DNA of 64,000 bases from the NCBI GenBank assembly GCA_023038255.1, contig CP082927.1, positions 696,146 to 760,145 on the forward strand, given 5' to 3'. Each line of letters opens with the position of its first letter. The first letter of the stretch is position 1. Below the pieces are notes generated by a model, which saw nothing but the letters and a program-made list of their open reading frames with translations, searched no databases and was not told the DNA's origin. This DNA comes from Candidatus Peribacteria bacterium. Lineage in GTDB: Bacteria > Patescibacteriota > Gracilibacteria > Peribacterales > Peribacteraceae. Below, piece after piece: positions 1 to 64,000 of the stretch. The translations under genes and the position numbers were made by a program.

Positions 1-1
1 A

Positions 2-667
2 GGATCGAGTATCGATCGCGCGTCTGATTACACACTGCGCATTAACGCCGGACCCGAGCGTGCCGTTGCCTCCACCAAAGCTCTCACGGGACAACTCGCT
101 GTGCTTCTTCTTGTTGCATACGCGCTCGCCGGAAAACTACAGGAAGGAAAGAAGCTCCTCCTCGAAAGCGCATCAATGATCAACGACATGTTGAACCCGC
201 GCTACGTCGAACGCCTCAAGCAGCTCGCGGACCGTATCAAGGCAAAAGAAGACCTTTATATTATCGGCAAGAGCTGGAACTACCCGATGGCCCTCGAGAG
301 CGCGATCAAGATTCAGGAAGTGAGCTACATTCACGCGGAAGGATTTGCCGGCGGCGAACTGAAACACGGACCCATCGCCCTCATTGAAGAAGGAACGCCG
401 TGCATTGTTCTCGCAGGAAACGACGAAGTGACGCCGGATATTCTGAGTAATGCCGTACAGCTGAAAGCGCGCGGTGCGCTTGTAATTGGCGTTGCTCCGG
501 AGAACAACGAAATCTTTGATGAGTGGATCAAAGTGCCCGATGCTGCAACAGCACAGGCTCTCGTGAACATTATTCCGATTCAGGTGCTTGCGTACGAACT
601 CGCGATTCAGCGCGGGAAGGATCCGGATATGCCACGGAATTTGGCGAAGAGCGTGACGGTGAAGTAG
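2..667 (+). CDS. glmS: GlmS, C-terminal part (glucosamine-6-phosphate synthase), truncated by window edge
   Basis: Last 221 codons of the enzyme that makes glucosamine-6-phosphate from fructose-6-phosphate and glutamine, the entry to peptidoglycan amino sugars. The frame is open from base 2, so the glutaminase domain and the first sugar-isomerase (SIS) domain lie before the window. The second SIS domain is complete: the VASTKALTGQL helix near the edge, YPMALES...VSYIHAE, GELKHGP with the Glu and His expected at the isomerase site, and the family tail PRNLAKSVTVK. It ends in TAG. A separate sigma-factor gene follows 78 bases later with its own promoter. Identification is secure; only the 5' part is missing. 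Confidence 0.96.
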   Translation, partial: GSSIDRASDYTLRINAGPERAVASTKALTGQLAVLLLVAYALAGKLQEGKKLLLESASMINDMLNPRYVERLKQLADRIKAKEDLYIIGKSWNYPMALESAIKIQEVSYIHAEGFAGGELKHGPIALIEEGTPCIVLAGNDEVTPDILSNAVQLKARGALVIGVAPENNEIFDEWIKVPDAATAQALVNIIPIQVLAYELAIQRGKDPDMPRNLAKSVTVK

Positions 668-705
668 GCCTTCATGAAACGGAATAAGAAAAGGATAGTT
701 TACTC

Positions 706-733
706 TTGCGTGTCTGTGGGAAAGTTTTAGAAT
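706..733 (+). promoter_or_regulatory. Promoter of the sigma-factor gene
   Basis: TTGCGT (706-711), 16-base spacer, TAGAAT (728-733). Predicted start near 740, leaving about 6 bases before the ATG at 746. No Shine-Dalgarno sequence is present. Confidence 0.5.
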
Positions 734-745
734 CCGCAGCCATGT

Positions 746-1621
746 ATGTCTCCTAAACGTTCGCAGTCGGCTCCTCTCAATCCTGTCGCTGTGTATTTAC
801 AGGAGATAGATGCATCGCCATTACTTTCACCGGCAGAGGAGCAAATATTGGCGGAACAAAAGGAGGCAGGGGATGCTGAAGCAAGCGAACACCTCATTCA
901 ATCGAACTTACGTCTTGTTGTAAGCATTGCACGCACAAAAGTACGAATGGGGCTGTCTCTGCAGGATGCCATTCAGTCTGGAAATCTGGGATTGATAAAA
1001 GGAACGAAAAAATTCAAAGCCCGCAACATCCGGTTCTCTACATTCGGCTCATACTGCATCGAACGCGAGATAAACAGAACAGCTGACGATCAGAGAGGAA
1101 CCATACACATTCCGCATCATGTACAGGATTTTCAAAGGAAAGTAGCGAAAAGAAAAGAGGCATTGCACTCCACCCTCGGACGGGAACCGACTGATGAAGA
1201 AATGCGGGAGGCAATGGAATTGGAGAAAAGAAAATGGGAATCAAAGAAAAAATTAAGCGCACATGCAGTGATGGCAAAAAAGGCCAATGCAAAAGGAGAA
1301 AATGTAGACGTGTTGCAGCTGGATCAAAGAATTTCTCATAATGAAAAAGATCCTGCTCTCGTACTGCAGCAACAGGAAACAATGCAGGTCATGTTGAATC
1401 TGATCAAATCACTGGAACCCGATCAGCAGGAAATTATCCGCATGCGGTATCTCACTCTCGAGGGAGGAAAAACCACTCACAAGGAAATTGGTGAAGTATT
1501 GGATATGAGTGTCACGCAGGTCAGGAAACGTGAACGGAAGACATTGGCACAATTGCGTGCACTTTTAGGTGCGCAGCTCGGACTGACAGAACACGATGTA
1601 TTTGATAACGACGGATATTGA
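746..1621 (+). CDS. Sigma-70 family RNA polymerase sigma factor (RpoD-like, shortened)
   Basis: A 291-residue sigma factor directing RNA polymerase to promoters. Region 1.2 is visible as NPVAVYLQEI (about residues 11-20), region 2 as SNLRLVVSIA...LIKGTKKF (about 53-92) and RFSTFGSYCIEREINR (about 97-112), and the region 4 helix-turn-helix as THKEIGEVLDMSVTQVRKRE (about 249-268). Region 2.3 normally reads RFSTYATWWIRQAI; the two melting-associated tryptophans are replaced here (SYC), so promoter opening may differ. Acidic region 1.1 is absent, which fits an alternative rather than the main housekeeping factor. A -35-like TTGCGT (706-711) and TAGAAT (728-733) precede the ATG by 12 bases. The small gene 1631-1942 follows 9 bases later. 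Confidence 0.88.
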   Translation: MSPKRSQSAPLNPVAVYLQEIDASPLLSPAEEQILAEQKEAGDAEASEHLIQSNLRLVVSIARTKVRMGLSLQDAIQSGNLGLIKGTKKFKARNIRFSTFGSYCIEREINRTADDQRGTIHIPHHVQDFQRKVAKRKEALHSTLGREPTDEEMREAMELEKRKWESKKKLSAHAVMAKKANAKGENVDVLQLDQRISHNEKDPALVLQQQETMQVMLNLIKSLEPDQQEIIRMRYLTLEGGKTTHKEIGEVLDMSVTQVRKRERKTLAQLRALLGAQLGLTEHDVFDNDGY

Positions 1622-1630
1622 TACCTCACT

Positions 1631-1942
1631 ATGGAAAATACGAAAGAAGTACACTATTGGGAAGTATCACTCTGTACAGAGCTGCACAGATATGAAGAAT
1701 ACAGAAATCCGGCACAGGTCATAGAATCCGCAAACCGTATGGCGACGAGTGTGACAAAAAATATTTACGATATTCAGGATGCAACTATCATCTCGACATT
1801 ACGCATTCTGACAAAAGCGATGCAGGTGGTACGACGGGACAGTCATGCAGCTACTTTTCGTATCAGTGAAATTATTGCCATGCTGCAAAAGAAACAGGGT
1901 TACAGATTGGACGAAGACGGAAAACCAAGTGCGGATTTATAA
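1631..1942 (+). CDS. Small helical protein of unknown function, co-transcribed with sigma factor
   Basis: A 103-residue protein that I do not recognise. It starts 9 bases after the sigma-factor stop, so the two are probably one transcript. The sequence is soluble and almost wholly helix-compatible, rich in Glu, Arg, Lys and Ile, with no cysteine pair, signal peptide or membrane segment. Regularly spaced hydrophobic residues (for example IISTLRILTKAMQVV, about residues 56-70) suggest a helical bundle. The position directly behind a sigma gene makes a sigma-associated role possible, but nothing in the sequence proves it. A heptanucleotide repeat fills the gap to the convergent penicillin-binding-protein gene. 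Confidence 0.6.
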   Translation: MENTKEVHYWEVSLCTELHRYEEYRNPAQVIESANRMATSVTKNIYDIQDATIISTLRILTKAMQVVRRDSHAATFRISEIIAMLQKKQGYRLDEDGKPSADL

Positions 1943-1950
1943 GTGATCCG

Positions 1951-1980
1951 CATAACCCATTACCACTAACCCATAACCGG
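1951..1980. repeat. Heptanucleotide repeat array (single arm)
   Basis: Units CATAACC, CATTACC, ACTAACC, CATAACC, each 7 bases, fill most of the gap between two convergent genes. The reverse complement fits the nnRGYTA pattern seen in nine other gaps of the window. Confidence 0.8.
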
Positions 1981-1997
1981 TCTGGCACGCTGGAGGA

Positions 1998-4541
1998 TTA
2001 CTCCGTCGGCTGAATCCCATAATAATCAAACAAGAACGCCGCAATATCATGGAACAACGGACCGGCGGTGGATTCTCCGTAGGCAATCTGCTGGTTTTTC
2101 GGACGATCGAGTTTGACCAGGACGACGAATTTCGGATTCGGAACCGGACCGTAGCCAAGGTATGTACCGACTGTGGAACCTGTGCCGGATTCGTAGCGTC
2201 CGCCGGGACCGGCGATCTGACTCGTTCCTGTTTTGCCGGCGACTGCGTAGCCTTTCACCTTTCCACGTTTTGCGAAACCGGTGTTGGCGGAGTTCACCAG
2301 CATGGCACTGATGGTCTCGGATGTTTTTTCCGTGATGACCTGATCCACAATGCGCGGGGCGAATTTTTCGACGGTACCGTCTGCGTGAATAATGCTATCC
2401 ACAATAGTCGGGTGCATAAGCTTGCCACCGTTTGCGAGTGCGGCATTTGCAGTCACAACCTGGAGAGGTGTGGCAGAAATTCCCTGACCGAACGATGCGG
2501 TTGCAAGATCGGACAAGCTCCAGCGGCGCCACGGCTTGATGTCTCCGGTCACTTCATCTTCCAATTCAATAGCCGTCACTTTTCCGAATCCGAATTTCTC
2601 AATCATGTGCTCAAAGAGTTTACTGCCGAGTCTGCCGGAAATGTTCGTCATGCAGGTGTTGATGGAGAACGCGAGGCAGTACGTCATGTCGACGCGTCCG
2701 TAGAATCTTTTCAGCGCGTTATTGATGGTATACTCGTCCACTTTCACGGGGCCGTCATCGTTATAAATGGTTTCCGGCGTAATTTCCCCCTGATCAATCG
2801 CAATCGCCATGGTGATAGGCTTCATGACCGATCCTGGCTCATAGATTTCCTGCACCGTGCGGTTCAGGTACGCACCGACACCGATGTTGTTTTTGTACTT
2901 GAGCCAGATGCCCGCCACTCCCGTCGGGAAGACTTCCACGCGGTCATTTTCTCCAAGGTACAGATAATGACGTGCGATATCCCTCAGATCAAAATCACGC
3001 TGCAGGGCAGAGAGTTCTTTCTGGATTTTTTCCGGGAGAGTCGCACGACCCTCGTCGGTAAAGACCTGCGCTGCATAATCTTTCACAACACGGGCATTCG
3101 TCTCAGGATTATAAATTTCCACCACAATGGTGCGCTCTTTTTCAGGAGCGAGAGTGATGGGCACTTTGTCGTAGACGGATGCGTACGTATTTCGTTCAAA
3201 AAGAGGAGCATTCACCATCGCCAGAATACGGCCGGTCTGCGGTTCCATGACAATGGCCTGACCGCTGTCGGCATCAAAACGCTTGATACCATCCTGCATC
3301 ATCTGCTCCACGGCACGCTGGATGAACGGATCGATGGTCAGCACAACCGTATCACCGTTTTTCGCATCAATGATTTTCTGATTGGAGGTCAGAATCTGCC
3401 CACCCTGCAGATCGCTCACCGTACTGATGAGACCTTCCTGTCCACGCAGCTGCGTGTCGAATGTACGTTCAATACCGTACTGTGCTTCGCGGTTCGTATT
3501 CAGGAATCCGACCACTTGCGATGCAACAGTGTCGTCCGGATAGTAACGCCAGTGTTCGGCGATGAGTGCGACAGAGCGGAGGGGGTCGACAATTTTTTCC
3601 GCCTCTTCGCGGTTTTTGGCATTCGCACGGAGCTCGTTGGTTTTTGTGAGAGAGTCGAGCATTTTTTCTTTGATGAGCAGCGATGTCTGCGGTGTCAGTC
3701 TGCGCATAATCGCAACGTAGCGGAGCGGTCTTGAGCGCAACGAGTATTCAAGTTTCTCCTGATCAATATTGAGAATGGATGCCAGCTGACGGCTGATGGA
3801 CGAGAGAGAGCCGGGGCGCAGAACTTCCGGATTTCCTGAAATCAGTTTGGAATCCGGATTCACCGTGATGCCTGGAATATTCAACGCATTCACTTTCTCT
3901 GCTTCCGTTTTAGTGACGCTGTATTTAATAGGAACGAACGTCACACGTTTTTCAGAAATTCGTTCCTGGATATTGCGCGCAAAGAGTCTGCGGACTTCCG
4001 TGATATCCGGAATTTTTGCATCGGTTCCCACCGGCAGTTCCGAAGGAAGCGGTTCCAGAAGAGATCCGGTCGAAATTTTCCGGACGAACGAGAGGGGATC
4101 GTAGCGGGACGCATACGGCGACCCCGTAAAGGAGATCAGCTCACGCGGACATTCTTCTTTTCCTTCCGAGCAATTTTGATGCAGAGCATCGGTAATAAGA
4201 ATATTCGAGAGCGTATCGGCAATGAAGGCGGGATCATCCGCAATGAGAGGATCGACGTAGAGAAGATCGAGTGTGGTGTTCGTTGCGAGAATAGTTGTCT
4301 CACCACTTTTGCTATTGAGCGCAAGAACTTCACCGCGCTGCGCCGGCAAACGGACGCCACCGAAGTGCTGAGATTGTGCTGCGTCATGATATTCAGATCT
4401 GTCAATAATCTGCAGCTGCATCATACGGGCCACGAGCGTCAGGCCGCACACCACCAAAACGCTATGCAAAATGACCATTCTCTGCAGCAGAGAACGCTTC
4501 TTCTGAGTTTCCGATACATGAGAGGATCTTTTGAGAAGCAT
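1998..4541 (-). CDS. ftsI: Class B penicillin-binding protein (FtsI/PbpB-type D,D-transpeptidase)
   Basis: An 847-residue membrane-anchored transpeptidase that cross-links peptidoglycan, probably at the septum. A short basic N-terminus is followed by one membrane helix (about residues 21-40, MVILHSVLVVCGLTLVARMM). The pedimer/dimerisation region includes RLPAQRGEV (about 68-76). The transpeptidase domain has all three active-site motifs: SVMK with the catalytic serine (GSVMKPITMA), SIN as the SxN triad (AFSINTC) and KTG (AGKTGTSQIAG). It is longer than typical FtsI (about 550-700 residues), mainly from insertions before and inside the catalytic half. It stands alone and divergent from the PilB-like gene, away from the rsmH/ftsL-like pair at 38-39 kb, so the usual dcw cluster is split. 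Confidence 0.93.
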   Translation of the reverse strand: MLLKRSSHVSETQKKRSLLQRMVILHSVLVVCGLTLVARMMQLQIIDRSEYHDAAQSQHFGGVRLPAQRGEVLALNSKSGETTILATNTTLDLLYVDPLIADDPAFIADTLSNILITDALHQNCSEGKEECPRELISFTGSPYASRYDPLSFVRKISTGSLLEPLPSELPVGTDAKIPDITEVRRLFARNIQERISEKRVTFVPIKYSVTKTEAEKVNALNIPGITVNPDSKLISGNPEVLRPGSLSSISRQLASILNIDQEKLEYSLRSRPLRYVAIMRRLTPQTSLLIKEKMLDSLTKTNELRANAKNREEAEKIVDPLRSVALIAEHWRYYPDDTVASQVVGFLNTNREAQYGIERTFDTQLRGQEGLISTVSDLQGGQILTSNQKIIDAKNGDTVVLTIDPFIQRAVEQMMQDGIKRFDADSGQAIVMEPQTGRILAMVNAPLFERNTYASVYDKVPITLAPEKERTIVVEIYNPETNARVVKDYAAQVFTDEGRATLPEKIQKELSALQRDFDLRDIARHYLYLGENDRVEVFPTGVAGIWLKYKNNIGVGAYLNRTVQEIYEPGSVMKPITMAIAIDQGEITPETIYNDDGPVKVDEYTINNALKRFYGRVDMTYCLAFSINTCMTNISGRLGSKLFEHMIEKFGFGKVTAIELEDEVTGDIKPWRRWSLSDLATASFGQGISATPLQVVTANAALANGGKLMHPTIVDSIIHADGTVEKFAPRIVDQVITEKTSETISAMLVNSANTGFAKRGKVKGYAVAGKTGTSQIAGPGGRYESGTGSTVGTYLGYGPVPNPKFVVLVKLDRPKNQQIAYGESTAGPLFHDIAAFLFDYYGIQPTE

Positions 4542-4590
4542 CAGAGGCGGATCAGAGGCGCAAAGGATAGCAGGGGAGCGCCAAACGTGC

Positions 4591-4596
4591 TATAAT
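4591..4596 (+). promoter_or_regulatory. -10 box giving a leaderless transcript (PilB-like gene)
   Basis: TATAAT with exactly 6 bases before the ATG at 4603, so the predicted transcription start coincides with the first base of the start codon. Confidence 0.65.
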
Positions 4597-4602
4597 ATCT
4601 AG

Positions 4603-5715
4603 ATGACTCATCCTGACTTTTCCAGCCTCGACGGCGAGCAACTTCTGGACAAACTCCAGCAATATTGCACCGAAATCGGCGTGTCCGATATTCACACCTC
4701 GCCGGAAAAGGATCACGTCCGCCTGGAAATCCGTCTGCGCGGTATGCTCGATGAACTCAGTCCCATGACCCATGCGAACTACGAGGCTTTTGTCCGTCGC
4801 ATCAAGTTCGTCTCGAAGCTGAAACTGAACATCACCAATATTCCGCAGGACGGTCAGTACACATTCGGCACCGAAGAAAACGGACAGAAGCGCATTGTGA
4901 ACGTTCGTGTCGCCACGCTCCCGTCTCGCTTTGGTGAAACCATTACTCTCCGTCTGCTTGATCCGAAGCGCGGTATTATTCCGCTCCAGGATCTCGGCTT
5001 CCCGGGAGACATGGTCACACAGCTGCAGAACATTGCAAAGCTGCCACACGGACTTGTGCTTGTGACCGGACCGACCGGCTCCGGAAAAACGACGACGCTC
5101 TACTCCCTTCTGTCGACAGTGATCGGCACGGCCAGAAACATCATCACCCTGGAAGATCCGGTCGAATATGAAATCAAAGGCATTGTGCAGAGCGAGATCG
5201 ATCCGGACCACGGATTCACATTTGCATCCGGCCTCCGCTCCGTTCTCCGCCACGACCCGAACATTGTGCTCGTCGGAGAAATCCGCGATCTGGAAACCGC
5301 ACAAACCGCGATTGATGCCGCGCTCACGGGTCACTTGGTGCTCTCTACACTTCATACAAACTCCGCAATTGAAGCGATTCCGCGCCTTCTGTCTATGGGC
5401 GTTAGCCCCTATACATTCGCGCCGGCTCTCCGCGCCATCCTGGCACAGCGCCTCATCCGCACACTCTCACCGGAAGTCAAAGCAGCAGGAACCTACGACC
5501 CGGCTGACCCGGCAAGCTACAGCGGCCGCATGACACTCCCGGAACTCCTGACCATCAGCCCGGCCATGCGCGATATGATTCTCGTGCAGGAACGCGCGGA
5601 ACTGATGGAGGAACAGGCACGCAAAGATGGCTATATGACGATGAAAGAATGGGGAAAGATGCTCGTCGAACAGGGGATTACGAGTCAGGAGGAGATTGCG
5701 AGAGTAACGTCGTAA
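4603..5715 (+). CDS. PilB/GspE-type secretion ATPase, N-terminally short
   Basis: A 370-residue hexameric ATPase of the type II secretion/type IV pilus assembly family. An N2-like domain (about residues 1-125, with SDIHTSPE near 28) precedes the RecA-like core. The core has Walker A GPTGSGKTTT (about 155), Asp box LEDPVEYEI, Walker B VLVGEIRD and His box LSTLHTN. The N1 domain (about 150 residues in PilB/GspE) that docks on the inner-membrane platform is absent. After AQRLIRTL the family usually has a four-cysteine zinc finger; here no cysteines are present. The gene starts 6 bases after TATAAT. Length resembles PilT, but the divergent Asp box and N2 leave PilB/GspE or PilT both possible. Confidence 0.88.
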   Translation: MTHPDFSSLDGEQLLDKLQQYCTEIGVSDIHTSPEKDHVRLEIRLRGMLDELSPMTHANYEAFVRRIKFVSKLKLNITNIPQDGQYTFGTEENGQKRIVNVRVATLPSRFGETITLRLLDPKRGIIPLQDLGFPGDMVTQLQNIAKLPHGLVLVTGPTGSGKTTTLYSLLSTVIGTARNIITLEDPVEYEIKGIVQSEIDPDHGFTFASGLRSVLRHDPNIVLVGEIRDLETAQTAIDAALTGHLVLSTLHTNSAIEAIPRLLSMGVSPYTFAPALRAILAQRLIRTLSPEVKAAGTYDPADPASYSGRMTLPELLTISPAMRDMILVQERAELMEEQARKDGYMTMKEWGKMLVEQGITSQEEIARVTS

Positions 5716-5723
5716 CGAGGGTA

Positions 5724-5814
5724 CTGGTTCCTAGTTCCTGGTTGATGGTTTTCACGTGAGAAAGTATTTTCGAAAAAATGTTTCCATAACCAATAACTAT
5801 AAACCAGGAACTAT
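5724..5814. repeat. Inverted pair of heptanucleotide repeat arrays
   Basis: Left arm 5724-5750: CTGGTTC, CTAGTTC, CTGGTTG, ATGGTTT. Right arm 5784-5814: CCATAAC, CAATAAC, TATAAAC, CAGGAAC, TATCC. The arms share a perfect 12-base inverted match (TAGTTCCTGGTT against AACCAGGAACTA) around a 33-base AT-rich centre, so the whole can fold into a hairpin. Confidence 0.85.
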
Positions 5815-5891
5815 CCCTGAGTATGGAAATTGATCGAACCGATGGATCTCTCTTGCATGGAGCTGCTATTATCCCGTACGCTTTTCCTCCT

Positions 5892-7604
5892 ATGTTTCGA
5901 CGCTACAGACAGAGACGCGGGCCGTACGCCCTTGCACGACCATCCGTGGTTCCGTCTTTTGTGCGGAGCCTGATTCTCCTGCTGATTGCAGGAACAGTGC
6001 TCTACTTCCTCGGACGTGGCATCATCCGCCTCTTTGGAATGGGAAGCGGGCTTGATCGCGCTGCCGTCGGACTCACTGTCGAGAAAGGAGGTACCGTGAA
6101 TATTTCTCTGGAAGGAGGATTGATGCAGCGGGCTGATGACACGATGACGCTCTACGCCACAGACAAAATTTCCACAGCAAGCACAGGACGCGCTGTCCTG
6201 TCCTTCTTTGAGGATTCCTGGATCCGTCTGGACGGCAGCACCGACCTCACCATTGATACGAGTGAGAAGAATGAAGAGGAAGCAGCAGTTGCAGTCACCC
6301 TGACCAAAGGATCTCTGTGGGTGGATACACCGTCTGCAGATATCTATTCCGGCTCCATTCTGCGCACCATTTCCACTGATGCCTTCACACTCACCATCCC
6401 CGCAGACACGCAAGCTGCCGTCGACGGCAAGACACTGCTCGTTTTCAGCGCTGATGGAAACGGCGTGGGAGTGACCCTGAAAGGAAGTGAAGAAGAACAG
6501 TTCATCGGCGAAGGCCAGCAGCTGAGCCTGCCGGATAAACCGGGAACAAACGCATTGCAGTACCGCTCCGCGATTGATCCGCTTGTTGCACAGAAACCGT
6601 TTGTTACAGAGAGCAAAGCGATGACGCGCGCAGGCAGCTCTGCTACAGGAAGCGGCACAGGTATTCAGATCGATCCGAATGCCATTGTCCTCAGCAGCCC
6701 CGCAGACAATGCAGCTGTCAGCACACCAACCGTGACCGTTGCCGGGACAGCAGGATCAAATGTCGCACGCGTACGTATTAATGGACATGAGGCGACCGTG
6801 AACCGCACCACCATGTCATTCAGCGAAGAACTCGCGCTGACTGATGCAGCCACGACAGACATCCGCGTCGAAGCGCTTGATATGAATGATATTGTGCTTG
6901 ATCAGGTCTCACGCACCATCCGCAAAACTATCCAGACCATCGTCCCGCCGACGATCACCAATCCCGCAAAGAACGGCCAAACTTACAGAACACAGGACGC
7001 TCAGGTCGAAATCCGCGGGACGGCCCCAGCAGGAGCAGCCGGTATGATGGTGAATGATTACAAGCTGCAGCTCTTCCGTGCCAATGACACCACCTGGAGT
7101 TACCTCGCAAGCAAGCAGCTCAATAACCTCGTCGACGGCAAGAACGTCTTCAATGTCTACGCCATTGATGCAGCTGGAAACCCGAGCGCCCCTGCAACAC
7201 TCACGGTTCTCGTCGAAGCAGGCACCGTCGGCGTCGTGAGTACCGGTTCCACCATTGGGTCCACTCCATCCTCTGCAGCTCCAACACAGATTGATGAAGC
7301 AACACTGCCGCAGAACGCTCCACTCACCGCAGGAGTGATCACCGTGACCGGCCCGACAGCAGGAACGACTCACACAGCAACCGGCAGCGACATCCTGATT
7401 GAAGGAACAACTTCCGCGCAGACAGCGTCTGTCTGGGTGAATGGCTACAAGCTGCAGCTCTACAAAGCAGGTGTCACACGCTGGAACTATATTGCGAAAA
7501 CGGATTATGGCACGCTGAAGCGCGGCACAAACGTGTATAAGATTAACGCGCGCGATGCGAACAATCAGATCCTGGATTCGTTCACGTATACGGTTCAGTA
7601 TTAA
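5892..7604 (+). CDS. Membrane-anchored FecR-like surface protein with Ig-like repeats
   Basis: A 570-residue protein of unknown role, probably exported and anchored by one N-terminal membrane helix (FVRSLILLLIAGTVLYFLG, residues about 22-40). The next 150 residues resemble a FecR-type domain (VEKGGTVNISLEGG, TGRAVLSFFEDSWIRLDG). Then come Ig-like modules, the last two sharing the pattern VN-YKLQL...W-Y-A...G-NV. The start is placed at 5892: an extended -10 (TGC plus TATTAT, 5867-5872) lies 19 bases upstream and the leader is pyrimidine-rich. The frame also permits an ATG at 5823, adding 23 residues that look unlike a signal. The gene at 7608 follows after 3 bases and is probably co-transcribed. 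Confidence 0.75.
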   Translation: MFRRYRQRRGPYALARPSVVPSFVRSLILLLIAGTVLYFLGRGIIRLFGMGSGLDRAAVGLTVEKGGTVNISLEGGLMQRADDTMTLYATDKISTASTGRAVLSFFEDSWIRLDGSTDLTIDTSEKNEEEAAVAVTLTKGSLWVDTPSADIYSGSILRTISTDAFTLTIPADTQAAVDGKTLLVFSADGNGVGVTLKGSEEEQFIGEGQQLSLPDKPGTNALQYRSAIDPLVAQKPFVTESKAMTRAGSSATGSGTGIQIDPNAIVLSSPADNAAVSTPTVTVAGTAGSNVARVRINGHEATVNRTTMSFSEELALTDAATTDIRVEALDMNDIVLDQVSRTIRKTIQTIVPPTITNPAKNGQTYRTQDAQVEIRGTAPAGAAGMMVNDYKLQLFRANDTTWSYLASKQLNNLVDGKNVFNVYAIDAAGNPSAPATLTVLVEAGTVGVVSTGSTIGSTPSSAAPTQIDEATLPQNAPLTAGVITVTGPTAGTTHTATGSDILIEGTTSAQTASVWVNGYKLQLYKAGVTRWNYIAKTDYGTLKRGTNVYKINARDANNQILDSFTYTVQY

Positions 7605-7607
7605 TCC

Positions 7608-8225
7608 ATGAGTTTCTTCCGCTTTTTCGGACGCCCCGAAACGGAACCGTCTGAACCAGTCAGCCCTGCACCAAAAGAACTCTTCCTACCTCGTCCGGAG
7701 ATCCGTCAGGATTTACACAATCTCCTGTCACGTTTCCGGCAAAAGCGCAGCACTGATCCTATAGCTTTACGTCAACAGTGGCATCGCGATATGGCCGTTG
7801 ACCAGGTACTGACATACGCAGATCAGCAGGACGTGAAGACTATTTCTCTCCTGACAGGAGATACCGAAGCGCTACCGATCAGCGTGGATACAATTGACCG
7901 GCTTCTTGCACTGTCCAAACATGCGTATATTCGCGCACTGTATTTTGGAAAAAACAGCAATTCACATCTGATACAGGCTTTATCACGCAGAAAAAATATC
8001 AGCATCCTCACACATCCATTCACTGATGCATCTTTCGAAAACAGTCACTTCATTGCGGCAGGGAATGCCTTTGCCATGACAACACAGATTCCGTTCGTGC
8101 AGCCGGAGACACCTCTTGATTATGACAATATTGGCATGCGCCTGACATTCAATGACCCGACGGGAGCCGCACAGCTGCACGAACATGTAAAAAAGACACG
8201 ACAGATCATCAGAGGACGGACCTGA
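7608..8225 (+). CDS. Conserved-looking hypothetical protein, 205 residues
   Basis: Not recognised with certainty. It begins 3 bases after the FecR-like gene, so the two form an operon. It is soluble, with a proline-rich N-terminus (about residues 10-30) followed by an alpha/beta-like domain. The stretch SHFIAAGNAFAMTT (about 143-156), preceded by ISILTHPFTD, loosely resembles a degenerate phospholipase-D-like half without the catalytic HKD, but this is a weak impression. No signal peptide, membrane helix or metal-binding cysteines are present. It ends in TGA right beside the convergent nitroreductase stop. Confidence 0.6.
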   Translation: MSFFRFFGRPETEPSEPVSPAPKELFLPRPEIRQDLHNLLSRFRQKRSTDPIALRQQWHRDMAVDQVLTYADQQDVKTISLLTGDTEALPISVDTIDRLLALSKHAYIRALYFGKNSNSHLIQALSRRKNISILTHPFTDASFENSHFIAAGNAFAMTTQIPFVQPETPLDYDNIGMRLTFNDPTGAAQLHEHVKKTRQIIRGRT

Positions 8226-8825
8226 TCAGTTGGACCAACGTCCGTGATAGACAAACTCCTCCTGCGTTTTGCGCTGTCGTAGCGCACTTTCTTTTGAGCG
8301 ATTCGGCTCCGGAAGAATCGAGACATCTGCAGGATAGCCGATTGCCATCATAGAACCCGGTACGTAATCCGCGGGAACACCGAGCAGCTCATTTGCCTTC
8401 GTCATATCAAATCCCGCCATCTGGTGACCGACAAGCCCGAGCGGCTCACACTGCAGCGCAATCGAATAGGTCGCGGCTCCGGTGTCATGCAGATGATGAT
8501 AATTGTCCGCAAACGTGCCATCCGACTTTTTACGCTTGGTGTACGCAAAAGAAATCAGGAGCAGATACGCATGTTTCGCCCAGCTGTTTCCTTCTGCGAG
8601 CAGTGATTCCAGTGCAAGGCGCATAGCACCATCATCTTTCGTTGCGTAGATATAGTGCCACGGCTGCAGATTGCTGCTCGATGGCGCCCAGCGCGCTGCC
8701 TCAAAAAGCGTCTGTATCTTTTCCTCTTCAATCGGCTGTTCACTCATCGCACGCGGACTCCAGCGCTCCACAAAAATATCTGCGATGGGAAAGTCTGCCG
8801 GCGCGGGTTTGTGAGGATAGATCAT
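8226..8825 (-). CDS. Nitroreductase-family FMN oxidoreductase
   Basis: A 199-residue cytoplasmic flavoprotein of the nitroreductase superfamily, which reduces nitro compounds, quinones or other small acceptors with NAD(P)H. Family marks are RWSPRAMSEQPI near the N-terminus, EAARWAPSSSNLQPWHYI as the FMN-binding segment (about residues 42-59), and the C-terminal half GLVGHQMAGFD...VPGSMMAIGYP. The ATG at 8825 is chosen because the longer frame to 8999 would run into the neighbouring pseudouridine synthase; the start has a pyrimidine-rich leader. The physiological substrate cannot be told from sequence. Confidence 0.9.
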   Translation of the reverse strand: MIYPHKPAPADFPIADIFVERWSPRAMSEQPIEEEKIQTLFEAARWAPSSSNLQPWHYIYATKDDGAMRLALESLLAEGNSWAKHAYLLLISFAYTKRKKSDGTFADNYHHLHDTGAATYSIALQCEPLGLVGHQMAGFDMTKANELLGVPADYVPGSMMAIGYPADVSILPEPNRSKESALRQRKTQEEFVYHGRWSN

Positions 8826-8878
8826 AGAAAAAGAGGGGATATCTGAAGCTATCACGCCCGCCACCTTCGATCCAGCAT

Positions 8879-9814
8879 TTAGAGCTTTAATCCGATCTTT
8901 TTCAGCGATTCCTGAAATGCCGCCGACGGCTCGGCAATAACACTGTGTTCTTTGTGATCGGCAGGGGACACGAACGACAGCTTCCATGCATGCAGACACA
9001 AATCATGAATGTCATACTCGCGTTCCAGTTTTTCGCTAAGGGAAGACAGATAGGTCGGATCTCCGAGAATCGGATAGCCGACGCCATTGAGATGCACACG
9101 GATCTGGTGTGTGCGGCCGGTGTGGAGATCGCATGCAAGCAGTGCTGCATCTTTCGTTGCATCGAGTGTGGTATACGTCGTGCGTGCCTCACGGGTTTTG
9201 GATGATGATCCGAAAATCGTCATCTTGGTTCTGTTCGATGTCGAACGTCCGATCGCCGCATCAATCATCGCAGTAGGTGGGTCGGGGATACCGGCCACAA
9301 TCGCGAGATATGTTTTCTTCACTGTGCGATCTTCAAACTGTTTCTGCAAAAATTTGTGAGCCTCCGGCGTTTTTGCAATCAAGAGACAACCGGTCGTCTC
9401 TTTATCCAGGCGATGCACGAGTACAGCCGAGCTGGAGAAGGGGATCTTGCGCTCTGCAAACAGATGCACGATTCCATGAAGGACCGTCACTTCATCGGGC
9501 GGCATTCCTGCTCCCGGATGCACCGAGCGGCCTTCGGGCTTGCTCACAACCAGACATGCATCGTCCTCATACAACACAGTCATCTTCAAATCAGCAGCTT
9601 CCAGCCGGGTTTCGGTCACCGGTTCTTCCGTCTCAGACATTTCGACTTTATCGCCAATATCGAGCACGAGCGCGACTTTCCGCACAATGCGTCCGTTGAC
9701 CATCACATGTCCAGCTTTGACCACGTCTTTTGCCTTCACACGGCTAATAACGACATTTTGGTTGGCCAAAAAAATATCCAGGCGAGCCGGGTGTTCGACA
9801 ATCCATTCGTGCAT
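8879..9814 (-). CDS. RluA-family 23S rRNA/tRNA pseudouridine synthase
   Basis: A 311-residue enzyme that isomerises uridine to pseudouridine in structured RNA. An S4 RNA-binding domain comes first (ARLDIFLA...VKAGHVMVNGRIV), then the catalytic domain with HRLDKETTG carrying the catalytic Asp (about residue 140), TYLAIVAG and HTGRTHQIRVHL. Length and the S4 domain fit RluD or RluC; RNA target not assigned. The start at 9814 is favoured over an ATG two codons upstream because TACAAT (9823-9828) then lies 8 bases from the start codon. The 377-codon frame reaching 10012 crosses a candidate RNA gene and is not supported. Confidence 0.88.
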   Translation of the reverse strand: MHEWIVEHPARLDIFLANQNVVISRVKAKDVVKAGHVMVNGRIVRKVALVLDIGDKVEMSETEEPVTETRLEAADLKMTVLYEDDACLVVSKPEGRSVHPGAGMPPDEVTVLHGIVHLFAERKIPFSSSAVLVHRLDKETTGCLLIAKTPEAHKFLQKQFEDRTVKKTYLAIVAGIPDPPTAMIDAAIGRSTSNRTKMTIFGSSSKTREARTTYTTLDATKDAALLACDLHTGRTHQIRVHLNGVGYPILGDPTYLSSLSEKLEREYDIHDLCLHAWKLSFVSPADHKEHSVIAEPSAAFQESLKKIGLKL

Positions 9815-9877
9815 AGACATGCATTGTAGCGGAAAATCCCAAGTTGCATATATATTAAAATCGTTTAAAATATACAT

Positions 9878-9999
9878 ATCAGAGGGGCGATCTCGTTGTA
9901 GATCACCTCGCACCTCTCTGGTGAGAAAAGGTTGCAGATCAATTGATCTGCTCCCGAGGAGACACGCATCATAGGCAGGAATGCGTGTCTCCATCTTTT
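9878..9999 (+). ncRNA. Candidate structured small RNA 1 ending in a strong terminator
   Basis: No protein frame is supported here, but the DNA is unusually rich in stems: GATCT/AGATC, CACC/GGTG, the perfect 18-base palindrome 9934-9951 (GCAGATCAATTGATCTGC), and a perfect 12-bp stem (9958-9969 with 9981-9992) followed by five T. A weak AT-rich -10-like TATACA lies at 9871-9876. I do not recognise a known RNA family. It could be a small RNA or a leader transcript that ends before tyrS. Confidence 0.4.
9958..9999 (+). terminator. Rho-independent terminator, 12-bp perfect stem
   Basis: GGAGACACGCAT and ATGCGTGTCTCC are perfectly complementary around an 11-base loop and are followed by ATCTTTTTA. 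Confidence 0.8.
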
Positions 10000-10071
10000 T
10001 ATATGAGAGCATTTAAAATTACTTGAAGAGGGGAATGAAAAAGCTACCATAGCCCTCCTGTATTATTATTC

Positions 10072-10172
10072 TTTGCCGGTAAGGGCCGTTGTGCCCCGAG
10101 ATCCGGATGAGCGCCAAGATTAGGTACAGGAATCGCTGCCCAGTAACTTCGTTTACTGGGTGGCATTTTTTA
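10072..10172 (+). ncRNA. Candidate structured small RNA 2 upstream of tyrS
   Basis: Between TATTAT (10061-10066) and a terminator at 10139-10172 the sequence can form CCGG/CCGG enclosing GGGC/GCCC, then AGCG/CGCT, then the terminator stem. It lies before tyrS, where T-box leaders are common, but no T-box sequence (TGGAACC-like) is present, and tyrS has its own -10 downstream of the terminator. A small RNA is therefore more likely than an attenuator; family unknown. Confidence 0.35.
10139..10172 (+). terminator. Rho-independent terminator before tyrS
   Basis: CCCAGTAA (10139-10146) pairs with TTACTGGG (10153-10160); after a short GC tail six T follow. Confidence 0.75.
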
Positions 10173-10190
10173 AATTTCCCATTCGTCCTG

Positions 10191-10196
10191 TACACT
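10191..10196 (+). promoter_or_regulatory. -10 box of tyrS, leaderless spacing
   Basis: TACACT with 7 bases to the ATG at 10204, downstream of the preceding terminator, so tyrS can be transcribed separately. Confidence 0.5.
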
Positions 10197-10203
10197 CTCA
10201 TTC

Positions 10204-11364
10204 ATGACAAAAGACGGGCTACTGACAAGGGGCATCGCGAAAGTTATTCCGCAAAAACTGGCGGAAGAAAAACTGGCATCCGGAAAAAAACTCCGCATGT
10301 ACTGGGGTATTGATCCGACCGGCGCAAACATTCACCTCGGTCACGCAGTGCCACTCCGCAAAATGCAGGCATTTGCCGATGCTGGTCACGAAGTTATTTT
10401 CCTCGTTGGAAGTTTTACCGCCATGATTGGTGATCCATCCGGCAGAGATGCGATGCGTGAGCCGCTCACAAAAAAGCAGGTGGAGAAAAATTTTCAGGAT
10501 TACAAAAAGCAAGCATCGAAAGTTTTGAACTTCAAGAAAATCAAAGTTGCCTACAACCACAAGTGGCTCGAGAAATTGTCCTTCAAAGATATTCTGAAAC
10601 TGACATCCGAATTCACCGTGAACCAGATGATGGAGCGCGACATGTTTGAACGCAGATTAAAAGAGGGGATGCCTGTCTCTCTCACAGAATTCATGTATCC
10701 GCTGATGGTGGGTTACGATTCCGTGATGCTCGATGTCGATGTCGAACTCGGTGGTACCGATCAAGAATTTAATATGCTCGCTGGTCGCACATTGCAGAAA
10801 GCTTTTGGGAAGCGCGAGAAATTTATTATGACCATGAAGCTGCTCGAAGGAACGGATGGCCGCAAAATGAGCAAGTCCTACGACAACTGCATTTACCTGA
10901 CAGATAGCGCAAAGGACATGTTCGGAAAAACGCTCAGCATCAAAGATGAGCTGATCACCACCTACATGGAATGCTGCACCGATATTTCCATGGAAGAAAT
11001 CGCAGACGTAGAAAAAGCGATGAAGAAAGGTGCAAACCCGAAAGAATTCAAAGTGCGTTTGGCAAAAGAACTCGTGACGATGTATCACTCCAAAAAAGAA
11101 GCGGATGCCGCTGAAGAAGAATTTAGCAACGTGTTTGCAAAGGGAGGAGTGCCGGATGACATGCCGGAAGTGAAAGCAGAGAAAGGGGAGCTACTCATTG
11201 ATCTTCTCGTCCGCGCAAAAATCCTGACATCAAAATCAGAAGCGCGGAGATTGATTGAACAGAAGGCGGTGACGATGAATGAGACACTTGTCGAAGCGTT
11301 TGATGTTGTTGCGGAAGCGGGTGTGACGAAAGTGGGGAAGAGGAAGTTTGTGAGGATTGGATAA
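10204..11364 (+). CDS. tyrS: Tyrosyl-tRNA synthetase
   Basis: A 386-residue class Ic aminoacyl-tRNA synthetase that charges tRNA-Tyr. The signature GIDPTGANIHLGH holds the HIGH-like motif HLGH (about residues 36-48), GGTDQEFN binds the amino acid region, and GRKMSKSYDN is the KMSKS loop (about 219-228). A C-terminal S4-like domain (SEARRLIEQKAVTMNE) binds tRNA. Length and motif spacing match the shorter TyrRS subclass with the HLGH variant. The start follows TACACT by 7 bases. It is single, and REP-like inverted repeats lie just downstream. Confidence 0.96.
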   Translation: MTKDGLLTRGIAKVIPQKLAEEKLASGKKLRMYWGIDPTGANIHLGHAVPLRKMQAFADAGHEVIFLVGSFTAMIGDPSGRDAMREPLTKKQVEKNFQDYKKQASKVLNFKKIKVAYNHKWLEKLSFKDILKLTSEFTVNQMMERDMFERRLKEGMPVSLTEFMYPLMVGYDSVMLDVDVELGGTDQEFNMLAGRTLQKAFGKREKFIMTMKLLEGTDGRKMSKSYDNCIYLTDSAKDMFGKTLSIKDELITTYMECCTDISMEEIADVEKAMKKGANPKEFKVRLAKELVTMYHSKKEADAAEEEFSNVFAKGGVPDDMPEVKAEKGELLIDLLVRAKILTSKSEARRLIEQKAVTMNETLVEAFDVVAEAGVTKVGKRKFVRIG

Positions 11365-11378
11365 TGCTTTTCTGTGAA

Positions 11379-11464
11379 AGTGTCACCCTGAGGACGCTCG
11401 AAGGGTGAATGGAAAGATGTAGCTTTGATCGTGTTCATGGTTCGATCGTCCTCACCATGACACT
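11379..11464. repeat. Inverted pair of REP-like palindromic elements
   Basis: Copy 1 (11379-11410) and the reverse complement of copy 2 (11433-11464) share AGTGTCA, TGAGGACG, TCGAA and TGAA in register. Their differences sit in the internal stems: CCC/GGG in copy 1 is replaced by TGG/CCA in copy 2, so pairing is kept. A related element is at 22871-22900. Confidence 0.75.
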
Positions 11465-11474
11465 AAGAAAGTCA

Positions 11475-11546
11475 TCACACCCCAACGCTCTGTTTGATAA
11501 TCCACCCAAGCGTCAGAAAGCCGATGATAAGAACAATAAACGTCAT
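11475..11546 (-). CDS. 23-residue hydrophobic peptide (candidate)
   Basis: Minus-strand frame encoding MTFIVLIIGFLTLGWIIKQ plus four residues, a single membrane-spanning segment. Its ATG overlaps the stop of the 33-codon frame upstream (ATGA), the usual sign of translational coupling. Too short to call from composition alone; support comes from the overlap, the shared strand and the membrane-helix character. It could instead be the end of one two-helix protein read by frameshift. Confidence 0.4.
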   Translation of the reverse strand: MTFIVLIIGFLTLGWIIKQSVGV

Positions 11547-11644
11547 CGTACTATACCAAGGAAATAAGGAAGACTGGCTGCAGCACTGACGAGGGCTGTA
11601 GAAACCACGAAGGCGAAGCCGGCGTTGCGTGTATCGCGTGACAT
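11543..11644 (-). CDS. 33-residue small membrane peptide (candidate)
   Basis: Minus-strand frame starting MSRDTRNAGFAFVVSTALVS and continuing hydrophobic to residue 32. It starts 4 bases after the stop of the 89-codon gene and overlaps the next start by ATGA. A short polar N-terminus followed by one hydrophobic helix is typical of small membrane proteins. No homologue is recognised. Confidence 0.42.
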   Translation of the reverse strand: MSRDTRNAGFAFVVSTALVSAAASLPYFLGIVR

Positions 11645-11648
11645 AGTA

Positions 11649-11918
11649 TTAGTTGTGACACATAGGAAGCCGTCTCGTGACAGTGCAACCGAGGGAGAGA
11701 AGGGTGCTCTGCAGCTGGCGAGCGTTTGTCAGCACATGGTCCGACGGGAGATAGACATGCACCGAACCTTTGCGGGGGTAACTCCGGACCCACTCGACAA
11801 TTGTTGCAACAGAGAAGTCTCCACTATTGGCTTCCTGCTGCTGCAAACTCGAGAAATCGATCACCACATTCTGCTGAGCGTAAGAGGTCCCGGGGGAGTG
11901 GTGGGGGAGTAGCTGCAT
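11649..11918 (-). CDS. Hypothetical 89-residue protein, first gene of a three-gene mini-operon
   Basis: Unrecognised soluble protein; strands and helices alternate (NVVIDFSSLQQQ, VATIVEWVRSY, GSVHVYLPSDHV, LQSTLLSLGCTVTRRL), compatible with a small alpha/beta fold. The start is well placed: TACACT (minus strand, 11927-11932) lies 8 bases before the ATG, matching the leaderless spacing of its neighbours. Two small membrane peptides follow at 4-base and ATGA-overlap distances. The antisense frame is also open, so coding was decided on the promoter and on operon arrangement. Confidence 0.58.
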   Translation of the reverse strand: MQLLPHHSPGTSYAQQNVVIDFSSLQQQEANSGDFSVATIVEWVRSYPRKGSVHVYLPSDHVLTNARQLQSTLLSLGCTVTRRLPMCHN

Positions 11919-11966
11919 GAGAAGGAAGTGTACGCTCGTACACCCAGCAATGCAAGAGCATTTTCA

Positions 11967-11996
11967 TAAAAAAAGAGACGTCTTGCGACGCCTCCT
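11967..11996 (-). terminator. Terminator of the DsbA-like gene
   Basis: On the minus strand AGGCGTC pairs with GACGTCT around GCAA, followed by a run of T. Confidence 0.75.
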
Positions 11997-12021
11997 TTTG
12001 AAAGTCTATACGGGGAGAGGA

Positions 12022-12768
12022 TTAGTCGAGCATACCGTCGATTGCAGACTGGAATGTTGCAAACGGATACGCACCGCTGATCTTCTGACTCTGATCATCC
12101 GGACCAAGAATCCAGAAGCCCGGTGTGCCGTCGATGCCGGATGCAGATCCTGCAGCCAGATCAGCCTGGACGTACGCGGTCTTTGCACCGGTATCGAGAC
12201 AGGTGGCAAATGTACCTGCGTTCACACCAACATCTTTTGCGTATTCCTTGAACTTCGCAGCAGCGTCAGCAGCAGAGAGGTTGGACCACTCGCTCTGCTT
12301 ATTGAAGAGCTCTTCATGCATTTCCCAGAACTTATCCTGATCTTCTGCGCACGCAGCAGCTTCAGATGCTTTCTGTGCATTCGGATGGAAGCCAAGAGGG
12401 TAGTGACGGCTGACGTACTTGATTTTGCCTGTGTCGACGTAGTTCGTCTTGATCTGATCAAACGTCTGCTGGAAATGACGCTGACAGAACGGACACTGAT
12501 AGTCTGTAAATTCAACAACAGTCACCGTTGCATCATCTTCACCAAGGTACGGAGCATCTTCACCACCTGTCGGAGGAGTGTCGTTGGTCGGAGGAACAAC
12601 AGGAGCCTGCTGATCCGTCGGTGCAGCGGGAACAGACGGGTTATTGGTTGCACCAAGGCTGGTGGGACCGAATCCCTGCATGCCTGTTGCAATGACATAT
12701 CCGACAATCAATCCTGCAAGACCGACTGTGGAAGCAAACCAAGGGTTGCCAGTGGGTGTAGTGGCCAT
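12022..12768 (-). CDS. DsbA-family thiol oxidoreductase, membrane-anchored
   Basis: A 248-residue extracytoplasmic thioredoxin-fold protein that probably forms or shuffles disulfides. An N-terminal uncleaved-looking helix (STVGLAGLIVGYVIATGM, residues about 13-30) and a Pro/Thr-rich linker (to about 73) precede the catalytic domain. The active site is CPFC in FTDYQCPFCQRHF, the cis-proline loop is GIDGTPGFWI, and two further cysteines (AAACAED, ATCLDTG) could pair. The large cysteine-rich surface protein at 34.6 kb and other exported cysteine-containing proteins are plausible clients (inference). The leader is pyrimidine-rich with TATCAT (12798-12803). Confidence 0.9.
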   Translation of the reverse strand: MATTPTGNPWFASTVGLAGLIVGYVIATGMQGFGPTSLGATNNPSVPAAPTDQQAPVVPPTNDTPPTGGEDAPYLGEDDATVTVVEFTDYQCPFCQRHFQQTFDQIKTNYVDTGKIKYVSRHYPLGFHPNAQKASEAAACAEDQDKFWEMHEELFNKQSEWSNLSAADAAAKFKEYAKDVGVNAGTFATCLDTGAKTAYVQADLAAGSASGIDGTPGFWILGPDDQSQKISGAYPFATFQSAIDGMLD

Positions 12769-12872
12769 GAAAACGAGGAGGAGAAAATAACGAGGGAATG
12801 ATACGCGGATGCCCCGCGAACAAAAAGCGACTGGACTGGAACTTCAGAAGTTTGCAACTGCATCACAAGAGC

Positions 12873-13802
12873 TTACTTTCCGTGAAACTTCTGATGCACC
12901 TCCTTCAACTGAGGATTTGTGACGTGTGTGTAGATCTGCGTGGTGGATAGATCTTTATGCCCGAGCAATTCCTGCACAGAGCGCAGATCAGCACCGTTAC
13001 GGAGAAGATCCGTTGCAAAGGAATGACGCAGTGTGTGTGGGGACGGGTTCGAGACAATGCCGGCTGCCAGCGCATATTTTTTGACAATGTTGTAGATACT
13101 GATGCGTGATAACCGGAATTCTTCTCCCGGCGGCATAATGTCTGTGGCTCTTTCGGGATGGCGGATGAACAGGGGAGTCAGATGATCCGTGCGACTCAGC
13201 ATGTAATCCTTCAATGCATCGACTGCACTGTCGGAGAGGAAAACGACGCGGATTTTGCTGCGCTTTCCGCGAACGGAAATTTCACGGGTGTTGTAGTTCA
13301 GGTCTTTGACGTTGAGCGACCGCAGCTCCGCGAGACGCAAACCGGTCGAAAAAAAGAGTTCGAGGATGGCGCTATCCCTCTTGCCCTCTCTCGTATCGGT
13401 GTCAGGCGCTCCCCTGAGTCTCTCCAGCTCTTCTCCGGTTAAGACCTTCACCTGTCGCTGCTCCTCTTTGAACCGTTTTATGCGGTCAGGGGGGTAGACG
13501 TCCATTTCTTCTTCCTGGATGAGGTAGCGGAGGAATGCACGGAGTACCGTGAGGTGATGATTTCGTGTTCGTACAGCCATTTCCCCGTTCTGTCGTGTGC
13601 GGAAATCACTGAGAGCCTGCTTGTAGTCACGAATGACCATTTTATCAAAATCTTTGACAGATTTGATCGGAAGTAGTGCAGTAAGCAGATCAAGCGACTG
13701 ACGGTAATTGGTGATAGTGAGACGCGATTTATTCTCTTCTGTTTGTAAAAATTGTAAGTACCGTTCGATAGCCGATGAGAGTAGCGGGGGAGGAGTTTTC
13801 AT
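12873..13802 (-). CDS. xer: XerC/XerD-type tyrosine recombinase
   Basis: A 309-residue site-specific recombinase that resolves chromosome dimers. The N-terminal SAM-like DNA-binding domain (about residues 8-100) precedes the catalytic domain, with the complete pentad: Arg in STGLRLAEL, Lys in GKRSKIR, HTLRHSF (HxxR), LGHKDLS and the nucleophile Tyr in TTQIYTHV. Length equals that of chromosomal Xer proteins and no integrase-type extra domain is present. A 28-bp dif-like site lies 12 bp upstream of its start codon, which argues that this is the housekeeping resolvase. No second Xer is in the window, so a single-recombinase system such as XerS or XerH is possible. Confidence 0.92.
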   Translation of the reverse strand: MKTPPPLLSSAIERYLQFLQTEENKSRLTITNYRQSLDLLTALLPIKSVKDFDKMVIRDYKQALSDFRTRQNGEMAVRTRNHHLTVLRAFLRYLIQEEEMDVYPPDRIKRFKEEQRQVKVLTGEELERLRGAPDTDTREGKRDSAILELFFSTGLRLAELRSLNVKDLNYNTREISVRGKRSKIRVVFLSDSAVDALKDYMLSRTDHLTPLFIRHPERATDIMPPGEEFRLSRISIYNIVKKYALAAGIVSNPSPHTLRHSFATDLLRNGADLRSVQELLGHKDLSTTQIYTHVTNPQLKEVHQKFHGK

Positions 13803-13813
13803 CGATCGTGCTT

Positions 13814-13841
13814 ACTTAACATAATGCATTTTATGTTAATA
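13814..13841. other. dif: dif-like chromosome dimer resolution site
   Basis: Eleven-base arm ACTTAACATAA (13814-13824), six-base centre TGCATT, eleven-base arm TTATGTTAATA (13831-13841). The inner CATAA/TTATG and the TTATGTTAA arm agree with the known bacterial dif layout (11-6-11, right arm TTATGTTAAAT in E. coli). The inverted core is 8 bp perfect (TAACATAA/TTATGTTA). It lies between the xer start and the next stop codon and overlaps the xer promoter region. Confidence 0.85.
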
Positions 13842-13876
13842 GAATAACAGGCCGTCAGAGGCTTTGCAAGAGATCT

Positions 13877-14551
13877 TTACCTATACAAGGTCCTGACGCG
13901 GGGTCTTTCAAAGTTTCTCTGTAATGTCTCTTTGGTGATCCAGTGATCCATCCACAGCGCATAATACAAATACGCAAATGTTTCTCGCAGCACACTCTGG
14001 TGTTCACTCATTTCCGGCGGACGTGTCCCCGCCGGTACCGTTCCAAAGTGGGTCCACCCCTGCCGCTCCGCGATCTTTTCGATACGAGCCAAGTGATAGG
14101 CATCACTGACACCTACAACCGATGAACACTGAGATGTCAAGTTTTGGGAATGGAGTAAATTTTCCCATGTGGAATGTGACTGGTCCTCAATCACAATATC
14201 TTTTGCGAGTACGCCGTAACGCACTGCTTCCTGTCGCATAATTGCCGCCTCACTCAGCGTGTTCCCCTCTCCCCTGCCTCCACTCAAAATCAGTGTGTGC
14301 ACTTTTCCGTCTTTATAGAGATCTGCAGCAGTAGTCACACGACGAATGATAGCGGGACCGGGAAGGTTTCCGTAAATCGCCGCGCCAAAGACGAGAGCAC
14401 AGTCAGCCGGCAATGTTCCATTACCCGTAAAATGGCTTTTAACCTGCATATACGATCCTCCAACCAAAATAATAATAACCATGACCACGCTCACGCTCAC
14501 CCAGAAAAGCAGCAGTGCCACACGCCAGAGAGGAAGCAGAATTTTCTTCAC
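13877..14551 (-). CDS. DUF218 (SanA/YdcF-like) membrane protein
   Basis: A 224-residue protein of the DUF218 family, linked in other bacteria to envelope integrity; its reaction is unsettled. One N-terminal membrane helix (VALLLFWVSVSVVMVIIILV, about residues 11-30) anchors an extracytoplasmic or cytoplasmic alpha/beta domain. Family marks are CALVFGAAIYG, RVTTAADLYKDGKV, LILSGGRGEG, IVIEDQSHSTWENL and VVGVSDAYHLAR. It starts 1 base after the stop of the upstream baseplate-J-like gene, so they form an operon. Confidence 0.88.
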   Translation of the reverse strand: MKKILLPLWRVALLLFWVSVSVVMVIIILVGGSYMQVKSHFTGNGTLPADCALVFGAAIYGNLPGPAIIRRVTTAADLYKDGKVHTLILSGGRGEGNTLSEAAIMRQEAVRYGVLAKDIVIEDQSHSTWENLLHSQNLTSQCSSVVGVSDAYHLARIEKIAERQGWTHFGTVPAGTRPPEMSEHQSVLRETFAYLYYALWMDHWITKETLQRNFERPRVRTLYR

Positions 14552-14552
14552 A

Positions 14553-16148
14553 TTACTCAGGAATCACAGAGATATGAGACGCAATGGCAGGCAGAACACT
14601 GTTCCACGGCGGCCATTGCTTGATACGCGCATTCTCCACTTCCGGCATATTCTTGATGACACGTAATGCATCTTCCCGTCGCATATTCACGACACGCTCG
14701 CGGAGCCTCTTGGCAAAAATGGCGCCATCTGCAGACAGCGGATCGAGGATATATTCCTGCTTGCCGGTTAAGTCGACCGTGATCTTGATCCACGCAAATC
14801 CGTCATCCCATTCAATGGGGGCGACGACGACATCCGCAAGACCGAGGTTATCGTCGAGCAATCTGCGCCCTTCTCTGGTGTGAGACCGCAGTTCGTTTTT
14901 CAGAAGTTCGAGAATCGCTTTGGAATCGTACGCAAAACCGCTGTAGGCAATCTCCCCCGCGACGGTAATGGATGTCACAGTCTGCCCGATCTGATCCATC
15001 GGAACAGTGATGTTGTTATATGCCACCTGGGTGAGCTGGCTGGAATCAAACAGCTTCAGCACCACATCCGGATTCTGCATATTCCGGCGGACGAGTTCTT
15101 TTGCCACCGCTTCTTTTGCAGAGGCGAGGAGCTCTTTCTGAAACAGCGCCTGCGCCACATCCAGATCCTGTTTCTGCAACACAGTCTTATACGCAGTGGT
15201 TCCCCCCGTTGCAGGCTTCTTGTTCTCCGCATAGATATTCGGACGCTCTTCGATCGCAAGTCCCGGGATATCCCATTTGAGCCCCGCAGGTACATTGCCG
15301 CGGTCACCGATAATCTGACCGTACAGGTCTTCATCAGCCGCTTCGGCGCGGACCACAAGTTCGCTCTTGGCAGGCACGTTTGCGGGATCCAGAATTTTAA
15401 AGATCATGCCCGCCTGGTTTGAAAAACGCGTACCGACGCGCAGCGAATAGAGTTGGTTGGATTTGTTGATGATGGTGAGTTCGGTACGTGCGGACTGTCC
15501 GATAAACTGCTTGCTGATGTGATCAAATTTCATCGTATGCTGCAGCTGCACCGCAACAGGCACAAGGGGCATCGTACGAACATGACTGGTTGATTCGAGT
15601 GTTGCGCCACTCTGCGTGAGGAAAATATTGATGGTCTGATTGATGGCTTCTTCGCGCGGCTGCACGTAAATATCGGCAGACGGAAGCAGGCGGAACACCA
15701 CCACATAAAACAGTCCGATGCTCAGCGCAAAGAGAAAGAAGGTCCGGAATTTCGGTACCGCCAGCAGTCCCATCCGCTGCAGTCGTGACTTCAGCTGCTG
15801 ACGCCAGAGATGCGGTGAAAACAGTCTGAGCGCTTCGTTCAACTTTGGGTGTCCTGCCAGAAGTGTGCGCATATACTTCGTCCGATCGAGCACACGGATG
15901 CCATGCGAACGTGCATCTGCGGCGACTGTTGGCTGCTTGGTTGCAATGCGCAATCTCTGCTGGATTTTTTTACAGTCACGGAAAAAGGATGTACGCACGT
16001 CTTTCGCGGCAAGCAGATCGTTTTCCCGTCCTGACAGAACGAGGAGGATTTCGCCGTCTGTCTGCTTCATGCGCTCGACGAGTTGCGCCCACGATTCACC
16101 GTCCTGCGGGAACAGCACATGAATAGCCTGTGACGTGGATGATGGCAT
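14553..16148 (-). CDS. Baseplate-J-like membrane protein
   Basis: A 531-residue protein. The cytoplasmic N-terminal 130 residues include a predicted nucleotide-independent alpha/beta region (HVLFPQDGESWAQL, ILLVLSGREND). One membrane helix follows (FFLFALSIGLFYVVVFRLL, about 139-157), then a long exported part with beta-rich segments (RTELTIINKSNQLYSL, GTRFSNQAGMIFK) and GFAYDSKAILELLKNEL near residue 410. This layout resembles Patescibacteria proteins annotated as baseplate J/gp47-like; I know no demonstrated function. It may be a cell-surface or contractile-apparatus relic. Operon with the DUF218 gene; a heptanucleotide repeat fills the gap to pgk. Confidence 0.65.
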   Translation of the reverse strand: MPSSTSQAIHVLFPQDGESWAQLVERMKQTDGEILLVLSGRENDLLAAKDVRTSFFRDCKKIQQRLRIATKQPTVAADARSHGIRVLDRTKYMRTLLAGHPKLNEALRLFSPHLWRQQLKSRLQRMGLLAVPKFRTFFLFALSIGLFYVVVFRLLPSADIYVQPREEAINQTINIFLTQSGATLESTSHVRTMPLVPVAVQLQHTMKFDHISKQFIGQSARTELTIINKSNQLYSLRVGTRFSNQAGMIFKILDPANVPAKSELVVRAEAADEDLYGQIIGDRGNVPAGLKWDIPGLAIEERPNIYAENKKPATGGTTAYKTVLQKQDLDVAQALFQKELLASAKEAVAKELVRRNMQNPDVVLKLFDSSQLTQVAYNNITVPMDQIGQTVTSITVAGEIAYSGFAYDSKAILELLKNELRSHTREGRRLLDDNLGLADVVVAPIEWDDGFAWIKITVDLTGKQEYILDPLSADGAIFAKRLRERVVNMRREDALRVIKNMPEVENARIKQWPPWNSVLPAIASHISVIPE

Positions 16149-16153
16149 GATGC

Positions 16154-16188
16154 TTGGTTATCAGTTACCGGTTATCGGTCATCGGGAA
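16154..16188. repeat. Heptanucleotide repeat array
   Basis: Units GGTTATC, AGTTACC, GGTTATC, GGTCATC, GGGAAAA between pgk and the baseplate-J-like gene; the whole 45-bp gap is essentially this array. Confidence 0.8.
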
Positions 16189-16193
16189 AATGT

Positions 16194-17381
16194 CTAATTA
16201 CGCAATGCAGTAAGCGCCGGTAATTCCTGACCCGATACAAATTCGAGCATGGCGCCGCCGCCAGTACTCACGAATGTATAGGCATCAAGTGACAGATTGT
16301 ATTTCGTATGAAGGTCGATCGTGTCACCACCACCGATGATCGTGACAGCACCACGCTTGGTGGCATCACTGACAGCTGTGGCAATGCGCAGGCTGGCACC
16401 GGCAAACTGCTCTATTTCATACACACCGAGCGGTCCGTTCCAGACGATGGTGGCAGCCTTTTCAATCGCGGCAATATACGCATCCACCGTTTTTTCGCCA
16501 AGGTCATAAATTGCCTGTGTGTGCGGGATAGCATCAACAGAGACAGTGGACGACTCTGCTTCCTGCGTCATCGCAGGGGCAACAATCACATCAGCCGGAA
16601 CATGAATGCGCGCACCGTCAGAATGCACAAGCATTTCTCTGGCACTCTCTCCATAATCCGCTTCAAACAAGGAGGAGCCGACGTCTTTTCCGGTCGCTGC
16701 AATGAACGTGTTGGCCATGGCACCACCAAGCAGAATGTCGTCGCCTTTTCCGAGGAAGAACTGAATGACCGGAATCTTTGTTTCCATTTTTGCGCCGCTG
16801 ATAATGAGCGCAAGCGGGCGGGCAGGATTCTCGGTTACCTTGGAAAGATGCAGGACTTCCTGCTCCAGCTGCAATCCCATATAGGAAGGAAGCAGCCGTG
16901 GAATACCGATCATACTGGCATGTGCACGGTGGCAATTCGTGAACGCATCGTTCACATACACATCGCCCAGACTCGCAAGCTGTTTGGCAAACGCCTCATC
17001 ATTCAGCTCTTCCCGCGGATCAAACCGCAGATTTTCGAGCAACAGCACCTCCCCCGCTTTTAATTCCATCGCCTGTGCATACGTTTCACCACCGGTCGAC
17101 ATCGGTGCAAAGTGTACGGTCGTCCCGAGCAGTTTTTCGAGAACGGGGATAAGGGGACGCTGGGTGAATGCAGGATTCGCTCTGCCCTTCGGCCGCCCCT
17201 GATGCGACATCAGAATGAGTGACGCTCCGTGATCCAAAATATAACGCATGGTCGGTACGAGAGCTTCCACTCTCGTGATATCGGTGACAACACCGTCTTC
17301 AATCGGCAAATCAAAACCAGCACGAAGCAGCACCCGTTTACCGTTCAGATCTGCTTCGGAAAGTGTGGGATACGTAGGCAT
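16194..17381 (-). CDS. pgk: Phosphoglycerate kinase
   Basis: A 395-residue glycolytic enzyme making ATP and 3-phosphoglycerate from 1,3-bisphosphoglycerate. Family marks: RVLLRAGFDLPIEDG (canonical RVDxNVP altered to RAGFDLP), LILMSHQGRPKG, LLENLRFDPREE, VNDAFTNCHRAHASM, LALIISGAKMETKI, TIVWNGPLGVYE and the C-terminal TIIGGGDT...VSTGGGAML ATP site. Length is normal. On the minus strand TACAAT (17388-17393) lies exactly 6 bases before the ATG, so the mRNA should start at the start codon. Confidence 0.96.
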   Translation of the reverse strand: MPTYPTLSEADLNGKRVLLRAGFDLPIEDGVVTDITRVEALVPTMRYILDHGASLILMSHQGRPKGRANPAFTQRPLIPVLEKLLGTTVHFAPMSTGGETYAQAMELKAGEVLLLENLRFDPREELNDEAFAKQLASLGDVYVNDAFTNCHRAHASMIGIPRLLPSYMGLQLEQEVLHLSKVTENPARPLALIISGAKMETKIPVIQFFLGKGDDILLGGAMANTFIAATGKDVGSSLFEADYGESAREMLVHSDGARIHVPADVIVAPAMTQEAESSTVSVDAIPHTQAIYDLGEKTVDAYIAAIEKAATIVWNGPLGVYEIEQFAGASLRIATAVSDATKRGAVTIIGGGDTIDLHTKYNLSLDAYTFVSTGGGAMLEFVSGQELPALTALRN

Positions 17382-17387
17382 GGAGGC

Positions 17388-17393
17388 ATTGTA
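17388..17393 (-). promoter_or_regulatory. -10 box of pgk, leaderless
   Basis: TACAAT on the minus strand, 6 bases from the ATG at 17381. Confidence 0.6.
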
Positions 17394-17418
17394 ACGAAGC
17401 GCATTGAATCCACAATCG

Positions 17419-17446
17419 TTGACGATTTTAAAAGTAATCGTACAAT
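17419..17446 (+). promoter_or_regulatory. Promoter of candidate RNA 3
   Basis: TTGACG, 16-base spacer, TACAAT. Confidence 0.55.
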
Positions 17447-17452
17447 GATGAA

Positions 17453-17598
17453 TAGTACTATTTCAGAAGGGCACATACTTTAGCGAAAGGTCCTGCAGGT
17501 TAATGGCTAACAATACCTTCTGAAGCAGAGAGAGCTCGCAGGGTTCTCTCAGTTAACACCTCTGTTCCTATTCGTGCCCAGGGATAGAGGTGTTCTTT
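17453..17598 (+). ncRNA. Candidate structured small RNA 3
   Basis: A clear promoter (TTGACG 17419-17424, 16-base spacer, TACAAT 17441-17446) points at about 17453. The next 146 bases have no protein frame but hold a 9-bp perfect stem (TTCAGAAGG with CCTTCTGAA), a GAGAG/CTCTC hairpin, and a terminal 9-bp stem (17555-17563 with 17586-17594) followed by a short T-rich run. The downstream gene has a separate -10 at 17632, so this looks like an independent transcript. No known family recognised. Confidence 0.45.
17555..17598 (+). terminator. Stem-loop terminator after candidate RNA 3
   Basis: AACACCTCT pairs with AGAGGTGTT (9 bp), followed by CTTTTG. The T-run is short, so termination may be partial. 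Confidence 0.5.
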
Positions 17599-17607
17599 TG
17601 GGTCCGC

Positions 17608-17637
17608 TCGACAAGCGTTCCATTCTCCATTTACACT
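17608..17637 (+). promoter_or_regulatory. Promoter of the WecA/MraY-type transferase gene
   Basis: TCGACA-like -35 near 17608-17613 and TACACT (17632-17637), with 7 bases to the GTG start at 17645. Confidence 0.45.
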
Positions 17638-17644
17638 TTCAACC

Positions 17645-18694
17645 GTGACTCCCCTTTTGACCTCTCCCCTCCTTGCAGGACTTCTCTGTGTCTGTCTGCA
17701 TCTTCTTGCACTGCGCATGTTTCCGCGCATGGGACTGCTTGATTTCCCGGAACGCTACGGACTGATCCGCGCCCGTCTCCCCTACCCCACCGGTATCCTC
17801 GGGGTTCTCACGTTTTTGATTGTGTATGCACTGATGAACTATGGCGTATGGACCATGCAACACGCAGGATTGGTCATTGGGGTGCTGCTCCTCGGAATCA
17901 GCTGTTTTACAGATGACCGCCGCCAGCTTTCCCCCGGGACACGACTACTGTTTCAGGTACTGATCGCACTGCTGATTTTCGCAACAGGCACACGCATTTA
18001 CACACTGACCAATCCTCTCGGCGATTCCTTTTTGAAGCTGGATACGTGGATAGTCGGCGTGCCGTATTTCGGCACCCTTCCCATCTGGAGCGGCGTCTTT
18101 ACAGTTGTGTGGCTGATGCTCACTATCAACGCACTCAACTGGTTTGATGGCATTCCGGGACAGGTGTCGATTCTCTCCGTGATCGGATTTCTGACGATCG
18201 GCCTCCTTTCACTTTCGTCCCGTGTGAATCAGCCAGAACTGGCTCTCCTCGCATTCATTCTTGCTGGTATCGCTATCGCCTGTTTTCTGTTTGATGTGCC
18301 GCCACCCCGCGTGGTCCTTGGAGACAGTGGATCAATGTTCTTCGGACTGATGCTTGGGACGCTGACCATTTTTGCAGGCGGTAAAGTCGCAACTGCATTC
18401 CTCGTTCTTGGCGTGCCGCTCATCGACAGTTTCTTTGTGATTATGCGCCGCATTCTGCAGGGAAAATCCCCCATGAAAGGAAGTCAGTCCGGCGAACATC
18501 TGCATCACCGGCTCCTCGCGAAAGGCTGGTCACCACGTCAGGTTATTGCCCTCACAGCATCCATCGGATTACTTTTTGGATCGACGGCACTGTTCCTCAG
18601 TTCCTTCCAGAAACTCATCGCCGCTCTTTGTCTGTTTCTGCTGATGCTTGGGCTTTCGTGGTACAGCGCACCAAAATCAATTGATCGTCCATAA
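17645..18694 (+). CDS. Polyprenyl-phosphate glycosylphosphotransferase (WecA/TagO/MraY family)
   Basis: A 349-residue integral membrane enzyme that loads a sugar phosphate onto undecaprenyl phosphate, starting a surface polysaccharide or lipid-linked precursor. About nine to ten membrane helices. Catalytic motifs: FTDDRRQLSP (the DD of the first loop), NALNWFDGIPG (NxxNxxDG), VLGDSGSMFFG and the His-rich HLHHRLL typical of the WecA/TagO branch rather than MraY. The GTG start at 17645 is 7 bases after TACACT. It stands alone, so which polymer it serves cannot be told. Confidence 0.9.
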   Translation: MTPLLTSPLLAGLLCVCLHLLALRMFPRMGLLDFPERYGLIRARLPYPTGILGVLTFLIVYALMNYGVWTMQHAGLVIGVLLLGISCFTDDRRQLSPGTRLLFQVLIALLIFATGTRIYTLTNPLGDSFLKLDTWIVGVPYFGTLPIWSGVFTVVWLMLTINALNWFDGIPGQVSILSVIGFLTIGLLSLSSRVNQPELALLAFILAGIAIACFLFDVPPPRVVLGDSGSMFFGLMLGTLTIFAGGKVATAFLVLGVPLIDSFFVIMRRILQGKSPMKGSQSGEHLHHRLLAKGWSPRQVIALTASIGLLFGSTALFLSSFQKLIAALCLFLLMLGLSWYSAPKSIDRP

Positions 18695-18785
18695 ATACTT
18701 TGTAAGAGAAGCATCATCATTGCGTCATAGTCTCAACTTAGGCCAAAACCCTCTCGCCTACTTCCTATTTCCTCACTCCTCTCAC

Positions 18786-19622
18786 ATGTCCCGATCTCTT
18801 TCCCTCCTTGTCGCGTCCGCTATCACGCTCAGCGCACCAATGTCTGCCTTTGCAGCAACAGCAGCTGTAGAGCCGGCAGCAGATCCTGTCACAACCGATG
18901 AATTGCTGGATGTTATTTCCCCCGCTATGCCTGCAGCAGTCGACGGAAAGGGCGGCGGTTATATGATGGATTCTTCCATTTACTATCCTGGTAACCCGGC
19001 CGGCGTGCAGGTCTCTGCGTCTGTCACAAAAAATCTGAAGCCGGATTTTGTGGCTATCAACGCCTACTGTGAAAGCGGCAAAATGGCATCCCGTCAGGCT
19101 GCTCGCGACATGCTGCAGCAGGTGTACACCGACATCAAGAACTTTGTTGGTGCAGACGGCCGTGTCCGCAAGTCCGGCTCTGTATCCGCATACCCGTACT
19201 ACGACGGTACCGGTGTATCGACGGATTCCTTCAACGCTACTCTGAGCATCTTCATCCGCATCACCAACAGAAGCAAAGTCGAAGCAATCAGTGATTATGT
19301 GGAAGGAAAAGGCTGCTCCGTCAGCTGGGACGTACGTCTCGTGAACACGCAGACACACGAACTCAGCATTCTCGATGAGCTCGCAACGCAGCTCAACGCA
19401 CGCAAGGCAGTCTTCGAAAAACTGCTCGGCAAGCGTCTGACGACTATCACCAGCGCAAACCTCAGCACATGGGCTGACGGTTACGGCACCTATGACCCTG
19501 AAGATGATACTGTCGATGCCACCAGCACACTGACGGTCACGTTCGACCTCGGCGGCCGCGCAACACTGACACCGAGCAAATCCAATGCTGCCTCCCGCGC
19601 AGCAGCTCGTTCTGCAAAATAA
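18786..19622 (+). CDS. Secreted protein with SIMPL-like (DUF541) domain
   Basis: A 278-residue exported protein. Residues 1-23 form a classic signal peptide (SLSLLVASAITLSAPMSAFA) with cleavage after AFA. The rest, with paired beta strands and helices (DFVAINAYCESGKMASRQAA, VRKSGSVSAYPYYDG, FNATLSIFIRITN), resembles SIMPL domains; this similarity is moderate. The C-terminus is Ala/Ser/Arg-rich. The start is ATG 18786, not an upstream frame start, because the signal peptide begins there and the preceding leader is pyrimidine-rich. A strong terminator follows. Confidence 0.7.
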   Translation: MSRSLSLLVASAITLSAPMSAFAATAAVEPAADPVTTDELLDVISPAMPAAVDGKGGGYMMDSSIYYPGNPAGVQVSASVTKNLKPDFVAINAYCESGKMASRQAARDMLQQVYTDIKNFVGADGRVRKSGSVSAYPYYDGTGVSTDSFNATLSIFIRITNRSKVEAISDYVEGKGCSVSWDVRLVNTQTHELSILDELATQLNARKAVFEKLLGKRLTTITSANLSTWADGYGTYDPEDDTVDATSTLTVTFDLGGRATLTPSKSNAASRAAARSAK

Positions 19623-19637
19623 GAATCAGCAACTATC

Positions 19638-19677
19638 AAAAAATCCCTCAGAGCCGCAAGGCCGTGAGGGATTTTTT
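19638..19677. terminator. Bidirectional terminator
   Basis: AAATCCCTCA (19641-19650) pairs with TGAGGGATTT (19665-19674); T-run on the plus strand and A-run before the stem serve both convergent genes. Confidence 0.85.
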
Positions 19678-19702
19678 GTAGAAATCTACCTGAAGCCCAC
19701 CC

Positions 19703-21202
19703 TTATTCCCCGGCGTACTGCACCGGGCTGCTCAGAATATTCAGAGGCTGAAGCTGGATGACAACCGTACGCTGTCCGCGCGGGAGCATCTGCACAGTCG
19801 CAACACCGTTCTTGAAGTCTTTCCCTGTGAGCACGGCTGGCTCGAATTCAGCGTCACCGTAGGCGGTACGCATGTAGACTTTCTGGGAGAGTGACTCTCC
19901 GGAGATTGTCTTATTGTCTGCATCCTTGAGAGTCAGACGAACCGTCTGCCATTTGCGTTCTGTATATTTGGAAGCTGTTTCAATCGTAATTGTGTGAATG
20001 GTTTTGACCGGAGGAGCAGCGACAATAACCGGAGCGGGAGCGAGTGCTTCAGCCGGCTGTGTACCGGAAACCACTGTTTGCTTCTGAATGACCGTCGGCT
20101 TTGTAGCAGTTGCAACGGTCTGCGTCACAACCGGACGGGTCGCTGCAAGAGCAACGCGGTCTGCGCGGCGCTTGGCTGCAAGCTGTGCAGCAGTCAGTTT
20201 CGGTTCCGTCGCTTTCACAACGGTTGTCGGCTTTTTGACAGTATTAGATGCAACAGTTGTTGGAGCTGACTGCTTATACTTTGCAGCAGGATAGTTCATC
20301 TGTGCGACCACAGACGGGTTTACCGTGTACTGATAGGCAATGTCCTGCTTGAATCCTTTATTGACGGCAGTGTAGGTATTCAGATTGGCCTGACGCAGTT
20401 CCTCACCGGTAAACGGCCAGTACGGATGCCACGGAGCTTCATCACGGTCGACCTGGAAGTGGAGGTGCGGGCCGGATGCATCACCGGTTTTACCGGAGAG
20501 TCCGATCTGCTGACCCTTCTGCACAGTGTCACCAACAGCGACAAGCTGTGCACTCAAGTGAGCATACACGGAGTGGAGCACTGTTTCGTAATCAGGATTG
20601 GACGGATCCGGCATGTGCGGGTGGCGGATGACGATTAACTGACCGAATCCATTGGAATCATTTTTCACAACCGTCACAACACCATTTGCAATCGAGCGGA
20701 TAGGAGTGCCGACCGGAACACGGATATCGACACCCGGGTGACTGCCCTTTCCTTCAATACCCTTATCGTAATCTCCCATGTAGGCAACGGAGTAGACATC
20801 TCCTCCTTCATCACCGCTCTTCGTCCGCTCATGCTGGGAATCGTATGCCGGAAGCGGAATAAGAAGATCCTGCGGAATCTGGCGGTAGGTATTTTCCTCT
20901 GCATTTCCTCCGTAGGTCGACCACTTGGAATAATCCGGGACATACGCAATCGGAGGGACTGTTCCGGTGTAGGCGATCAGACTATCATCGTAGTTACCAA
21001 GTGCTGCTTTCCAGAAAGCGTACCATCCATGCTCCCCTACCATGTTTCCTGTAATAAACGCGACGAGCGACAATACGGCCACCAGGAATGATGACTTCTG
21101 TTTCATGTACGCAATCGTCTGCTTCGGCGGATCTTTCCGGCGGCGAATCACTTTTTTTGAAAAACCTGCTTTCTTTGCCGATTTGATCTTCGTTAGGTGC
21201 AT
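19703..21202 (-). CDS. M23-family peptidoglycan endopeptidase, membrane-anchored
   Basis: A 499-residue cell-wall hydrolase. A basic cytoplasmic start (IRRRKDPPKQ) and one membrane helix (SSFLVAVLSLVAFITGNMV, about residues 37-55) precede an exported LytM/M23 domain. Zinc ligands are visible: HPGVDIRV (HxxxD), and HLHFQV (HxH) after SGKTGDASGP. The C-terminal 200 residues are a Thr/Ala/Pro-rich linker and a beta-rich tail. The minus-strand promoter TTGACT...TATTAT lies in the shared region with the divergent tsaE-HD gene. It probably cuts stem-peptide cross-links during growth or division. Confidence 0.9.
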   Translation of the reverse strand: MHLTKIKSAKKAGFSKKVIRRRKDPPKQTIAYMKQKSSFLVAVLSLVAFITGNMVGEHGWYAFWKAALGNYDDSLIAYTGTVPPIAYVPDYSKWSTYGGNAEENTYRQIPQDLLIPLPAYDSQHERTKSGDEGGDVYSVAYMGDYDKGIEGKGSHPGVDIRVPVGTPIRSIANGVVTVVKNDSNGFGQLIVIRHPHMPDPSNPDYETVLHSVYAHLSAQLVAVGDTVQKGQQIGLSGKTGDASGPHLHFQVDRDEAPWHPYWPFTGEELRQANLNTYTAVNKGFKQDIAYQYTVNPSVVAQMNYPAAKYKQSAPTTVASNTVKKPTTVVKATEPKLTAAQLAAKRRADRVALAATRPVVTQTVATATKPTVIQKQTVVSGTQPAEALAPAPVIVAAPPVKTIHTITIETASKYTERKWQTVRLTLKDADNKTISGESLSQKVYMRTAYGDAEFEPAVLTGKDFKNGVATVQMLPRGQRTVVIQLQPLNILSSPVQYAGE

Positions 21203-21230
21203 AGGATATTTGTTTATGTAGATTTACTCC

Positions 21231-21236
21231 TATAAT
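21231..21236 (+). promoter_or_regulatory. -10 box of tsaE-HD gene
   Basis: TATAAT; predicted start near 21243 gives a 17-base leader without Shine-Dalgarno sequence. Confidence 0.5.
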
Positions 21237-21259
21237 ATCATTTTTGTATCAATAAGTCA

Positions 21260-22279
21260 ATGAACCATCCCCTCCACCTCCGGCTGTCTGATGCGGAAAA
21301 AACCCGTTTTGCTGGTGAATCTTTGGCTGATTCGCTCTACGGCGATTCCATCACGATTTTCCTGACTGGCGATCTGGGCGCTGGAAAGACCACCTTCCTC
21401 CAGGGATTTGCAAAAAAACTCGGCATTACAGATCCGCTCACCAGTCCGACGTACGCTCTGGAGCAGCGATATGCCACAAACCGCGATCTTCCGCTCATTC
21501 ACCTGGATCTGTACCGATTGAACGAGCGCGACAGTGTCCAGCTGGTGGAATCGACAGAGGACCTGCCAGGCATCCGCTGTATTGAGTGGGCAAACAGACT
21601 CCCGGACAGCATGAAAGACCGGTACGCCATCAGTCTGCATCTGGAAGAAGACGGAAGCGGACGCCATCTCCGGGCACAGTTTGGTGACACGGACATTCCA
21701 ACCGAAAAACAGATTGATGACTGGCGTGCGGAAACCATGATTTCTCCGCATATTACCGCACACTGTGAAGCAGTCGCCCGCGTATCGTCAATGCTTGCAG
21801 ATGCATTGATTGCAAACGGACAGATTGTCCGCAAAGACGCACTTGTTGCAGCTGCACGTCTGCACGATCTTCTGCGGTTTGTGGATTTTAAAGGAGTACG
21901 GCCGGTGGGCATTGTCGAAACAGCGGAGACATTGCAGACCTGGGAGATATGGAAAAAGCGCTATCCGGTTGGGAAACACGAGGCAGCCTGCAGTCAGTTC
22001 CTCGCAGAGGAAGGATTTTCCGTTCTCTCACAAATAGTGGAAACCCACGGGTTGCGTGCTCCCCTTCCCTCCATGCAGACCGTTGAGCAGAAACTGCTGT
22101 TCTATGCAGATAAACGCTGCCTGATGGACCGGATTGTCACAGTCAACGAACGCTTTGACGACTTCGTCATGCGCTACGGAAACGGTCAAAAATCAGTGGA
22201 CCACGATACGTGGTACACATTCACAAAAGAGATTGAGGCCGATCTCTTCCCGAATGGTGCCCCAGATCTCTTCTCCTGA
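21260..22279 (+). CDS. tsaE: TsaE ATPase fused to an HD-domain hydrolase
   Basis: A 339-residue two-domain protein. Residues 1-150 are TsaE, the ATPase needed with TsaB/TsaD to make the tRNA modification t6A: Walker A GDLGAGKTTF (about 37-46), TSPTYALEQRY and HLDLYRL. Residues about 160-335 form an HD phosphohydrolase-like domain: HCEAVARVSSML, ARLHDLLRFVDF (HD pair), KHEAACSQFL, VETHGLRA and FYADKRCLMDRI. TsaE is normally about 150 residues and alone. No frameshift or internal stop separates the halves. The HD substrate is unknown; a nucleotide is usual for the fold. Confidence 0.9.
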   Translation: MNHPLHLRLSDAEKTRFAGESLADSLYGDSITIFLTGDLGAGKTTFLQGFAKKLGITDPLTSPTYALEQRYATNRDLPLIHLDLYRLNERDSVQLVESTEDLPGIRCIEWANRLPDSMKDRYAISLHLEEDGSGRHLRAQFGDTDIPTEKQIDDWRAETMISPHITAHCEAVARVSSMLADALIANGQIVRKDALVAAARLHDLLRFVDFKGVRPVGIVETAETLQTWEIWKKRYPVGKHEAACSQFLAEEGFSVLSQIVETHGLRAPLPSMQTVEQKLLFYADKRCLMDRIVTVNERFDDFVMRYGNGQKSVDHDTWYTFTKEIEADLFPNGAPDLFS

Positions 22280-22296
22280 AAGTTAGAATCTCAACA

Positions 22297-22917
22297 TCAG
22301 ATATTCCACGGAATCAGCTGCTCCAGAAGCATCTCTTTGAATTCAGCAATACTCAGTCCAAGAATACCCGGGGCGATTGCAAGGAAGAACAGCGACAGAC
22401 ACAGCGTCGATGCATACACACATTCTGCAAGTGACCAGAATCTGCGCGGACGTTCGGTCGGTGTGTGCAGATAGGCAGGAACATTGAAGACTATACGCAA
22501 TGTGTGATGAAGAATCGTAAGTTTCGGAAGGAGGACTGCCAGACCGCGCATGACAATGACGTGTGTCAGTTTGGTCCCGCTCAGTCCTGCGATAATCGGC
22601 AGAGTGGAATGCAGATACACAACAGAGCTCAATGCCAGGAAGAACAGTGCAATATCGGCAATACTCTCACGGAACACGGTGAATGCAGCATTTGCTCTTT
22701 TTTTGCGGAGATAAAAGCGGTATTTGATGAAGTCGAGCACAAGATGCAGCCCAATCAGAACCGCAAAGAATCCCAGATTGAAAATACCGGCAAAAATGAC
22801 CGCTAGCATGAAGTACGCTGCATGGAATGCAGGCAATTCCTCATAGCTAAAGCCAAAGGGTCTAAACGCGATGCTCGTCCTGAGCGTCGTCGAAGGATGG
22901 GGGTATGTGGTTCGCAT
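22297..22917 (-). CDS. Polytopic membrane protein of unknown function
   Basis: A 206-residue protein with about five hydrophobic segments (AYFMLAVIFAGIFNLGFF, LIGLHLVLDFI, IALFFLALSSVVYLH, TLCLSLFFLAIAPGILGL). No family recognised. Residues 5-16 (YPHPSTTLRTSI) are encoded by a REP-like repeat that sits inside the reading frame. The ATG at 22917 lies 11 bases after TATAAT (22929-22934), so the repeat-encoded segment is probably translated; a start at a downstream Met would remove it. Confidence 0.6.
   Translation of the reverse strand: MRTTYPHPSTTLRTSIAFRPFGFSYEELPAFHAAYFMLAVIFAGIFNLGFFAVLIGLHLVLDFIKYRFYLRKKRANAAFTVFRESIADIALFFLALSSVVYLHSTLPIIAGLSGTKLTHVIVMRGLAVLLPKLTILHHTLRIVFNVPAYLHTPTERPRRFWSLAECVYASTLCLSLFFLAIAPGILGLSIAEFKEMLLEQLIPWNI
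22871..22900. repeat. REP-like element inside a coding N-terminus
   Basis: TCCTGAGCGTCGTCGAAGGA is an imperfect palindrome (TCCT/AGGA) of the same type as the pair at 11379-11464. Confidence 0.65.
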
Positions 22918-22970
22918 GTGTTTTTTATATTATAACATTTTTTACTTATATTAGCAATAGCAGCCAGCAA

Positions 22971-24248
22971 TCATTGCTGATGGATGATCTGCTTCGCTTT
23001 GGCAATTCTAGTCCTGATATCCGTTTCATATCCCCTGTCGACCGGGACATAAAACTCCTGCGGCTGCATGCCGACCGGGAAATAGTTCGCGGGAACCACA
23101 CCTTCTTCCGCATCATGCGGATACAAATATCCGTCACCATACCCCTGCTGCTTCATTCCTTTCACCGGCGCATTGCGGAGGTGATTCGGCACTTCGAGTG
23201 TTGGCTGCTGCCTGATTGCCTGCTTCACGGCACCCATCGCATGTTTCACGCCATCGCTCTTCGGGGCTTGCGCGAGGTAGATACACGCATGAGCAAGGAA
23301 GTACTCCCCTTCCGGTAGTCCAACGACTTCAAAGGCCTGTTGCGCGCTGAGGACCATTTGTAATGCCTGCGGATCGGCGTTGCCAATATCTTCCGATGCA
23401 AAAATCAGCATGCGGCGGAAGAGGAATCGAGGCTCCTCTCCACTCTCGATCATCTTGAAAAGCCAGACAAGGGCCGCGTCGACATCGCTTCCTCTCAGCG
23501 TTTTTATAAATGCAGAGATGGTGTTGTAGTGATCCTCTCCTCCGTTGTCATACCGTTTTGCACGTTCCTGAAACAGCGCATTCGCCTGTGCAATGGTGAT
23601 ACTGTTTCCGGATGTCATGACCGCAAGCTCCAGTGCATTGAGCGCAATACGTGCGTCACCGTTGCTGATCTGCGCAATGCGCTCCAATGCGTCATCTGTC
23701 ACGCGCACCGCTCCGCCGTATCCTGCTTTGTCGTTCAGTGCTCGCTTCAGAATCGACACAAGCTCCTCTACTGTCAACGGTTTCAGCAGATAGACATGCG
23801 AACGAGAGACAAGCGCCGGGTTCACTTCAAAGTACGGATTTTCCGTCGTAGCCCCAATCAGAATCACGGTACCGTTTTCCACAAAAGGCAGAAGCGCATC
23901 CTGCTGCGCTTTGTTGAAGCGATGGATTTCATCAATAAACAAGACCGTTTTCTGCTTGAACGTCGTGAGCATTCTTTCGGCTTCCAGACAGATTTCCTTC
24001 AACTCCTTGACCCCACTCATGACCGCATTCACCTGCACGAACTGCGCCTTTGTGGCCTCAGCGATGATTTTGGCGAGCGTTGTTTTCCCCGTTCCCGGCG
24101 GACCGGATAAAAGTACCGACGAGAGTGCGTCGTGTTCAATGGCCTGGCGAAGTGCTGTTCCTTCTCCCACAATATGCGTCTGCCCCACGTACTGCGAAAG
24201 TTGTGTGGGACGGAGCCGGTATGCGATGGGAGCGGATGATTGAGCCAT
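22971..24248 (-). CDS. rarA: RarA/MgsA replication-associated recombination ATPase
   Basis: A 425-residue AAA+ clamp-loader-like ATPase acting at stalled forks. Motifs: YRLRPTQLSQYVGQTHI at the N-terminus, Walker A SGPPGTGKTTLA (about residue 48), Walker B VLFIDEIHRFNK, sensor 1 IGATTENPYFEVNPALVSRS, and the C-terminal tetramerisation region GSDVDAALVWLFKMIESGEE with EDIGNADPQAL. The start at 24248 (MAQSSAPIAYRLRP) matches the family; a longer frame adds 36 residues with no match. TATGCT (24258-24263) is 9 bases from the ATG. Confidence 0.95.
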   Translation of the reverse strand: MAQSSAPIAYRLRPTQLSQYVGQTHIVGEGTALRQAIEHDALSSVLLSGPPGTGKTTLAKIIAEATKAQFVQVNAVMSGVKELKEICLEAERMLTTFKQKTVLFIDEIHRFNKAQQDALLPFVENGTVILIGATTENPYFEVNPALVSRSHVYLLKPLTVEELVSILKRALNDKAGYGGAVRVTDDALERIAQISNGDARIALNALELAVMTSGNSITIAQANALFQERAKRYDNGGEDHYNTISAFIKTLRGSDVDAALVWLFKMIESGEEPRFLFRRMLIFASEDIGNADPQALQMVLSAQQAFEVVGLPEGEYFLAHACIYLAQAPKSDGVKHAMGAVKQAIRQQPTLEVPNHLRNAPVKGMKQQGYGDGYLYPHDAEEGVVPANYFPVGMQPQEFYVPVDRGYETDIRTRIAKAKQIIHQQ

Positions 24249-24418
24249 AGAACAAAGAGCATAGCAGAAATAAAAAGTATCGATGAAACGTTTCAGCATG
24301 AGAATGTTTAACGATGTGTCATAAAAATGAGTTGCAGAAACATCCAATCGGTACACTTTGGCATCAAGTCATGATATAATCGGCTTTGTTCTCTTTTTAC
24401 CCCATCCCCCTTCCTTCC

Positions 24419-24760
24419 ATGATCAAGACAGTTACCTGGATTCTGGGCGTCGTGCTCCTTGTTGTCGGTCTTCTCGGTTTCGTAAATGATCCGATCCTCG
24501 GCATTTTCGAAGTCGATACAGTCCACAACGTTATTCACCTCCTGAGCGGTATCGTCGGATTGATCGCCGTCTCAGCCGGTCTCTCATACGCACGCCTGTA
24601 TCTCATCATCTTCGGCGTTGTATACGCTCTTGTGACAGTCCTCGGATTCATGAGTGGCACCGATATTCTCGGTCTCTTCGTGATCAACCAGGCTGATAAC
24701 TACCTGCACGCTGCAATTGCACTCGTTTGTTTGGGTGTCGGATTCGGCGGCAAGAAATAA
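24419..24760 (+). CDS. DUF4383-like small membrane protein
   Basis: A 113-residue protein with four membrane helices and the family-like VHNVIHLLSGIVGL (about residues 37-50) plus NYLHAAIALVCLGVGFG near the end. Function unknown. ATG 24419 is chosen over an upstream in-frame ATG because the intervening sequence is a pyrimidine-rich leader behind TATAAT (24373-24378). A strong terminator follows. Confidence 0.8.
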   Translation: MIKTVTWILGVVLLVVGLLGFVNDPILGIFEVDTVHNVIHLLSGIVGLIAVSAGLSYARLYLIIFGVVYALVTVLGFMSGTDILGLFVINQADNYLHAAIALVCLGVGFGGKK

Positions 24761-24781
24761 ATTCTTCTTTGTTGAGAATAG

Positions 24782-24811
24782 AAAAAGGGTGGAGATTCTC
24801 CGCCCTTTTTT
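24782..24811 (+). terminator. Rho-independent terminator
   Basis: AAAGGG-T-GGAGA pairs with TCTCC-G-CCCTTT, followed by T6. Confidence 0.85.
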
Positions 24812-24865
24812 GTGGCTTTTTTCTGCGGGAAACCATTGAGTCTGCTAGCATGGATTCTTCCCTCT

Positions 24866-26626
24866 ATGAAAACAATCCCACGCACACCATTCGCTTTTGG
24901 ACTCTTCGCAACCAGACCGTACTGGCCGTGGGCTGTAGGCGCACTTTTTGCTGTCACTCTTGGAAGTACGCTCGATGGACTCCTGAACCTGCTTCTGAAA
25001 ACACTGATTGATAGCATTCTGCTGACCATGGAAACCACCGTCAGAGATATGCGGGATGTCCGGTACTGGGCGACCGTCTATGTTGCCGTGACACTGGTGA
25101 CCGGTTGCATCTGGAGAATGAGCGGATTTTGCGGCATGAGATGGATGACGTACGCACGCACGAACGGATATACGACTCTTTTTCAGTATCTGACGCATCA
25201 CAGTTCAAATTATTTTAATAACCGTTTTGCAGGAGCGCTCACCAATAAAATCTCAAACGTCGCAGAAGGCGTCGATAAAATCATGCAGAACATTTTGTGG
25301 CAGTTTCTACCGCTCGTCATCACTATCATCGTCGGTTTTTACACTGCAGCACAGGCAAACATTCTCTTTTCTCTTATCCTTGCTGGATGGACGATCCTGT
25401 ACATTGGTATCAATCTGGCTCTGGTGTTCGGCAAAAGAAAACATGCTATCGCCTTTGCCGAGAATGTCTCAAAAATGCGCGGCACCATGGTCGACAGTGC
25501 ATCCAATATTTCCGCAGTGCATCAGAATGCGCATCAGGAATATGAAATGGCACATCTGCAAACCTACATGGGTGAATACGAACGCTCGGGAATCAGAAAC
25601 TGGTTTTATTCGGAATGGATTTTAGTGACGGGAAATGTCATGCAGGCGCTCTTCATGGGCGTGGTGTTCTGGGTGCTGATCCGGTTACTGGAACAGAGTC
25701 TTATCACGGTCGGAGATGTGGTGATGATCATCGGACTCATGCTGCAGCTCATCAGGCAGATTTTTGCGATCGGCAATGAAATGAATCGTTTCACGGATTT
25801 CTACAGTCAGGCAAAAGAGGGGCTGAACGAACTACTTGTCCCGCATGAAATCGTCGACATACAGGAAGCAGAACACCTGGCTGTACATGAAGGAAAAGTC
25901 GAATTCCGCGATGTAACATTTTCCTACGGCAATCAGACGGTGTTTGATCACTTCAATCTCCTGATTCAACCCGGACAGAAAGTCGGACTCGTGGGACACA
26001 GCGGTGCCGGGAAGACATCACTGACATCCATTCTCCTCCGGCAGTACGACATTCAGCACGGCGACATTCTGATTGATGATCAAAACATCGGACGCATCAC
26101 CCAGAAAAGTCTGCGTCACCAGATTGCACTCGTACCACAGGACACCTCCCTCTTTCACCGCACCATCCGCGAAAACATCCGTTACGGCAGACTGGATGCA
26201 ACCGACGATGACGTACTGGCCGCTGCAAAAATGGCGCAGGCTGATGCTTTTATTCTCAAGACTGCAAAAGGATATGACACTCTCGTCGGAGAGCGTGGTG
26301 TGAAACTGAGCGGCGGACAGCGTCAGCGTATTGCCATTGCGAGAGCCATTCTGAAGAATGCTCCGATTCTTGTGCTCGATGAAGCAACGAGCGCGCTTGA
26401 TAGTGAGAGTGAAACTGCCATTCAGCAGGCACTCCAACAGCTTATGCAGGGCAAAACAGTCCTCGCTATCGCCCATCGTCTGTCGACACTCAGAATGATG
26501 GATCGCATCATTGTGCTCGATAAAGGTGTGGTTTTGGAAGATGGTAATCATGAAGAATTGATCGCGAAAAAAGGAATCTATGCAAGATTGTGGGAAAGTC
26601 AGGTGCGCGGATTTATTCAGGAATAA
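24866..26626 (+). CDS. ABC exporter, fused permease and ATPase (MsbA/BmrA type)
   Basis: A 586-residue half-transporter that works as a homodimer or heterodimer. The N-terminal 300 residues hold about six membrane helices (for example TIIVGFYTAAQANILFSLIL). The nucleotide-binding domain has Walker A GHSGAGKTSL, Q-loop LVPQDTSLF, signature LSGGQRQRIAIARA, Walker B ILVLDEATSALD and H-loop AIAHRLST. Substrate cannot be inferred (lipid, peptide or drug). ATG 24866 is preferred to a frame start at 24812, which lies before the likely promoter. No partner gene is adjacent. Confidence 0.92.
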   Translation: MKTIPRTPFAFGLFATRPYWPWAVGALFAVTLGSTLDGLLNLLLKTLIDSILLTMETTVRDMRDVRYWATVYVAVTLVTGCIWRMSGFCGMRWMTYARTNGYTTLFQYLTHHSSNYFNNRFAGALTNKISNVAEGVDKIMQNILWQFLPLVITIIVGFYTAAQANILFSLILAGWTILYIGINLALVFGKRKHAIAFAENVSKMRGTMVDSASNISAVHQNAHQEYEMAHLQTYMGEYERSGIRNWFYSEWILVTGNVMQALFMGVVFWVLIRLLEQSLITVGDVVMIIGLMLQLIRQIFAIGNEMNRFTDFYSQAKEGLNELLVPHEIVDIQEAEHLAVHEGKVEFRDVTFSYGNQTVFDHFNLLIQPGQKVGLVGHSGAGKTSLTSILLRQYDIQHGDILIDDQNIGRITQKSLRHQIALVPQDTSLFHRTIRENIRYGRLDATDDDVLAAAKMAQADAFILKTAKGYDTLVGERGVKLSGGQRQRIAIARAILKNAPILVLDEATSALDSESETAIQQALQQLMQGKTVLAIAHRLSTLRMMDRIIVLDKGVVLEDGNHEELIAKKGIYARLWESQVRGFIQE

Positions 26627-26634
26627 TACAAATA

Positions 26635-26663
26635 TTGACAATATTTAATATTATGTTTATAAT
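26635..26663 (+). promoter_or_regulatory. Consensus sigma-70 promoter
   Basis: TTGACA (26635-26640), exactly 17 bases, TATAAT (26658-26663): a perfect match in both hexamers and spacer, the strongest promoter seen in the window. Predicted start near 26670. Confidence 0.8.
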
Positions 26664-26669
26664 GTTAAA

Positions 26670-26754
26670 AGCCTGATCATTGGATCAGTGCTTAACCCTA
26701 AGGTTGAGCGCCGGCCAATACAGGCATAGCGCTCATTAAAATCGGAGAGTTGCG
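26670..26754 (+). promoter_or_regulatory. Structured 5' leader of the 60-codon membrane protein
   Basis: An 85-base leader with three hairpins: CTGATC/GATCAG, AACC/GGTT and GAGCGC/GCGCTC (the last enclosing GCC/GGC). A Shine-Dalgarno-like GGAGAG ends 5 bases before the ATG. The structure could be regulatory; no known riboswitch class recognised. Confidence 0.45.
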
Positions 26755-26937
26755 ATGGTCAAGATGGGTCTTTTGTTTGGAGCAGTCTTTGGATGCATGG
26801 CAGCTGCACTCATGTTCAAGCAAGGCTTTTCACCAAAGTTTTGTATGGAAATGGGAGCTCTCGTGTCCTTGCTCAGCATTGGAATTTATCTGATGTTAAT
26901 GAGCCGAGCACGGAACATCGATAGCATCCGAAAGTAA
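26755..26937 (+). CDS. 60-residue small membrane protein with Shine-Dalgarno site
   Basis: A 60-residue protein with two hydrophobic segments (MGLLFGAVFGCMAAALMF, about residues 4-21, and LVSLLSIGIYLMLM, about 36-49) and a basic tail. Not recognised. It differs from most genes here in having a perfect-consensus promoter, an 85-base structured leader, a Shine-Dalgarno site (GGAGAG) and its own terminator, so high, controlled expression is likely. Coding status is supported by these signals rather than by similarity. Confidence 0.65.
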   Translation: MVKMGLLFGAVFGCMAAALMFKQGFSPKFCMEMGALVSLLSIGIYLMLMSRARNIDSIRK

Positions 26938-26977
26938 AAGTGAGATGAGCGGCTAACCACCCTCAGTCTAACGGAGA

Positions 26978-27006
26978 AATACCTCCACGGGCTGGGGGTA
27001 TTTTAT
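26978..27006 (+). terminator. Terminator after the 60-codon gene
   Basis: AATACCTCC pairs with GGGGGTATT, followed by TTTATT. Confidence 0.7.
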
Positions 27007-27046
27007 TGTCCGATAGAAACGGCTCGCTGTGAGAAAAAGTGACGAA

Positions 27047-27123
27047 TGGTCGGGGCGGCGGGACTCGAACTCGCGACCCTCTGCTCCCAAAGCAGATACT
27101 CTAGCCAACTGAGCTACGCCCCG
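27047..27123 (-). tRNA. trnP: tRNA-Pro (TGG anticodon)
   Basis: Cloverleaf on the minus strand: acceptor CGGGGCG/CGCCCCG, D arm GCTC...GAG, anticodon loop TTTGGGA, T arm with GTTCGAGTC, encoded ACCA end. TAGAAT upstream leaves a predicted 5' leader of only about 3 bases. Confidence 0.95.
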
Positions 27124-27168
27124 AACGCAGACATTCTAGCAAAAAACACACGTTCGGCTAGAGAAGGG

Positions 27169-27174
27169 TATACT
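27169..27174 (+). promoter_or_regulatory. -10 box of priA, leaderless
   Basis: TATACT with exactly 6 bases to the ATG at 27181. Confidence 0.6.
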
Positions 27175-27180
27175 TTGTCC

Positions 27181-29310
27181 ATGCGCTGTACCGTTCTGGT
27201 CAATTCACGCTCACCGGGCATCCATAATGGCCTCAGTTACGAAACGGGCGATCTGACCGTGGAGCCGGGCATGCTCGTGCGCATCTCTGTCCGCAAAAAA
27301 GAGATGGAAGGAATCGTCCTTTCTACGGACAACGGACCGCTGGACGAAGAAGGTTTTACCCTGAAACCGATCGACGAAATTATCAGCAAGGAACCGGTCC
27401 TGAGTACTGCACAGCTCAAAACCCTGCAGTGGATGGCGGACTACTATTACTGCTCACTGCGGTCAGCGATGACGCCGTTTTTGCCGTCACCACCCTGGAG
27501 AACACTGATCCCGAAAAATATTCCGGGCTATCGCTTCATCAAAGAACCGGAAAAGCTGACGCCGAAGCAGCAGGTAGTCATTGATACACTGCGGCGGGAA
27601 GGCTGGATGAGCGTGAGTGATGTAAAAAAAGAAACAGATGTGAGTGCAGCCATCATCAAACGATTGAAAGAACTCGGAAGCATAGAAGAGGAATCACATT
27701 CTCCGGACGCAGTAGAGATCAAGCCGTATGTGTTTGCGGGGACACCCCCCACTCTCACGCCACTGCAGCAAAGTGCATATGAGGAGATGAAAAAAGAAAA
27801 ACGACCGTCACTGCTGTTTGGTATTACCGGAAGCGGAAAAACAGAAGTATATTCGCAGATGATCTCCGATGCGGCAAAAGCAGGAAAGCAATCGATTCTC
27901 CTCGTGCCGGAAATTCTTTTGACCGAACACATTATCCACCGATTTGAAACTCTCTTTAACCGCGATCGCATTGCCGTGCTCCACAGCCGGCTCACGCCGG
28001 CATCACGCAGAAGTGAATGGATGCGCATCCGCAGTGGTGAAGCGGCACTGGTGATTGGGTCACGCTCTGCTCTGTTTGCACCGTGTCACAAACTCGGACT
28101 CATCATCATGGATGAAGAACATGAGTGGACGTACAAAAATGAACAGACGCCGCGATATCATGCGCGCGAGACTGCAGAAAAGTTGTGCGAGTTTGCCGGC
28201 GCAAAATTGGTGATGGGAACCGCAACGCCATCGCTTGAAGCGTGGTCGCGTGTGAAGAGCGGGCGGTATCATATGACAGAACTTCCGGAGCGGTACAAAA
28301 ACCAGTCTCTTCCCACCGTAAAAGTTGTCGATCTTGCGACTGTGAATTTTGGCTCCCTGTACCCGTTCTCCCCCACTCTCCTTGCTGCCATCGGTGACCG
28401 TCTGAAAAAAGGTGAACAGACGGTGCTCTTTTTAAACCGTCGCGGTATGGCAAGTGCGATTCTGTGTCTGAAGTGCAGAAAGAGATTGGTCTCACCGGAA
28501 TCACAATTGCCGTTCACGCTGCACCGTTCATCATACGGCCAGCCGTTTTTGCTTGATCATTTTTCCGGAGTGACCGCGAATCTTCCTGCGGATTGTCCGC
28601 ACTGTGGTGCACACGATCTTCTCCCCGTTGGCGCGGGTACACAGAAAGTGGAAGACATTCTCGCAGCACAATTTCCGCAGGCGCGCATTCTCCGCGCTGA
28701 CAGCGATGTGCTTCAGTATCCGGAACAGATGCGCACTCTTCTGAAGAAAATGCGCGATCGGGAAGCGGATATTTTATTTGGCACACAATCTGTGGTGAAA
28801 GGACTCGATCTGCCGGGCGTCACACTTGCGGTTGTGATGATTGCGGACATCGGACTCTCGCTCCCCCACTTCCGCGCAGGCGAACGCGTGTTTCAGTTGC
28901 TCACGCAGCTGACAGGAAGAAGCGGACGCGCGCAGCAGGGCGAAGTGATCGTGCAGACATTTAGACCCGAAGCAGTCGAGGTGGTCGCGGCATCGCAGCA
29001 CAGAACACGCGATTATCTGGAAACAGAACTCACCCTCCGCGAGCAACTGCACTATCCCCCATCCACCGAAATGATTCGGTTTATTCTCCGTGAAGAACGC
29101 GCCGAACAAAACGCAAAAAAACTGCACGCTGCCATTCTCCGCTTCATTCATGAGGAGGACATGAAGGCACAGGCAAGCGTCGCACCGACACTATTCGGCG
29201 GTGGAAAGGTGTGGCACGTACTGCTTAGAGGAAAAGATCTGCGGACCATACTCCCCTCCCTGGATCTGAGTGATGCAGTCGTCGACATTGATCCGATTGA
29301 TTGCATATAA
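27181..29310 (+). CDS. priA: Primosomal helicase PriA
   Basis: A 709-residue superfamily-2 helicase that reloads the replisome at repaired forks. Motifs: Walker A FGITGSGKTEVY (about residue 215), DEEHEWTYK in place of the usual DEEHD, GTATPSLEAW, LNRRGMAS, and GAGTQKVEDIL. The zinc region is reduced: it keeps CLKC and CPHC, but the middle four cysteines of the usual eight are replaced by a cysteine-free stretch (SPESQLPFTLHRS...). The site that binds the first zinc can still form. ATG 27181 is 6 bases after TATACT; the frame upstream runs through the tRNA gene and is not used. Confidence 0.95.
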   Translation: MRCTVLVNSRSPGIHNGLSYETGDLTVEPGMLVRISVRKKEMEGIVLSTDNGPLDEEGFTLKPIDEIISKEPVLSTAQLKTLQWMADYYYCSLRSAMTPFLPSPPWRTLIPKNIPGYRFIKEPEKLTPKQQVVIDTLRREGWMSVSDVKKETDVSAAIIKRLKELGSIEEESHSPDAVEIKPYVFAGTPPTLTPLQQSAYEEMKKEKRPSLLFGITGSGKTEVYSQMISDAAKAGKQSILLVPEILLTEHIIHRFETLFNRDRIAVLHSRLTPASRRSEWMRIRSGEAALVIGSRSALFAPCHKLGLIIMDEEHEWTYKNEQTPRYHARETAEKLCEFAGAKLVMGTATPSLEAWSRVKSGRYHMTELPERYKNQSLPTVKVVDLATVNFGSLYPFSPTLLAAIGDRLKKGEQTVLFLNRRGMASAILCLKCRKRLVSPESQLPFTLHRSSYGQPFLLDHFSGVTANLPADCPHCGAHDLLPVGAGTQKVEDILAAQFPQARILRADSDVLQYPEQMRTLLKKMRDREADILFGTQSVVKGLDLPGVTLAVVMIADIGLSLPHFRAGERVFQLLTQLTGRSGRAQQGEVIVQTFRPEAVEVVAASQHRTRDYLETELTLREQLHYPPSTEMIRFILREERAEQNAKKLHAAILRFIHEEDMKAQASVAPTLFGGGKVWHVLLRGKDLRTILPSLDLSDAVVDIDPIDCI

Positions 29311-29386
29311 GGAACAATTTTAAAACTTTGCATTACAGACCTGACGTACAGTCTCTTATACTAAGAACCTCCTTCCCCTTTTGTTC

Positions 29387-30571
29387 ATGAAAAAATTTAC
29401 GGCACTCAGTCTGCTGACTGCGTCTCTTCTGACGGCGGCTCCTCTTGCGCTTGCCGCAAACGGCAGCCAAACATTTATCACATCCATTGGTTCTGACCGC
29501 TATGTCGGAGGCAATGAGATCAGTGTGAATCAGCCTGTCACGGGCGATCTCATCGTCGGCGGCGGCACTGTTACGGTGAACGCGCCCGTCACCGGCAGCG
29601 TCCAGGCAATGGGCGGCACTGTCATTCTCGGCAACACTGTCGGCGGAAACGTCCGCGTATTCGGCGGAACCGTCGTCATCATGAAAAATGTGCGCGGCAA
29701 TATCCTGGTCGGCGGCGGAAACGTCCGTATCCAGCAGGGTGTGGAAGTGGGCGGCAGCGTCCTCTCTCTGGCCGGCGAAACAACCATTGATGGAAACGTA
29801 TCCGGAACACTGAAAATCCGGGGCGGATCTGCAGTGCTTCATGGCATCATCCGCGGCGACGCCGATGTGCAGAGTGATTCAATAGATGTAACAGGGCAGA
29901 TGCTCGGCAACACTATTATCGCAGCACGCACTCTCACCACTGCATCCACCACTCTCTTCAACAAAAACCTCACCTACTGGCTTCCGACCGGTGAGCAGGA
30001 TTTCGGCTCCATGGTGCGCGGAACCGCAACGTTCGATCCTGCATTTGCCATGAACGACAAGCCGGAGACAGAGAAAGGTCTCGGTATTCTCGCAGCATTT
30101 ATTACGGCTATCACCATCTACTCCGTTCTGTCCGGAGCGCTGATGATCGGACTCTTTGTACTTCTGACGAAAACGTTCTTCAAGGATTCTGCAAAAGTTC
30201 TGAAATCCAAGCCGGGCGTGAGCTTCCTGACCGGTCTGCTCTATTTCCTCCTTACCCCGATCGCAACAGTCCTTCTTCTCATTACCGTTATCGGACTCCC
30301 GATCGCGATTGCTGTCGCACTGCTCTTCGCTCTCAGTCTCCTCTTTGCAAAGGCAGTCACCGCCATGGTCTTTGCGCGCTACATTGAGGCGCAGTACAAG
30401 AAGAAGTGGAACAACTGGATGATCTTCGGCATCAGCCTCGGTATTTTCCTCGCACTCAAGATTGTTGGCATTCTGCCGATTGTCGGCTGGATTGTGACAA
30501 CAGTTGCCGTCCTGATCGGCTACGGCGCAGTGCTCCGCGTGAAGTACGAGCGCTACAAGAAAATTATGTGA
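29387..30571 (+). CDS. Bactofilin-like repeat protein with C-terminal membrane domain
   Basis: A 394-residue exported protein. A signal peptide (ALSLLTASLLTAAPLALA) is followed by about 150 residues of short beta repeats rich in Gly and Val (GDLIVGGGTVTVNAPVTG, GGNVRVFGGTVVI), like bactofilin or polymer-forming beta-helix sequences. The last 170 residues have about four membrane helices (AAFITAITIYSVLSGALMIG, PIATVLLLITVIGLPIAIAV). The family is known as DUF8173-like in outline; function unknown, probably envelope-associated. Start ATG 29387 with TATACT (29357-29362) upstream and a pyrimidine-rich leader. Confidence 0.8.
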   Translation: MKKFTALSLLTASLLTAAPLALAANGSQTFITSIGSDRYVGGNEISVNQPVTGDLIVGGGTVTVNAPVTGSVQAMGGTVILGNTVGGNVRVFGGTVVIMKNVRGNILVGGGNVRIQQGVEVGGSVLSLAGETTIDGNVSGTLKIRGGSAVLHGIIRGDADVQSDSIDVTGQMLGNTIIAARTLTTASTTLFNKNLTYWLPTGEQDFGSMVRGTATFDPAFAMNDKPETEKGLGILAAFITAITIYSVLSGALMIGLFVLLTKTFFKDSAKVLKSKPGVSFLTGLLYFLLTPIATVLLLITVIGLPIAIAVALLFALSLLFAKAVTAMVFARYIEAQYKKKWNNWMIFGISLGIFLALKIVGILPIVGWIVTTVAVLIGYGAVLRVKYERYKKIM

Positions 30572-30580
30572 TCATGTTTG

Positions 30581-30690
30581 TTTAAACGTTAAAGGTTAAA
30601 AAATAAATGTTGTACGGTAAAGAGCTCGTCAAAAGTGACGGGCTTTTTACTTTTGTAGAAACTTTAAACCCTTCAAACGTTCTAACTTTC
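30581..30690. repeat. Inverted heptanucleotide-like arrays around a terminator
   Basis: Left arm AAACGTT, AAAGGTT, AAAAAAT (30584-30604); right arm ACTTTAA, ACCCTTC, AAACGTT, CTAACTT (30661-30688). They flank the terminator between convergent genes. Confidence 0.6.
30621..30648 (+). terminator. Rho-independent terminator
   Basis: AGCTCGTC pairs with GACGGGCT around AAAAGT, followed by TTTTT. Confidence 0.8.
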
Positions 30691-31141
30691 ACACTCGTAA
30701 TTGATGGAGAGCTATGCCAGCCGCAACCGCCACGTTGAGCGATTCCTTTTGTCCCAGCATCGGGATCATCACCGTCGCATCACAGAGCGATAAAATCTCC
30801 GGCGGCACTCCTGTGAGTTCATGACCAACAATCAGACACACGTTGTCTGCTGGTTGATAGTTGATGATGTCGATGGCGTCAGGCGTAATTTCCAGTGCCA
30901 CAAGACTCCAGCCGTCTTCTTTTAACTTTGTCAGAATCTCAAGCGGGTCAGCATACTGTTCCCACGGCACAAACTCCTCCGCCCCGATCGCCACTTTTGT
31001 AATTTCTCTGCGCGGCGGAATACCTGTGTACCCGGTCAGATACATCTTCTCCACGCCCATCGCATCACACGTCCGGAAAAACGATCCGACGTTCCAGAGC
31101 GAACGGACATTATGAGCCAGCAGGCAAATTCTTCGATCCAT
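30689..31141 (-). CDS. SpoU/TrmH-family RNA 2'-O-methyltransferase
   Basis: A 150-residue SPOUT-fold enzyme that methylates ribose in tRNA or rRNA with S-adenosylmethionine. Motif 1 is LLAHNVRSLWNVGSFFRTCD (about residues 7-26), motif 2 VCLIVGHELTGVPPEIL, motif 3 IPMLGQKESLNVAVAAGIAL with the trefoil-knot cofactor site. No extra substrate-binding domain, as in TrmL. The start MDRRICLL at 31141 agrees with the family. It follows frr on the same strand; a heptanucleotide repeat fills the 35-bp gap. Confidence 0.92.
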   Translation of the reverse strand: MDRRICLLAHNVRSLWNVGSFFRTCDAMGVEKMYLTGYTGIPPRREITKVAIGAEEFVPWEQYADPLEILTKLKEDGWSLVALEITPDAIDIINYQPADNVCLIVGHELTGVPPEILSLCDATVMIPMLGQKESLNVAVAAGIALHQLRV

Positions 31142-31175
31142 AAACCAATAACTAATAACCAGAACCAATAACTTC
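31142..31175. repeat. Heptanucleotide repeat array
   Basis: About ACCAATA, ACTAATA, ACCAGAA, CCAATAA in the gap between frr and the spoU-like gene, immediately before the latter's ATG. Confidence 0.75.
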
Positions 31176-31176
31176 G

Positions 31177-31719
31177 TCAGACTTTCATCACTTCTTCCTC
31201 TTTCGCCGCACGGAGTTCATCGATGCGCTCATTCGCTTTGTCTACAGCCTTCTGCAGTTCGTTGGTAAGGCTTCCTTTGAGTGTTTCATTCGCCTCCTGC
31301 TTGATACTGTCCTGCGCCTTCTGGCGAGCCTGGCGCACGGAAATGCGCGCCTCTTCCGCCATTTTATGCACAAGTTTCTTCAGCTGTTCACGACGCTCCT
31401 CGGTCATAGCAGGAAGAGTCAGGCGAATAACGACGCCATCGTTCATAGGGTTCAAACCCAGACTCGACTGCTGAATAGCTTTTTCAATGGCAGACAGAAC
31501 CGTTCTGTCCCAGGGCTGGATCACAATCGTCTTTGCATCCTGCACGCTGATTCCCGCGACCGCCTTCATATTCATGCGCTGGTCATAGGCATCGACATCA
31601 ATATTTTCCACAAGAGCCGCAGATGCGCGACCGGTCTGCAAACCTGCAAACTCGCTTTGCATGAAAGCAATCACTTTCTGGGAGTCGGCTTCGAAGGTGG
31701 AAATTCTTACATCAGACAT
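31177..31719 (-). CDS. frr: Ribosome recycling factor
   Basis: A 180-residue protein that, with EF-G, splits ribosomes after termination. Family marks: GLQTGRASAALVENIDVDAY, VIQPWDRTVLSAIEKAI, LGLNPMNDGVVIRLTLP and EERREQLKKLVHKMAEEARI. Normal length. TAGTAT (31726-31731, minus strand) is exactly 6 bases before the ATG, so it can be transcribed as a leaderless message besides reading from pyrH. Confidence 0.97.
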   Translation of the reverse strand: MSDVRISTFEADSQKVIAFMQSEFAGLQTGRASAALVENIDVDAYDQRMNMKAVAGISVQDAKTIVIQPWDRTVLSAIEKAIQQSSLGLNPMNDGVVIRLTLPAMTEERREQLKKLVHKMAEEARISVRQARQKAQDSIKQEANETLKGSLTNELQKAVDKANERIDELRAAKEEEVMKV

Positions 31720-31754
31720 AGCTGCATACTAGCAAAAAAGTCTACACCTGAAAA

Positions 31755-31840
31755 GTTATGGGTTATGAGTTACCGGTTATCGGAAAAAAGAAATATAGCA
31801 AATCCCATAACCCATAACCGATCACTCATAACCGGTTAAT
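31755..31840. repeat. Inverted pair of heptanucleotide repeat arrays
   Basis: Left arm AAGTTAT, GGGTTAT, GAGTTAC, CGGTTAT; right arm CCCATAA, CCCATAA, CCGATCA, CTCATAA, CCGGTTA. The arms are inverted copies around about 20 AT-rich bases between pyrH and frr. Confidence 0.85.
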
Positions 31841-32543
31841 GGACTAACGTCCCGATTTCCTCCCCTTTCACCACCTTCATCAGATTCCCGACATCGGTGA
31901 AGTTGAAGACACGGATCGGCATTTTGGCATCCTGACAGAGGCTGAATGCCGCCTGGTCCATCACATTCAAATGCTTCTCGAGCGCTTCCTGGTAGCTGAG
32001 TTCCTTGTACATAACAGCGTCCGGATTCTTGTTCGGGTCTTTGTCGTAAATACCATCAACGTTTGTCGCTTTCAGAACGGCATCGCAGTTCAGTTCCAGT
32101 GCACGGAGGGCGGCGGCGCTGTCTGTGGTAAAGAACGGGTTTCCGGTTCCCCCTGCGCAGATCACGATGCGCTTCTTTTCAAGGTGACGGATGACGCGGC
32201 GGCGGATATACGGTTCTGCGACCTGTGGAACCTGAATGGCGGATGCAACGCGACAGAAGCAACCCATGGATTCGAGTGAGGCCTGAAGCGCCACACCGTT
32301 CATGATGGTTGCAAGCATACCCATTGTATCGCTGGCGGTGCGCTCAATGCCGCTATCGGCCTGATCGCGGAAGCGCCAGATGTTTCCTCCTCCGACCACA
32401 ATCACCATTTCCACCCCCTCGCGCGAGACTGCTGCAATCGCCTCTGCCACTTTCGCAAGTGTCGGCTGATGGATGCCCTGTCCGGCACCTTCCCTGGAAA
32501 GGGACTCACCGGAAAGTTTGAGCATAATGCGCTTGTAGGTCAT
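31836..32543 (-). CDS. pyrH: UMP kinase
   Basis: A 235-residue hexameric kinase of the amino-acid-kinase family making UDP from UMP. Marks: RIMLKLSGESL at the N-terminus, VIVVGGGNIWRF, DTMGMLATIMNGVALQ, CAGGTGNPFFTTDSAAALRA and KATNVDGIYDKDPNKNP. Its start overlaps the stop of the upstream membrane-protein gene (ATGA). The pyrH-frr order is the common bacterial one; tsf and rpsB are not adjacent here. Confidence 0.97.
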   Translation of the reverse strand: MTYKRIMLKLSGESLSREGAGQGIHQPTLAKVAEAIAAVSREGVEMVIVVGGGNIWRFRDQADSGIERTASDTMGMLATIMNGVALQASLESMGCFCRVASAIQVPQVAEPYIRRRVIRHLEKKRIVICAGGTGNPFFTTDSAAALRALELNCDAVLKATNVDGIYDKDPNKNPDAVMYKELSYQEALEKHLNVMDQAAFSLCQDAKMPIRVFNFTDVGNLMKVVKGEEIGTLVH

Positions 32544-33043
32544 AGAGAAGGTGTGGGAGGGTTTGGATTGGAAGAAGTGTCGTTTGTTACAGGAGTTTCG
32601 TCAACAGGCTTTGTGGCGGCAGCGCGTTCTTTTTCCTTGCGGATAAACTGCGTGAGGCGGCGCCACAGGCTGGCAATGCTCTGCACAATATCTTTCCACG
32701 ACTGACGCACATGCGACCAGCGGCCGGATGCCATGTCCCCGATAATCGGCAGATCTTTCCATTGCCCCTGTGCGGCACCTAAAAATCCAAGAACCATCAG
32801 TGCAAGAATCAGAAGTTCCAGGAACCGCCCGGCAATCGGCACCGCCCAGAGAAGAATACTCAGAATGAAGAGCACAATCCCCTGCTTCGCATGAAAACGC
32901 ACGAACGGCGAATCCTTTTTCCAGAAATACACAAACACAGACAGAATCCACACGTACCCGAGTGCAGCGATATCTTTGTTCTCCTGAACATCATCCAGAG
33001 GAGGTGTGGGCAGAATCTGTGTGGGATTGGGTGTATTGTCCAT
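32540..33043 (-). CDS. DUF4870/Tic20-like membrane protein
   Basis: A 167-residue protein with three to four membrane helices after a Pro-rich cytoplasmic N-terminus. Marks: IAALGYVWILSVFVYFW, FVRFHAKQGIVLFILSIL (the typical HAKQG motif), ILALMVLGFLGAAQGQWKDLP. Its C-terminus is charged, then Pro/Thr-rich. Function unknown. It is the first gene of the cluster with pyrH (ATGA overlap). TATACT (33051-33056, minus) lies 7 bases before the ATG at 33043. Confidence 0.85.
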   Translation of the reverse strand: MDNTPNPTQILPTPPLDDVQENKDIAALGYVWILSVFVYFWKKDSPFVRFHAKQGIVLFILSILLWAVPIAGRFLELLILALMVLGFLGAAQGQWKDLPIIGDMASGRWSHVRQSWKDIVQSIASLWRRLTQFIRKEKERAAATKPVDETPVTNDTSSNPNPPTPSL

Positions 33044-33275
33044 CCTGTACAGTATAGCAGATTTATAGGGAAAATGACATGGCTGGAACATGCTGTTTTA
33101 TGCAGAGAGAACAAGAAAGAGGCCGACACATGACGGATCGAATCCGAACATCGTCTATGAACAGGACCCGGGCTTTGGAGGGATTCATTATTGCAGAAGA
33201 AAGAATGTAGAGTAAAGTTTACATAGGTTTTGACACTTCTTTGTTCCTTTATCTCACCGGCTGGAAAGGGCTGGA

Positions 33276-33281
33276 TAGAAT
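33276..33281 (+). promoter_or_regulatory. -10 box of the 156-codon gene
   Basis: TAGAAT; predicted start near 33288 leaves a 28-base leader carrying the Shine-Dalgarno site GGGAGG. The 270-bp gap before it (33044-33315) otherwise shows no gene. Confidence 0.4.
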
Positions 33282-33315
33282 AGATATTTTTCTTAGAATT
33301 CAACGGGAGGTTTTG

Positions 33316-33786
33316 ATGAAAAGCGCGATATGGGATTTTTTTGTGAAAATTTTCATTCCATCGTTAGGGCTAGGGTTATTAGTCATTTCACTGGAACGAC
33401 TGAAACCTGAGCTACTGGAAGATTCCCTGACAATCAGTATTCAAAATGGAGAAGTATCTGCAAATGCAAACAGTCCCCGTCTGGAGAAATTTTTTGACTC
33501 GAATGTCCGTGAAGAAGTAAAAAAGTACGCCGACTGTTTCAAAGAACCGGCGAGCATTGAAGTGGTCAATTACACCACAACAATGACAATCAAGATCCAC
33601 GGCTACGCTGATGCAAAAGACGCACAATCAAAAGTAGAGACTCTTGGATGTTTTATGGCATTGAAGTTTTTGTACTGTGAGAAAAAGAATCTGGCTCTAA
33701 AAACGAACAATGTGGCCTATATAAACCCTCTTCCAGAAAACAGATGTGAATTATGTATCAATATTAAGACTGGACCGATGAGATAA
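33316..33786 (+). CDS. Small membrane-anchored protein, paralogue A
   Basis: A 156-residue protein not recognised. One N-terminal membrane helix (IFIPSLGLGLLVISL, about residues 12-26) anchors a C-terminal domain. The domain pattern I-V-(8)-I-I-GY...A-K...C-MA--F matches the next gene at 33952, so the two are probably tandem paralogues. The start at 33316 is set by GGGAGG ending 6 bases upstream, one of the few Shine-Dalgarno sites here. Four cysteines lie in the second half. A terminator follows. Codon and leader style differ from most neighbours. Confidence 0.68.
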   Translation: MKSAIWDFFVKIFIPSLGLGLLVISLERLKPELLEDSLTISIQNGEVSANANSPRLEKFFDSNVREEVKKYADCFKEPASIEVVNYTTTMTIKIHGYADAKDAQSKVETLGCFMALKFLYCEKKNLALKTNNVAYINPLPENRCELCINIKTGPMR

Positions 33787-33807
33787 ATAAGAGAAACCGT
33801 CAAAATC

Positions 33808-33845
33808 GTGACCCCTATCTGCATGCAGGCAGGGGTCACTTTTAT
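33808..33845 (+). terminator. Rho-independent terminator
   Basis: GTGACCCCT pairs with AGGGGTCAC, followed by TTTTAT. Confidence 0.8.
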
Positions 33846-33864
33846 GATGCACTGCAGAAGTGCT

Positions 33865-33870
33865 TATAAT
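33865..33870 (+). promoter_or_regulatory. -10 box of the 154-codon gene
   Basis: TATAAT preceded by TG two bases upstream of the hexamer; predicted start near 33877 gives a 75-base leader with GGAGA before the ATG. Confidence 0.45.
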
Positions 33871-33951
33871 CCGCTTTTGAAACACAAAAAAAGCATTACA
33901 CTCTCTCCACTGGTTTGATCATTCACACGCATAACTTTGTAGGAGATACAC

Positions 33952-34416
33952 ATGCCTGCGAACCCGGCTCATTGGGCGGACCGCTATTGCTCACTTCCTA
34001 AGATTGTTCTCGCGTCCCTCGTCATTGCGATAGTGATCATGATGACAGAAAGACCAAAAACAGAAGTGGAATTCATTCTCACTTTTTCAGAAACGAACGT
34101 GAGGGCACAACTCATATCAGAGCGCACAAAGAAAACAACAAGCATTGAACAACTTGAGTTTGTGAGCGCCAATCATCCCACGCTGTATAGAAACGGAGGA
34201 AAAGTCACGGTCACAAGAAATGTCAGTGGGAAAATTGAAATAATCCTCGAGGGGTATCGAGAACCCGATGAACAAGCGATGAAGTTGTTCTGTTGGACGA
34301 TGGCGCAGTTCGCACTCGACGCATCCGAGAGACTGAAAAAGGACATCCACTTTGGACGCAGAAGTGATGGCATCTTCCGGTACATCACCTACAAAGCAGA
34401 TCCCCCTGAAGAATGA
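33952..34416 (+). CDS. Small membrane-anchored protein, paralogue B
   Basis: A 154-residue protein not recognised. One membrane helix (IVLASLVIAIVIMM, about residues 19-32) precedes an extracytoplasmic or cytoplasmic domain. The segment VTVTRNVSGKIEIILEGY, then A-K-FCWTMAQFAL, aligns with the corresponding part of the gene at 33316 (shared GY, K, C, MA, F). Start is supported by GGAGA 5 bases before the ATG. Independent promoter and terminator make it monocistronic. Confidence 0.68.
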   Translation: MPANPAHWADRYCSLPKIVLASLVIAIVIMMTERPKTEVEFILTFSETNVRAQLISERTKKTTSIEQLEFVSANHPTLYRNGGKVTVTRNVSGKIEIILEGYREPDEQAMKLFCWTMAQFALDASERLKKDIHFGRRSDGIFRYITYKADPPEE

Positions 34417-34417
34417 G

Positions 34418-34465
34418 AAACCACCATCCCCCACTGCCAACAAATTGGCTAGTGGGGAGGTTTTA
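34418..34465 (+). terminator. Rho-independent terminator
   Basis: AAACC...CCCCACT pairs with AGTGGGG-A-GGTTT, followed by TTAT. Confidence 0.7.
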
Positions 34466-34528
34466 TGTGAGTGCATTATATTTAGACACGTAAAATAAGC
34501 TGCTCAATTCGCTGTGCGTGTTTTTACG

Positions 34529-34605
34529 TGGTGTCCCGGATTGGAATTGAACCAATGACCTACAGCTTAGAAGGCTGCCGCTCTATCCAACTGAGCTACC
34601 GGGAC
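34529..34605 (-). tRNA. trnR: tRNA-Arg (TCT anticodon)
   Basis: Minus-strand cloverleaf: acceptor GTCCCGG/CCGGGAC, anticodon loop CTTCTAA, T loop GGTTCAATTCC, encoded ACCA end. Reads AGA and AGG codons. Confidence 0.94.
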
Positions 34606-34625
34606 ATGACCAAAGCTCGCCTATG

Positions 34626-36653
34626 TTATCGTCTATGCACCTGCCTATCCAGCCTGTACACAAAAATCAGGAGCTGGAACAGAAGGAAGAGCAGAATCTG
34701 AGTGGAATTGTCTGTCTCCGGAGCGGCAGCGTGCAATCCGTCTGTATCGGCTGCAACGCCTTTCAGAGTGCAGGATGAAGAGCAGGTATTGCTGCCATTC
34801 GGACCGTCATCACACTGTTCAGATGCATCGAGAACAAGATCGCCGCAGGTTGCAGGGACACAATTCATACGACATGCATCAGGCTGGGTTGCAGAATTGT
34901 TTGTACCGTTGTCACAGATTTCACCGAAAGCCGGATCGACAATTCCGTCACCACAGCGCGGCAGCAGACAGAGTGTGCTGCAGGAATCCGGCTTGGACAG
35001 AGAATTCCGTTTCCCGTCATCACATTCCTCCCCTGGTTCGAGTGACATGTTTCCACAGATACTGATTTTACAGGTAGGCGTACAGCCGTTTCCGAGTTCA
35101 TTGTCGGCCATCCCCCGGTCACATTCTTCATCAATGTTCAAAACACCGTCTCCGCAGAATGCTGTTGTAGGAGAAATGAAATCAAAAGAGGAAGAAGAAG
35201 ATTCTGCACTGCTGCTCTCAGGTACAGGAAGGATGAGAGACTGCAGGCTGATTGCTGATGACGACTGCAATGTGCCGCTCAACGGCCCCGTCGTCTCTTC
35301 AATGCCAACAGCAATATCATTCTGCACATCCATAAAACTACTCACGGATGAGGACGATACTGCAGCTGACGCAGCGGAGGAGGACGAAGATGATACTGCT
35401 TCCTGTGAGGTCGCCATACACGCGGAGAGGAACAGCCAGCGACAGCCTCCGGCGCAATAGCCATTTGTTTCACAGGTCGGAACAGTACAGGTTTGTCCGC
35501 ACTGCATGATGTTATACGTTCCGTCAGAATCGCGGCTTGGCTCACATTCTTCACCGTTCTGTTTCTGGACAACACCGTCACCGCAGAATTGCGAGCGGCA
35601 CCAGCGGTCACAGAGAGGAGAGAGTCCATTGAAACGCCCCTGGTCACACTCTTCACCCTTTGAAAGATCCAACACGCCGTTTCCACAGGTAGCAGGAGGT
35701 GCAAGACGGGCTGTACTGGAAGAACTGGTAGCAGGAGGAGGTGTATAGGTCGTTCCTCCAATACCCTGTCCGAGTGTACAGCTGTTCTGGCAGGTGGACT
35801 GGAGAGCGGGCTCGCAGATTTCTGACTGCCCGTTTCCATTCGGTGTCTGGATAATACCGTCGCCACAGTATGTCTTCTGACATGTTGCAGTACAGGTACC
35901 AGTGCTGCTGTTTTCAGAGCCGGCATCGCACTGTTCCCCTGCCGCAGTATTTGTTTTGCTGTCCCCGCAGCTGGCTGTAGTACAGTCACTGTTGCACAGC
36001 GCTGTCTGTCCTGCTGCACCCGGGTCACACTCTTCAGCGCCTGCTACAACATCATCGCCGCATCCTGTCGCGCAGACGCTTGGTGCTGTACCCGTGCAGC
36101 TGTATCCCGATTCAATCGTACAGGTTGCAGAACAGCCGTCACCGGCTGAGGTGTCACCGTCATCACATGCTTCAGCACCTGCTTTGACGCCGTCACCACA
36201 GGTGGTTTCACAGGAGCTGGGCGCCGTTCCGGTACAGGAATATCCTGTTTCAACCGTACAGGTGGCAGAACAACCGTCACCGGATGAGGTGTCACTGTCA
36301 TCGCATGCTTCCGATGTTGTTTTTACTCCGTTACCACACACTTCCACACAGACGCTGGGCGCCGTTCCGGTACAGCTATATCCGGACTCCACGGTACAAC
36401 TTGCAGAACAACCGTCACCGGATGAGGTGTCGCCATCGTCACATCCTTCGAGCGACGTCTTGATTCCGTTGCCGCACACCGGCGCTGCCGATGAAGAGGA
36501 TGATGCATATCCGTACGCAATCTGCTGCGTAATACCAAACGACACAAGATACTGCGGACGAAGCTGGACCGTTGCCTGCAGCACAAAGAGTCCGAGCATG
36601 ACCGCGGCGCTCATCGCTGTGAAGAATCCGGAGAGTGAAATGTGTGTTTTCAT
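34626..36653 (-). CDS. Large cysteine-rich surface protein with DUF4215-type repeats
   Basis: A 675-residue exported protein. A signal/anchor helix (FFTAMSAAVMLGLFVLQATV) is followed by about a dozen cysteine repeats of the type CGNGI...CDDGDTSSGDGCSASC...GYSC, each probably locked by disulfides. Three are near identical in tandem (units of 46 residues, about 138 bp, DNA about 36070-36480). Ser-rich linkers separate groups. A C-terminal hydrophobic helix and basic end (RLDRQVHRR) anchor it to the membrane. Similar repeats occur in surface and adhesion proteins of diverse bacteria and eukaryotes. Start 36653 follows TATAAT (36664-36669) by 10 bases. Confidence 0.85.
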   Translation of the reverse strand: MKTHISLSGFFTAMSAAVMLGLFVLQATVQLRPQYLVSFGITQQIAYGYASSSSSAAPVCGNGIKTSLEGCDDGDTSSGDGCSASCTVESGYSCTGTAPSVCVEVCGNGVKTTSEACDDSDTSSGDGCSATCTVETGYSCTGTAPSSCETTCGDGVKAGAEACDDGDTSAGDGCSATCTIESGYSCTGTAPSVCATGCGDDVVAGAEECDPGAAGQTALCNSDCTTASCGDSKTNTAAGEQCDAGSENSSTGTCTATCQKTYCGDGIIQTPNGNGQSEICEPALQSTCQNSCTLGQGIGGTTYTPPPATSSSSTARLAPPATCGNGVLDLSKGEECDQGRFNGLSPLCDRWCRSQFCGDGVVQKQNGEECEPSRDSDGTYNIMQCGQTCTVPTCETNGYCAGGCRWLFLSACMATSQEAVSSSSSSAASAAVSSSSVSSFMDVQNDIAVGIEETTGPLSGTLQSSSAISLQSLILPVPESSSAESSSSSFDFISPTTAFCGDGVLNIDEECDRGMADNELGNGCTPTCKISICGNMSLEPGEECDDGKRNSLSKPDSCSTLCLLPRCGDGIVDPAFGEICDNGTNNSATQPDACRMNCVPATCGDLVLDASEQCDDGPNGSNTCSSSCTLKGVAADTDGLHAAAPETDNSTQILLFLLFQLLIFVYRLDRQVHRR

Positions 36654-36760
36654 AAATCCAGTCATTATAGCATTCTTTGCAGTTTTAATCCAGAACAAGA
36701 TTGGGCAAGCTTCCATTTATATGCTAAAACATGGGCTCCCTTCTTTCCTTCCTCTTTCCC

Positions 36761-38170
36761 ATGCGTCTCACAAAAATCATCTGCACTTTGGGCCCCGTTT
36801 CCAATTCTGCTGAGAAAATCTACGAATTGCAGCAGGCGGGCATGAATATTGCCAGAATCAACTTTTCGCATGGATCGCAGGAAGGTCATCAGAAAACAAT
36901 CCAGACAATAAAGCAAGTCAATGCAGAAAAAGGCTGCTGCATCTCGCTGCTGCTTGATACGAAAGGAGCAGAAATCCGCACAGGAGATGTCACGGAACCG
37001 ATTGTCATTGCAAAGGATCAGGAAGTGATTTTCTCGCACACACCGGTCACCGATGCCACCCGCCCGGTTATCGCCATCAACTATAAGGAGTTTGCGAAAG
37101 ATGTGGCGGACGCAGAAACCATTCTGCTTGATAACGGCGTGATGTCTTTTGAAGTGGTTAAAATCAATGATGACGGATCGGTGATTGCAAAATCGCACGA
37201 CGACGGGAGTATCGGCTCACGCCGCCATGTGAACCTCCCGGGTGCCGATATCAGCCTGCCGTCCATGACAGATAAAGACTGGAGCGATCTTGAACTCGGC
37301 ATCAAGGAAGATATGGACTACGTCGCACTCTCCTTCATCCGTACAGCAGAGGAAGTGAAGGAAGTGAACGAATTTCTGAAGAAGCACAACAGCCCGATGC
37401 GCACGATCACAAAAATTGAAACACGCCAGTCTGTCGCAAATATTGATGCGATTATTGATGAGTCCGACGGCATCATGGTCGCACGCGGTGATCTCGGTGC
37501 AGAAATTCCCTACGAACGTATTCCTGCTATTCAGGACATGATCGTCCGCAAGTGCCGCCACAAAGGGAAGCCGGTGATTGTCGCAACGCAAATGCTCGAA
37601 AGCATGATCGAAAACCCGATGCCGACGCGCGCGGAAGTCACAGACATCGCCCATGCCGCCACTACACGTACAGATACCACCATGCTCTCCGGAGAAACAG
37701 CAGCCGGTCAGCATCCACTCGGATCTGTGCAGGCAATGAACAAGATTCTCGAAGAGACAGAAAAGCACCAGTCATCGGATCATCAGACCGATAACATGTG
37801 CATGCTCGGTGAGCGCGGAGCACTTGCAGAGGCTGCGGTCAGCATGGCTCTCTCCCTGGGCGCCCCTGCTATTTTAGTCCTCACGCGCAGCGGCAAAACC
37901 GCTCAGGCTGTCAGTCAGCTGCGTTCAAACCTGCCGATCATCGCCTGCACTGCAGACCCGCGTGTCGAACGCTTCATGCAGATTTTGCACGGCGTCTTCC
38001 CTGTTCATATCGAGAAAGACGATGACAATACAGATGAGACCCTTGCTCTTGCCTATGCTGCAGCCATTAAAAAAGGTTTGCTCACCGCTGGTCAGCAGGT
38101 TGTAGTTGTTGCAGATACACAGACGACCGATGGACCGGTGCACTCTGTGCATGTGAGAAAGGTATCCTAA
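36761..38170 (+). CDS. pyk: Pyruvate kinase
   Basis: A 469-residue glycolytic enzyme converting phosphoenolpyruvate and ADP to pyruvate and ATP. Marks: MRLTKIICTLGPVSNS at the start, GMNIARINFSHGSQE, LLLDTKGAEIRTGD, ITKIETRQSV with the catalytic Lys, MVARGDLGAEIP, TQMLESMIENPMPTRAE and MLSGETAAGQHP. The C-terminal domain is short, without an extra PEP-utiliser domain. The ATG at 36761 fits the family; an ATG ten codons upstream would add a hydrophobic leader not usual here. Confidence 0.96.
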   Translation: MRLTKIICTLGPVSNSAEKIYELQQAGMNIARINFSHGSQEGHQKTIQTIKQVNAEKGCCISLLLDTKGAEIRTGDVTEPIVIAKDQEVIFSHTPVTDATRPVIAINYKEFAKDVADAETILLDNGVMSFEVVKINDDGSVIAKSHDDGSIGSRRHVNLPGADISLPSMTDKDWSDLELGIKEDMDYVALSFIRTAEEVKEVNEFLKKHNSPMRTITKIETRQSVANIDAIIDESDGIMVARGDLGAEIPYERIPAIQDMIVRKCRHKGKPVIVATQMLESMIENPMPTRAEVTDIAHAATTRTDTTMLSGETAAGQHPLGSVQAMNKILEETEKHQSSDHQTDNMCMLGERGALAEAAVSMALSLGAPAILVLTRSGKTAQAVSQLRSNLPIIACTADPRVERFMQILHGVFPVHIEKDDDNTDETLALAYAAAIKKGLLTAGQQVVVVADTQTTDGPVHSVHVRKVS

Positions 38171-38192
38171 GAAAAATTCGACATATGAAATG

Positions 38193-38228
38193 AAAAATCC
38201 GAGCGTAGAAATACAATCGGATTTTTTT
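38193..38228. terminator. Bidirectional terminator between pyk and ftsL-like gene
   Basis: AAAATCCGA pairs with TCGGATTTT, followed by T7 and preceded by A-run. Confidence 0.85.
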
Positions 38229-38236
38229 CTGTTCGA

Positions 38237-38569
38237 TTATCGGCCGGTCTCCACAATATATTTCGTATTTTTCGCCGGCACCATCGCCTGTACTTTCGGA
38301 TCCTGCTGCAACTGTTCGAGAGCCTGCTGCTGCGCTATCTGCATGTTCTGCACTTCTTCACTGAGGAGCAATTGTGAACGCTGACGCTCAAGCGTACGGA
38401 GTCTGTACCCCGTCGTCGCGTTCGCGTTCTCGTGGAAGAGAATCAGGAGCGCAAGAAGAAGAATCAGCGATCCGATCGCAACCATCAGAAGCATCGTGCT
38501 CTGGTCAACGAGCGTGCCGAGGGAGGAACGTTTGGTGACAGCCGATGTGCGGGATGTAAACGCAGACAC
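38237..38569 (-). CDS. ftsL: FtsL-like cell-division protein
   Basis: A 110-residue bitopic protein: short basic N-terminus, one membrane helix (LLMVAIGSLILLLALLILF, about residues 27-45), then a coiled-coil (YRLRTLERQRSQLLLSEEV...QQQALEQLQQDP). The size, layout and position directly after rsmH match FtsL, which bridges FtsB/FtsQ and FtsI at the septum; sequence itself is poorly conserved in the family. Starts at GTG 38569. Confidence 0.75.
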   Translation of the reverse strand: MSAFTSRTSAVTKRSSLGTLVDQSTMLLMVAIGSLILLLALLILFHENANATTGYRLRTLERQRSQLLLSEEVQNMQIAQQQALEQLQQDPKVQAMVPAKNTKYIVETGR

Positions 38570-38590
38570 AGGGATGAGGACGGCATTCTA

Positions 38591-39490
38591 CTACCGACGA
38601 CGCAGAATGCGAAACTTGACGCTTCGGGCGCGCGGGTTTGCAGCAATCTCTGCTGCGTCCGGAACCACTGCTTTGGTGGTCACCAATTCAAATGCAGCGT
38701 CCACGGAAATCTTTCCGGTAATGGGATCTTTTTCCGGTGTGGTAAGCGCACGGAACGCCTGCTTCACCATTCTGTCTTCCAGGGAATGAAAACTGATGAC
38801 ACCCATCCGTCCGCCAGACTTCAGGAGAAACGGCCCCGTCTCAAGCAGTGTCTGCAGCACCCCCAGCTCATCATTCACCGCCATGCGCAATGCCTGGAAA
38901 ATCTGAGGCAACATCGATTTTGCCTTAAACGTAAACACAGATTCGATGACTGCTCGCAGCTCCGTGGATGTTGTGAACGTCTTCCCGGCAAGCTCTTTCC
39001 CGATGCGCCGTGCCGGCTGATACAGTTCCCCGAAATCCCGCATAATCTGCGCAATCTCCTCTTCCGATGCATGTTCGATATACTGCGATGCCGAAAACCC
39101 TATCGATTGGTCAAACCGCAGATCCAGCGGAGATTCTGCACGAAATGTAAATCCCCTCTCCGGATCATCCACATGGGGCGAACTGAGTCCCAGATCCGCA
39201 AACAGAATATCGACAGGCTCAAGTTCCAATTCCGGCAAACGACCGAAATTCACATGATGAAGTGTGACGCGATCGCCGAATATTGAGAGCTTTTCACGTG
39301 CAAAAGCGAGATTTGTCGCATCTGCGTCCAGTCCGACAAACTCTCCATCCGGGCCTGTCGCCTGCAAAAAACGTGTCGCATGTCCCGCAAGTCCCAGCGT
39401 GACATCAAGCACCCTCTCCCCTGTCTTTGGCTTGAGGAATGAGAGGGCTGTTTCTTCGAGCACGGGAATGTGAGTCATGGGTCCGGTCAT
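38591..39490 (-). CDS. rsmH: 16S rRNA m4C1402 methyltransferase RsmH
   Basis: A 299-residue S-adenosylmethionine-dependent enzyme (MraW) methylating C1402 of 16S rRNA. Marks: HIPVLEETALSFL, VLDVTLGLAGHATRFL (canonical DGTLGGGGHS altered), FVGLDADATNLAFA, FADLGLSSPHVDDPERGF, SPLDLRFDQ, and GRMGVISFHSLEDR near the C-terminus. Two Met starts (39490 and 39478) are possible; 39490 follows TACACT by 11 bases. It heads the pair with the ftsL-like gene, the remnant of a dcw cluster. Confidence 0.95.
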   Translation of the reverse strand: MTGPMTHIPVLEETALSFLKPKTGERVLDVTLGLAGHATRFLQATGPDGEFVGLDADATNLAFAREKLSIFGDRVTLHHVNFGRLPELELEPVDILFADLGLSSPHVDDPERGFTFRAESPLDLRFDQSIGFSASQYIEHASEEEIAQIMRDFGELYQPARRIGKELAGKTFTTSTELRAVIESVFTFKAKSMLPQIFQALRMAVNDELGVLQTLLETGPFLLKSGGRMGVISFHSLEDRMVKQAFRALTTPEKDPITGKISVDAAFELVTTKAVVPDAAEIAANPRARSVKFRILRRR

Positions 39491-39651
39491 AAGATGGCTA
39501 AAGTGTATAGGATTGCTGATTCTGAGCAATATTTTGAGGTATCCGGTATGAGAGGATTATTGTATACAATATTTATTCAATCTATGGGGAGAATCGGCTC
39601 ATAACTATCAAATTTTGAACCTATTTAATGATTTGAATACGCCGTCTATAA

Positions 39652-39679
39652 TTGACAAAAGTGAATAAAAGTCTATTAT
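39652..39679 (+). promoter_or_regulatory. Consensus promoter of the L,D-transpeptidase gene, leaderless
   Basis: TTGACA (39652-39657), 16 bases, TATTAT (39674-39679), 8 bases to the ATG at 39688. The TTG of the -35 is an in-frame pseudo-start and is not used. Confidence 0.65.
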
Positions 39680-39687
39680 GTGCTTCT

Positions 39688-40242
39688 ATGCTTCAGATCG
39701 TCTCCATACTTTTTGGCTTGGCAACGGTATCTTCGGTCAATTCGACCGTTCTGCAGCCCATCCCTGTTCATGAGTGGGTTCCGCAGCAGCATGATCGCTT
39801 TATTGCTGATACAGAAGCCAATCAGGGCTACATCGTGCATATGAACGGTTCCTATACAACATTCAAGATCGGATCAGGGCAGAAAAAGACACTCCGGTAC
39901 ATCGGAAAGACGTATAACGGAGCCACGCCGGAGGAGCTCTGGACAGTCAAATCCACGACCATCCAGCGCGACCGCGGGACATTCGGCAAAAGCGGCCTCT
40001 TTTTGCGCCTCTATATGGACGGCGAGTACGAGACCAATTACGGCATTCACGCCACCGGCAACATTGATGAAATCCTGGCTGAGGATGACCGCTACAAGAG
40101 TATGGGATGCGTGCTGGTGTCTGATGAGGTCTTGGAGATTCTGGCTATGACGTATGCATTAAATGACAACACGCTGGAAGTCGCGACCGTGAAAGGACTG
40201 CCCGTCATGGCCAACAAAAGCACACTGGCAAAGAGTTTGTAA
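39688..40242 (+). CDS. Secreted L,D-transpeptidase (YkuD family)
   Basis: A 184-residue exported enzyme likely making 3-3 cross-links in peptidoglycan. A signal peptide (MLQIVSILFGLATVSSVNS) begins at the ATG 39688, which also fits the promoter. The catalytic region is YGIHATGNIDEIL followed by YKSMGCVLVSDEVLEI, giving the His and the nucleophile Cys of the HG...GC motif; the usual SHGC is SMGC here. No lysM or other binding domain. A tRNA-Ser gene follows. Confidence 0.82.
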   Translation: MLQIVSILFGLATVSSVNSTVLQPIPVHEWVPQQHDRFIADTEANQGYIVHMNGSYTTFKIGSGQKKTLRYIGKTYNGATPEELWTVKSTTIQRDRGTFGKSGLFLRLYMDGEYETNYGIHATGNIDEILAEDDRYKSMGCVLVSDEVLEILAMTYALNDNTLEVATVKGLPVMANKSTLAKSL

Positions 40243-40265
40243 TTGCATATACTGCCACTACTCAC

Positions 40266-40355
40266 GGAGAGGTGGCCGAGTGGCTGAAGGCACCACACTG
40301 CTAACGTGGCAGGCTCGCAAGAGTCTCGAGGGTTCGAATCCCTCCCTCTCCGCCA
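40266..40355 (+). tRNA. trnS: tRNA-Ser (GCT anticodon)
   Basis: Class II tRNA with long variable arm: acceptor GGAGAGG/CCTCTCC, anticodon loop CTGCTAA, T loop GGTTCGAATCC, encoded GCCA end. TATACT (40248-40253) upstream predicts a 5' leader of about 6 bases. A hairpin repeat starts at its CCA. Confidence 0.95.
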
Positions 40356-40378
40356 GCCTTCGCAAAGCGAAGCTGTCC
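40353..40378 (+). repeat. tRNA-end hairpin repeat, copy 1
   Basis: CCAGCCTTCGC-AAA-GCGAAG with CTG: the CCA is also the tRNA 3' end. Related copies at 51222-51247 and, inverted, at 58424-58449. Confidence 0.65.
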
Positions 40379-40451
40379 GTCGTAGCAAGAACGAAGGTGG
40401 ACGCGAGTTTATTGAACGAAGGGCTATGGCTGGCAAGTCACTATAAAAACA

Positions 40452-41174
40452 TCACTCTACTCCGCGCGCATCTCTCCGGTACACACACCACTCGCAGTCT
40501 TCGACGTGCGGAGGCGGCAGATCGGCCTGCAGGCACTCATGGGCACCGAGAAGCGCATCATTGATCCACCCATCATTCCCTTCATAGGGAAGCATTTGCA
40601 GAGTGAATTCAAGCATACGGTCGAACATGTCTTTGTCCTTGATGGCATTCGCGTAGACGATGTACCCGGTTGAGGAGACGGCAAATCCGCTCGCACGCAG
40701 CAGCCACTGATAACATTCCATCTGACGCTTGTACGAATCACGGCCATCGAGCGAAAGAGTGGCAATGGTACTTGTCGCTTTGTAGTCGACAACGATGAGC
40801 TCCCCTTTTTCATTCACCCAGATGTCATCGGGAATGCCAAACAGCAGAAAATTTGTCGGTGAGTGCAGGACACGGATGCCTTCCGGTGAATCGCGCCACG
40901 TAAGAAAGTCTTTGTGTCGGAACGGAATCGCTTCCACACCGCAGGCGATCATCATCGGATGTGCCTCCCCTTTTGCGCGGTACAGATCGAATTCTTTTTT
41001 GAGGAGCGCATCCACTGCAAGATTGAGTGAATACGGCAGACTGTCGATACGCCCGATACCGAGACGGCGATCTAAATAAAAGCAGCGTGGACAATCCAGA
41101 AAAAGTTCCAGCTTGGATCTGCTGAGCGGATAGGGCTCAGAAGAGTCTGGACTGTAGAGATTGCGGGTGCGCAT
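40452..41174 (-). CDS. RecB/Cas4-like PD-(D/E)XK nuclease with cysteine cluster
   Basis: A 240-residue protein of the PD-(D/E)XK nuclease superfamily. Catalytic core: FGIPDDIWVNEKGELIVVDY then KATS, giving Asp, Asp and Lys of the motif; a downstream RQMECYQW resembles the QxxxY motif of RecB/Cas4 enzymes. Cysteines in DCPRC near residue 31-35 and in DCEWC near the C-terminus could hold an iron-sulfur cluster as in Cas4/AddB. No CRISPR array or cas gene is nearby, so a repair role is likelier. TATGCT (41182-41187, minus) lies 7 bases before the chosen ATG 41174. Confidence 0.8.
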   Translation of the reverse strand: MRTRNLYSPDSSEPYPLSRSKLELFLDCPRCFYLDRRLGIGRIDSLPYSLNLAVDALLKKEFDLYRAKGEAHPMMIACGVEAIPFRHKDFLTWRDSPEGIRVLHSPTNFLLFGIPDDIWVNEKGELIVVDYKATSTIATLSLDGRDSYKRQMECYQWLLRASGFAVSSTGYIVYANAIKDKDMFDRMLEFTLQMLPYEGNDGWINDALLGAHECLQADLPPPHVEDCEWCVYRRDARGVE

Positions 41175-41239
41175 ACGATGGAGCATACCAAAATCCCCGG
41201 CGGTATGCCGGGGACAGTGGATAGTACAAACGGTTACTA

Positions 41240-41401
41240 TCAGTGGGAAATGGCGATGGGAGAGAGTTCCATGCGCACATATGCCAGCGCAGGGCGAGCC
41301 TGAATAGCTGTAATCAGCTCATTTTTCAGGGACAACTTCTCGTCATCGGACAGTCTCTCTGATCGTGCATCCCGGAAGAAGCGCGAGAGCGACAGGTCCA
41401 T
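41240..41401 (-). CDS. 53-residue protein downstream of ECF sigma factor
   Basis: A short minus-strand frame, MDLSLSRFFRDARSERLSDD onwards, with a charged helix-rich middle (EKLSLKNELITAIQ) and hydrophobic tail. It begins 44 bases after the ECF sigma stop on the same strand; its leader (ctctcccacccttttt) is pyrimidine-rich like those of neighbours. Position suggests an operon partner, possibly an anti-sigma or sigma-associated peptide, but it has no membrane helix or zinc motif. No homologue recognised. Confidence 0.5.
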   Translation of the reverse strand: MDLSLSRFFRDARSERLSDDEKLSLKNELITAIQARPALAYVRMELSPIAISH

Positions 41402-41445
41402 AAAAAGGGTGGGAGAGGAAATAAAACAAAAATAGAAAGAACAGG

Positions 41446-41985
41446 TCAGTACGCCGTAGCAAGGCAGGAACGAAGCTGCTTCAGGCCGCGGTAGATACGG
41501 ACGGACACGGTGTTAGCGGATTCGCCCGTTACTTCCGCGATTTCGGACGGAGACAATTCATTCACATAGCGCATGACAATCATCTCGCGGTAATTGTCAT
41601 CCAGATGTGTGAGAGACCGCATGACGCGGGAATGTTCGATTTTGGACTGCATGATGGGGGTTTCATCAAGACCCGGATCAAATCCGTCTTCCTGGAGCTT
41701 ATCCAGTGACATTTCTTTCTTCTTCCGCGCTTCATCTGCAAGCAGATTGTTCGCAATACGATAGAGGAACGCACGCATGTTCTGGACTTCTCCGCCTTTC
41801 GACAGATAACCCCACATACGCATGAATGTTTCCTGCATGAGATCCTTCCCGCGCTCGCGGTCGAACGCACGGAAGTAACAGTGACGGAAGATGGCATCGG
41901 CATAGGCATCGTATGCAGCCAGGAATTCTCGCTCGACTGCAGAGGAGGCATCTGCAACCGGGAATGTAACAGCGGGTGGTGCCAT
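41446..41985 (-). CDS. ECF-type sigma factor
   Basis: A 179-residue sigma-70-family factor with only regions 2 and 4. Region 2: AIFRHCYFRAFDRERGKDLM then QETFMRMW, NMRAFLYRIANNLLADEARK. Region 4 helix-turn-helix: LDDNYREMIVMRYVNELSPS then EIAEVTGESANTVSVRIYRG. It lies alone with a small downstream frame; no classical anti-sigma with a membrane helix is seen beside it. A 200-bp gap upstream (41986-42183) holds TATAAT-like sites but no gene I can support. Confidence 0.93.
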   Translation of the reverse strand: MAPPAVTFPVADASSAVEREFLAAYDAYADAIFRHCYFRAFDRERGKDLMQETFMRMWGYLSKGGEVQNMRAFLYRIANNLLADEARKKKEMSLDKLQEDGFDPGLDETPIMQSKIEHSRVMRSLTHLDDNYREMIVMRYVNELSPSEIAEVTGESANTVSVRIYRGLKQLRSCLATAY

Positions 41986-42183
41986 AGAAATAGGGGGAAA
42001 TGAATCTCAAATTCTGAGGCATGACGCCCGATTTGTCACCGTCATTTTGCCATTTCCAGGGCATATTGCATTGACGATAGACCCTCTTTTTTCCGCAGTA
42101 GTATGCCAAAAAATCAATGTAATCCTCCATTATACTACGAAGTGAACAGTGCGCCAAGAAAATGATCGTGATAATCTAACGAT

Positions 42184-43050
42184 ATGAAAAACACCTCAGT
42201 CATCGGTATTGATCTTGGCGGAACGAAAACCATCATCGCACGGTACGACGCAATAACCTATGAGAGACAAACCGAAGAACGTATTGCAACAAATGCATCC
42301 GCAGGTCTGGACATTGTTCTGCGTGACTGCATGCAGATCGCAGCAAAAATGCGCACACCCACGACAACGGGGGTCGGGGTCGGTATTGCGGGGCTCATCC
42401 GCCAACCGGAAGGTGTGGTCATCCATACACCGAATATCAGCGCCGGAAAAAATATCCGTGCAAAAGAACTCCTGGAAAAAGAACTGAAGCTGCCCGTCCG
42501 CGTCGCGAATGACGCAGGATGTTTTGCACTGGCAGAGGCAATGCTCGGTGCAGGAAAAGGAAAGAAGATTGTGGTCGGGATTACAATGGGAACAGGTGTA
42601 GGCGGCGGTATTGTGATTGATGGGAAAATATTCGGCGGCAGCCACGGATTCGCCGGTGAAATCGGACACATGCTCCTGATGCCGGGAAAGCCCCCGTATC
42701 ATACAGACGACATGCGCGGAGATGTGGAACAGTTTCTGTCCGGAACCGCGATGGGACGCCGTTGTACGGCCGCACAGAAGCCGCAGGATTATCTGGAAGG
42801 AGAAGTGTGCGACTGGTTGCAGCCGCACGTGTTTGAGGAAACGGCCTGGCTCGCAACGAACCTCACGTACCTGCTGAATCCGGATATTATTGTTTTTGGC
42901 GGAAGCGCCGGCCGCGCCCTGATGCCGCACATGTCAAAAGTACGGGACGAGCTCAAGAAGTGGACACTACCGGAAACTCCCCTCCCGGAACTTGCGGTTG
43001 CAGCACTGGATGGATCCGGGGCACTCGGAGCAGCGTTGCTCCTGAAGTAA
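42184..43050 (+). CDS. ROK-family sugar kinase (glucokinase-like), zinc motif lost
   Basis: A 288-residue kinase that phosphorylates glucose or a related sugar. Marks: IGIDLGGTKTIIARYD at the N-terminus (phosphate 1), VGVGIAGLI, VANDAGCFALAEA, MGTGVGGGIVIDG and GFAGEIGHM with the metal-site His. The CxCGxxGCxE zinc loop that follows GEIGHM in most ROK proteins is absent (reads LLMPGKPPYHTDD). GATAAT (42170-42175) lies 8 bases before the ATG. It feeds the sugar-phosphate genes nearby (gnd, tal, tkt). Confidence 0.9.
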   Translation: MKNTSVIGIDLGGTKTIIARYDAITYERQTEERIATNASAGLDIVLRDCMQIAAKMRTPTTTGVGVGIAGLIRQPEGVVIHTPNISAGKNIRAKELLEKELKLPVRVANDAGCFALAEAMLGAGKGKKIVVGITMGTGVGGGIVIDGKIFGGSHGFAGEIGHMLLMPGKPPYHTDDMRGDVEQFLSGTAMGRRCTAAQKPQDYLEGEVCDWLQPHVFEETAWLATNLTYLLNPDIIVFGGSAGRALMPHMSKVRDELKKWTLPETPLPELAVAALDGSGALGAALLLK

Positions 43051-43051
43051 A

Positions 43052-43585
43052 TCACGCAATCACGCGCTTCAGATACTGTGCATCCGAAAAACTCATCGTC
43101 AGATACTCTTGTGCAAAATCCGTGAATTCCGCGTCATGGTGTAGATCTTTATCGAGCCAGAGACGCGTCAATTCCGTCACATCTATTGCGCCGTCATAGC
43201 CGTTGTCTTTATTCAGTACGGCACCGTTTGCAAGCAGTTTATATGTCCAGTGCAGATGTGCAGCTGTGCAAAATCCGCTCATACCGCTTTTCCCGACAGG
43301 ATCCCCCTGCGACACACTCTGTCCGTTTTGCACACTGACCTCTGAGAGATGTGCGAGCAGACTGTACCGTCTGTCGCTCTTGAGAACGACATGCAAGCCG
43401 TAGCCCTTGGTTCCATCGTCTTTGATAGTCGCAATCCCATCGTTCGGAGCGTAAATCGTCGTCCCGATATCCACACCAAAATCGATACCGTTGTGTCCCA
43501 GATACCCGAACTGACTGTAGATTTCCGGATTCTGACCGAATCCCTGTGTGACAACCGGCGTACCGGGAAGAGGAGAAAAGATCAT
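43052..43585 (-). CDS. M23-type endopeptidase without signal peptide
   Basis: A 177-residue single-domain metallopeptidase. Zinc ligands: GHNGIDFGVDIG (HxxxD) and AHLHWTY (HxH), with LLAHLSEV between. No signal peptide or membrane helix; similar stand-alone M23 domains occur in phage endolysins and in cytoplasmically made lytic enzymes. Convergent with the ROK kinase gene (1-base gap) and just downstream of gnd on the same strand. Confidence 0.88.
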   Translation of the reverse strand: MIFSPLPGTPVVTQGFGQNPEIYSQFGYLGHNGIDFGVDIGTTIYAPNDGIATIKDDGTKGYGLHVVLKSDRRYSLLAHLSEVSVQNGQSVSQGDPVGKSGMSGFCTAAHLHWTYKLLANGAVLNKDNGYDGAIDVTELTRLWLDKDLHHDAEFTDFAQEYLTMSFSDAQYLKRVIA

Positions 43586-43594
43586 AGTGATAGC

Positions 43595-44995
43595 TTAGGA
43601 ATTCCACTCCACATGGAAGCTGCCCTCTTTATCCAGACGCTCAAAGGTGTGTGCTCCAAAGAAATCACGCTGTGCCTGGATGATATTCTGCGGGAGACGT
43701 GCGGTGCGGTAGGTGTCGTAGTACCAGAGCGAGGAGCTGATGGCAGGAAGAGCAATGCCGCGGAGAGCTCCGATCACCACCACATGGCGCCAGGCAATCT
43801 GTCCGTCGCTGAAACGCGCACGGAGCGCAAGACCTGCGTCACGATCACCTGCAAATGCTTTCTGATACTGCTCCACCATACTGCTGCGGATAATGCAGCC
43901 CCCTCTCCAGATACGGCAGATTTCGGAAATATTGAGGTTCCATTTTTCCTGTTTGGATGCTTCGCTGATGAGCTGCAATCCCTGTGCATACACATTCAGC
44001 ATAGAAAGCTCGAGTGCCATGCGCACCTCCTGAATCAGCTCAGTACGATCGACGGTAATCTCATCCACAATAAGCGGTGTCGCGGCAGCCTGCATCACAC
44101 GGAAATCTTTTGCGCCGGACATAATACGCGCATCGACTGCAGCAGTAATGCTCGGAACGGAAACGCCGTAGTTGAACGCAGCTTCCGTCGTCCACTTGCC
44201 GGTCCCCTTCTGTCCTGCAGCATCTTTGATGACATCCAGAACATCCGCTCCGGTCTCCGGATCTTTTTTCGTAAAAATCTTTGCCGTAATTTCCATCAGG
44301 AATCCACGGAGTTCATTGCTCGTACTCCACTCGGTAAAGACCGTCGCCATTTCCGCATTGGTGAGCCCCCCAAGGCGTTTCAACAGATCGTAGCTTTCGG
44401 CAATCATCTGCATCATGCCGTATTCAATGCCATTATGAACCATCTTCACAAAATGACCCGCACCGCCTTCGCCAATGTACGCTACGCACTTTCCCCCGGC
44501 GCCATCATCGGCAGCCATCAATGTAAGAAGAGGTTTGATATATTCAAACGCATCCTTGGACGCACCGGGCATCATACTCGGGCCGTTCAGTGCCCCCTCT
44601 TCGCCGCCGCTGACACCCATTCCCATGAAGTGAATCTGTTTTGCAGCAAGCTCCGTAAACCGTCTCTGTGTGTCGCTGTAGTGGCTATTTCCTCCATCAA
44701 TCAGAATATCGCCCGGCGACAGATGCGGCAGAAGTTCGGCGATGACATCATCAATGGGCTGGCCGGCTTTGACCATAATCAAAATCGCGCGGGATGGTGC
44801 GAGTGATGCGCAAAGCTCCGCAACAGTCTTGCAGGCAACAAATTGGCCTTCCGTTCCGTGGTTCTTGATAAACTCCTCCATTTTTTCTGTCGTGCGGTTG
44901 AAGACTGATACCATCGCACCGTTTCTCGCTGCATTACGGGCGAGATTGCTTCCCATGGTACTAAGGCCGATGACGCCGAGAGCGGGCAGAGACAT
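43595..44995 (-). CDS. gnd: 6-phosphogluconate dehydrogenase (decarboxylating)
   Basis: A 466-residue NADP enzyme of the pentose-phosphate pathway making ribulose-5-phosphate and CO2. Marks: LGVIGLSTMGSNLARNAARN (dinucleotide site), FNRTTEKMEEF, ILIDGGNSHY, GMGVSGGEEGALNGPSMMPG, HFVKMVHNGIEYGMMQ with catalytic Lys, and AAGQKGTGKWT. C-terminal half complete. The start at 44995 follows TATGCT (45008-45013) by 12 bases; a longer frame adds 13 residues. Confidence 0.96.
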   Translation of the reverse strand: MSLPALGVIGLSTMGSNLARNAARNGAMVSVFNRTTEKMEEFIKNHGTEGQFVACKTVAELCASLAPSRAILIMVKAGQPIDDVIAELLPHLSPGDILIDGGNSHYSDTQRRFTELAAKQIHFMGMGVSGGEEGALNGPSMMPGASKDAFEYIKPLLTLMAADDGAGGKCVAYIGEGGAGHFVKMVHNGIEYGMMQMIAESYDLLKRLGGLTNAEMATVFTEWSTSNELRGFLMEITAKIFTKKDPETGADVLDVIKDAAGQKGTGKWTTEAAFNYGVSVPSITAAVDARIMSGAKDFRVMQAAATPLIVDEITVDRTELIQEVRMALELSMLNVYAQGLQLISEASKQEKWNLNISEICRIWRGGCIIRSSMVEQYQKAFAGDRDAGLALRARFSDGQIAWRHVVVIGALRGIALPAISSSLWYYDTYRTARLPQNIIQAQRDFFGAHTFERLDKEGSFHVEWNS

Positions 44996-45049
44996 ATGTT
45001 CTTGTGTAGCATAGCACCTCTCCCATAGAATCACTCCCTTTTTTCTTCT

Positions 45050-45484
45050 ATGACAGAATCACACGCAGAAGCGGCAGAAGCAATGGATCGTTTCAACGGC
45101 TACTTTCCTTTCAGCGAAGTCAAAAACATGCCCGACGAACTCTCTCTTGCCCTGGAAAATGTGTCCCAGGAGAGCAGGACAGAATGGGAGAAAATCTATT
45201 TTTCCATGCGTGAAACATTTCTGACACAGATCAATCGCCTTAAAAATCCGGAGACTGTGCTTCATCCTTTCAATAACGCATCACTGGAACAACCATTTGA
45301 TGATACTGACCTGCGTCAGGTGGAATGGGGTGCCTTGGTCAGACAGATTGAAAACAAGTATGCAGGATTGCTAATGATGCTCAAAGAAATTGCGCACTCT
45401 ACTTCTTCTTTGCAGTCACTTTCGCCCAGTCATCCTGAAACTTCTTCAGCCCCGCATCCGTCAGCGGGTGAAGTGGCAGCTTAG
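45050..45484 (+). CDS. Hypothetical 144-residue helical protein
   Basis: Not recognised. Soluble and helix-rich (for example RTEWEKIYFSMRETFLTQIN, VEWGALVRQIENKYAGLLMM), with a low-complexity Ser/Pro-rich end (SSLQSLSPSHPETSSAPHPS). Its last 86 bases overlap the 3' end of tal on the other strand. The start is preceded by TAGAAT and a pyrimidine-rich leader. It lies divergent from gnd. Confidence 0.6.
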   Translation: MTESHAEAAEAMDRFNGYFPFSEVKNMPDELSLALENVSQESRTEWEKIYFSMRETFLTQINRLKNPETVLHPFNNASLEQPFDDTDLRQVEWGALVRQIENKYAGLLMMLKEIAHSTSSLQSLSPSHPETSSAPHPSAGEVAA

Positions 45485-46049
45485 CAAAGACATCGAACGG
45501 AAGCGTGCAGATGTGAGCGCCCGTTTTCGCTGCGTCGACAATGTGACGCGGATGACGCGTGGACGCGACGAGCACTTCGCAATCAAAATCGTAGTTGTCC
45601 CAGATATCCATAATTTCATCAATGAGTGCCATGCCGTCTTCGGAAATATCATCCAGGCGTCCGATGAACGGACTGATGATGTTGGCACCGGCCTTTGCAG
45701 CAAGCAGCGCCTGCGATGCACTGAAGATGAGTGTGGTGTTCGTACGGATTCCTTTGGAGCGGAAATACCTGAGAGCCTTTAAACCTTCGGTCGTCATCGG
45801 GACTTTTACGTACACGTTCTTGTGCCACTTTGCGTATTCCGTTCCCTGCTTCTTCATTCCTTCAAAATCGGTTGCGGTCACCTGCGCACTCACGCACGGC
45901 GCATATTTGCACATTTCAATCACGGTTTTTTTGAAATCTTTCCCCTCTTTCGCAACGAGCGACGGGTTGGTGGTCACGCCATCAAGGACGCCCCAGCTCG
46001 CAACGAGTGCTACCTGTTCAACATTTGCCGTGTCCAAAAATAATTTCAT
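45399..46049 (-). CDS. tal: Transaldolase (short, FSA/TalC type)
   Basis: A 216-residue class I aldolase of the TalC/fructose-6-phosphate aldolase group. Marks: MKLFLDTANVEQV, GVTTNPSLVAKEG, NVYVKVPMTTEGL with the Schiff-base Lys (about residue 85), GIRTNTTLIFS, ISPFIGRLDDI and VLVASTRHPRHI. Starts at 46049; the longer frame to 46172 has no family support. With gnd and tkt it completes the non-oxidative part of the pentose-phosphate pathway. Confidence 0.95.
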   Translation of the reverse strand: MKLFLDTANVEQVALVASWGVLDGVTTNPSLVAKEGKDFKKTVIEMCKYAPCVSAQVTATDFEGMKKQGTEYAKWHKNVYVKVPMTTEGLKALRYFRSKGIRTNTTLIFSASQALLAAKAGANIISPFIGRLDDISEDGMALIDEIMDIWDNYDFDCEVLVASTRHPRHIVDAAKTGAHICTLPFDVFAKLPLHPLTDAGLKKFQDDWAKVTAKKK

Positions 46050-46175
46050 GAGTGTGATGGGAAAGAAGCAATGCGATGATACAACGAATGCAGACGCTAT
46101 GCACGATGCTTCTGAAAGAGAGGCACCACATTTTTGTCTTAGGAGGAGTATAAGAATCATATCCTTCCTCACACT

Positions 46176-46979
46176 ATGATGCGTCCCTTTCCACTTATTC
46201 TTGCCGGCATCGCGATTGTCAGCGTCGGCACCTACGCCACCATCGCCTACTATCAGCAGCCGGATGTTGTGTTCCCGCTCGGAAATGAATCGTCATCTCT
46301 ATCCACTATCGGGCGATCATCAACAAACACCTCTGCCTCCTCTGCAACATCGGTCACCTCGTCCGCCGCTGCAGCAACATCATCCACTGCAACAGAAAAC
46401 TCCAACGACGATCTCCCCTCTTCCGTCCGCATCGACGTTCCGTTTGCCTCACAAGCCCCTTTGCAAAACTGGGACGCACTGCATCAGGAAGCATGCGAGG
46501 AAGCATCACTCATTCTTGTGAAATATTTCCTTGAAGGAAAAACAATCACGCCACAAACCATGGAAGATGAAATCCAGAAACTGGTCGCATGGGAAACAGC
46601 AAACGGCTACAAAATCGACGTCGACACCGAAGAGCTCCTGACCATCGCGAAAGAATTGTACGGACTGAACGGACGCATTGTGACAGATGTCAGCGTCGAG
46701 AGTCTGAAGCGCGAACTTGCTGCAGGAAATCCGGTCATTATCCCTGCCGCCGGTCAGACACTCGGAAACCCGTACTTCTCCGGTGACGGTCCTCCGTACC
46801 ACATGCTTGTCGTTGTCGGCTACGACAGCAAAAACTTCATCACCAATGACGTCGGCACCCGCCGCGGCGAAGGCTACAAGTACGATTACGATACGCTCAT
46901 CAACGCTATTCATGACTGGAACGGATCAACGGATACGATCCTGAGCGGACCGAAGAAGATGCTGGTAATTACAAAGTAA
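46176..46979 (+). CDS. Membrane-anchored C39-like cysteine peptidase
   Basis: A 267-residue protein with an N-terminal membrane helix (FPLILAGIAIVSVGTYATIA), a Ser/Thr/Ala linker (about residues 40-80) and a papain-like C39 domain: HQEACEEASLILVKYF with the catalytic Cys, NPVIIPAAGQTLGN and PYHMLVVVGYDSKNF with the His. The domain resembles Peptidase_C39_2. An extracytoplasmic proteolytic or processing role is likely; target unknown. Confidence 0.82.
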   Translation: MMRPFPLILAGIAIVSVGTYATIAYYQQPDVVFPLGNESSSLSTIGRSSTNTSASSATSVTSSAAAATSSTATENSNDDLPSSVRIDVPFASQAPLQNWDALHQEACEEASLILVKYFLEGKTITPQTMEDEIQKLVAWETANGYKIDVDTEELLTIAKELYGLNGRIVTDVSVESLKRELAAGNPVIIPAAGQTLGNPYFSGDGPPYHMLVVVGYDSKNFITNDVGTRRGEGYKYDYDTLINAIHDWNGSTDTILSGPKKMLVITK

Positions 46980-47043
46980 AAAAGCCCCGGCTCCCGACAG
47001 ACATCGAGAGCAAGGGCGGCGGCACTGTCACAAAGAATCTTTC

Positions 47044-47397
47044 TCACTCCTTCTGGATAACCAGACGTTGTGAGCCGTGACAAGCGACTACGCCAATCTG
47101 GTCGCCACTGGCAACATTATTCAATGTCACCGGCTCATCCCCTTCCATGGTAATCGTCAGGCAGATCGGATCAGCGGACTCATGGCGGACCAAAAGAATA
47201 TTGTCCGCATGCACCAGGAATTCGATCGGCGTTGTGCAGGAAACCGTTCCGATTTTGGTTTCCGTGTATGGCGCGAATTCCACGGAATGTGCTGTACAAC
47301 GGGCGTATAGTCGCAACTCAATTGCCAGCCAGTAGTTTTGGTGCTGGTGAGCAATCAAGGCGCCATCGCTTCCGACCTTTAGAGAAACGCTTCCCAT
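47044..47397 (-). CDS. Hypothetical 117-residue protein with Shine-Dalgarno site
   Basis: Not recognised. Beta-rich and soluble (GSVSLKVGSDGALIAHQHQN, TPIEFLVHADNILLVRH, RLVIQKE), with four cysteines. It has a promoter TTGACT-16-TATAAT (47456-47483, minus strand), a leader of about 50 bases with a CCAAG/CTTGG hairpin, and GGAG 7 bases before this ATG (another ATG one codon earlier is possible). In this it resembles the other Shine-Dalgarno genes of the window rather than its leaderless neighbours. The promoter overlaps the end of csaA. Confidence 0.62.
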   Translation of the reverse strand: MGSVSLKVGSDGALIAHQHQNYWLAIELRLYARCTAHSVEFAPYTETKIGTVSCTTPIEFLVHADNILLVRHESADPICLTITMEGDEPVTLNNVASGDQIGVVACHGSQRLVIQKE

Positions 47398-47455
47398 CAT
47401 TATTCTCCGTGTAACAGTGCTTTTAATTGTAAACCAAGCGATTCTTGGCTTGAAT

Positions 47456-47483
47456 ATTATAAAATTTTTTACTAAAAAGTCAA
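47456..47483 (-). promoter_or_regulatory. Near-consensus promoter
   Basis: On the minus strand TTGACT, 16 bases, TATAAT; predicted start near 47449. Confidence 0.6.
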
Positions 47484-47812
47484 TATAACCTGCCACCCAG
47501 CAGAACGGCAGTATCTGGCTGAATCAGGACCACTTCCCCATTCTCATCAGGAACTCCGAGTGTCAGAACTTCCGAAATGAACGGCCCGATCTGTCGCGGC
47601 GGAAAATTCACCACGCAGAGAATCTGACGACCGATAAGATCATCAATACTATAACGAGCCGTAATTTGAGCCGATGATCGCTTGATGCCAATCTCAGCTC
47701 CGCAATCAATCGTCAGTTTGTAGGCAGGTTTGCGCGCTTCCGGAAACGGTTCTGCGGCAATAATTTTTCCAACACGGATGTCGAGAGCCTGGAAGTCATC
47801 AATGGTTGCCAT
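47480..47812 (-). CDS. csaA: CsaA-like tRNA-binding-domain protein
   Basis: A 110-residue OB-fold protein homologous to the tRNA-binding domain of MetRS/EMAP. Marks: FQALDIRVGKIIAAEPFPEA, YKLTIDCGAEIGIKRSSAQI, LIGRQILCVVNFPPRQIGPF and SEVLTLGV. CsaA is described as a chaperone in Bacillus; the general role is RNA binding. It starts 2 bases after the stop of the upstream gene at 47815, forming an operon. Confidence 0.9.
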   Translation of the reverse strand: MATIDDFQALDIRVGKIIAAEPFPEARKPAYKLTIDCGAEIGIKRSSAQITARYSIDDLIGRQILCVVNFPPRQIGPFISEVLTLGVPDENGEVVLIQPDTAVLLGGRLY

Positions 47813-47814
47813 CC

Positions 47815-48558
47815 TTATTCAACAGAAACAGGAAGCGGATTTTTCCGGACGCGTTCCGGCCATGTTTCAAATGGAGGCAATGGCTCGCCGATCAAATCAT
47901 TTCTGTCGAAATATGCCTTCATCTCCCCTGTCACAATAAAAATTGTCTGCGCTACCTCACTCAACAAATCAAAAACAATTGCTCGCGGATCTCTATCGAT
48001 GAGAGGTTCATTTCTATTGGCCTGATCCTCCATGATTCCATCCATACCAGTTTTCGAAGACTTGGGGGCAAGCGCACTGATGCCACTTGCAACCGTGCCA
48101 CTCATTGTTCGCAAAGAGCTTTTAAGACCAAAGCTTCCATACCCCTGGGGGGCGACCATCATGGTATTTAACAGAGCTGGCTGCAATTCTTCTGCAAGCG
48201 CAGTGACTGCTTCTGCAAACGCCGGCATCTGCGGATCTGCATCAATAACGCCGTTCATGCGCTCCCGCAGCACTGTCCATTCTCCGGGTAAAAATATCTG
48301 GCCGTTTGCTGACACTTTTTTCGCAGCCTCTCGAACAGAACTGATAATAGCCAATGCCATAGTCGAAAAAGCACTGGGTCTCTTATTGGCTTCTTCGCGC
48401 CATGCATCCAATGCTTCCCATCGACACTCTCCAATCGTCAGACCTAATTGCTGGCTCAGGTAGAGCGATTCCTGCAACGGGGGCGACGCATCTGCCGGTT
48501 CCGGGGTTATCGACTCATCAACGGCATCAAACCACTGACGGGTAAGGTTCAGATTCAT
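47815..48558 (-). CDS. Hypothetical 247-residue protein
   Basis: Not recognised. Helical in its first two thirds (LGLTIGECRWEALDAWREEA, FAEAVTALAEELQPALL), with a Gly-rich middle (APQGYGSFGLKSSL) and a second helical region (FDLLSEVAQTIFIV). No signal peptide or membrane segment stands out. It precedes csaA with a 2-base gap, so the two are co-transcribed. The upstream 173 bp (48559-48732) hold no gene; they include degenerate REP-like sequence (CTTCGACGAGCTC) and the tkt promoter. Confidence 0.6.
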   Translation of the reverse strand: MNLNLTRQWFDAVDESITPEPADASPPLQESLYLSQQLGLTIGECRWEALDAWREEANKRPSAFSTMALAIISSVREAAKKVSANGQIFLPGEWTVLRERMNGVIDADPQMPAFAEAVTALAEELQPALLNTMMVAPQGYGSFGLKSSLRTMSGTVASGISALAPKSSKTGMDGIMEDQANRNEPLIDRDPRAIVFDLLSEVAQTIFIVTGEMKAYFDRNDLIGEPLPPFETWPERVRKNPLPVSVE

Positions 48559-48732
48559 AGGAAGAAAGGAAGGATAAACCGAACATACACCGGTTTTCTG
48601 TTATGTCTACAGTCTTTCAAAAAGGCTCAAGACACTCTTCGACGAGCTCCAGCCGTCGCCCAAGGGGCTATGGCCGGCAGGCAGAGTGACACTGTATACT
48701 CCCCGTAATCTCAACCTCATCCCTCAATCTCA

Positions 48733-51075
48733 ATGCTCACATCCCGCCCCGACCGCAAAGATCTCATTGGAAAAGATCCGTCCATTGTCCCCATGTCCGC
48801 CCAGCGCGTGCTTGCGGCAAATCCGGAGCTGGAAACTATCTGGATTGGACCGAACGATGGAGTGACGTTGAGCGATGACGAACGGAGGCAGTACGAACTC
48901 GCACACAAGATCATGTGTCACCTGTGCATTCAGGCACCGTTTGATCATCAGTCCGGACATCCGGGTGGCCCGCTCTCGTCTTTCACGTTTGCCTACATGC
49001 TCGGAAAAATCCGCAATCCGCATGTGGATCAGCCGCTCAGAATCAGCGCCGGACATCTCTCGCTTCTGGCGTACGGACTCCAGTGGCTGTTTGGTCGCGA
49101 AGGTCATGACGCACGCCTGGCAAACCCGCAGGCGATTATTGATCACTTCCGCATTCCAAACGGTCTCCCCGGCCACGTCGAAGCGGATATCGGCGATATT
49201 CCCTTTGGCACCGGCCCGCTCGGCAAAGGATTAAGCCACGGACTCGGCACGGCGTTCGGTCTCAAGTATCAGAAGAAAGACGGTATTGTCGATGTGCTGA
49301 TTGGTGACGGCGACAGTCAGGAAGGACAGGTGGCGGAAGCACTGCGCCTCGCGTCGCATCTGAAACTCGATAACCTGATTGTCCACGCGGACGTAAACGA
49401 CATTCAGCTGTCTGATCTCCCGAGCAAAGTCGTTGCCGCCGATATTGCATTGATCGCACACGCAGCCGGCTGGCACGTCATTGAAGTACAGAACGGCAAC
49501 GATCCGGCTCAGGTAGCAGCAGCACTGAAGAAAGCAGAAACCCTCCGCACATCCAGCAAAGAAAAGCGTCCAACCTTCATCTGTTACTATACAACGATGG
49601 GCTACGGCGTTGCCGTGATGGAAGCGGGATCGAACACCGGGGCAAAAAACTATCATGGTGCCCCCTTAAGCAAAGATGAGTACGAAGCGTCGCTGAAAGA
49701 CATGCCGAGTCTGGCAGAAGTCGTGAAATCCTACGAACCGTTCCACGCTGCAGAGTTCAAACGCTACACAGCGGATTCCAGAACAGAAACCGATCTCGTG
49801 ATCGACTGGACAGTCAGCAAGGACTACAAGCGCACAATCACCACAGAGAAAGGTGCCGCGCGCAAAGACCTCGGCGCCACCCATCTGAAGAATCTGATGA
49901 AACATGATCACCGCATCGTCGTGCTCCATGCGGATCTCGCGGGTTCCGGTGGGTTTGATAAAGTGCAGAAAGAATTTCCTGACCGCGTGATCAATGTCGG
50001 AGTCGCCGAAGCAAACATGTACATGATGGCCGCCGGTATGCGCCAGAGCGGACTACTCCCTATTACCTACACCTTCGCCGCATTCGGCACCAACGAAGCA
50101 CGCGCGAATGCCCGTCTCATTGATATCAACTGCGGTCACACCCGCTGCGGCGTCATTCACGACTGTACACACTCAGGACTGAGCGTCGGCGAAGACGGCG
50201 AGACACATCAGGAACAGAACTATCTAAATATTCCTTTCCGTCACACACAGGTCTGGATGCCGGGTGACAGCAATCAGGCAGGAGCGATGGCAGAGAAAGC
50301 ACTGGAAATTATCAGCGAGGGCTATGAGTCCGTGTACATTTTCTCTCCGCGCAGCGATCATCCGCAGTTGCTCTCCCCGAATGGTGAACCGATTTACGGC
50401 GCTGACTATCAGTACGATAACAAAGCAGATCTCATCCGCGGTCACGGCGATGCGCTCGATGACATCACGGTAATTGCATCCGGTCTCGCGCTGCACGAAG
50501 CAGTGAAAGCGGTAGACAGCCTGATGACCGTGGAACGCAACAAGCGCAGCATCCGCCTTCTGAATCTCTCAAGCATCCGCCCTATTGATGCCGCAGCAAT
50601 CATGCAGGCCGCATTTGAAACGCAGCATCTCGTCGTGGTGGAAGATCACAACACCGAAGGCGGCATTGCATCGCAGGTTGCGGATATTATCGCTGACTTC
50701 CAGCTCCCCTGCTCGCTGCGCAGACTGGGACTCAATCAGTTTTTCCCATCCGGAAAAGCAGAAGACCTTCTCTTTTTTGCAGGAATTGATGCCGACAGTA
50801 TTGCCGATGCAATTGAAGACGAGCTCCACACGGAAGTAACCGGTGGCGAAGATGCGTTCGTCTCCTCGGTTTACATGATGACTAACCGTCTGGGTGCCAG
50901 CCGCTTCCGCGAACAGGCACAACCGTTTGTCGATATGCTCATCAACAACAAAGGCTATCTGGAGGGACTCCGTCAGGCATGGAAAGCCCGTTCCGTTCCG
51001 TCGGACAAACTACCGAAAAATGACGATTTGCGGCGCAGACTTGGGCTTGTGGAAGAGCTAAAGTTCGAGGATTGA
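48733..51075 (+). CDS. tkt: Transketolase
   Basis: A 780-residue thiamine-diphosphate enzyme of the pentose-phosphate pathway, longer than usual (about 660-670). Domain 1 binds the cofactor: [56 protein letters not shown]...[10 protein letters not shown] (GDG...N motif). Domain 2: [32 protein letters not shown] and [16 protein letters not shown]. The C-terminal domain ([39 protein letters not shown]) is complete. Extra length lies in the middle and N-terminus. A TATACT (48694-48699) precedes a pyrimidine-rich leader. Confidence 0.95.
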
Positions 51076-51103
51076 CGTTTTGCCATAGCAGCAATTTTCT
51101 CTA

Positions 51104-51133
51104 GAAGCCGAAAGCCGAAAGCTATAAGCTGAC
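51104..51133. repeat. Heptanucleotide repeat array
   Basis: Units AGAAGCC, GAAAGCC, GAAAGCT, ATAAGCT; the TATAAG inside it could be the -10 of the following tRNA gene. Confidence 0.75.
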
Positions 51134-51136
51134 TCT

Positions 51137-51224
51137 GGAGAGATGGCTGAGTGGTCGAAAGCGCCTGACTTGAAATCAGGTGAGCCGCAAGGTTCCGTGG
51201 GTTCGAATCCCACTCTCTCCGCCA
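51137..51224 (+). tRNA. trnS: tRNA-Ser (TGA anticodon)
   Basis: Class II tRNA: acceptor GGAGAGA/TCTCTCC, anticodon loop CTTGAAA, variable arm GAGCCGCAAGGTTCC region, T loop GGTTCGAATCC, encoded GCCA. TATAAG (51123-51128) predicts a 5' leader of about 2 bases. Confidence 0.95.
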
Positions 51225-51247
51225 GCCTTCGCTAAAGCTACGGCTGG
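51222..51247 (+). repeat. tRNA-end hairpin repeat, copy 2
   Basis: CCAGCC-TTCGCTAAAGCTAC-GGCTGG, beginning at the encoded tRNA CCA; near-identical core to the inverted copy at 58424-58449. Confidence 0.7.
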
Positions 51248-51379
51248 CCTGCGGCTTTTTGGATACAAAGCTGCAACTGGAAACGGCCTTTTCCTCAAAC
51301 AAAAACCCACGAATCCGCGTGTGTTGTTTTTGCAAAAACGCTATACTGGAGCATCCGTTTGCATTCCCCTTTCCTTCCC

Positions 51380-52342
51380 ATGAAACCAACCACCTCTCTT
51401 GCAGTGCTCCTTCCGCTTTTGGCACTCACTGCCTGCTTCACATCGACTACGTCCAACAACGGACAGTCATCTGTGCCGTCTATCAGCAGTGCTGCTATCC
51501 AGGAAACAAAGAACGTCACCTACCAGGGAACATTGATGGCTGCCGGTGCGAGTATTTTTATGGAAGGCACACACAAGCTGCAGCTCGAAGACGGTCGCTT
51601 TATTATGCTGCAGAGCACGGCGGTTGATCTCGATGCGTATCTGAACCAGAAAGTCGAACTCCTCGGTGCTGTCCGCCCGACAACCGAAGCGGGAGGCATG
51701 ATCATGCGCGTGGAAAATATCGCATCACGCGAACCAAGCAGCAGCTCTGTCATGAGCATGACCGCTTCTTCTTCCTCACTCTCTTCTGTGGCAAGCAGCA
51801 GCGCACTCTCATCAGCTGCAGCCGCCGCATCTGTCACGGCACAGAGTTCGAAGAGCGCCGTTGCATCATCCACTATTGCTGCATCCAGCGCAGCTCCCGT
51901 TGTATCCAGCGCCGCAGTGGTGACTCCGCAGTCTTCCTCTGCCGCATTCGAAGCATCCACAGAACTCACGGAAAAAGCAGCCATTATGGCAAAAGACAAT
52001 ATGGCACCGAGCCTCTGGACACAGCGTTACTGCACTAAGACCGCAGCCTACTGTGTGGCAGTCCACAAGAACTGGTACTTCACCTCTTTTGGTGCAACAT
52101 CCACCACCCTCTGGCACGTGGAAGTCGGACCACAGGAAATCAATAACATCGGCGAAGGCCCGCTCAGCGTCAACCTTGTCAGCGGTTCCACCAGCATGGA
52201 CGGCCAGGTGAAAGCAGAAGCAGGAGGCGTTGTCGGGTATAAGGAATGGACAAATAACCGTCACTTCGAAATCCGTGGACCGTCCAATCTGCAGACTGCC
52301 ATCAGCTACATGCTCACGACTCTTGTCGCCAACGATCAGTAA
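51380..52342 (+). CDS. Lipoprotein with Ser/Ala-rich linker
   Basis: A 320-residue exported protein with a lipobox: AVLLPLLALTAC, lipid-modified Cys at residue 19. A small beta domain follows (TYQGTLMAAGASIFMEGTHK, LNQKVELLGAVRP), then a long Ser/Ala-rich linker (about residues 115-195) and a C-terminal domain (WTQRYCTKTAAYCVAVHKNW, NLVSGSTSMDGQVKAEAGGV). Function unknown; surface-exposed by inference. Start ATG 51380; a TTG 7 codons upstream is not needed. The gene at 52351 follows after 8 bases. Confidence 0.8.
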   Translation: MKPTTSLAVLLPLLALTACFTSTTSNNGQSSVPSISSAAIQETKNVTYQGTLMAAGASIFMEGTHKLQLEDGRFIMLQSTAVDLDAYLNQKVELLGAVRPTTEAGGMIMRVENIASREPSSSSVMSMTASSSSLSSVASSSALSSAAAAASVTAQSSKSAVASSTIAASSAAPVVSSAAVVTPQSSSAAFEASTELTEKAAIMAKDNMAPSLWTQRYCTKTAAYCVAVHKNWYFTSFGATSTTLWHVEVGPQEINNIGEGPLSVNLVSGSTSMDGQVKAEAGGVVGYKEWTNNRHFEIRGPSNLQTAISYMLTTLVANDQ

Positions 52343-52350
52343 TCCTCCCC

Positions 52351-52893
52351 ATGCCCCTTTTTTCGTACATTGCCCGGGACGAACGTGGCCGCATCGATCG
52401 CGGTACCATGGACGCAGCGTCTATGGACAGCGTGCGTGAGTCCCTGAAGGCCAAGGGATTGAGCGTCGAGGAGATACTGGAAACACGCATCCCGGTCGCA
52501 CAGGCGCGTCCTGTCGGTTTTACGCCATCCATGCCCTGGACCACCATTGAAGATAAGAAAGAGGAAAAGAAAACCGAAAAAGCGATGGAAACAGAAGAGC
52601 GGGCGTATATTCCCCTGATTGAAACTCTCCGCCTTTTTGCCGGCTGGCTGCTTGCCTGGTACGGCGCCGTGTATCTGCTCGGAAACCTGACCCTGCAGGA
52701 AAAGCTGCCGGTCTATATTCCGTATCTGAATGCGCTCTTCACATCATCTCTCGTCCTGCGGTTCACCTTCGGCACCTTCCTGTTCCTGCTTCTGACGTCT
52801 CTCTATAGCGCGATGGGGCGCGGCGTCGGGAAAGGCATTGTGCTGACAATTATGGGAGTGGCGATGTTTGTGCTGTTTCATTTGAATGTTTGA
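52351..52893 (+). CDS. Membrane protein with GspF/PilC-like N-terminal segment
   Basis: A 180-residue protein. The first 43 residues (MPLFSYIARDERGRIDRGTM, then SVRESLKAKGLSVEEI) closely follow the cytoplasmic N-terminal motif of GspF/PilC, FxYxAxDxxGxxxxGxxxA...LxxxGL. Instead of the GspF domain, a charged linker (EDKKEEKKTEKAMETEER) and about three membrane helices (LAWYGAVYLLGNLTL, SLVLRFTFGTFLFLLLTSLY, IVLTIMGVAMFVLFH) follow. It may partner the PilB-like ATPase at 4.6 kb, but no other pilus genes are in the window. Confidence 0.68.
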   Translation: MPLFSYIARDERGRIDRGTMDAASMDSVRESLKAKGLSVEEILETRIPVAQARPVGFTPSMPWTTIEDKKEEKKTEKAMETEERAYIPLIETLRLFAGWLLAWYGAVYLLGNLTLQEKLPVYIPYLNALFTSSLVLRFTFGTFLFLLLTSLYSAMGRGVGKGIVLTIMGVAMFVLFHLNV

Positions 52894-52898
52894 TGAGG

Positions 52899-52930
52899 TT
52901 TTAGCTTCTAGCTTTCAGCTTTTAGGTTAA
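52899..52930. repeat. Heptanucleotide repeat array
   Basis: Units TTAGCTT, CTAGCTT, TCAGCTT, TTAGGTT between convergent genes. Confidence 0.8.
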
Positions 52931-52942
52931 GTGGAAATTTAA

Positions 52943-52968
52943 ATAAAAAAGCGGCCCGAAGGCCGCTC
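52943..52968 (-). terminator. Terminator with TTCG tetraloop
   Basis: On the minus strand GCGGCC-TTCG-GGCCGC followed by six T, just after the gene at 53002. Confidence 0.85.
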
Positions 52969-53001
52969 ACTGTTTCTTCATCTTAATCTCATCCCCCAAT
53001 C

Positions 53002-53637
53002 TCAAAGTCCAAGCTGCTTTCTGATGTCATCCGCAGCCGCCTGTTCCTGCTGCTTGGCTCCTTCCTGCACGGATACAGACTGCAGATCCTGCCAGTCCTG
53101 ACTATGCTTCTGTTCGAGCTTCATGAGCTGTGTGAGGTGCTTTGGGGATAGTTCGCTGAACTTGCGGCGCTCTTCTTCCAGAATTTTCTGCAGTTCGTCG
53201 ACCTGGAACTGGCTGAGGTTCGGGATCGCCTTGATAATGCGCCACTTTTCGTCGCGTGTGAGGGAAATGCTACCGCGCAGCAAGCTGAGGAAGCGCTGTT
53301 CGTCGAACTGGGTGTTCTCATGTGGGGGAACAAGTATATTCTCATTGGACAGCTGGTCGGCAATGGAACCGAAACGGTAGTTACCGACTTCGCCAAGAAC
53401 ACGGATATCTTCATCGTCGTATCCCATTTCTTTCGTTGCCTCTGTTCCAACTGGAGGCGGAGGCGGGCCCTGATCCTGCGGCGGGTTGCCACCTGTGCCA
53501 TCATCATCGCCTGTCTGTCCGCCTGCGGGCGCAGGAGGAGCGGGAGGCGTTGCAAACACCATGGATGGATCGATACCACCTGCAGGGACATCGTCACCGG
53601 GGCGTGGTGGGGTCGGAAGTGTCTGATCGTCTGCCAT
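53002..53637 (-). CDS. Hypothetical protein with Pro/Gly-rich N-terminus
   Basis: A 211-residue protein of unknown function. The first 75 residues are disordered-looking, rich in Pro, Gly and Asp (TPPAPPAPAGGQ, PPQDQGPPPPP). The rest is charged and helical: a conserved-looking YDDEDIRVLGEVGNYRF, then SLTRDEKWRIIKAIPNLSQF and a coiled-coil segment (VDELQKILEEERRKFSEL, KHLTQLMKLEQKHSQDW). No signal peptide. The start at 53637 is preceded by a pyrimidine-rich leader. Stands alone with a strong terminator. Confidence 0.65.
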   Translation of the reverse strand: MADDQTLPTPPRPGDDVPAGGIDPSMVFATPPAPPAPAGGQTGDDDGTGGNPPQDQGPPPPPVGTEATKEMGYDDEDIRVLGEVGNYRFGSIADQLSNENILVPPHENTQFDEQRFLSLLRGSISLTRDEKWRIIKAIPNLSQFQVDELQKILEEERRKFSELSPKHLTQLMKLEQKHSQDWQDLQSVSVQEGAKQQEQAAADDIRKQLGL

Positions 53638-53701
53638 ACAAAAAATGGGGAGAAAACAGAGATAGTCTACCGTTTCATGGCTGTTTGACAATAAAAAATC
53701 A

Positions 53702-55741
53702 TTACGCAGCCCTGTCTCCACTCATCCCCATCGCCTTTTCCGCCGCATGCCTGGCACGCAGAATGAATTCGGGCTGGAACAGGTTTGGGAAGCGGAAATC
53801 CGGGAGTCCGCTCTGACGCACACCGAAGAGTTCTCCCGGGCCACGCAGCTTGAGGTCAATCTCTGCGAGGTGGAATCCGGAGTCGTACTGTTCCATCGCC
53901 TTCAGTCGCGGAGAACGGGACTGTTCGGCAGTTGTCGTAAACAGGAAACAGTAACTCTGAAAATCACTGCGCCCGACGCGTCCGCGGAACTGATGCAGCT
54001 GTGCAAGACCAAACCGTTCTGCGCCTTCGATGACGATGATCGTGCTATTGGGCACATCGATGCCGACTTCAATCACCGATGTCGACACGAGAATGTCTGA
54101 TTCTTTATTTTTGAATCGGCGTAAAATATCTGTCTTATCCGCAGGCAACATTTTTCCGTGCAGCATCATAATGTTTCTGTGCGGAAATCCGTCGCGCAGA
54201 CGCTTCACTTCCTGCTCCACGCTTTTCACATCTTTGATTTCCTCCGCTTCCGATCCGGTAATGAGCGGACACACCACAAACACCTGTCGTCCTTCTGCAA
54301 TCTGATGATCGATAAACAGTTCCACAGTTTTACGGTCATCCGGCGACACCACTTTTGTCTGGATGATTTTTCTGTTCCCGGGTTTTTCAAGAAGCACCGA
54401 GAGATCGTGATCACCGTACGCCGTGAGCGCGAGCGTGCGCGGAATCGGTGTGGCAGTCATTGCGAGGAAATGCGGATTACCTTTGTCCTTCAGTCTCGCG
54501 CGCTGATTCACACCGAAGCGATGCTGCTCATCGACAATCACCAGCTTCACATCTTTGAACTGCACCGAGTCTTCAATGAGTGCATGTGTGCCGATGACAA
54601 TATCAACCGTTCCGTTCGCTGTTCCCATTTTTATATTTTTCGAATCAGGTGCAGGTGTAGAGCCTGTGAGTAACTCCACGCGTGGTAATGGAAATGTCAT
54701 GCCACTCTCCGAATGTTCCAAAACGTAGTTATAAAAATTCAAAAGAAGACGTGAGATGTTTTCCGCATGCTGCCGCGCCAAAACTTCTGTCGGTACCATG
54801 AGCGCACATTGACCGCCCGCACGTAGCACTGTCGCCATCACCGCGACTGCAACCAGTGTTTTTCCGGAACCAACATCTCCTTCGAGCAGTCTCGACATCG
54901 GTACATCTTTTTCCATGTCGCGCAGAATTTCGTAGATCGCAATTTTCTGACTGCCGGTCGGCTGAAATTTCAGTGATGCAAAAAAGGTTTTGATGAGCTC
55001 GCTGTCCATGGGAATCATCAATCGTGTCTGATGCTCCCCCTGCCACATTTTTTTCCGCTCGAGTGCCTCGACCTGCACCGCATACATTTCTTCAAATGCG
55101 ATACGCTGCTGCGCGCGTTCCACATCATCCGGTTTTTCCGGAAAGTGTAACGCCATCACTGCATCTTTACGTGACATGAGTTGCTCATCATCCACGACAG
55201 ATTGCGGAAGCGTTTCGGCAATGAGAGAAATTGCATCTTTGATGAGAACCATTTTTTCACGTAACCATTTTGTGCTGATGAGGTCATGTTGCGGATAAAT
55301 CGGAACGAGTCGTCCTGCATGCACGAGCGGCTGCTTCCCCACTGCCTCAAACTGCGGACTCTGCATTTGCAGCCGGTAACTTTTCTCAGAAATTTTTCCG
55401 GTCAGCACAACTTCCGATTCTTCGGCGAGCATCCGTTTGATGTGCGGCTGATTGAACCACACAGCATCGAGCGTCGTTCCCTGTGTATCGGTAAATACCG
55501 TACTGACTATCACACGTCCGCCGCGAATGCGGACCGTCTTCAATTCCCCGATCGTTCCGCGGAGTGTCACCTTCTCGCCCAGCGGCGAATCGGCAATCGT
55601 CTGGATCTGGCTCAGGTCCTCATGCGCCCGTGGCAGATACATCAGCAAATCCCCCACCGTTTTTATATCCATGCTTTCGAGCACATCCAGGTGATCCTTG
55701 GTTGTGCGCAGTGCATCTTTGAGCGGAGTACGGAGATTCAT
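53702..55741 (-). CDS. recG: ATP-dependent DNA helicase RecG
   Basis: A 679-residue superfamily-2 helicase that regresses stalled forks and Holliday junctions. N-terminal wedge/OB region (TVGDLLMYLPRAHEDLS, LRGTIGELKTVRIRGGR) then helicase domains: LLEGDVGSGKTLVAVAVM (Walker A), IVDEQHRFGVNQR (DEQH), MTATPIPRTLALTAYGDHD, IEGAERFGLAQLHQFRGRVG and the C-terminal GPGELFGVRQSGLPDF. TACACT (55749-55754, minus) lies 7 bases before the ATG. Confidence 0.97.
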   Translation of the reverse strand: MNLRTPLKDALRTTKDHLDVLESMDIKTVGDLLMYLPRAHEDLSQIQTIADSPLGEKVTLRGTIGELKTVRIRGGRVIVSTVFTDTQGTTLDAVWFNQPHIKRMLAEESEVVLTGKISEKSYRLQMQSPQFEAVGKQPLVHAGRLVPIYPQHDLISTKWLREKMVLIKDAISLIAETLPQSVVDDEQLMSRKDAVMALHFPEKPDDVERAQQRIAFEEMYAVQVEALERKKMWQGEHQTRLMIPMDSELIKTFFASLKFQPTGSQKIAIYEILRDMEKDVPMSRLLEGDVGSGKTLVAVAVMATVLRAGGQCALMVPTEVLARQHAENISRLLLNFYNYVLEHSESGMTFPLPRVELLTGSTPAPDSKNIKMGTANGTVDIVIGTHALIEDSVQFKDVKLVIVDEQHRFGVNQRARLKDKGNPHFLAMTATPIPRTLALTAYGDHDLSVLLEKPGNRKIIQTKVVSPDDRKTVELFIDHQIAEGRQVFVVCPLITGSEAEEIKDVKSVEQEVKRLRDGFPHRNIMMLHGKMLPADKTDILRRFKNKESDILVSTSVIEVGIDVPNSTIIVIEGAERFGLAQLHQFRGRVGRSDFQSYCFLFTTTAEQSRSPRLKAMEQYDSGFHLAEIDLKLRGPGELFGVRQSGLPDFRFPNLFQPEFILRARHAAEKAMGMSGDRAA

Positions 55742-55786
55742 TGGTCAGAGTGTAGCAACGTGTACTGACGTACACCATTTATTTCA

Positions 55787-55880
55787 GGAGTACGAGGATG
55801 ACGAAGAATACAAGGAAGACGAGGAAATTTCTTCACACTCTTTGTACTCTTCGTACTCCTCGTCATCCTCGTACTCCTCC
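55787..55880. repeat. Long imperfect palindrome between recG and the next gene
   Basis: Left arm starts GGAGTACGAGGATGACGA; right arm ends TCGTCATCCTCGTACTCC; the centre is GAAATTTC (55824-55831). The right arm is built of 9-base units (GTACTCTTC, GTACTCCTC, GTCATCCTC, GTACTCCTC). The single strand could fold into a long hairpin. Confidence 0.8.
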
Positions 55881-55882
55881 GG

Positions 55883-55888
55883 TATACT
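55883..55888 (+). promoter_or_regulatory. -10 box, leaderless, of the 128-codon gene
   Basis: TATACT with exactly 6 bases to the ATG at 55895, just after the long palindrome. Confidence 0.6.
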
Positions 55889-55894
55889 TTATCC

Positions 55895-56281
55895 ATGCCC
55901 GACTTCGCACAATCCATCAAAGACCACGAGAATCTTCCGGAAGATCAGCAGAAAAAAGCAGGTCAAGCCATCAGCGGAAAAATGGGCGCGGAGCACGAGG
56001 AGTTTCTAAAAACAATTTTGAAGCTGCTCGACGAAAAACAGATTGATACCACCAACCCGCACTCATTCATCAACACAAAGATCTACGACGGAATGCCGCA
56101 GGACTGGAAAGGAAAAACCGACCTCGCACTCATCAATATCGCGCACCTCATGCGGTTGATTGAGGAATTCTACAAATCAAAGCAGACACCGAACGAATCC
56201 CCTCACCTGCAGCAGATGATTGAGGAATTATGGCAGATGAAGCAGCGGATTGAAGAAAAGTACGACGTCTTCAAATTTTAA
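55895..56281 (+). CDS. Hypothetical 128-residue helical protein
   Basis: Not recognised. A soluble, charged, helix-rich protein (EHEEFLKTILKLLDEKQI, LALINIAHLMRLIEEFY, MIEELWQMKQRIEEKYD), with no cysteine and no membrane segment. The start is fixed by TATACT 6 bases upstream. A structured non-coding segment follows, then the convergent miaA gene. Confidence 0.65.
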   Translation: MPDFAQSIKDHENLPEDQQKKAGQAISGKMGAEHEEFLKTILKLLDEKQIDTTNPHSFINTKIYDGMPQDWKGKTDLALINIAHLMRLIEEFYKSKQTPNESPHLQQMIEELWQMKQRIEEKYDVFKF

Positions 56282-56318
56282 AAGTACGTCACTCTGCGCT
56301 TATCAAAAAGCAAAAGGG

Positions 56319-56408
56319 CGGAGTTCCCGCTTCATATGCGTAAAGACGTATATGTGCTGCACACAGTCATGATGCCAGAAAAGGTAGGGATCACTGTGCG
56401 GAACTCCG
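56319..56408. ncRNA. Candidate three-stem structured RNA or DNA element
   Basis: A 9-bp outer stem CGGAGTTCC (56319-56327) with GGAACTCCG (56400-56408) encloses two hairpins: CATAT-G-CGT/ACG-T-ATATG (56333-56354) and CACAGT/ACTGTG (56362-56398, with inner GAT/ATC and GCC/GGT pairs). This is a three-way-junction layout. No T-run follows, so it is not a simple terminator. Strand and family unknown; it lies between a plus gene and the 3' end of miaA. Confidence 0.45.
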
Positions 56409-56421
56409 GTGGGCCATGGTA

Positions 56422-57399
56422 TTACACCTGTTGCCGCATGTCGATCCATTTGATGCGCTCGTCATCGCCCCACCACCACGTCATTTGCCGCTTTGCGTAT
56501 TGACGGGTCTTTGAGGCTATTAATTCAACAAGCTCACCTTTGTCCTGCTCATCATGCTGCAGCCACGCGATGATTTCCCGGTAGCCGTGACTTTTCATCC
56601 CAAAATCTTTTGATGTGTACCCCCGATCCAGCAATCCTTCCACTTCTTCAATCCACCCTGCATCAAGCATCAACTCGGTGCGTTTGTCGATTCTCTCCGT
56701 AAGAATATCTCGCGGCCAGTACATACCGAGCTGCAGAATCTGGTACGGCGGCGGAATGGTCTTTTTTAAGAGCGACGGAATCACACCGGTTTTTTCGTAC
56801 AGCTCCAGCGCACGCACCACATAGCGCTTGTTCTGTGCCTGGAAATTTTTTGCGGTAACAGGATCCAGAGAAAGCAACCGGTCATACAGCGACCAGCCGT
56901 CATCAATATCCCATTCCTTTTCAAGTTTTGCGCGCAGCTCCGGATCAACAGGAGGCAATGGATCGAGGCCATCCACAACCGCGCTGATATACAGCATCGA
57001 TCCCCCGACCAGAATCGGCACCACACGACGACGATGGCAATCATCAATCAGATCCGTTGCTTTCTCTTTGTACCAGGCAATGCTCACATCCTCTGTGGGA
57101 TCAAGCACATCAAATAAGTGATGCACCACCCCCCTCTTTTCTTCCTCCGTGATCTTTGCCGTGCCAATATTCATATGTGTATAAAGCTGACGCGAATCTG
57201 CATTGATGATTTCGGCGTCCATCCATCCAGTCGGCTGCTTTTCGCGGATGAAGTGCGCAACATCAACAGAAAATTTTGTTTTTCCGCTCGCAGTCGGGCC
57301 AAGGACCACAATCAGCGGCTGAATGGAACCACCGAGAAGATCGGTGACAAGATCCTGCCATTGGTCGCTGCGTAGAATCTCCATATTTTTCTGGAACAT
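56422..57399 (-). CDS. miaA: tRNA dimethylallyltransferase MiaA
   Basis: A 325-residue enzyme adding a prenyl group to N6 of A37 in tRNAs reading U-starting codons. Marks: VVLGPTASGKTKFSVDVA (P-loop, about residue 33), AEIINADSRQLYTHMNIGTA, VVHHLFDVLDPTEDVSIAWY, VPILVGGSMLYISAVVDG and QNKRYVVRALELYE. The C-terminal part (DFGMKSHGYREIIAWLQ, QYAKRQMTWW) is complete. The start is 57399 or 57384; upstream frame to 57459 lacks family residues. Confidence 0.95.
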   Translation of the reverse strand: MFQKNMEILRSDQWQDLVTDLLGGSIQPLIVVLGPTASGKTKFSVDVAHFIREKQPTGWMDAEIINADSRQLYTHMNIGTAKITEEEKRGVVHHLFDVLDPTEDVSIAWYKEKATDLIDDCHRRRVVPILVGGSMLYISAVVDGLDPLPPVDPELRAKLEKEWDIDDGWSLYDRLLSLDPVTAKNFQAQNKRYVVRALELYEKTGVIPSLLKKTIPPPYQILQLGMYWPRDILTERIDKRTELMLDAGWIEEVEGLLDRGYTSKDFGMKSHGYREIIAWLQHDEQDKGELVELIASKTRQYAKRQMTWWWGDDERIKWIDMRQQV

Positions 57400-57494
57400 T
57401 ACACCATATTCACTGTACCGTGCATAGACAGCAAACCGTAGTAAAAGTGTATAATACAAATGAATTCCCTATCTCTTTTTCTTAAAATTATTCT

Positions 57495-58130
57495 ATGGAT
57501 CCACGCATTCAATCCATCTACGCAGGAATCTCCCGCGGCCATATAACGCCTCAGAACTTTATTATCCCGACTGTCATTGAAAAAACACAGTTCGGAGAGC
57601 GCGCCTACGACATTTACTCCCGTCTGATGGAAGAGCGCATCATTTTCCTCGGCACACAGATCAATGACGATGTCGCAAACTCGATCATCGCCCAGCTGCT
57701 GTTCCTGGAAAAGGAAGATGCAAAGAAAGACATCACTCTCTACGTGAACTCCCCGGGTGGACAGGTGACTTCCACACTCGCGATGTACGACACGATGGAA
57801 CACGTCAAACCTGATGTGTCCACAGTCTGTCTGGGTATGGCTGCATCCGGCGGTGCCGTCATTCTGATGGGAGGAGCCAAAGGAAAGCGCTTCGCTCTCA
57901 AGCACTCTGAAATCATGATCCACCAGCCACTCGGAGGAACAGAGGGTCAGGCAACGGACATTGCGATTCACGCAGAGCATATTGTGAAGATGAAAAACAT
58001 GCTCAATGAACTGATCGCTCATCACACCGGGAAGAAGCTTGAACAGGTGAAGCTTGATACCGAACGTGATAAGTTCCTGTCTTCGCAGGAAGCTTTGGAA
58101 TACGGATTGATTGATAAGATTGTTGACTAA
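57495..58130 (+). CDS. clpP: ATP-dependent Clp protease proteolytic subunit
   Basis: A 211-residue serine protease subunit that forms tetradecamers and works with a Clp ATPase. Marks: [60 protein letters not shown] with the active-site Ser (MAASGG where MAASMG is usual), [19 protein letters not shown] with His, and [20 protein letters not shown] with Asp. No ATPase gene (clpX) is adjacent. TATAAT (57449-57454) precedes a 40-base pyrimidine-rich leader. A clear terminator follows. Confidence 0.95.
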
Positions 58131-58146
58131 AGACTATTACAAGATG

Positions 58147-58173
58147 AAAGCCCGTAGAGATGCGGGCTTTTTT
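58147..58173 (+). terminator. Terminator of clpP
   Basis: AAAGCCCG pairs with CGGGCTTT around a short loop, followed by T6. Confidence 0.85.
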
Positions 58174-58179
58174 ATTGAT

Positions 58180-58460
58180 AGCGGGATTAGCCCTCTCCCC
58201 GCCCCTCTTCCGTTCCGGGCGAGGGAGTTCTCCTGGTTCCAATAAAACAAAGAAGTTCCACCAGGTCCATTTTCGCAGAGCGAAAATGAAGGCCCGTGGG
58301 GTGGAGTCCGGCCACCCGGGGGGTGAAGGGGCAAGCGGAGGGGCGGCTGGCCCGGACCGCACTTTTTGATTCTTTTTGCTGCACGGACAAAAAGAATGCC
58401 CCCGCGGCAGCGGCCCCGGCTTGCCGGCCGAAGCTTTAGCGAAGGCTGGAGGGCATACAA
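58180..58460. repeat. GC-rich hairpin-dense element, no gene
   Basis: About 280 bp of markedly higher G+C than the flanks with nested perfect hairpins: CATTTTCGC/GCGAAAATG, ATTCTTTTTG/CAAAAAGAAT, CCGG-CTTG-CCGG, GGTGG/CCACC, and the tRNA-end repeat (58424-58449, inverted). No protein frame is convincing on either strand. It may be a miniature mobile or repetitive element. Confidence 0.6.
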
Positions 58461-58487
58461 AAAAGAGCCTCATTCCTGAGACTCTTT
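58457..58487 (-). terminator. Terminator of the DoxX-like gene
   Basis: On the minus strand AGAGTCTCA pairs with TGAGGCTCT around GGAA, followed by T6. Confidence 0.8.
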
Positions 58488-58507
58488 TTCAAAATCAATC
58501 TAAGACC

Positions 58508-59110
58508 TTAGATGCTCTTCGGCATTGTCTTCTTAGCTGGCGCCTTCTTCGGTGCAGCCTTTTTGACTGGAGCCTTCTTCGGCATGGATTTTACCGGAGC
58601 AGAGACTGTGCTCTTCATGGGAACAACAGGAGCCGGAGCATCCACGTCGCAATCACAATCAGTACCGCACTCACAGCTATCACCGCAGCATGCACCGCAG
58701 TCCTTCGGACCTGTCGCCTTTACGACAAGAAGGAACACAATAATCCAGACAAAAGCATTCATTGCAGGCGGCATCGTGTCGCCCAGAGAAATACCGGAAA
58801 CCGCAGACTTCAGCATGAGTCCTGCAGGGATAGAAGCAAGAGCGAGGCCGGTTGCCCAGACACCAATGCGTGTCAGCAGGTTGAAGACCAGCGACAGACC
58901 GCCGACAATCATGAGGAGCGGCATGAGGTATCCCCACACTGTTCCGATACCGACGAGCCAGTCCGGACCGAGTCCGTTACCAACAGACGTCGCGAAACCG
59001 GATGCATCACGATAGTGCGCGATGCCCGTGAAAACGAGAGACAAACCGAAACCAACCCGTACGATGGTGCGGGCAATCCACTTGTTGTGGTCGGAAGTTG
59101 AACAACACAT
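58508..59110 (-). CDS. DoxX-like membrane protein with Cys-rich and Lys/Ala/Pro-rich tail
   Basis: A 200-residue protein with four membrane helices in a DoxX-like layout (TIVRVGFGLSLVFTGIAHY, MPLLMIVGGLSLVFNLLTRI, VWIIVFLLVVKA). The C-terminal tail is unusual: first a cysteine-rich stretch (DCGACCGDSCECGTDCDCD), then a basic Lys/Ala/Pro repeat (KKAPVKKAAPKKAPAKKT), like histone-H1-type tails. The cysteines could bind metal; the basic part could bind nucleic acid or polyanions. DoxX relatives are thiol/redox membrane proteins of unclear role. Pyrimidine-rich leader; start at 59110. Confidence 0.78.
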   Translation of the reverse strand: MCCSTSDHNKWIARTIVRVGFGLSLVFTGIAHYRDASGFATSVGNGLGPDWLVGIGTVWGYLMPLLMIVGGLSLVFNLLTRIGVWATGLALASIPAGLMLKSAVSGISLGDTMPPAMNAFVWIIVFLLVVKATGPKDCGACCGDSCECGTDCDCDVDAPAPVVPMKSTVSAPVKSMPKKAPVKKAAPKKAPAKKTMPKSI

Positions 59111-59227
59111 AAGAAAATCTGGGGAAGAAACGGAAGTGGTCCATAGTTTGAACCAAAGCCAGAAACACCACAAGCGATGGCCGAATAATCGGAGTCGATG
59201 TGCAAGGAAAAATTCCTAGTTATCACT

Positions 59228-59341
59228 AAGTGATGAGTGATGAGTGATGGGTTATGAGGGATAAGGAATTTTTTTATATTACTTCATAAAAGCATCCCAT
59301 AACCCATAACCAATTACCCATAACCCGACTAACTACCTGAA
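59228..59341. repeat. Inverted pair of heptanucleotide repeat arrays
   Basis: Left arm AAGTGAT, GAGTGAT, GAGTGAT, GGGTTAT, GAGGGAT; right arm CATCCCA, TAACCCA, TAACCAA, TTACCCA, TAACCCG. They lie in the divergent region between the DoxX-like gene and tgt, around a 28-base AT-rich centre. Confidence 0.85.
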
Positions 59342-59351
59342 GAATTTCCGC

Positions 59352-59357
59352 TACAAT
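59352..59357 (+). promoter_or_regulatory. -10 box of tgt, leaderless
   Basis: TACAAT with 7 bases to the ATG at 59365. Confidence 0.6.
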
Positions 59358-59364
59358 AAAGCAA

Positions 59365-60459
59365 ATGTTCGAGCTTCTTTCTACGTCACCAATGGGTCGC
59401 CGCGGTCGCATTCATACAATGCACGGTGTTATCGAAACTCCGGTTTTCTTTCCGGTCGGAACGGCAGGCGCTATGCGCGGCATGACGCTTGATGATGTGC
59501 GAGGACTCGGATCGCAGGTGCTGCTCTGCAACACCTATCACCTGCATATCCAGCCCGGAGAAAATACCATCGCTGAAGCGGGAGGATTACACGAATTTAT
59601 CGGATGGGATGGACCGATTCTCACAGACTCCGGCGGGTTCCAGGTTTTTTCACTCGAGGGAAACCGGAAGATTGTCGAACATGGCGTGCATTTCAAATCA
59701 CACATTGATGGCTCCCCTCTTTTTCTAGGACCCGAAGAAGCAATGCGCATCCAGCACACACTCGGAAGTGACATCATCATGTGCTTCGATGAATGTCCGC
59801 CATCGACGGCACCCAGAAAAAAACAGATCGAAGCGGTGGATCGTACATTGCGGTGGGCGAAGGAATGTAAAAAGTGGCACGAACAACTCAAAGCAGAAAC
59901 CGGCCCACGCCCGTCCAAAACATCCGTCACCTCTCCCCTCCTCTTCGGCATCATCCAAGGTGGCCTCGAACGCGATCTCCGTGAAAAATGTGCACAGGAA
60001 TTAATCGCGATCGGGTTTGATGGTTATGCAATTGGCGGACTGGCTGTCGGAGAAACAGAAAAAGAAATGTATGACGTCCTCGAATATGTCTGTCCGATTT
60101 TGCCAAAGGATAAGCCACGATACCTGATGGGTGTCGGTCGCATCAGTCAGCACAAAGAAGCGGTGAAGCACGGCATTGATTTGTTTGATTGTGTGATGCC
60201 GATGCGCGAAGCACGGCACGGAAAAATATATTTGAGTGACGGCACGCACATCAATATCCGCAACAGCGCCTTCACACATGATCACTCCATAATCGACAGC
60301 ACATCCACTTCCGCCCTCAGCAGAAAGCATCTCAAGAGCTATCTCTCACATCTCTTCAGACTGAACGAGCGTTCCGCACAGACGATTGCCTGTATGCAGA
60401 ATATGGCGGTCACACTGGAAGCGATGAAGACGTTACGTGAGGAAATAGAGTCTCTCTAA
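59365..60459 (+). CDS. tgt: tRNA-guanine transglycosylase, zinc cysteines lost
   Basis: A 364-residue TIM-barrel enzyme that exchanges G34 of certain tRNAs for a queuine precursor. Marks: PVFFPVGTAGAMRGMT, GWDGPILTDSGGFQVFSL (catalytic Asp), GSDIIMCFDECPP, FGIIQGGLERDLREKCA, YAIGGLAVGETEKEM, YLMGVGR and LFDCVMPMREARHGKIY (second catalytic Asp). The usual zinc site CxCxxC...H is replaced: after NIRN...IIDS it reads TSTSALSRKHLKSYLSHLF, with no cysteines though His remains. Active-site residues are intact, so loss of structural zinc, not of function, is the simplest reading. TACAAT (59352-59357) is 7 bases before the ATG. Confidence 0.93.
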   Translation: MFELLSTSPMGRRGRIHTMHGVIETPVFFPVGTAGAMRGMTLDDVRGLGSQVLLCNTYHLHIQPGENTIAEAGGLHEFIGWDGPILTDSGGFQVFSLEGNRKIVEHGVHFKSHIDGSPLFLGPEEAMRIQHTLGSDIIMCFDECPPSTAPRKKQIEAVDRTLRWAKECKKWHEQLKAETGPRPSKTSVTSPLLFGIIQGGLERDLREKCAQELIAIGFDGYAIGGLAVGETEKEMYDVLEYVCPILPKDKPRYLMGVGRISQHKEAVKHGIDLFDCVMPMREARHGKIYLSDGTHINIRNSAFTHDHSIIDSTSTSALSRKHLKSYLSHLFRLNERSAQTIACMQNMAVTLEAMKTLREEIESL

Positions 60460-60545
60460 AAGGTTGCCAGTTATTGGTTATTGGAAACTACAAAAAAGAT
60501 CTTCACTGCTAAAAACTATCACCTATAACCTCATACCTAAAGTTA
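60459..60545. repeat. Inverted pair of heptanucleotide repeat arrays
   Basis: Left arm AAAGGTT, GCCAGTT, ATTGGTT, ATTGGAA; right arm AAAAACT, ATCACCT, ATAACCT, CATACCT between convergent tgt and rplU; the first and last bases touch both genes' ends. Confidence 0.8.
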
Positions 60546-60857
60546 GGCTTTGATGGAAACAACCTCTACTGCTGTGTAGTCCTGTCTGTGACCGCGGACG
60601 CGCAGGTAGCGCTTACGCTTCTTGAACTTGAGGACGCGGATTTTCTTGTCGCGGCCGTGCTCGATCACTTTCACGCTGACGCTGGCACCATCGACGAACG
60701 GTTTGCCAAGAACGACATCACCACCATCTTTCATGATCATCAAGACATCTTTGAATTCGATAGTCTTGTCCTTTTCAGAGTCCTGCAACGGGATCTCAAG
60801 GGTATCTCCCTCTTGGACCATTTCCTGAAAGCCTGCGATAGAAACGACTGCAAACAT
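60543..60857 (-). CDS. rplU: 50S ribosomal protein L21
   Basis: A 104-residue large-subunit protein binding 23S rRNA. Marks: MFAVVSIAGFQEMVQEGDTL, GKPFVDGASVSVKVIEHGRD, KIRVLKFKKRKRYLRVRGHR then QDYTAVEVVSI. Length is normal. The usual partner rpmA (L27) is not adjacent: downstream lies the convergent tgt. Start 60857; the upstream frame is a pyrimidine-rich leader following TACACT. Confidence 0.94.
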   Translation of the reverse strand: MFAVVSIAGFQEMVQEGDTLEIPLQDSEKDKTIEFKDVLMIMKDGGDVVLGKPFVDGASVSVKVIEHGRDKKIRVLKFKKRKRYLRVRGHRQDYTAVEVVSIKA

Positions 60858-61022
60858 GAAAAATCGGGTTGAAAGTGCGGGGAGTGTAGAGGGTACGGGA
60901 AAGGAGCGCAAGGGCGATTTCTGGATTCCTGCAGCCTTGCCCAGAACCGCGGATTCGACTATAGAGGCATCCGGCTGCGGTTTGCAGCATCCCTTCTCCT
61001 TTTAGAAAATAGAAAAATCTGC

Positions 61023-61028
61023 TATAAT
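61023..61028 (+). promoter_or_regulatory. -10 box of the first FAD oxidoreductase, leaderless
   Basis: TATAAT with 7 bases to the ATG at 61036. Confidence 0.6.
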
Positions 61029-61035
61029 AATAGGA

Positions 61036-62403
61036 ATGTCACACACACCCCCACCCTCCCCCTGGCTTGCCCAGCTTATACAGGAACGTGCCGCTTTTCT
61101 GCTGAACGGTGACGCAGAAGCGGATGTCGCCGTTGTCGGCGCCGGTATTGCGGGTGTATCCACCGTCTATCAGCTCCTGAAACACACGGATCTGAAAGTC
61201 ATTCTTATTGATGCCGGACGCATTGCACACGGTGCTACAGGCAGAAACGCGGGGCAGCTTGTGAGCTACTTCGAGCGTCCGTTCCCGGATATTGTGAAAG
61301 CATTTGGTTTGGAGATGGCAGTCGCCGGACAGCTCGCCGTGGAATCCGCCTGGGATATTGTGGACGATATCCGCTACGACTGCGGCCTGAAGACTCCTCT
61401 GCACATTTGTGCGGGATATGCAGGACTCACCGCTGTGGAGCAGATTATTCAGCACCTGGAAGAACAGGACCTGCGTGCAAAGGCAGGCATTGAACAGGAA
61501 CCGATGCTCATAAAAGTGGACCCCGCTCTCATTGCCCAGATTCCGGTGCATCTGCAAAAGTACTGCACGCAGGTCCCGCAGTCTGTGATTATGAAAGCGC
61601 TGGAAACAGAAGATGACGCGTTTATTGCAGCGGAAATTGCGAAGAAAGGATGTATGAACAGCGCGCTTTTCTGTGAGGAACTTGTTGCACATCTCGCAAC
61701 CCGCTTCCCGGAACGCCTGAGTGTTGTCGAACATTTGCCGGTTCACACCGTCACGCTCGAGAAAGACAGCGCCATTCTCCATACAAACAGCCACACGATT
61801 CACTGTACAAACGTCGTGCTCTGCACCAATGGCTTTGAAAACTTCACCATTGAAAACAATGCAGGCGAGCCAGTCGATGCCAGTTTTCATGCAAGCGTCA
61901 AAGGCCGCATTGGCTACATGGCTGCGTATTACGACGAACCGAACCAGGTGCCAATTGCCATCAGTTACTACCGCTCCGACATGAAGGGTGAACCGTACCA
62001 CTACCTCACCCGTCGCCCCTACGACAAAGCAGCAGGCAGTAGCGGATCACTCGTGTGTATCGGCGGACCGGAGCGTCATTTGCCGGACAGCGCCGAGTAT
62101 GACCCGCTCGTCGCTTTCCCCGCAGATATTGAAGAAGAGCTGGACCGCCAGCTCCGCTACAGTTACCACGATCTCCCGCCGCGTGCTGCGAGACTGTTTT
62201 TATGGCAGGGATTGATGGGCTACACCCCCAACCAGATCCGCCGTGTGGGATACGAGCCGAAGAACAAGGTGCTCCTCTATAACCTCGGCTGTAACGGCGT
62301 CGGTATTCTGCCGTCCATTTACGGCGGCAAGCGCATCATGCAACTCCTCTCGGGAATCGACCTACCGCCGTCCATCTTCGATCCGGCGCTCGGACATCTT
62401 TAA
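61036..62403 (+). CDS. FAD-dependent oxidoreductase (DAO family), copy 1
   Basis: A 455-residue flavoprotein of the D-amino-acid oxidase/glycine oxidase superfamily, oxidising an amine or amino acid. FAD dinucleotide motif ADVAVVGAGIAGVSTVYQLL (about residues 29-48), then DAGRIAHGATGRNAGQL. The C-terminal segment (GYEPKNKVLLYNLGCNGVGI then LPSIYGGKRIM) is the second flavin contact. A short shared N-terminal motif SPWLAQL is also found in the next gene. Substrate unknown. TATAAT lies 7 bases upstream of the ATG; the next gene starts 3 bases after the stop. Confidence 0.88.
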   Translation: MSHTPPPSPWLAQLIQERAAFLLNGDAEADVAVVGAGIAGVSTVYQLLKHTDLKVILIDAGRIAHGATGRNAGQLVSYFERPFPDIVKAFGLEMAVAGQLAVESAWDIVDDIRYDCGLKTPLHICAGYAGLTAVEQIIQHLEEQDLRAKAGIEQEPMLIKVDPALIAQIPVHLQKYCTQVPQSVIMKALETEDDAFIAAEIAKKGCMNSALFCEELVAHLATRFPERLSVVEHLPVHTVTLEKDSAILHTNSHTIHCTNVVLCTNGFENFTIENNAGEPVDASFHASVKGRIGYMAAYYDEPNQVPIAISYYRSDMKGEPYHYLTRRPYDKAAGSSGSLVCIGGPERHLPDSAEYDPLVAFPADIEEELDRQLRYSYHDLPPRAARLFLWQGLMGYTPNQIRRVGYEPKNKVLLYNLGCNGVGILPSIYGGKRIMQLLSGIDLPPSIFDPALGHL

Positions 62404-62406
62404 TCT

Positions 62407-63750
62407 ATGCACCCGACACAATCACCCTGGCTGGCACAGCTGAGCGCACGCGAGCCGCATGGTTTGTCACGCGATCCCGATGCAGATGTCGTCATTATCG
62501 GTGCGGGTATAGCGGGCATCGCCACGACCTATCAACTCCTGATGCACAGCGACCACAGCGTCATTCTTGTCGATGCAGGACGCATTGCACATGGCGCAAC
62601 AGGCCGCAATGCCGGACATGTGGTGAATGAATTCGAACGGCCCATCAGCAACATTATGGAGGTGTTTGGAAAAGACATGGCACTCGATGCCCTGAAAAAC
62701 GTGGAATCCGGTTGGGATATTCTGGAGGAAATGCTCTCCATGAGCGGCATACACGACTCCTACGAAGCCTGTGTCAGCTACAACGGCTTTGCAACCATTG
62801 ATACGCTGCTGGATAACCTCCGCACCCACGACATCCGCAGTGCAGCGGGCATCATCCATGAACCGATTCTGGTCAAAAATGACCCCGCGATCCTTGCTCA
62901 GATTCCAGAGGAACTGATGCCGCACGTGACCCCGGTCCCCCACTCTGCGGTTCTGGAAATCCTGCACACAGATGACACGTCTTTTATCGGCGCCGAAATC
63001 GCACAGATCGCCTGCATGAACAGCGCACTGTTCTGCGAAGATCTGACCACATGGATGCTCCGCAAATTCGCTGATCGTTTCCAGGTGACAGAAGAGACAC
63101 CTGTGACAACTGTTGTCCTCCACTCCTCTTCTGCAGAACTACACACCGCGACTCATCGCCTCACCGCCCGGCATGTCATTCTCTGTACCAATGGCTACAA
63201 AACAGTCCGCATTGAACAGTCCGCTGGCGAACCCATTGACCCCGTCTTTCACGCGATGGTGCAGGGTGTCGCAGGCTATATGACCGGCTACCTGGACGCA
63301 GAGCCTAAACCGGCACAGGCATTCAGCTATTTCCACCCGGAAGAGTACTACATCACCCGTCGGCCGTACGCGCTCAAAAACGGAAGCACCGCGTCGCTCA
63401 CCTGTTTGGGCGGAGGAGATGCCGAGTTACCGGAGAATACCACTTTCGATCCCCTCGCACCGCTTCCTCCGGACGTGGAGCAGGGACTCGCGCACGAAAT
63501 ACTACATGTCTACAATGGCCTTCCGGATACAGCAACGCACACATTCCTCTGGCAGGGTCTGATGGGCTACACCAAAAATACCATCCGTCGCATTGGCTTC
63601 GAGCCACGCAATAACGTGCTCCTCTACAATCTCGGCTGTAACGGCGTCGGCATCCTGCCCTCCGTCTATGGCGGCAAGCGCATCCGGCAGCTTTTGAAAG
63701 GCGACACGCTGCCCCCGAGCATTTTCGATCCCATCAACGGAGATCGTTAA
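62407..63750 (+). CDS. FAD-dependent oxidoreductase (DAO family), copy 2
   Basis: A 447-residue paralogue of the preceding gene: same SPWLAQL start, ADVVIIGAGIAGIATTYQLL, DAGRIAHGATGRNAGHV, CMNSALFCEDL, FLWQGLMGYTKN and NLGCNGVGILPSVYGGKRI. The two are collinear over their full length, so a tandem duplication is likely; roughly half of the residues appear identical by eye. Start is 3 bases after copy 1, so they share one transcript. They may form a heteromer or have split substrate range. Confidence 0.88.
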   Translation: MHPTQSPWLAQLSAREPHGLSRDPDADVVIIGAGIAGIATTYQLLMHSDHSVILVDAGRIAHGATGRNAGHVVNEFERPISNIMEVFGKDMALDALKNVESGWDILEEMLSMSGIHDSYEACVSYNGFATIDTLLDNLRTHDIRSAAGIIHEPILVKNDPAILAQIPEELMPHVTPVPHSAVLEILHTDDTSFIGAEIAQIACMNSALFCEDLTTWMLRKFADRFQVTEETPVTTVVLHSSSAELHTATHRLTARHVILCTNGYKTVRIEQSAGEPIDPVFHAMVQGVAGYMTGYLDAEPKPAQAFSYFHPEEYYITRRPYALKNGSTASLTCLGGGDAELPENTTFDPLAPLPPDVEQGLAHEILHVYNGLPDTATHTFLWQGLMGYTKNTIRRIGFEPRNNVLLYNLGCNGVGILPSVYGGKRIRQLLKGDTLPPSIFDPINGDR

Positions 63751-63759
63751 GATTTTTTC

Positions 63760-63789
63760 TTGACCCTCACGCCACGTCAGCCTTTAAGC
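63760..63789 (+). promoter_or_regulatory. Possible MerR-type promoter/operator
   Basis: TTGACC (63761-63766) and a TTTAAG near 63784 flank a TGAC...GTCA inverted repeat. MerR regulators bind such spacers, so the regulator may control itself. Weak evidence. Confidence 0.3.
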
Positions 63790-63818
63790 TGCGTCTGTTT
63801 TCCAATCCCCTTAACCGT

Positions 63819-64000
63819 ATGCCCTACACCGTCCAGCAACTCGCCGACCTCGCCGGCATCAGCGTCCGCACTCTGCATCATTACGATGAGATCGGCTTGC
63901 TGACTCCTATGCGTTCCCCAAAAAACGATTACCGTGCATACGGCGAACCGGAACTCCTGCGCCTGCAGCAGATTCTCTTTTTCCGCGAACTGGAGTTTCC
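63819..64000 (+). CDS. MerR-family transcriptional regulator, 5' part only
   Basis: The first 60 codons of a MerR-type regulator run off the window. The winged-helix start is clear: MPYTVQQLADLAGISVRTLH, then HYDEIGLLTP, NDYRAYGEPELLRLQQILFF. The HYDEIGLL form is typical of the TipA-like branch. The effector-binding domain is outside. It follows the two FAD oxidoreductases after 68 bases on the same strand and might regulate them. Confidence 0.9.
   Translation, partial: MPYTVQQLADLAGISVRTLHHYDEIGLLTPMRSPKNDYRAYGEPELLRLQQILFFRELEF

Follow-up and report, generated by a model that had tools for sequence, protein, structure and literature searches.

The window analysed here is a stretch of 64,000 nucleotides from a Candidatus Peribacteria genome, and the gene of interest lies at positions 21260–22279 (+). 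A single open frame runs from ATG to TGA with no internal stop and encodes 339 amino acids. It joins an N-terminal TsaE domain (aa 1–145, 21260–21694 (+)) to a C-terminal HD domain (about aa 162–335, 21743–22264 (+)) through a linker region (aa 146–161, 21695–21742 (+)) that holds a helix at residues 149–158. The uninterrupted frame, together with recognition of both domains by Pfam and by fold, bears out the single-frame joining of TsaE to HD claimed in the original prediction. Upstream lies a divergent M23 peptidase gene (19703–21202 (−); PF01551, E 5e-26), a neighbour in many relatives that stands outside the system and whose orientation limits the transcript to tsaE-HD. Judged from the sequences, a divergent M23-peptidase-like ORF is also found upstream at loci L035, L037, L045, L046, L048, L053, L060 and L068. 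In most neighbourhoods examined, tsaE-HD is preceded by such a divergent gene and, as a rule, followed by a convergent one, and tsaE and HD are therefore probably carried on one transcript with nothing else. In the window the fusion gene is followed by a gene for a 206-aa predicted membrane protein with no Pfam match (22297–22917 (−)); a similar-looking ORF also follows the fusion in genome G008 (L043:4728-5318).

N6-threonylcarbamoyladenosine (t6A) is an essential tRNA modification of near-universal occurrence. The N-terminal half of the window protein is TsaE by the curated cut-offs of PF02367 (residues 10–131, E 2e-28, 99.3 bits versus a cut-off of 26.6) and TIGR00150 (88.2 bits versus 60.1). 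Consistently, the top Foldseek match of this half was B. subtilis YdiB/TsaE (5np9, E 1.8e-9). The Walker A motif spans G37–T44 (GDLGAGKT, 21368–21391 (+)), and its residues G37, G40, G42, K43 and T44 are invariant in 80/80 sequences, as are S62, P63, H81, D83, E109 and W110. The half thus shares its conserved residues, fold and length with TsaE (YjeE/YdiB), whereas only the window protein adds a C-terminal HD domain. The fusion is the only TsaE copy in the genome, which is a single contig of 1,239,242 bp and 99% complete. TsaD, TsaB and TsaC are encoded elsewhere in the same genome, indicating that the t6A pathway is complete and that the fusion protein must be its TsaE.

The C-terminal half was recognised less readily by sequence. 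PF01966 scored 20.6 bits with the full-length protein, below the cut-off of 22, and 22.6 bits, above it, when the half was scanned alone; clear relatives score far higher, up to 51.4 bits in the split homologue at L045. The AlphaFold2 model of the whole protein had a pLDDT of 93.1 and a pTM of 0.92, with high confidence throughout the linker, and the HD half modelled alone had a pLDDT of 92.1. When the whole model was searched with Foldseek, the solved structures matching the HD part were headed by YqeK (3ccg), PA4781 (4r8z), Bd1817 and PgpH (4s1c). The HD half alone matched PDB entries at E about 0.02–0.04, TM about 0.5 and probability about 1. A PDB sequence search with this half gave no relevant match, a PDB profile search gave only weak matches to 1xx7 and 2cqz for the HD part, and the viral fold library that we searched yielded nothing informative. 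Going by alignment and model, the C-terminal half combines the ligands of the HD superfamily (PF01966) with its all-helical fold.

The putative metal site of this domain is strongly conserved. Its six ligands are His168 (21761–21763), the HD motif His202–Asp203 (21863–21868), His240 (21977–21979), His263 (22046–22048) and Asp284 (22109–22111), all on the (+) strand; they are invariant in 73/73 aligned proteins, the set comprising those outside family f4 and two decayed copies (L071, degenerate; L043, deleted). Many of these proteins are only 25–50% identical to the window protein. R298 and E326 are invariant as well (73/73), and position 206, four residues after the HD histidine, is Arg or Lys in 73/73 (Arg206 here, 21875–21877 (+)). 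In six f4 proteins, both ligands assigned to the second metal are exchanged, His240 for Asp and His263 for Gln, leaving only the core mononuclear H...HD...D set; these domains (L063, L072, L073, L076, L080 and L044) occur both fused and split, and possibly represent a mononuclear or otherwise altered enzyme. The HD pair with flanking His and Asp residues that had been read from the letters was confirmed, and the structure prediction that had been suggested as a check returned an HD fold at high model confidence with intact-looking metal site residues.

We surveyed the distribution of the architecture in 58 relatives, in 288 genomes of the class (32 families) and in 380 genomes of the phylum, 37 from the class and 343 from outside it. 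Among the 58 relatives, nearly every genome of the same family carried the fusion at full length. In the class sample, 56 of 57 family genomes matched; the copy in G008 is deleted through the HD part, which leaves 55 intact fusions. An HD partner was found in 15 of the 32 class families, either fused to TsaE or directly downstream on the same strand, and the loci examined comprised 51 fused and 30 split cases. Besides the family of the window genome, the fused state occurs in f2, f9, f11, f12, f15, f31 and part of f4 and f18, and the split state in f18, f20, f21, f23, f26, f27, f30 and the rest of f4. In f12, a family of the same class in which TGA is a sense codon, the fusion reads through under code 25; a family with this code fits the class named Gracilibacteria by GTDB, the window genome's own family being a probable member of the Peribacteria. 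The same domain order, which the original prediction had proposed to look for in other Patescibacteria, therefore recurs in the fusion's own family and in several further class families. The architecture is far beyond chance, because it is full length in nearly all family genomes and in several other families with its ligands conserved throughout.

In the split state, all 30 pairs are on the same strand with tsaE first and usually overlap. Relative to the tsaE stop, the HD start codon falls anywhere from 74 nt ahead of it to 53 nt beyond it; the distance is mostly no more than 20 nt, and overlaps of 4 nt or 8 nt are frequent. It had been foreseen that relatives might carry the two domains on separate genes and that a sequencing error might have joined them here. 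Separate genes are indeed found in relatives, but at these 30 loci they are adjacent, co-oriented and mostly overlapping. Although such split versions in sister families could hint at a sequencing or assembly error, or at two chance neighbours run together when a stop codon was lost, the presence of the fusion in the other fused families and in 55 of the 57 genomes of its own family makes this vanishingly improbable, and its recurrence in dozens of independent genomes rules out a sequencing error.

In a tree of the concatenated halves, taken as unrooted, most families held together, with at least four changes, in either direction, between the fused and split states. Many class families have TsaE alone without an HD partner, and two members of f18, G067 and G125, have no HD gene beside tsaE. 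Among the 343 genomes sampled outside the class, strong HD orthologues were found only in family f50, where they are not beside tsaE (L061, L062). This pattern suggests that the system was inherited vertically inside a single class, switched repeatedly between operon and fusion and was lost several times. A search of named genomes with a degenerate pattern built on a single protein, which reaches close relatives only, found the fusion in only one Patescibacteria relative. A plasmid search gave no match to the HD half, and in a phage search only the TsaE half was matched among the matches listed.

Weaker relatives of the HD domain occur in other contexts (L105–L109). In f75, a short related HD protein lies away from tsaE (L108:2974-3510, L109:3194-3730), flanked on its two sides by genes like mreB and like an OB/HD nuclease, and in f47 another related HD protein comes after a polA-like gene (L105:3459-4106, L106:3183-3899); these neighbours were named from their sequences, unscanned. 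TsaE is also fused to another member of the t6A pathway: single-frame fusions of TsaE to TsaC (Sua5/YrdC) are present in the Patescibacteria families f126 and f85 (L110:971-2023 (−), L111:841-2001 (−)), with the TsaC part matching PF01300 at E 8e-46 and 1e-49. The statement that TsaE normally stands alone holds for most genomes.

We then compared the HD half with known HD families. The nearest profiles were NF045665 (HD part), TIGR00295, NF009343 (C-terminal part) and NF005519 (NadD-YqeK), that is to say profiles of HD domains joined to enzymes that handle nucleotides or tRNA. The closest was the HD region of the DVU_1551 family NTP transferase (NF045665), matched by 15/15 members with a best E of 2e-22. 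That region follows a nucleotidyltransferase, whereas the window protein has none, and membership of NF045665 was rejected, since the match is confined to profile positions of about 196–358 and reaches 70.5 bits versus 315. The C-terminal HD region of archaeal tRNA (cytidine-56-2'-O)-methyltransferase (NF009343/PRK12703) matched weakly (best E 3e-7); like TsaE this is a tRNA-modification enzyme, but the modification and the partner domain are unrelated.

The residue layout was closest to that of YqeK (COG1713). The S. pyogenes YqeK residues are H29, D59, K62, H91, H117 and D135, and Lys62 contacts ADP (PMC11857287); the window protein shares the H...HD...K/R...H...H...D layout, with predicted metals, as well as the fold and the basic residue at +4, Arg206 being the equivalent of Lys62. 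YqeK, a symmetrical Ap4A hydrolase, has a six-ligand diiron site without the extra His of phosphodiesterases, and HD-GYP/PgpH phosphodiesterases are defined by a seven-ligand HH signature and a GYP motif (PMC8177086). H263 is not followed by a second His, and the alignment has no conserved GYP, so membership of HD-GYP/PgpH was rejected; by motif, the HD half is YqeK-like, not HD-GYP. Membership of YqeK itself (TIGR00488) was also rejected, with scores far below the cut-off and a match in 1/15 members (E 0.001), and in contrast to YqeK the HD half has other conserved residues, W228, K285, R286, R298 and E326. A further likeness is that both are HD hydrolases, by prediction in the window protein, fused to an adenylate-handling enzyme, the partner being NadD for YqeK in mycoplasmas and TsaE here.

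We propose, with a probability of roughly 45%, that the HD half is a YqeK-like, binuclear phosphohydrolase acting on adenine nucleotides beside TsaD-TsaB-TsaE. TsaE resets TsaD-TsaB using ATP and yields ADP, AMP leaves TsaD, and the intermediate TC-AMP is unstable (PMC11648230; PMC9654439). TsaE has a higher affinity for ADP than for ATP. With ADP bound, it could bring the cycle to a halt, and a review names its reset inside the cell as an unanswered question (PMC9654439). The TsaE half would do the ordinary TsaE job, using ATP to reset TsaD-TsaB each time a t6A transfer has taken place. The HD half, a separate protein encoded right after tsaE in sister families, would probably be a binuclear, catalytically active enzyme, and tethering would place a nucleotide-phosphate hydrolase where ATP and TC-AMP are consumed and ADP and AMP released. 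It would most likely remove some adenine nucleotide that would otherwise stall or foul the cycle, such as ADP, Ap4A-type side products or stray or faulty adenylates, to the benefit of t6A synthesis. This would parallel the NadD-fused YqeK of JCVI-Syn3A, which removes faulty adenylyl products (PMC9426524).

Several features support the adenine-nucleotide reading: the class-wide fusion or adjacency, the ligand conservation, the YqeK layout and a possible gap in the genome's own repertoire. A survey of Ap4A hydrolases confined to YqeK (E 0.001) and ApaH found neither in the genome; an asymmetric Nudix-type enzyme might fill the place, so the vacancy is only a possible one. In the class sample, sub-threshold ApaH-like matches fell mostly in f10, f14 and f22, families in which no HD partner was seen; this complementarity across families is weak and only suggestive. 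Against this reading, the HD half is only weakly YqeK-like by sequence and its Foldseek E-values are modest. The HD partner is also not essential for t6A, given the families with TsaE alone, the genomes G067, G125 and G008, and the replaced ligands of f4. The nucleotide- or phosphate-hydrolysing activity put forward in the original prediction is plausible, given the intact-looking HD metal site; the roles suggested there, by-product removal or control through a nucleotide signal, stay hypothetical.

Alternatively, the HD half could destroy or sense a nucleotide signal, (p)ppGpp or a cyclic dinucleotide, tying t6A and translation to the stress state. HD-GYP and PgpH phosphodiesterases are among its matches by fold, and the genome encodes a RelA/SpoT protein; yet that protein already has an HD hydrolase region of its own, and the alignment shows neither the seven-ligand HH signature nor GYP. 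No DAC and no GGDEF match was found in the genome, which disfavours cyclic-dinucleotide regulation, and we consider a signalling role unlikely.

The HD half might instead act on tRNA, as a phosphodiesterase or phosphatase on the termini or the anticodon loop, coupling processing or quality control to t6A. HD domains are fused to SPOUT RNA methyltransferases too (PMC1829167), the archaeal tRNA methyltransferase profile matches this one through its C-terminal part, and the genome's CCA-adding-enzyme-like protein, named from its sequence without a profile scan, also carries an HD domain. This is quite improbable, as YqeK, a small-nucleotide enzyme, has the most similar layout and is also a good match in structure, and TsaD-TsaB cannot bind TsaE and tRNA at the same time (PMC9654439). 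Another HD protein of this genome (G000:C1:1131679-1131810; L091:913-1911) is weakly like the HD part of Cas3g.

We are equally doubtful that the HD half is mainly a scaffold helping TsaE to bind TsaD-TsaB, with catalysis irrelevant. Such a role would fit a domain that is dispensable in several lineages and keeps its fold in f4 despite altered second-metal ligands, but a scaffold would not require six invariant ligands across such divergent proteins, and where the genes are split the HD domain exists as a protein of its own.

A more specific form of the adenine-nucleotide reading is that the HD half is the missing TsaE recycling factor, hydrolysing ADP or a related inhibitory adenine nucleotide after TsaE fires. 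We give this low odds; if it were true, the fused enzyme would reset itself, and t6A synthesis would have a built-in nucleotide-clearing step undescribed for E. coli or B. subtilis.

Our literature search, with most subscription journals outside its scope, found no description of a TsaE/YjeE-HD fusion, and nothing on DVU_1551, on Trm56 with HD or on Patescibacteria with TsaE. Each half is known on its own; what the literature searched does not describe is their combination, its conservation across the class as operon or fusion, and the intact HD site. Together they point to what may be an undescribed extra step in the universal t6A pathway. Why bacterial TsaD-TsaB requires TsaE and ATP is not fully explained, and a putative HD hydrolase that time and again is fused to TsaE, or encoded with TsaE and no other gene, offers a natural hint. 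Once found, the substrate of the HD domain would identify the nucleotide by which the TsaE cycle is limited or fouled, and the association gives a lead to the function of a widely kept HD family in minimal-genome bacteria.
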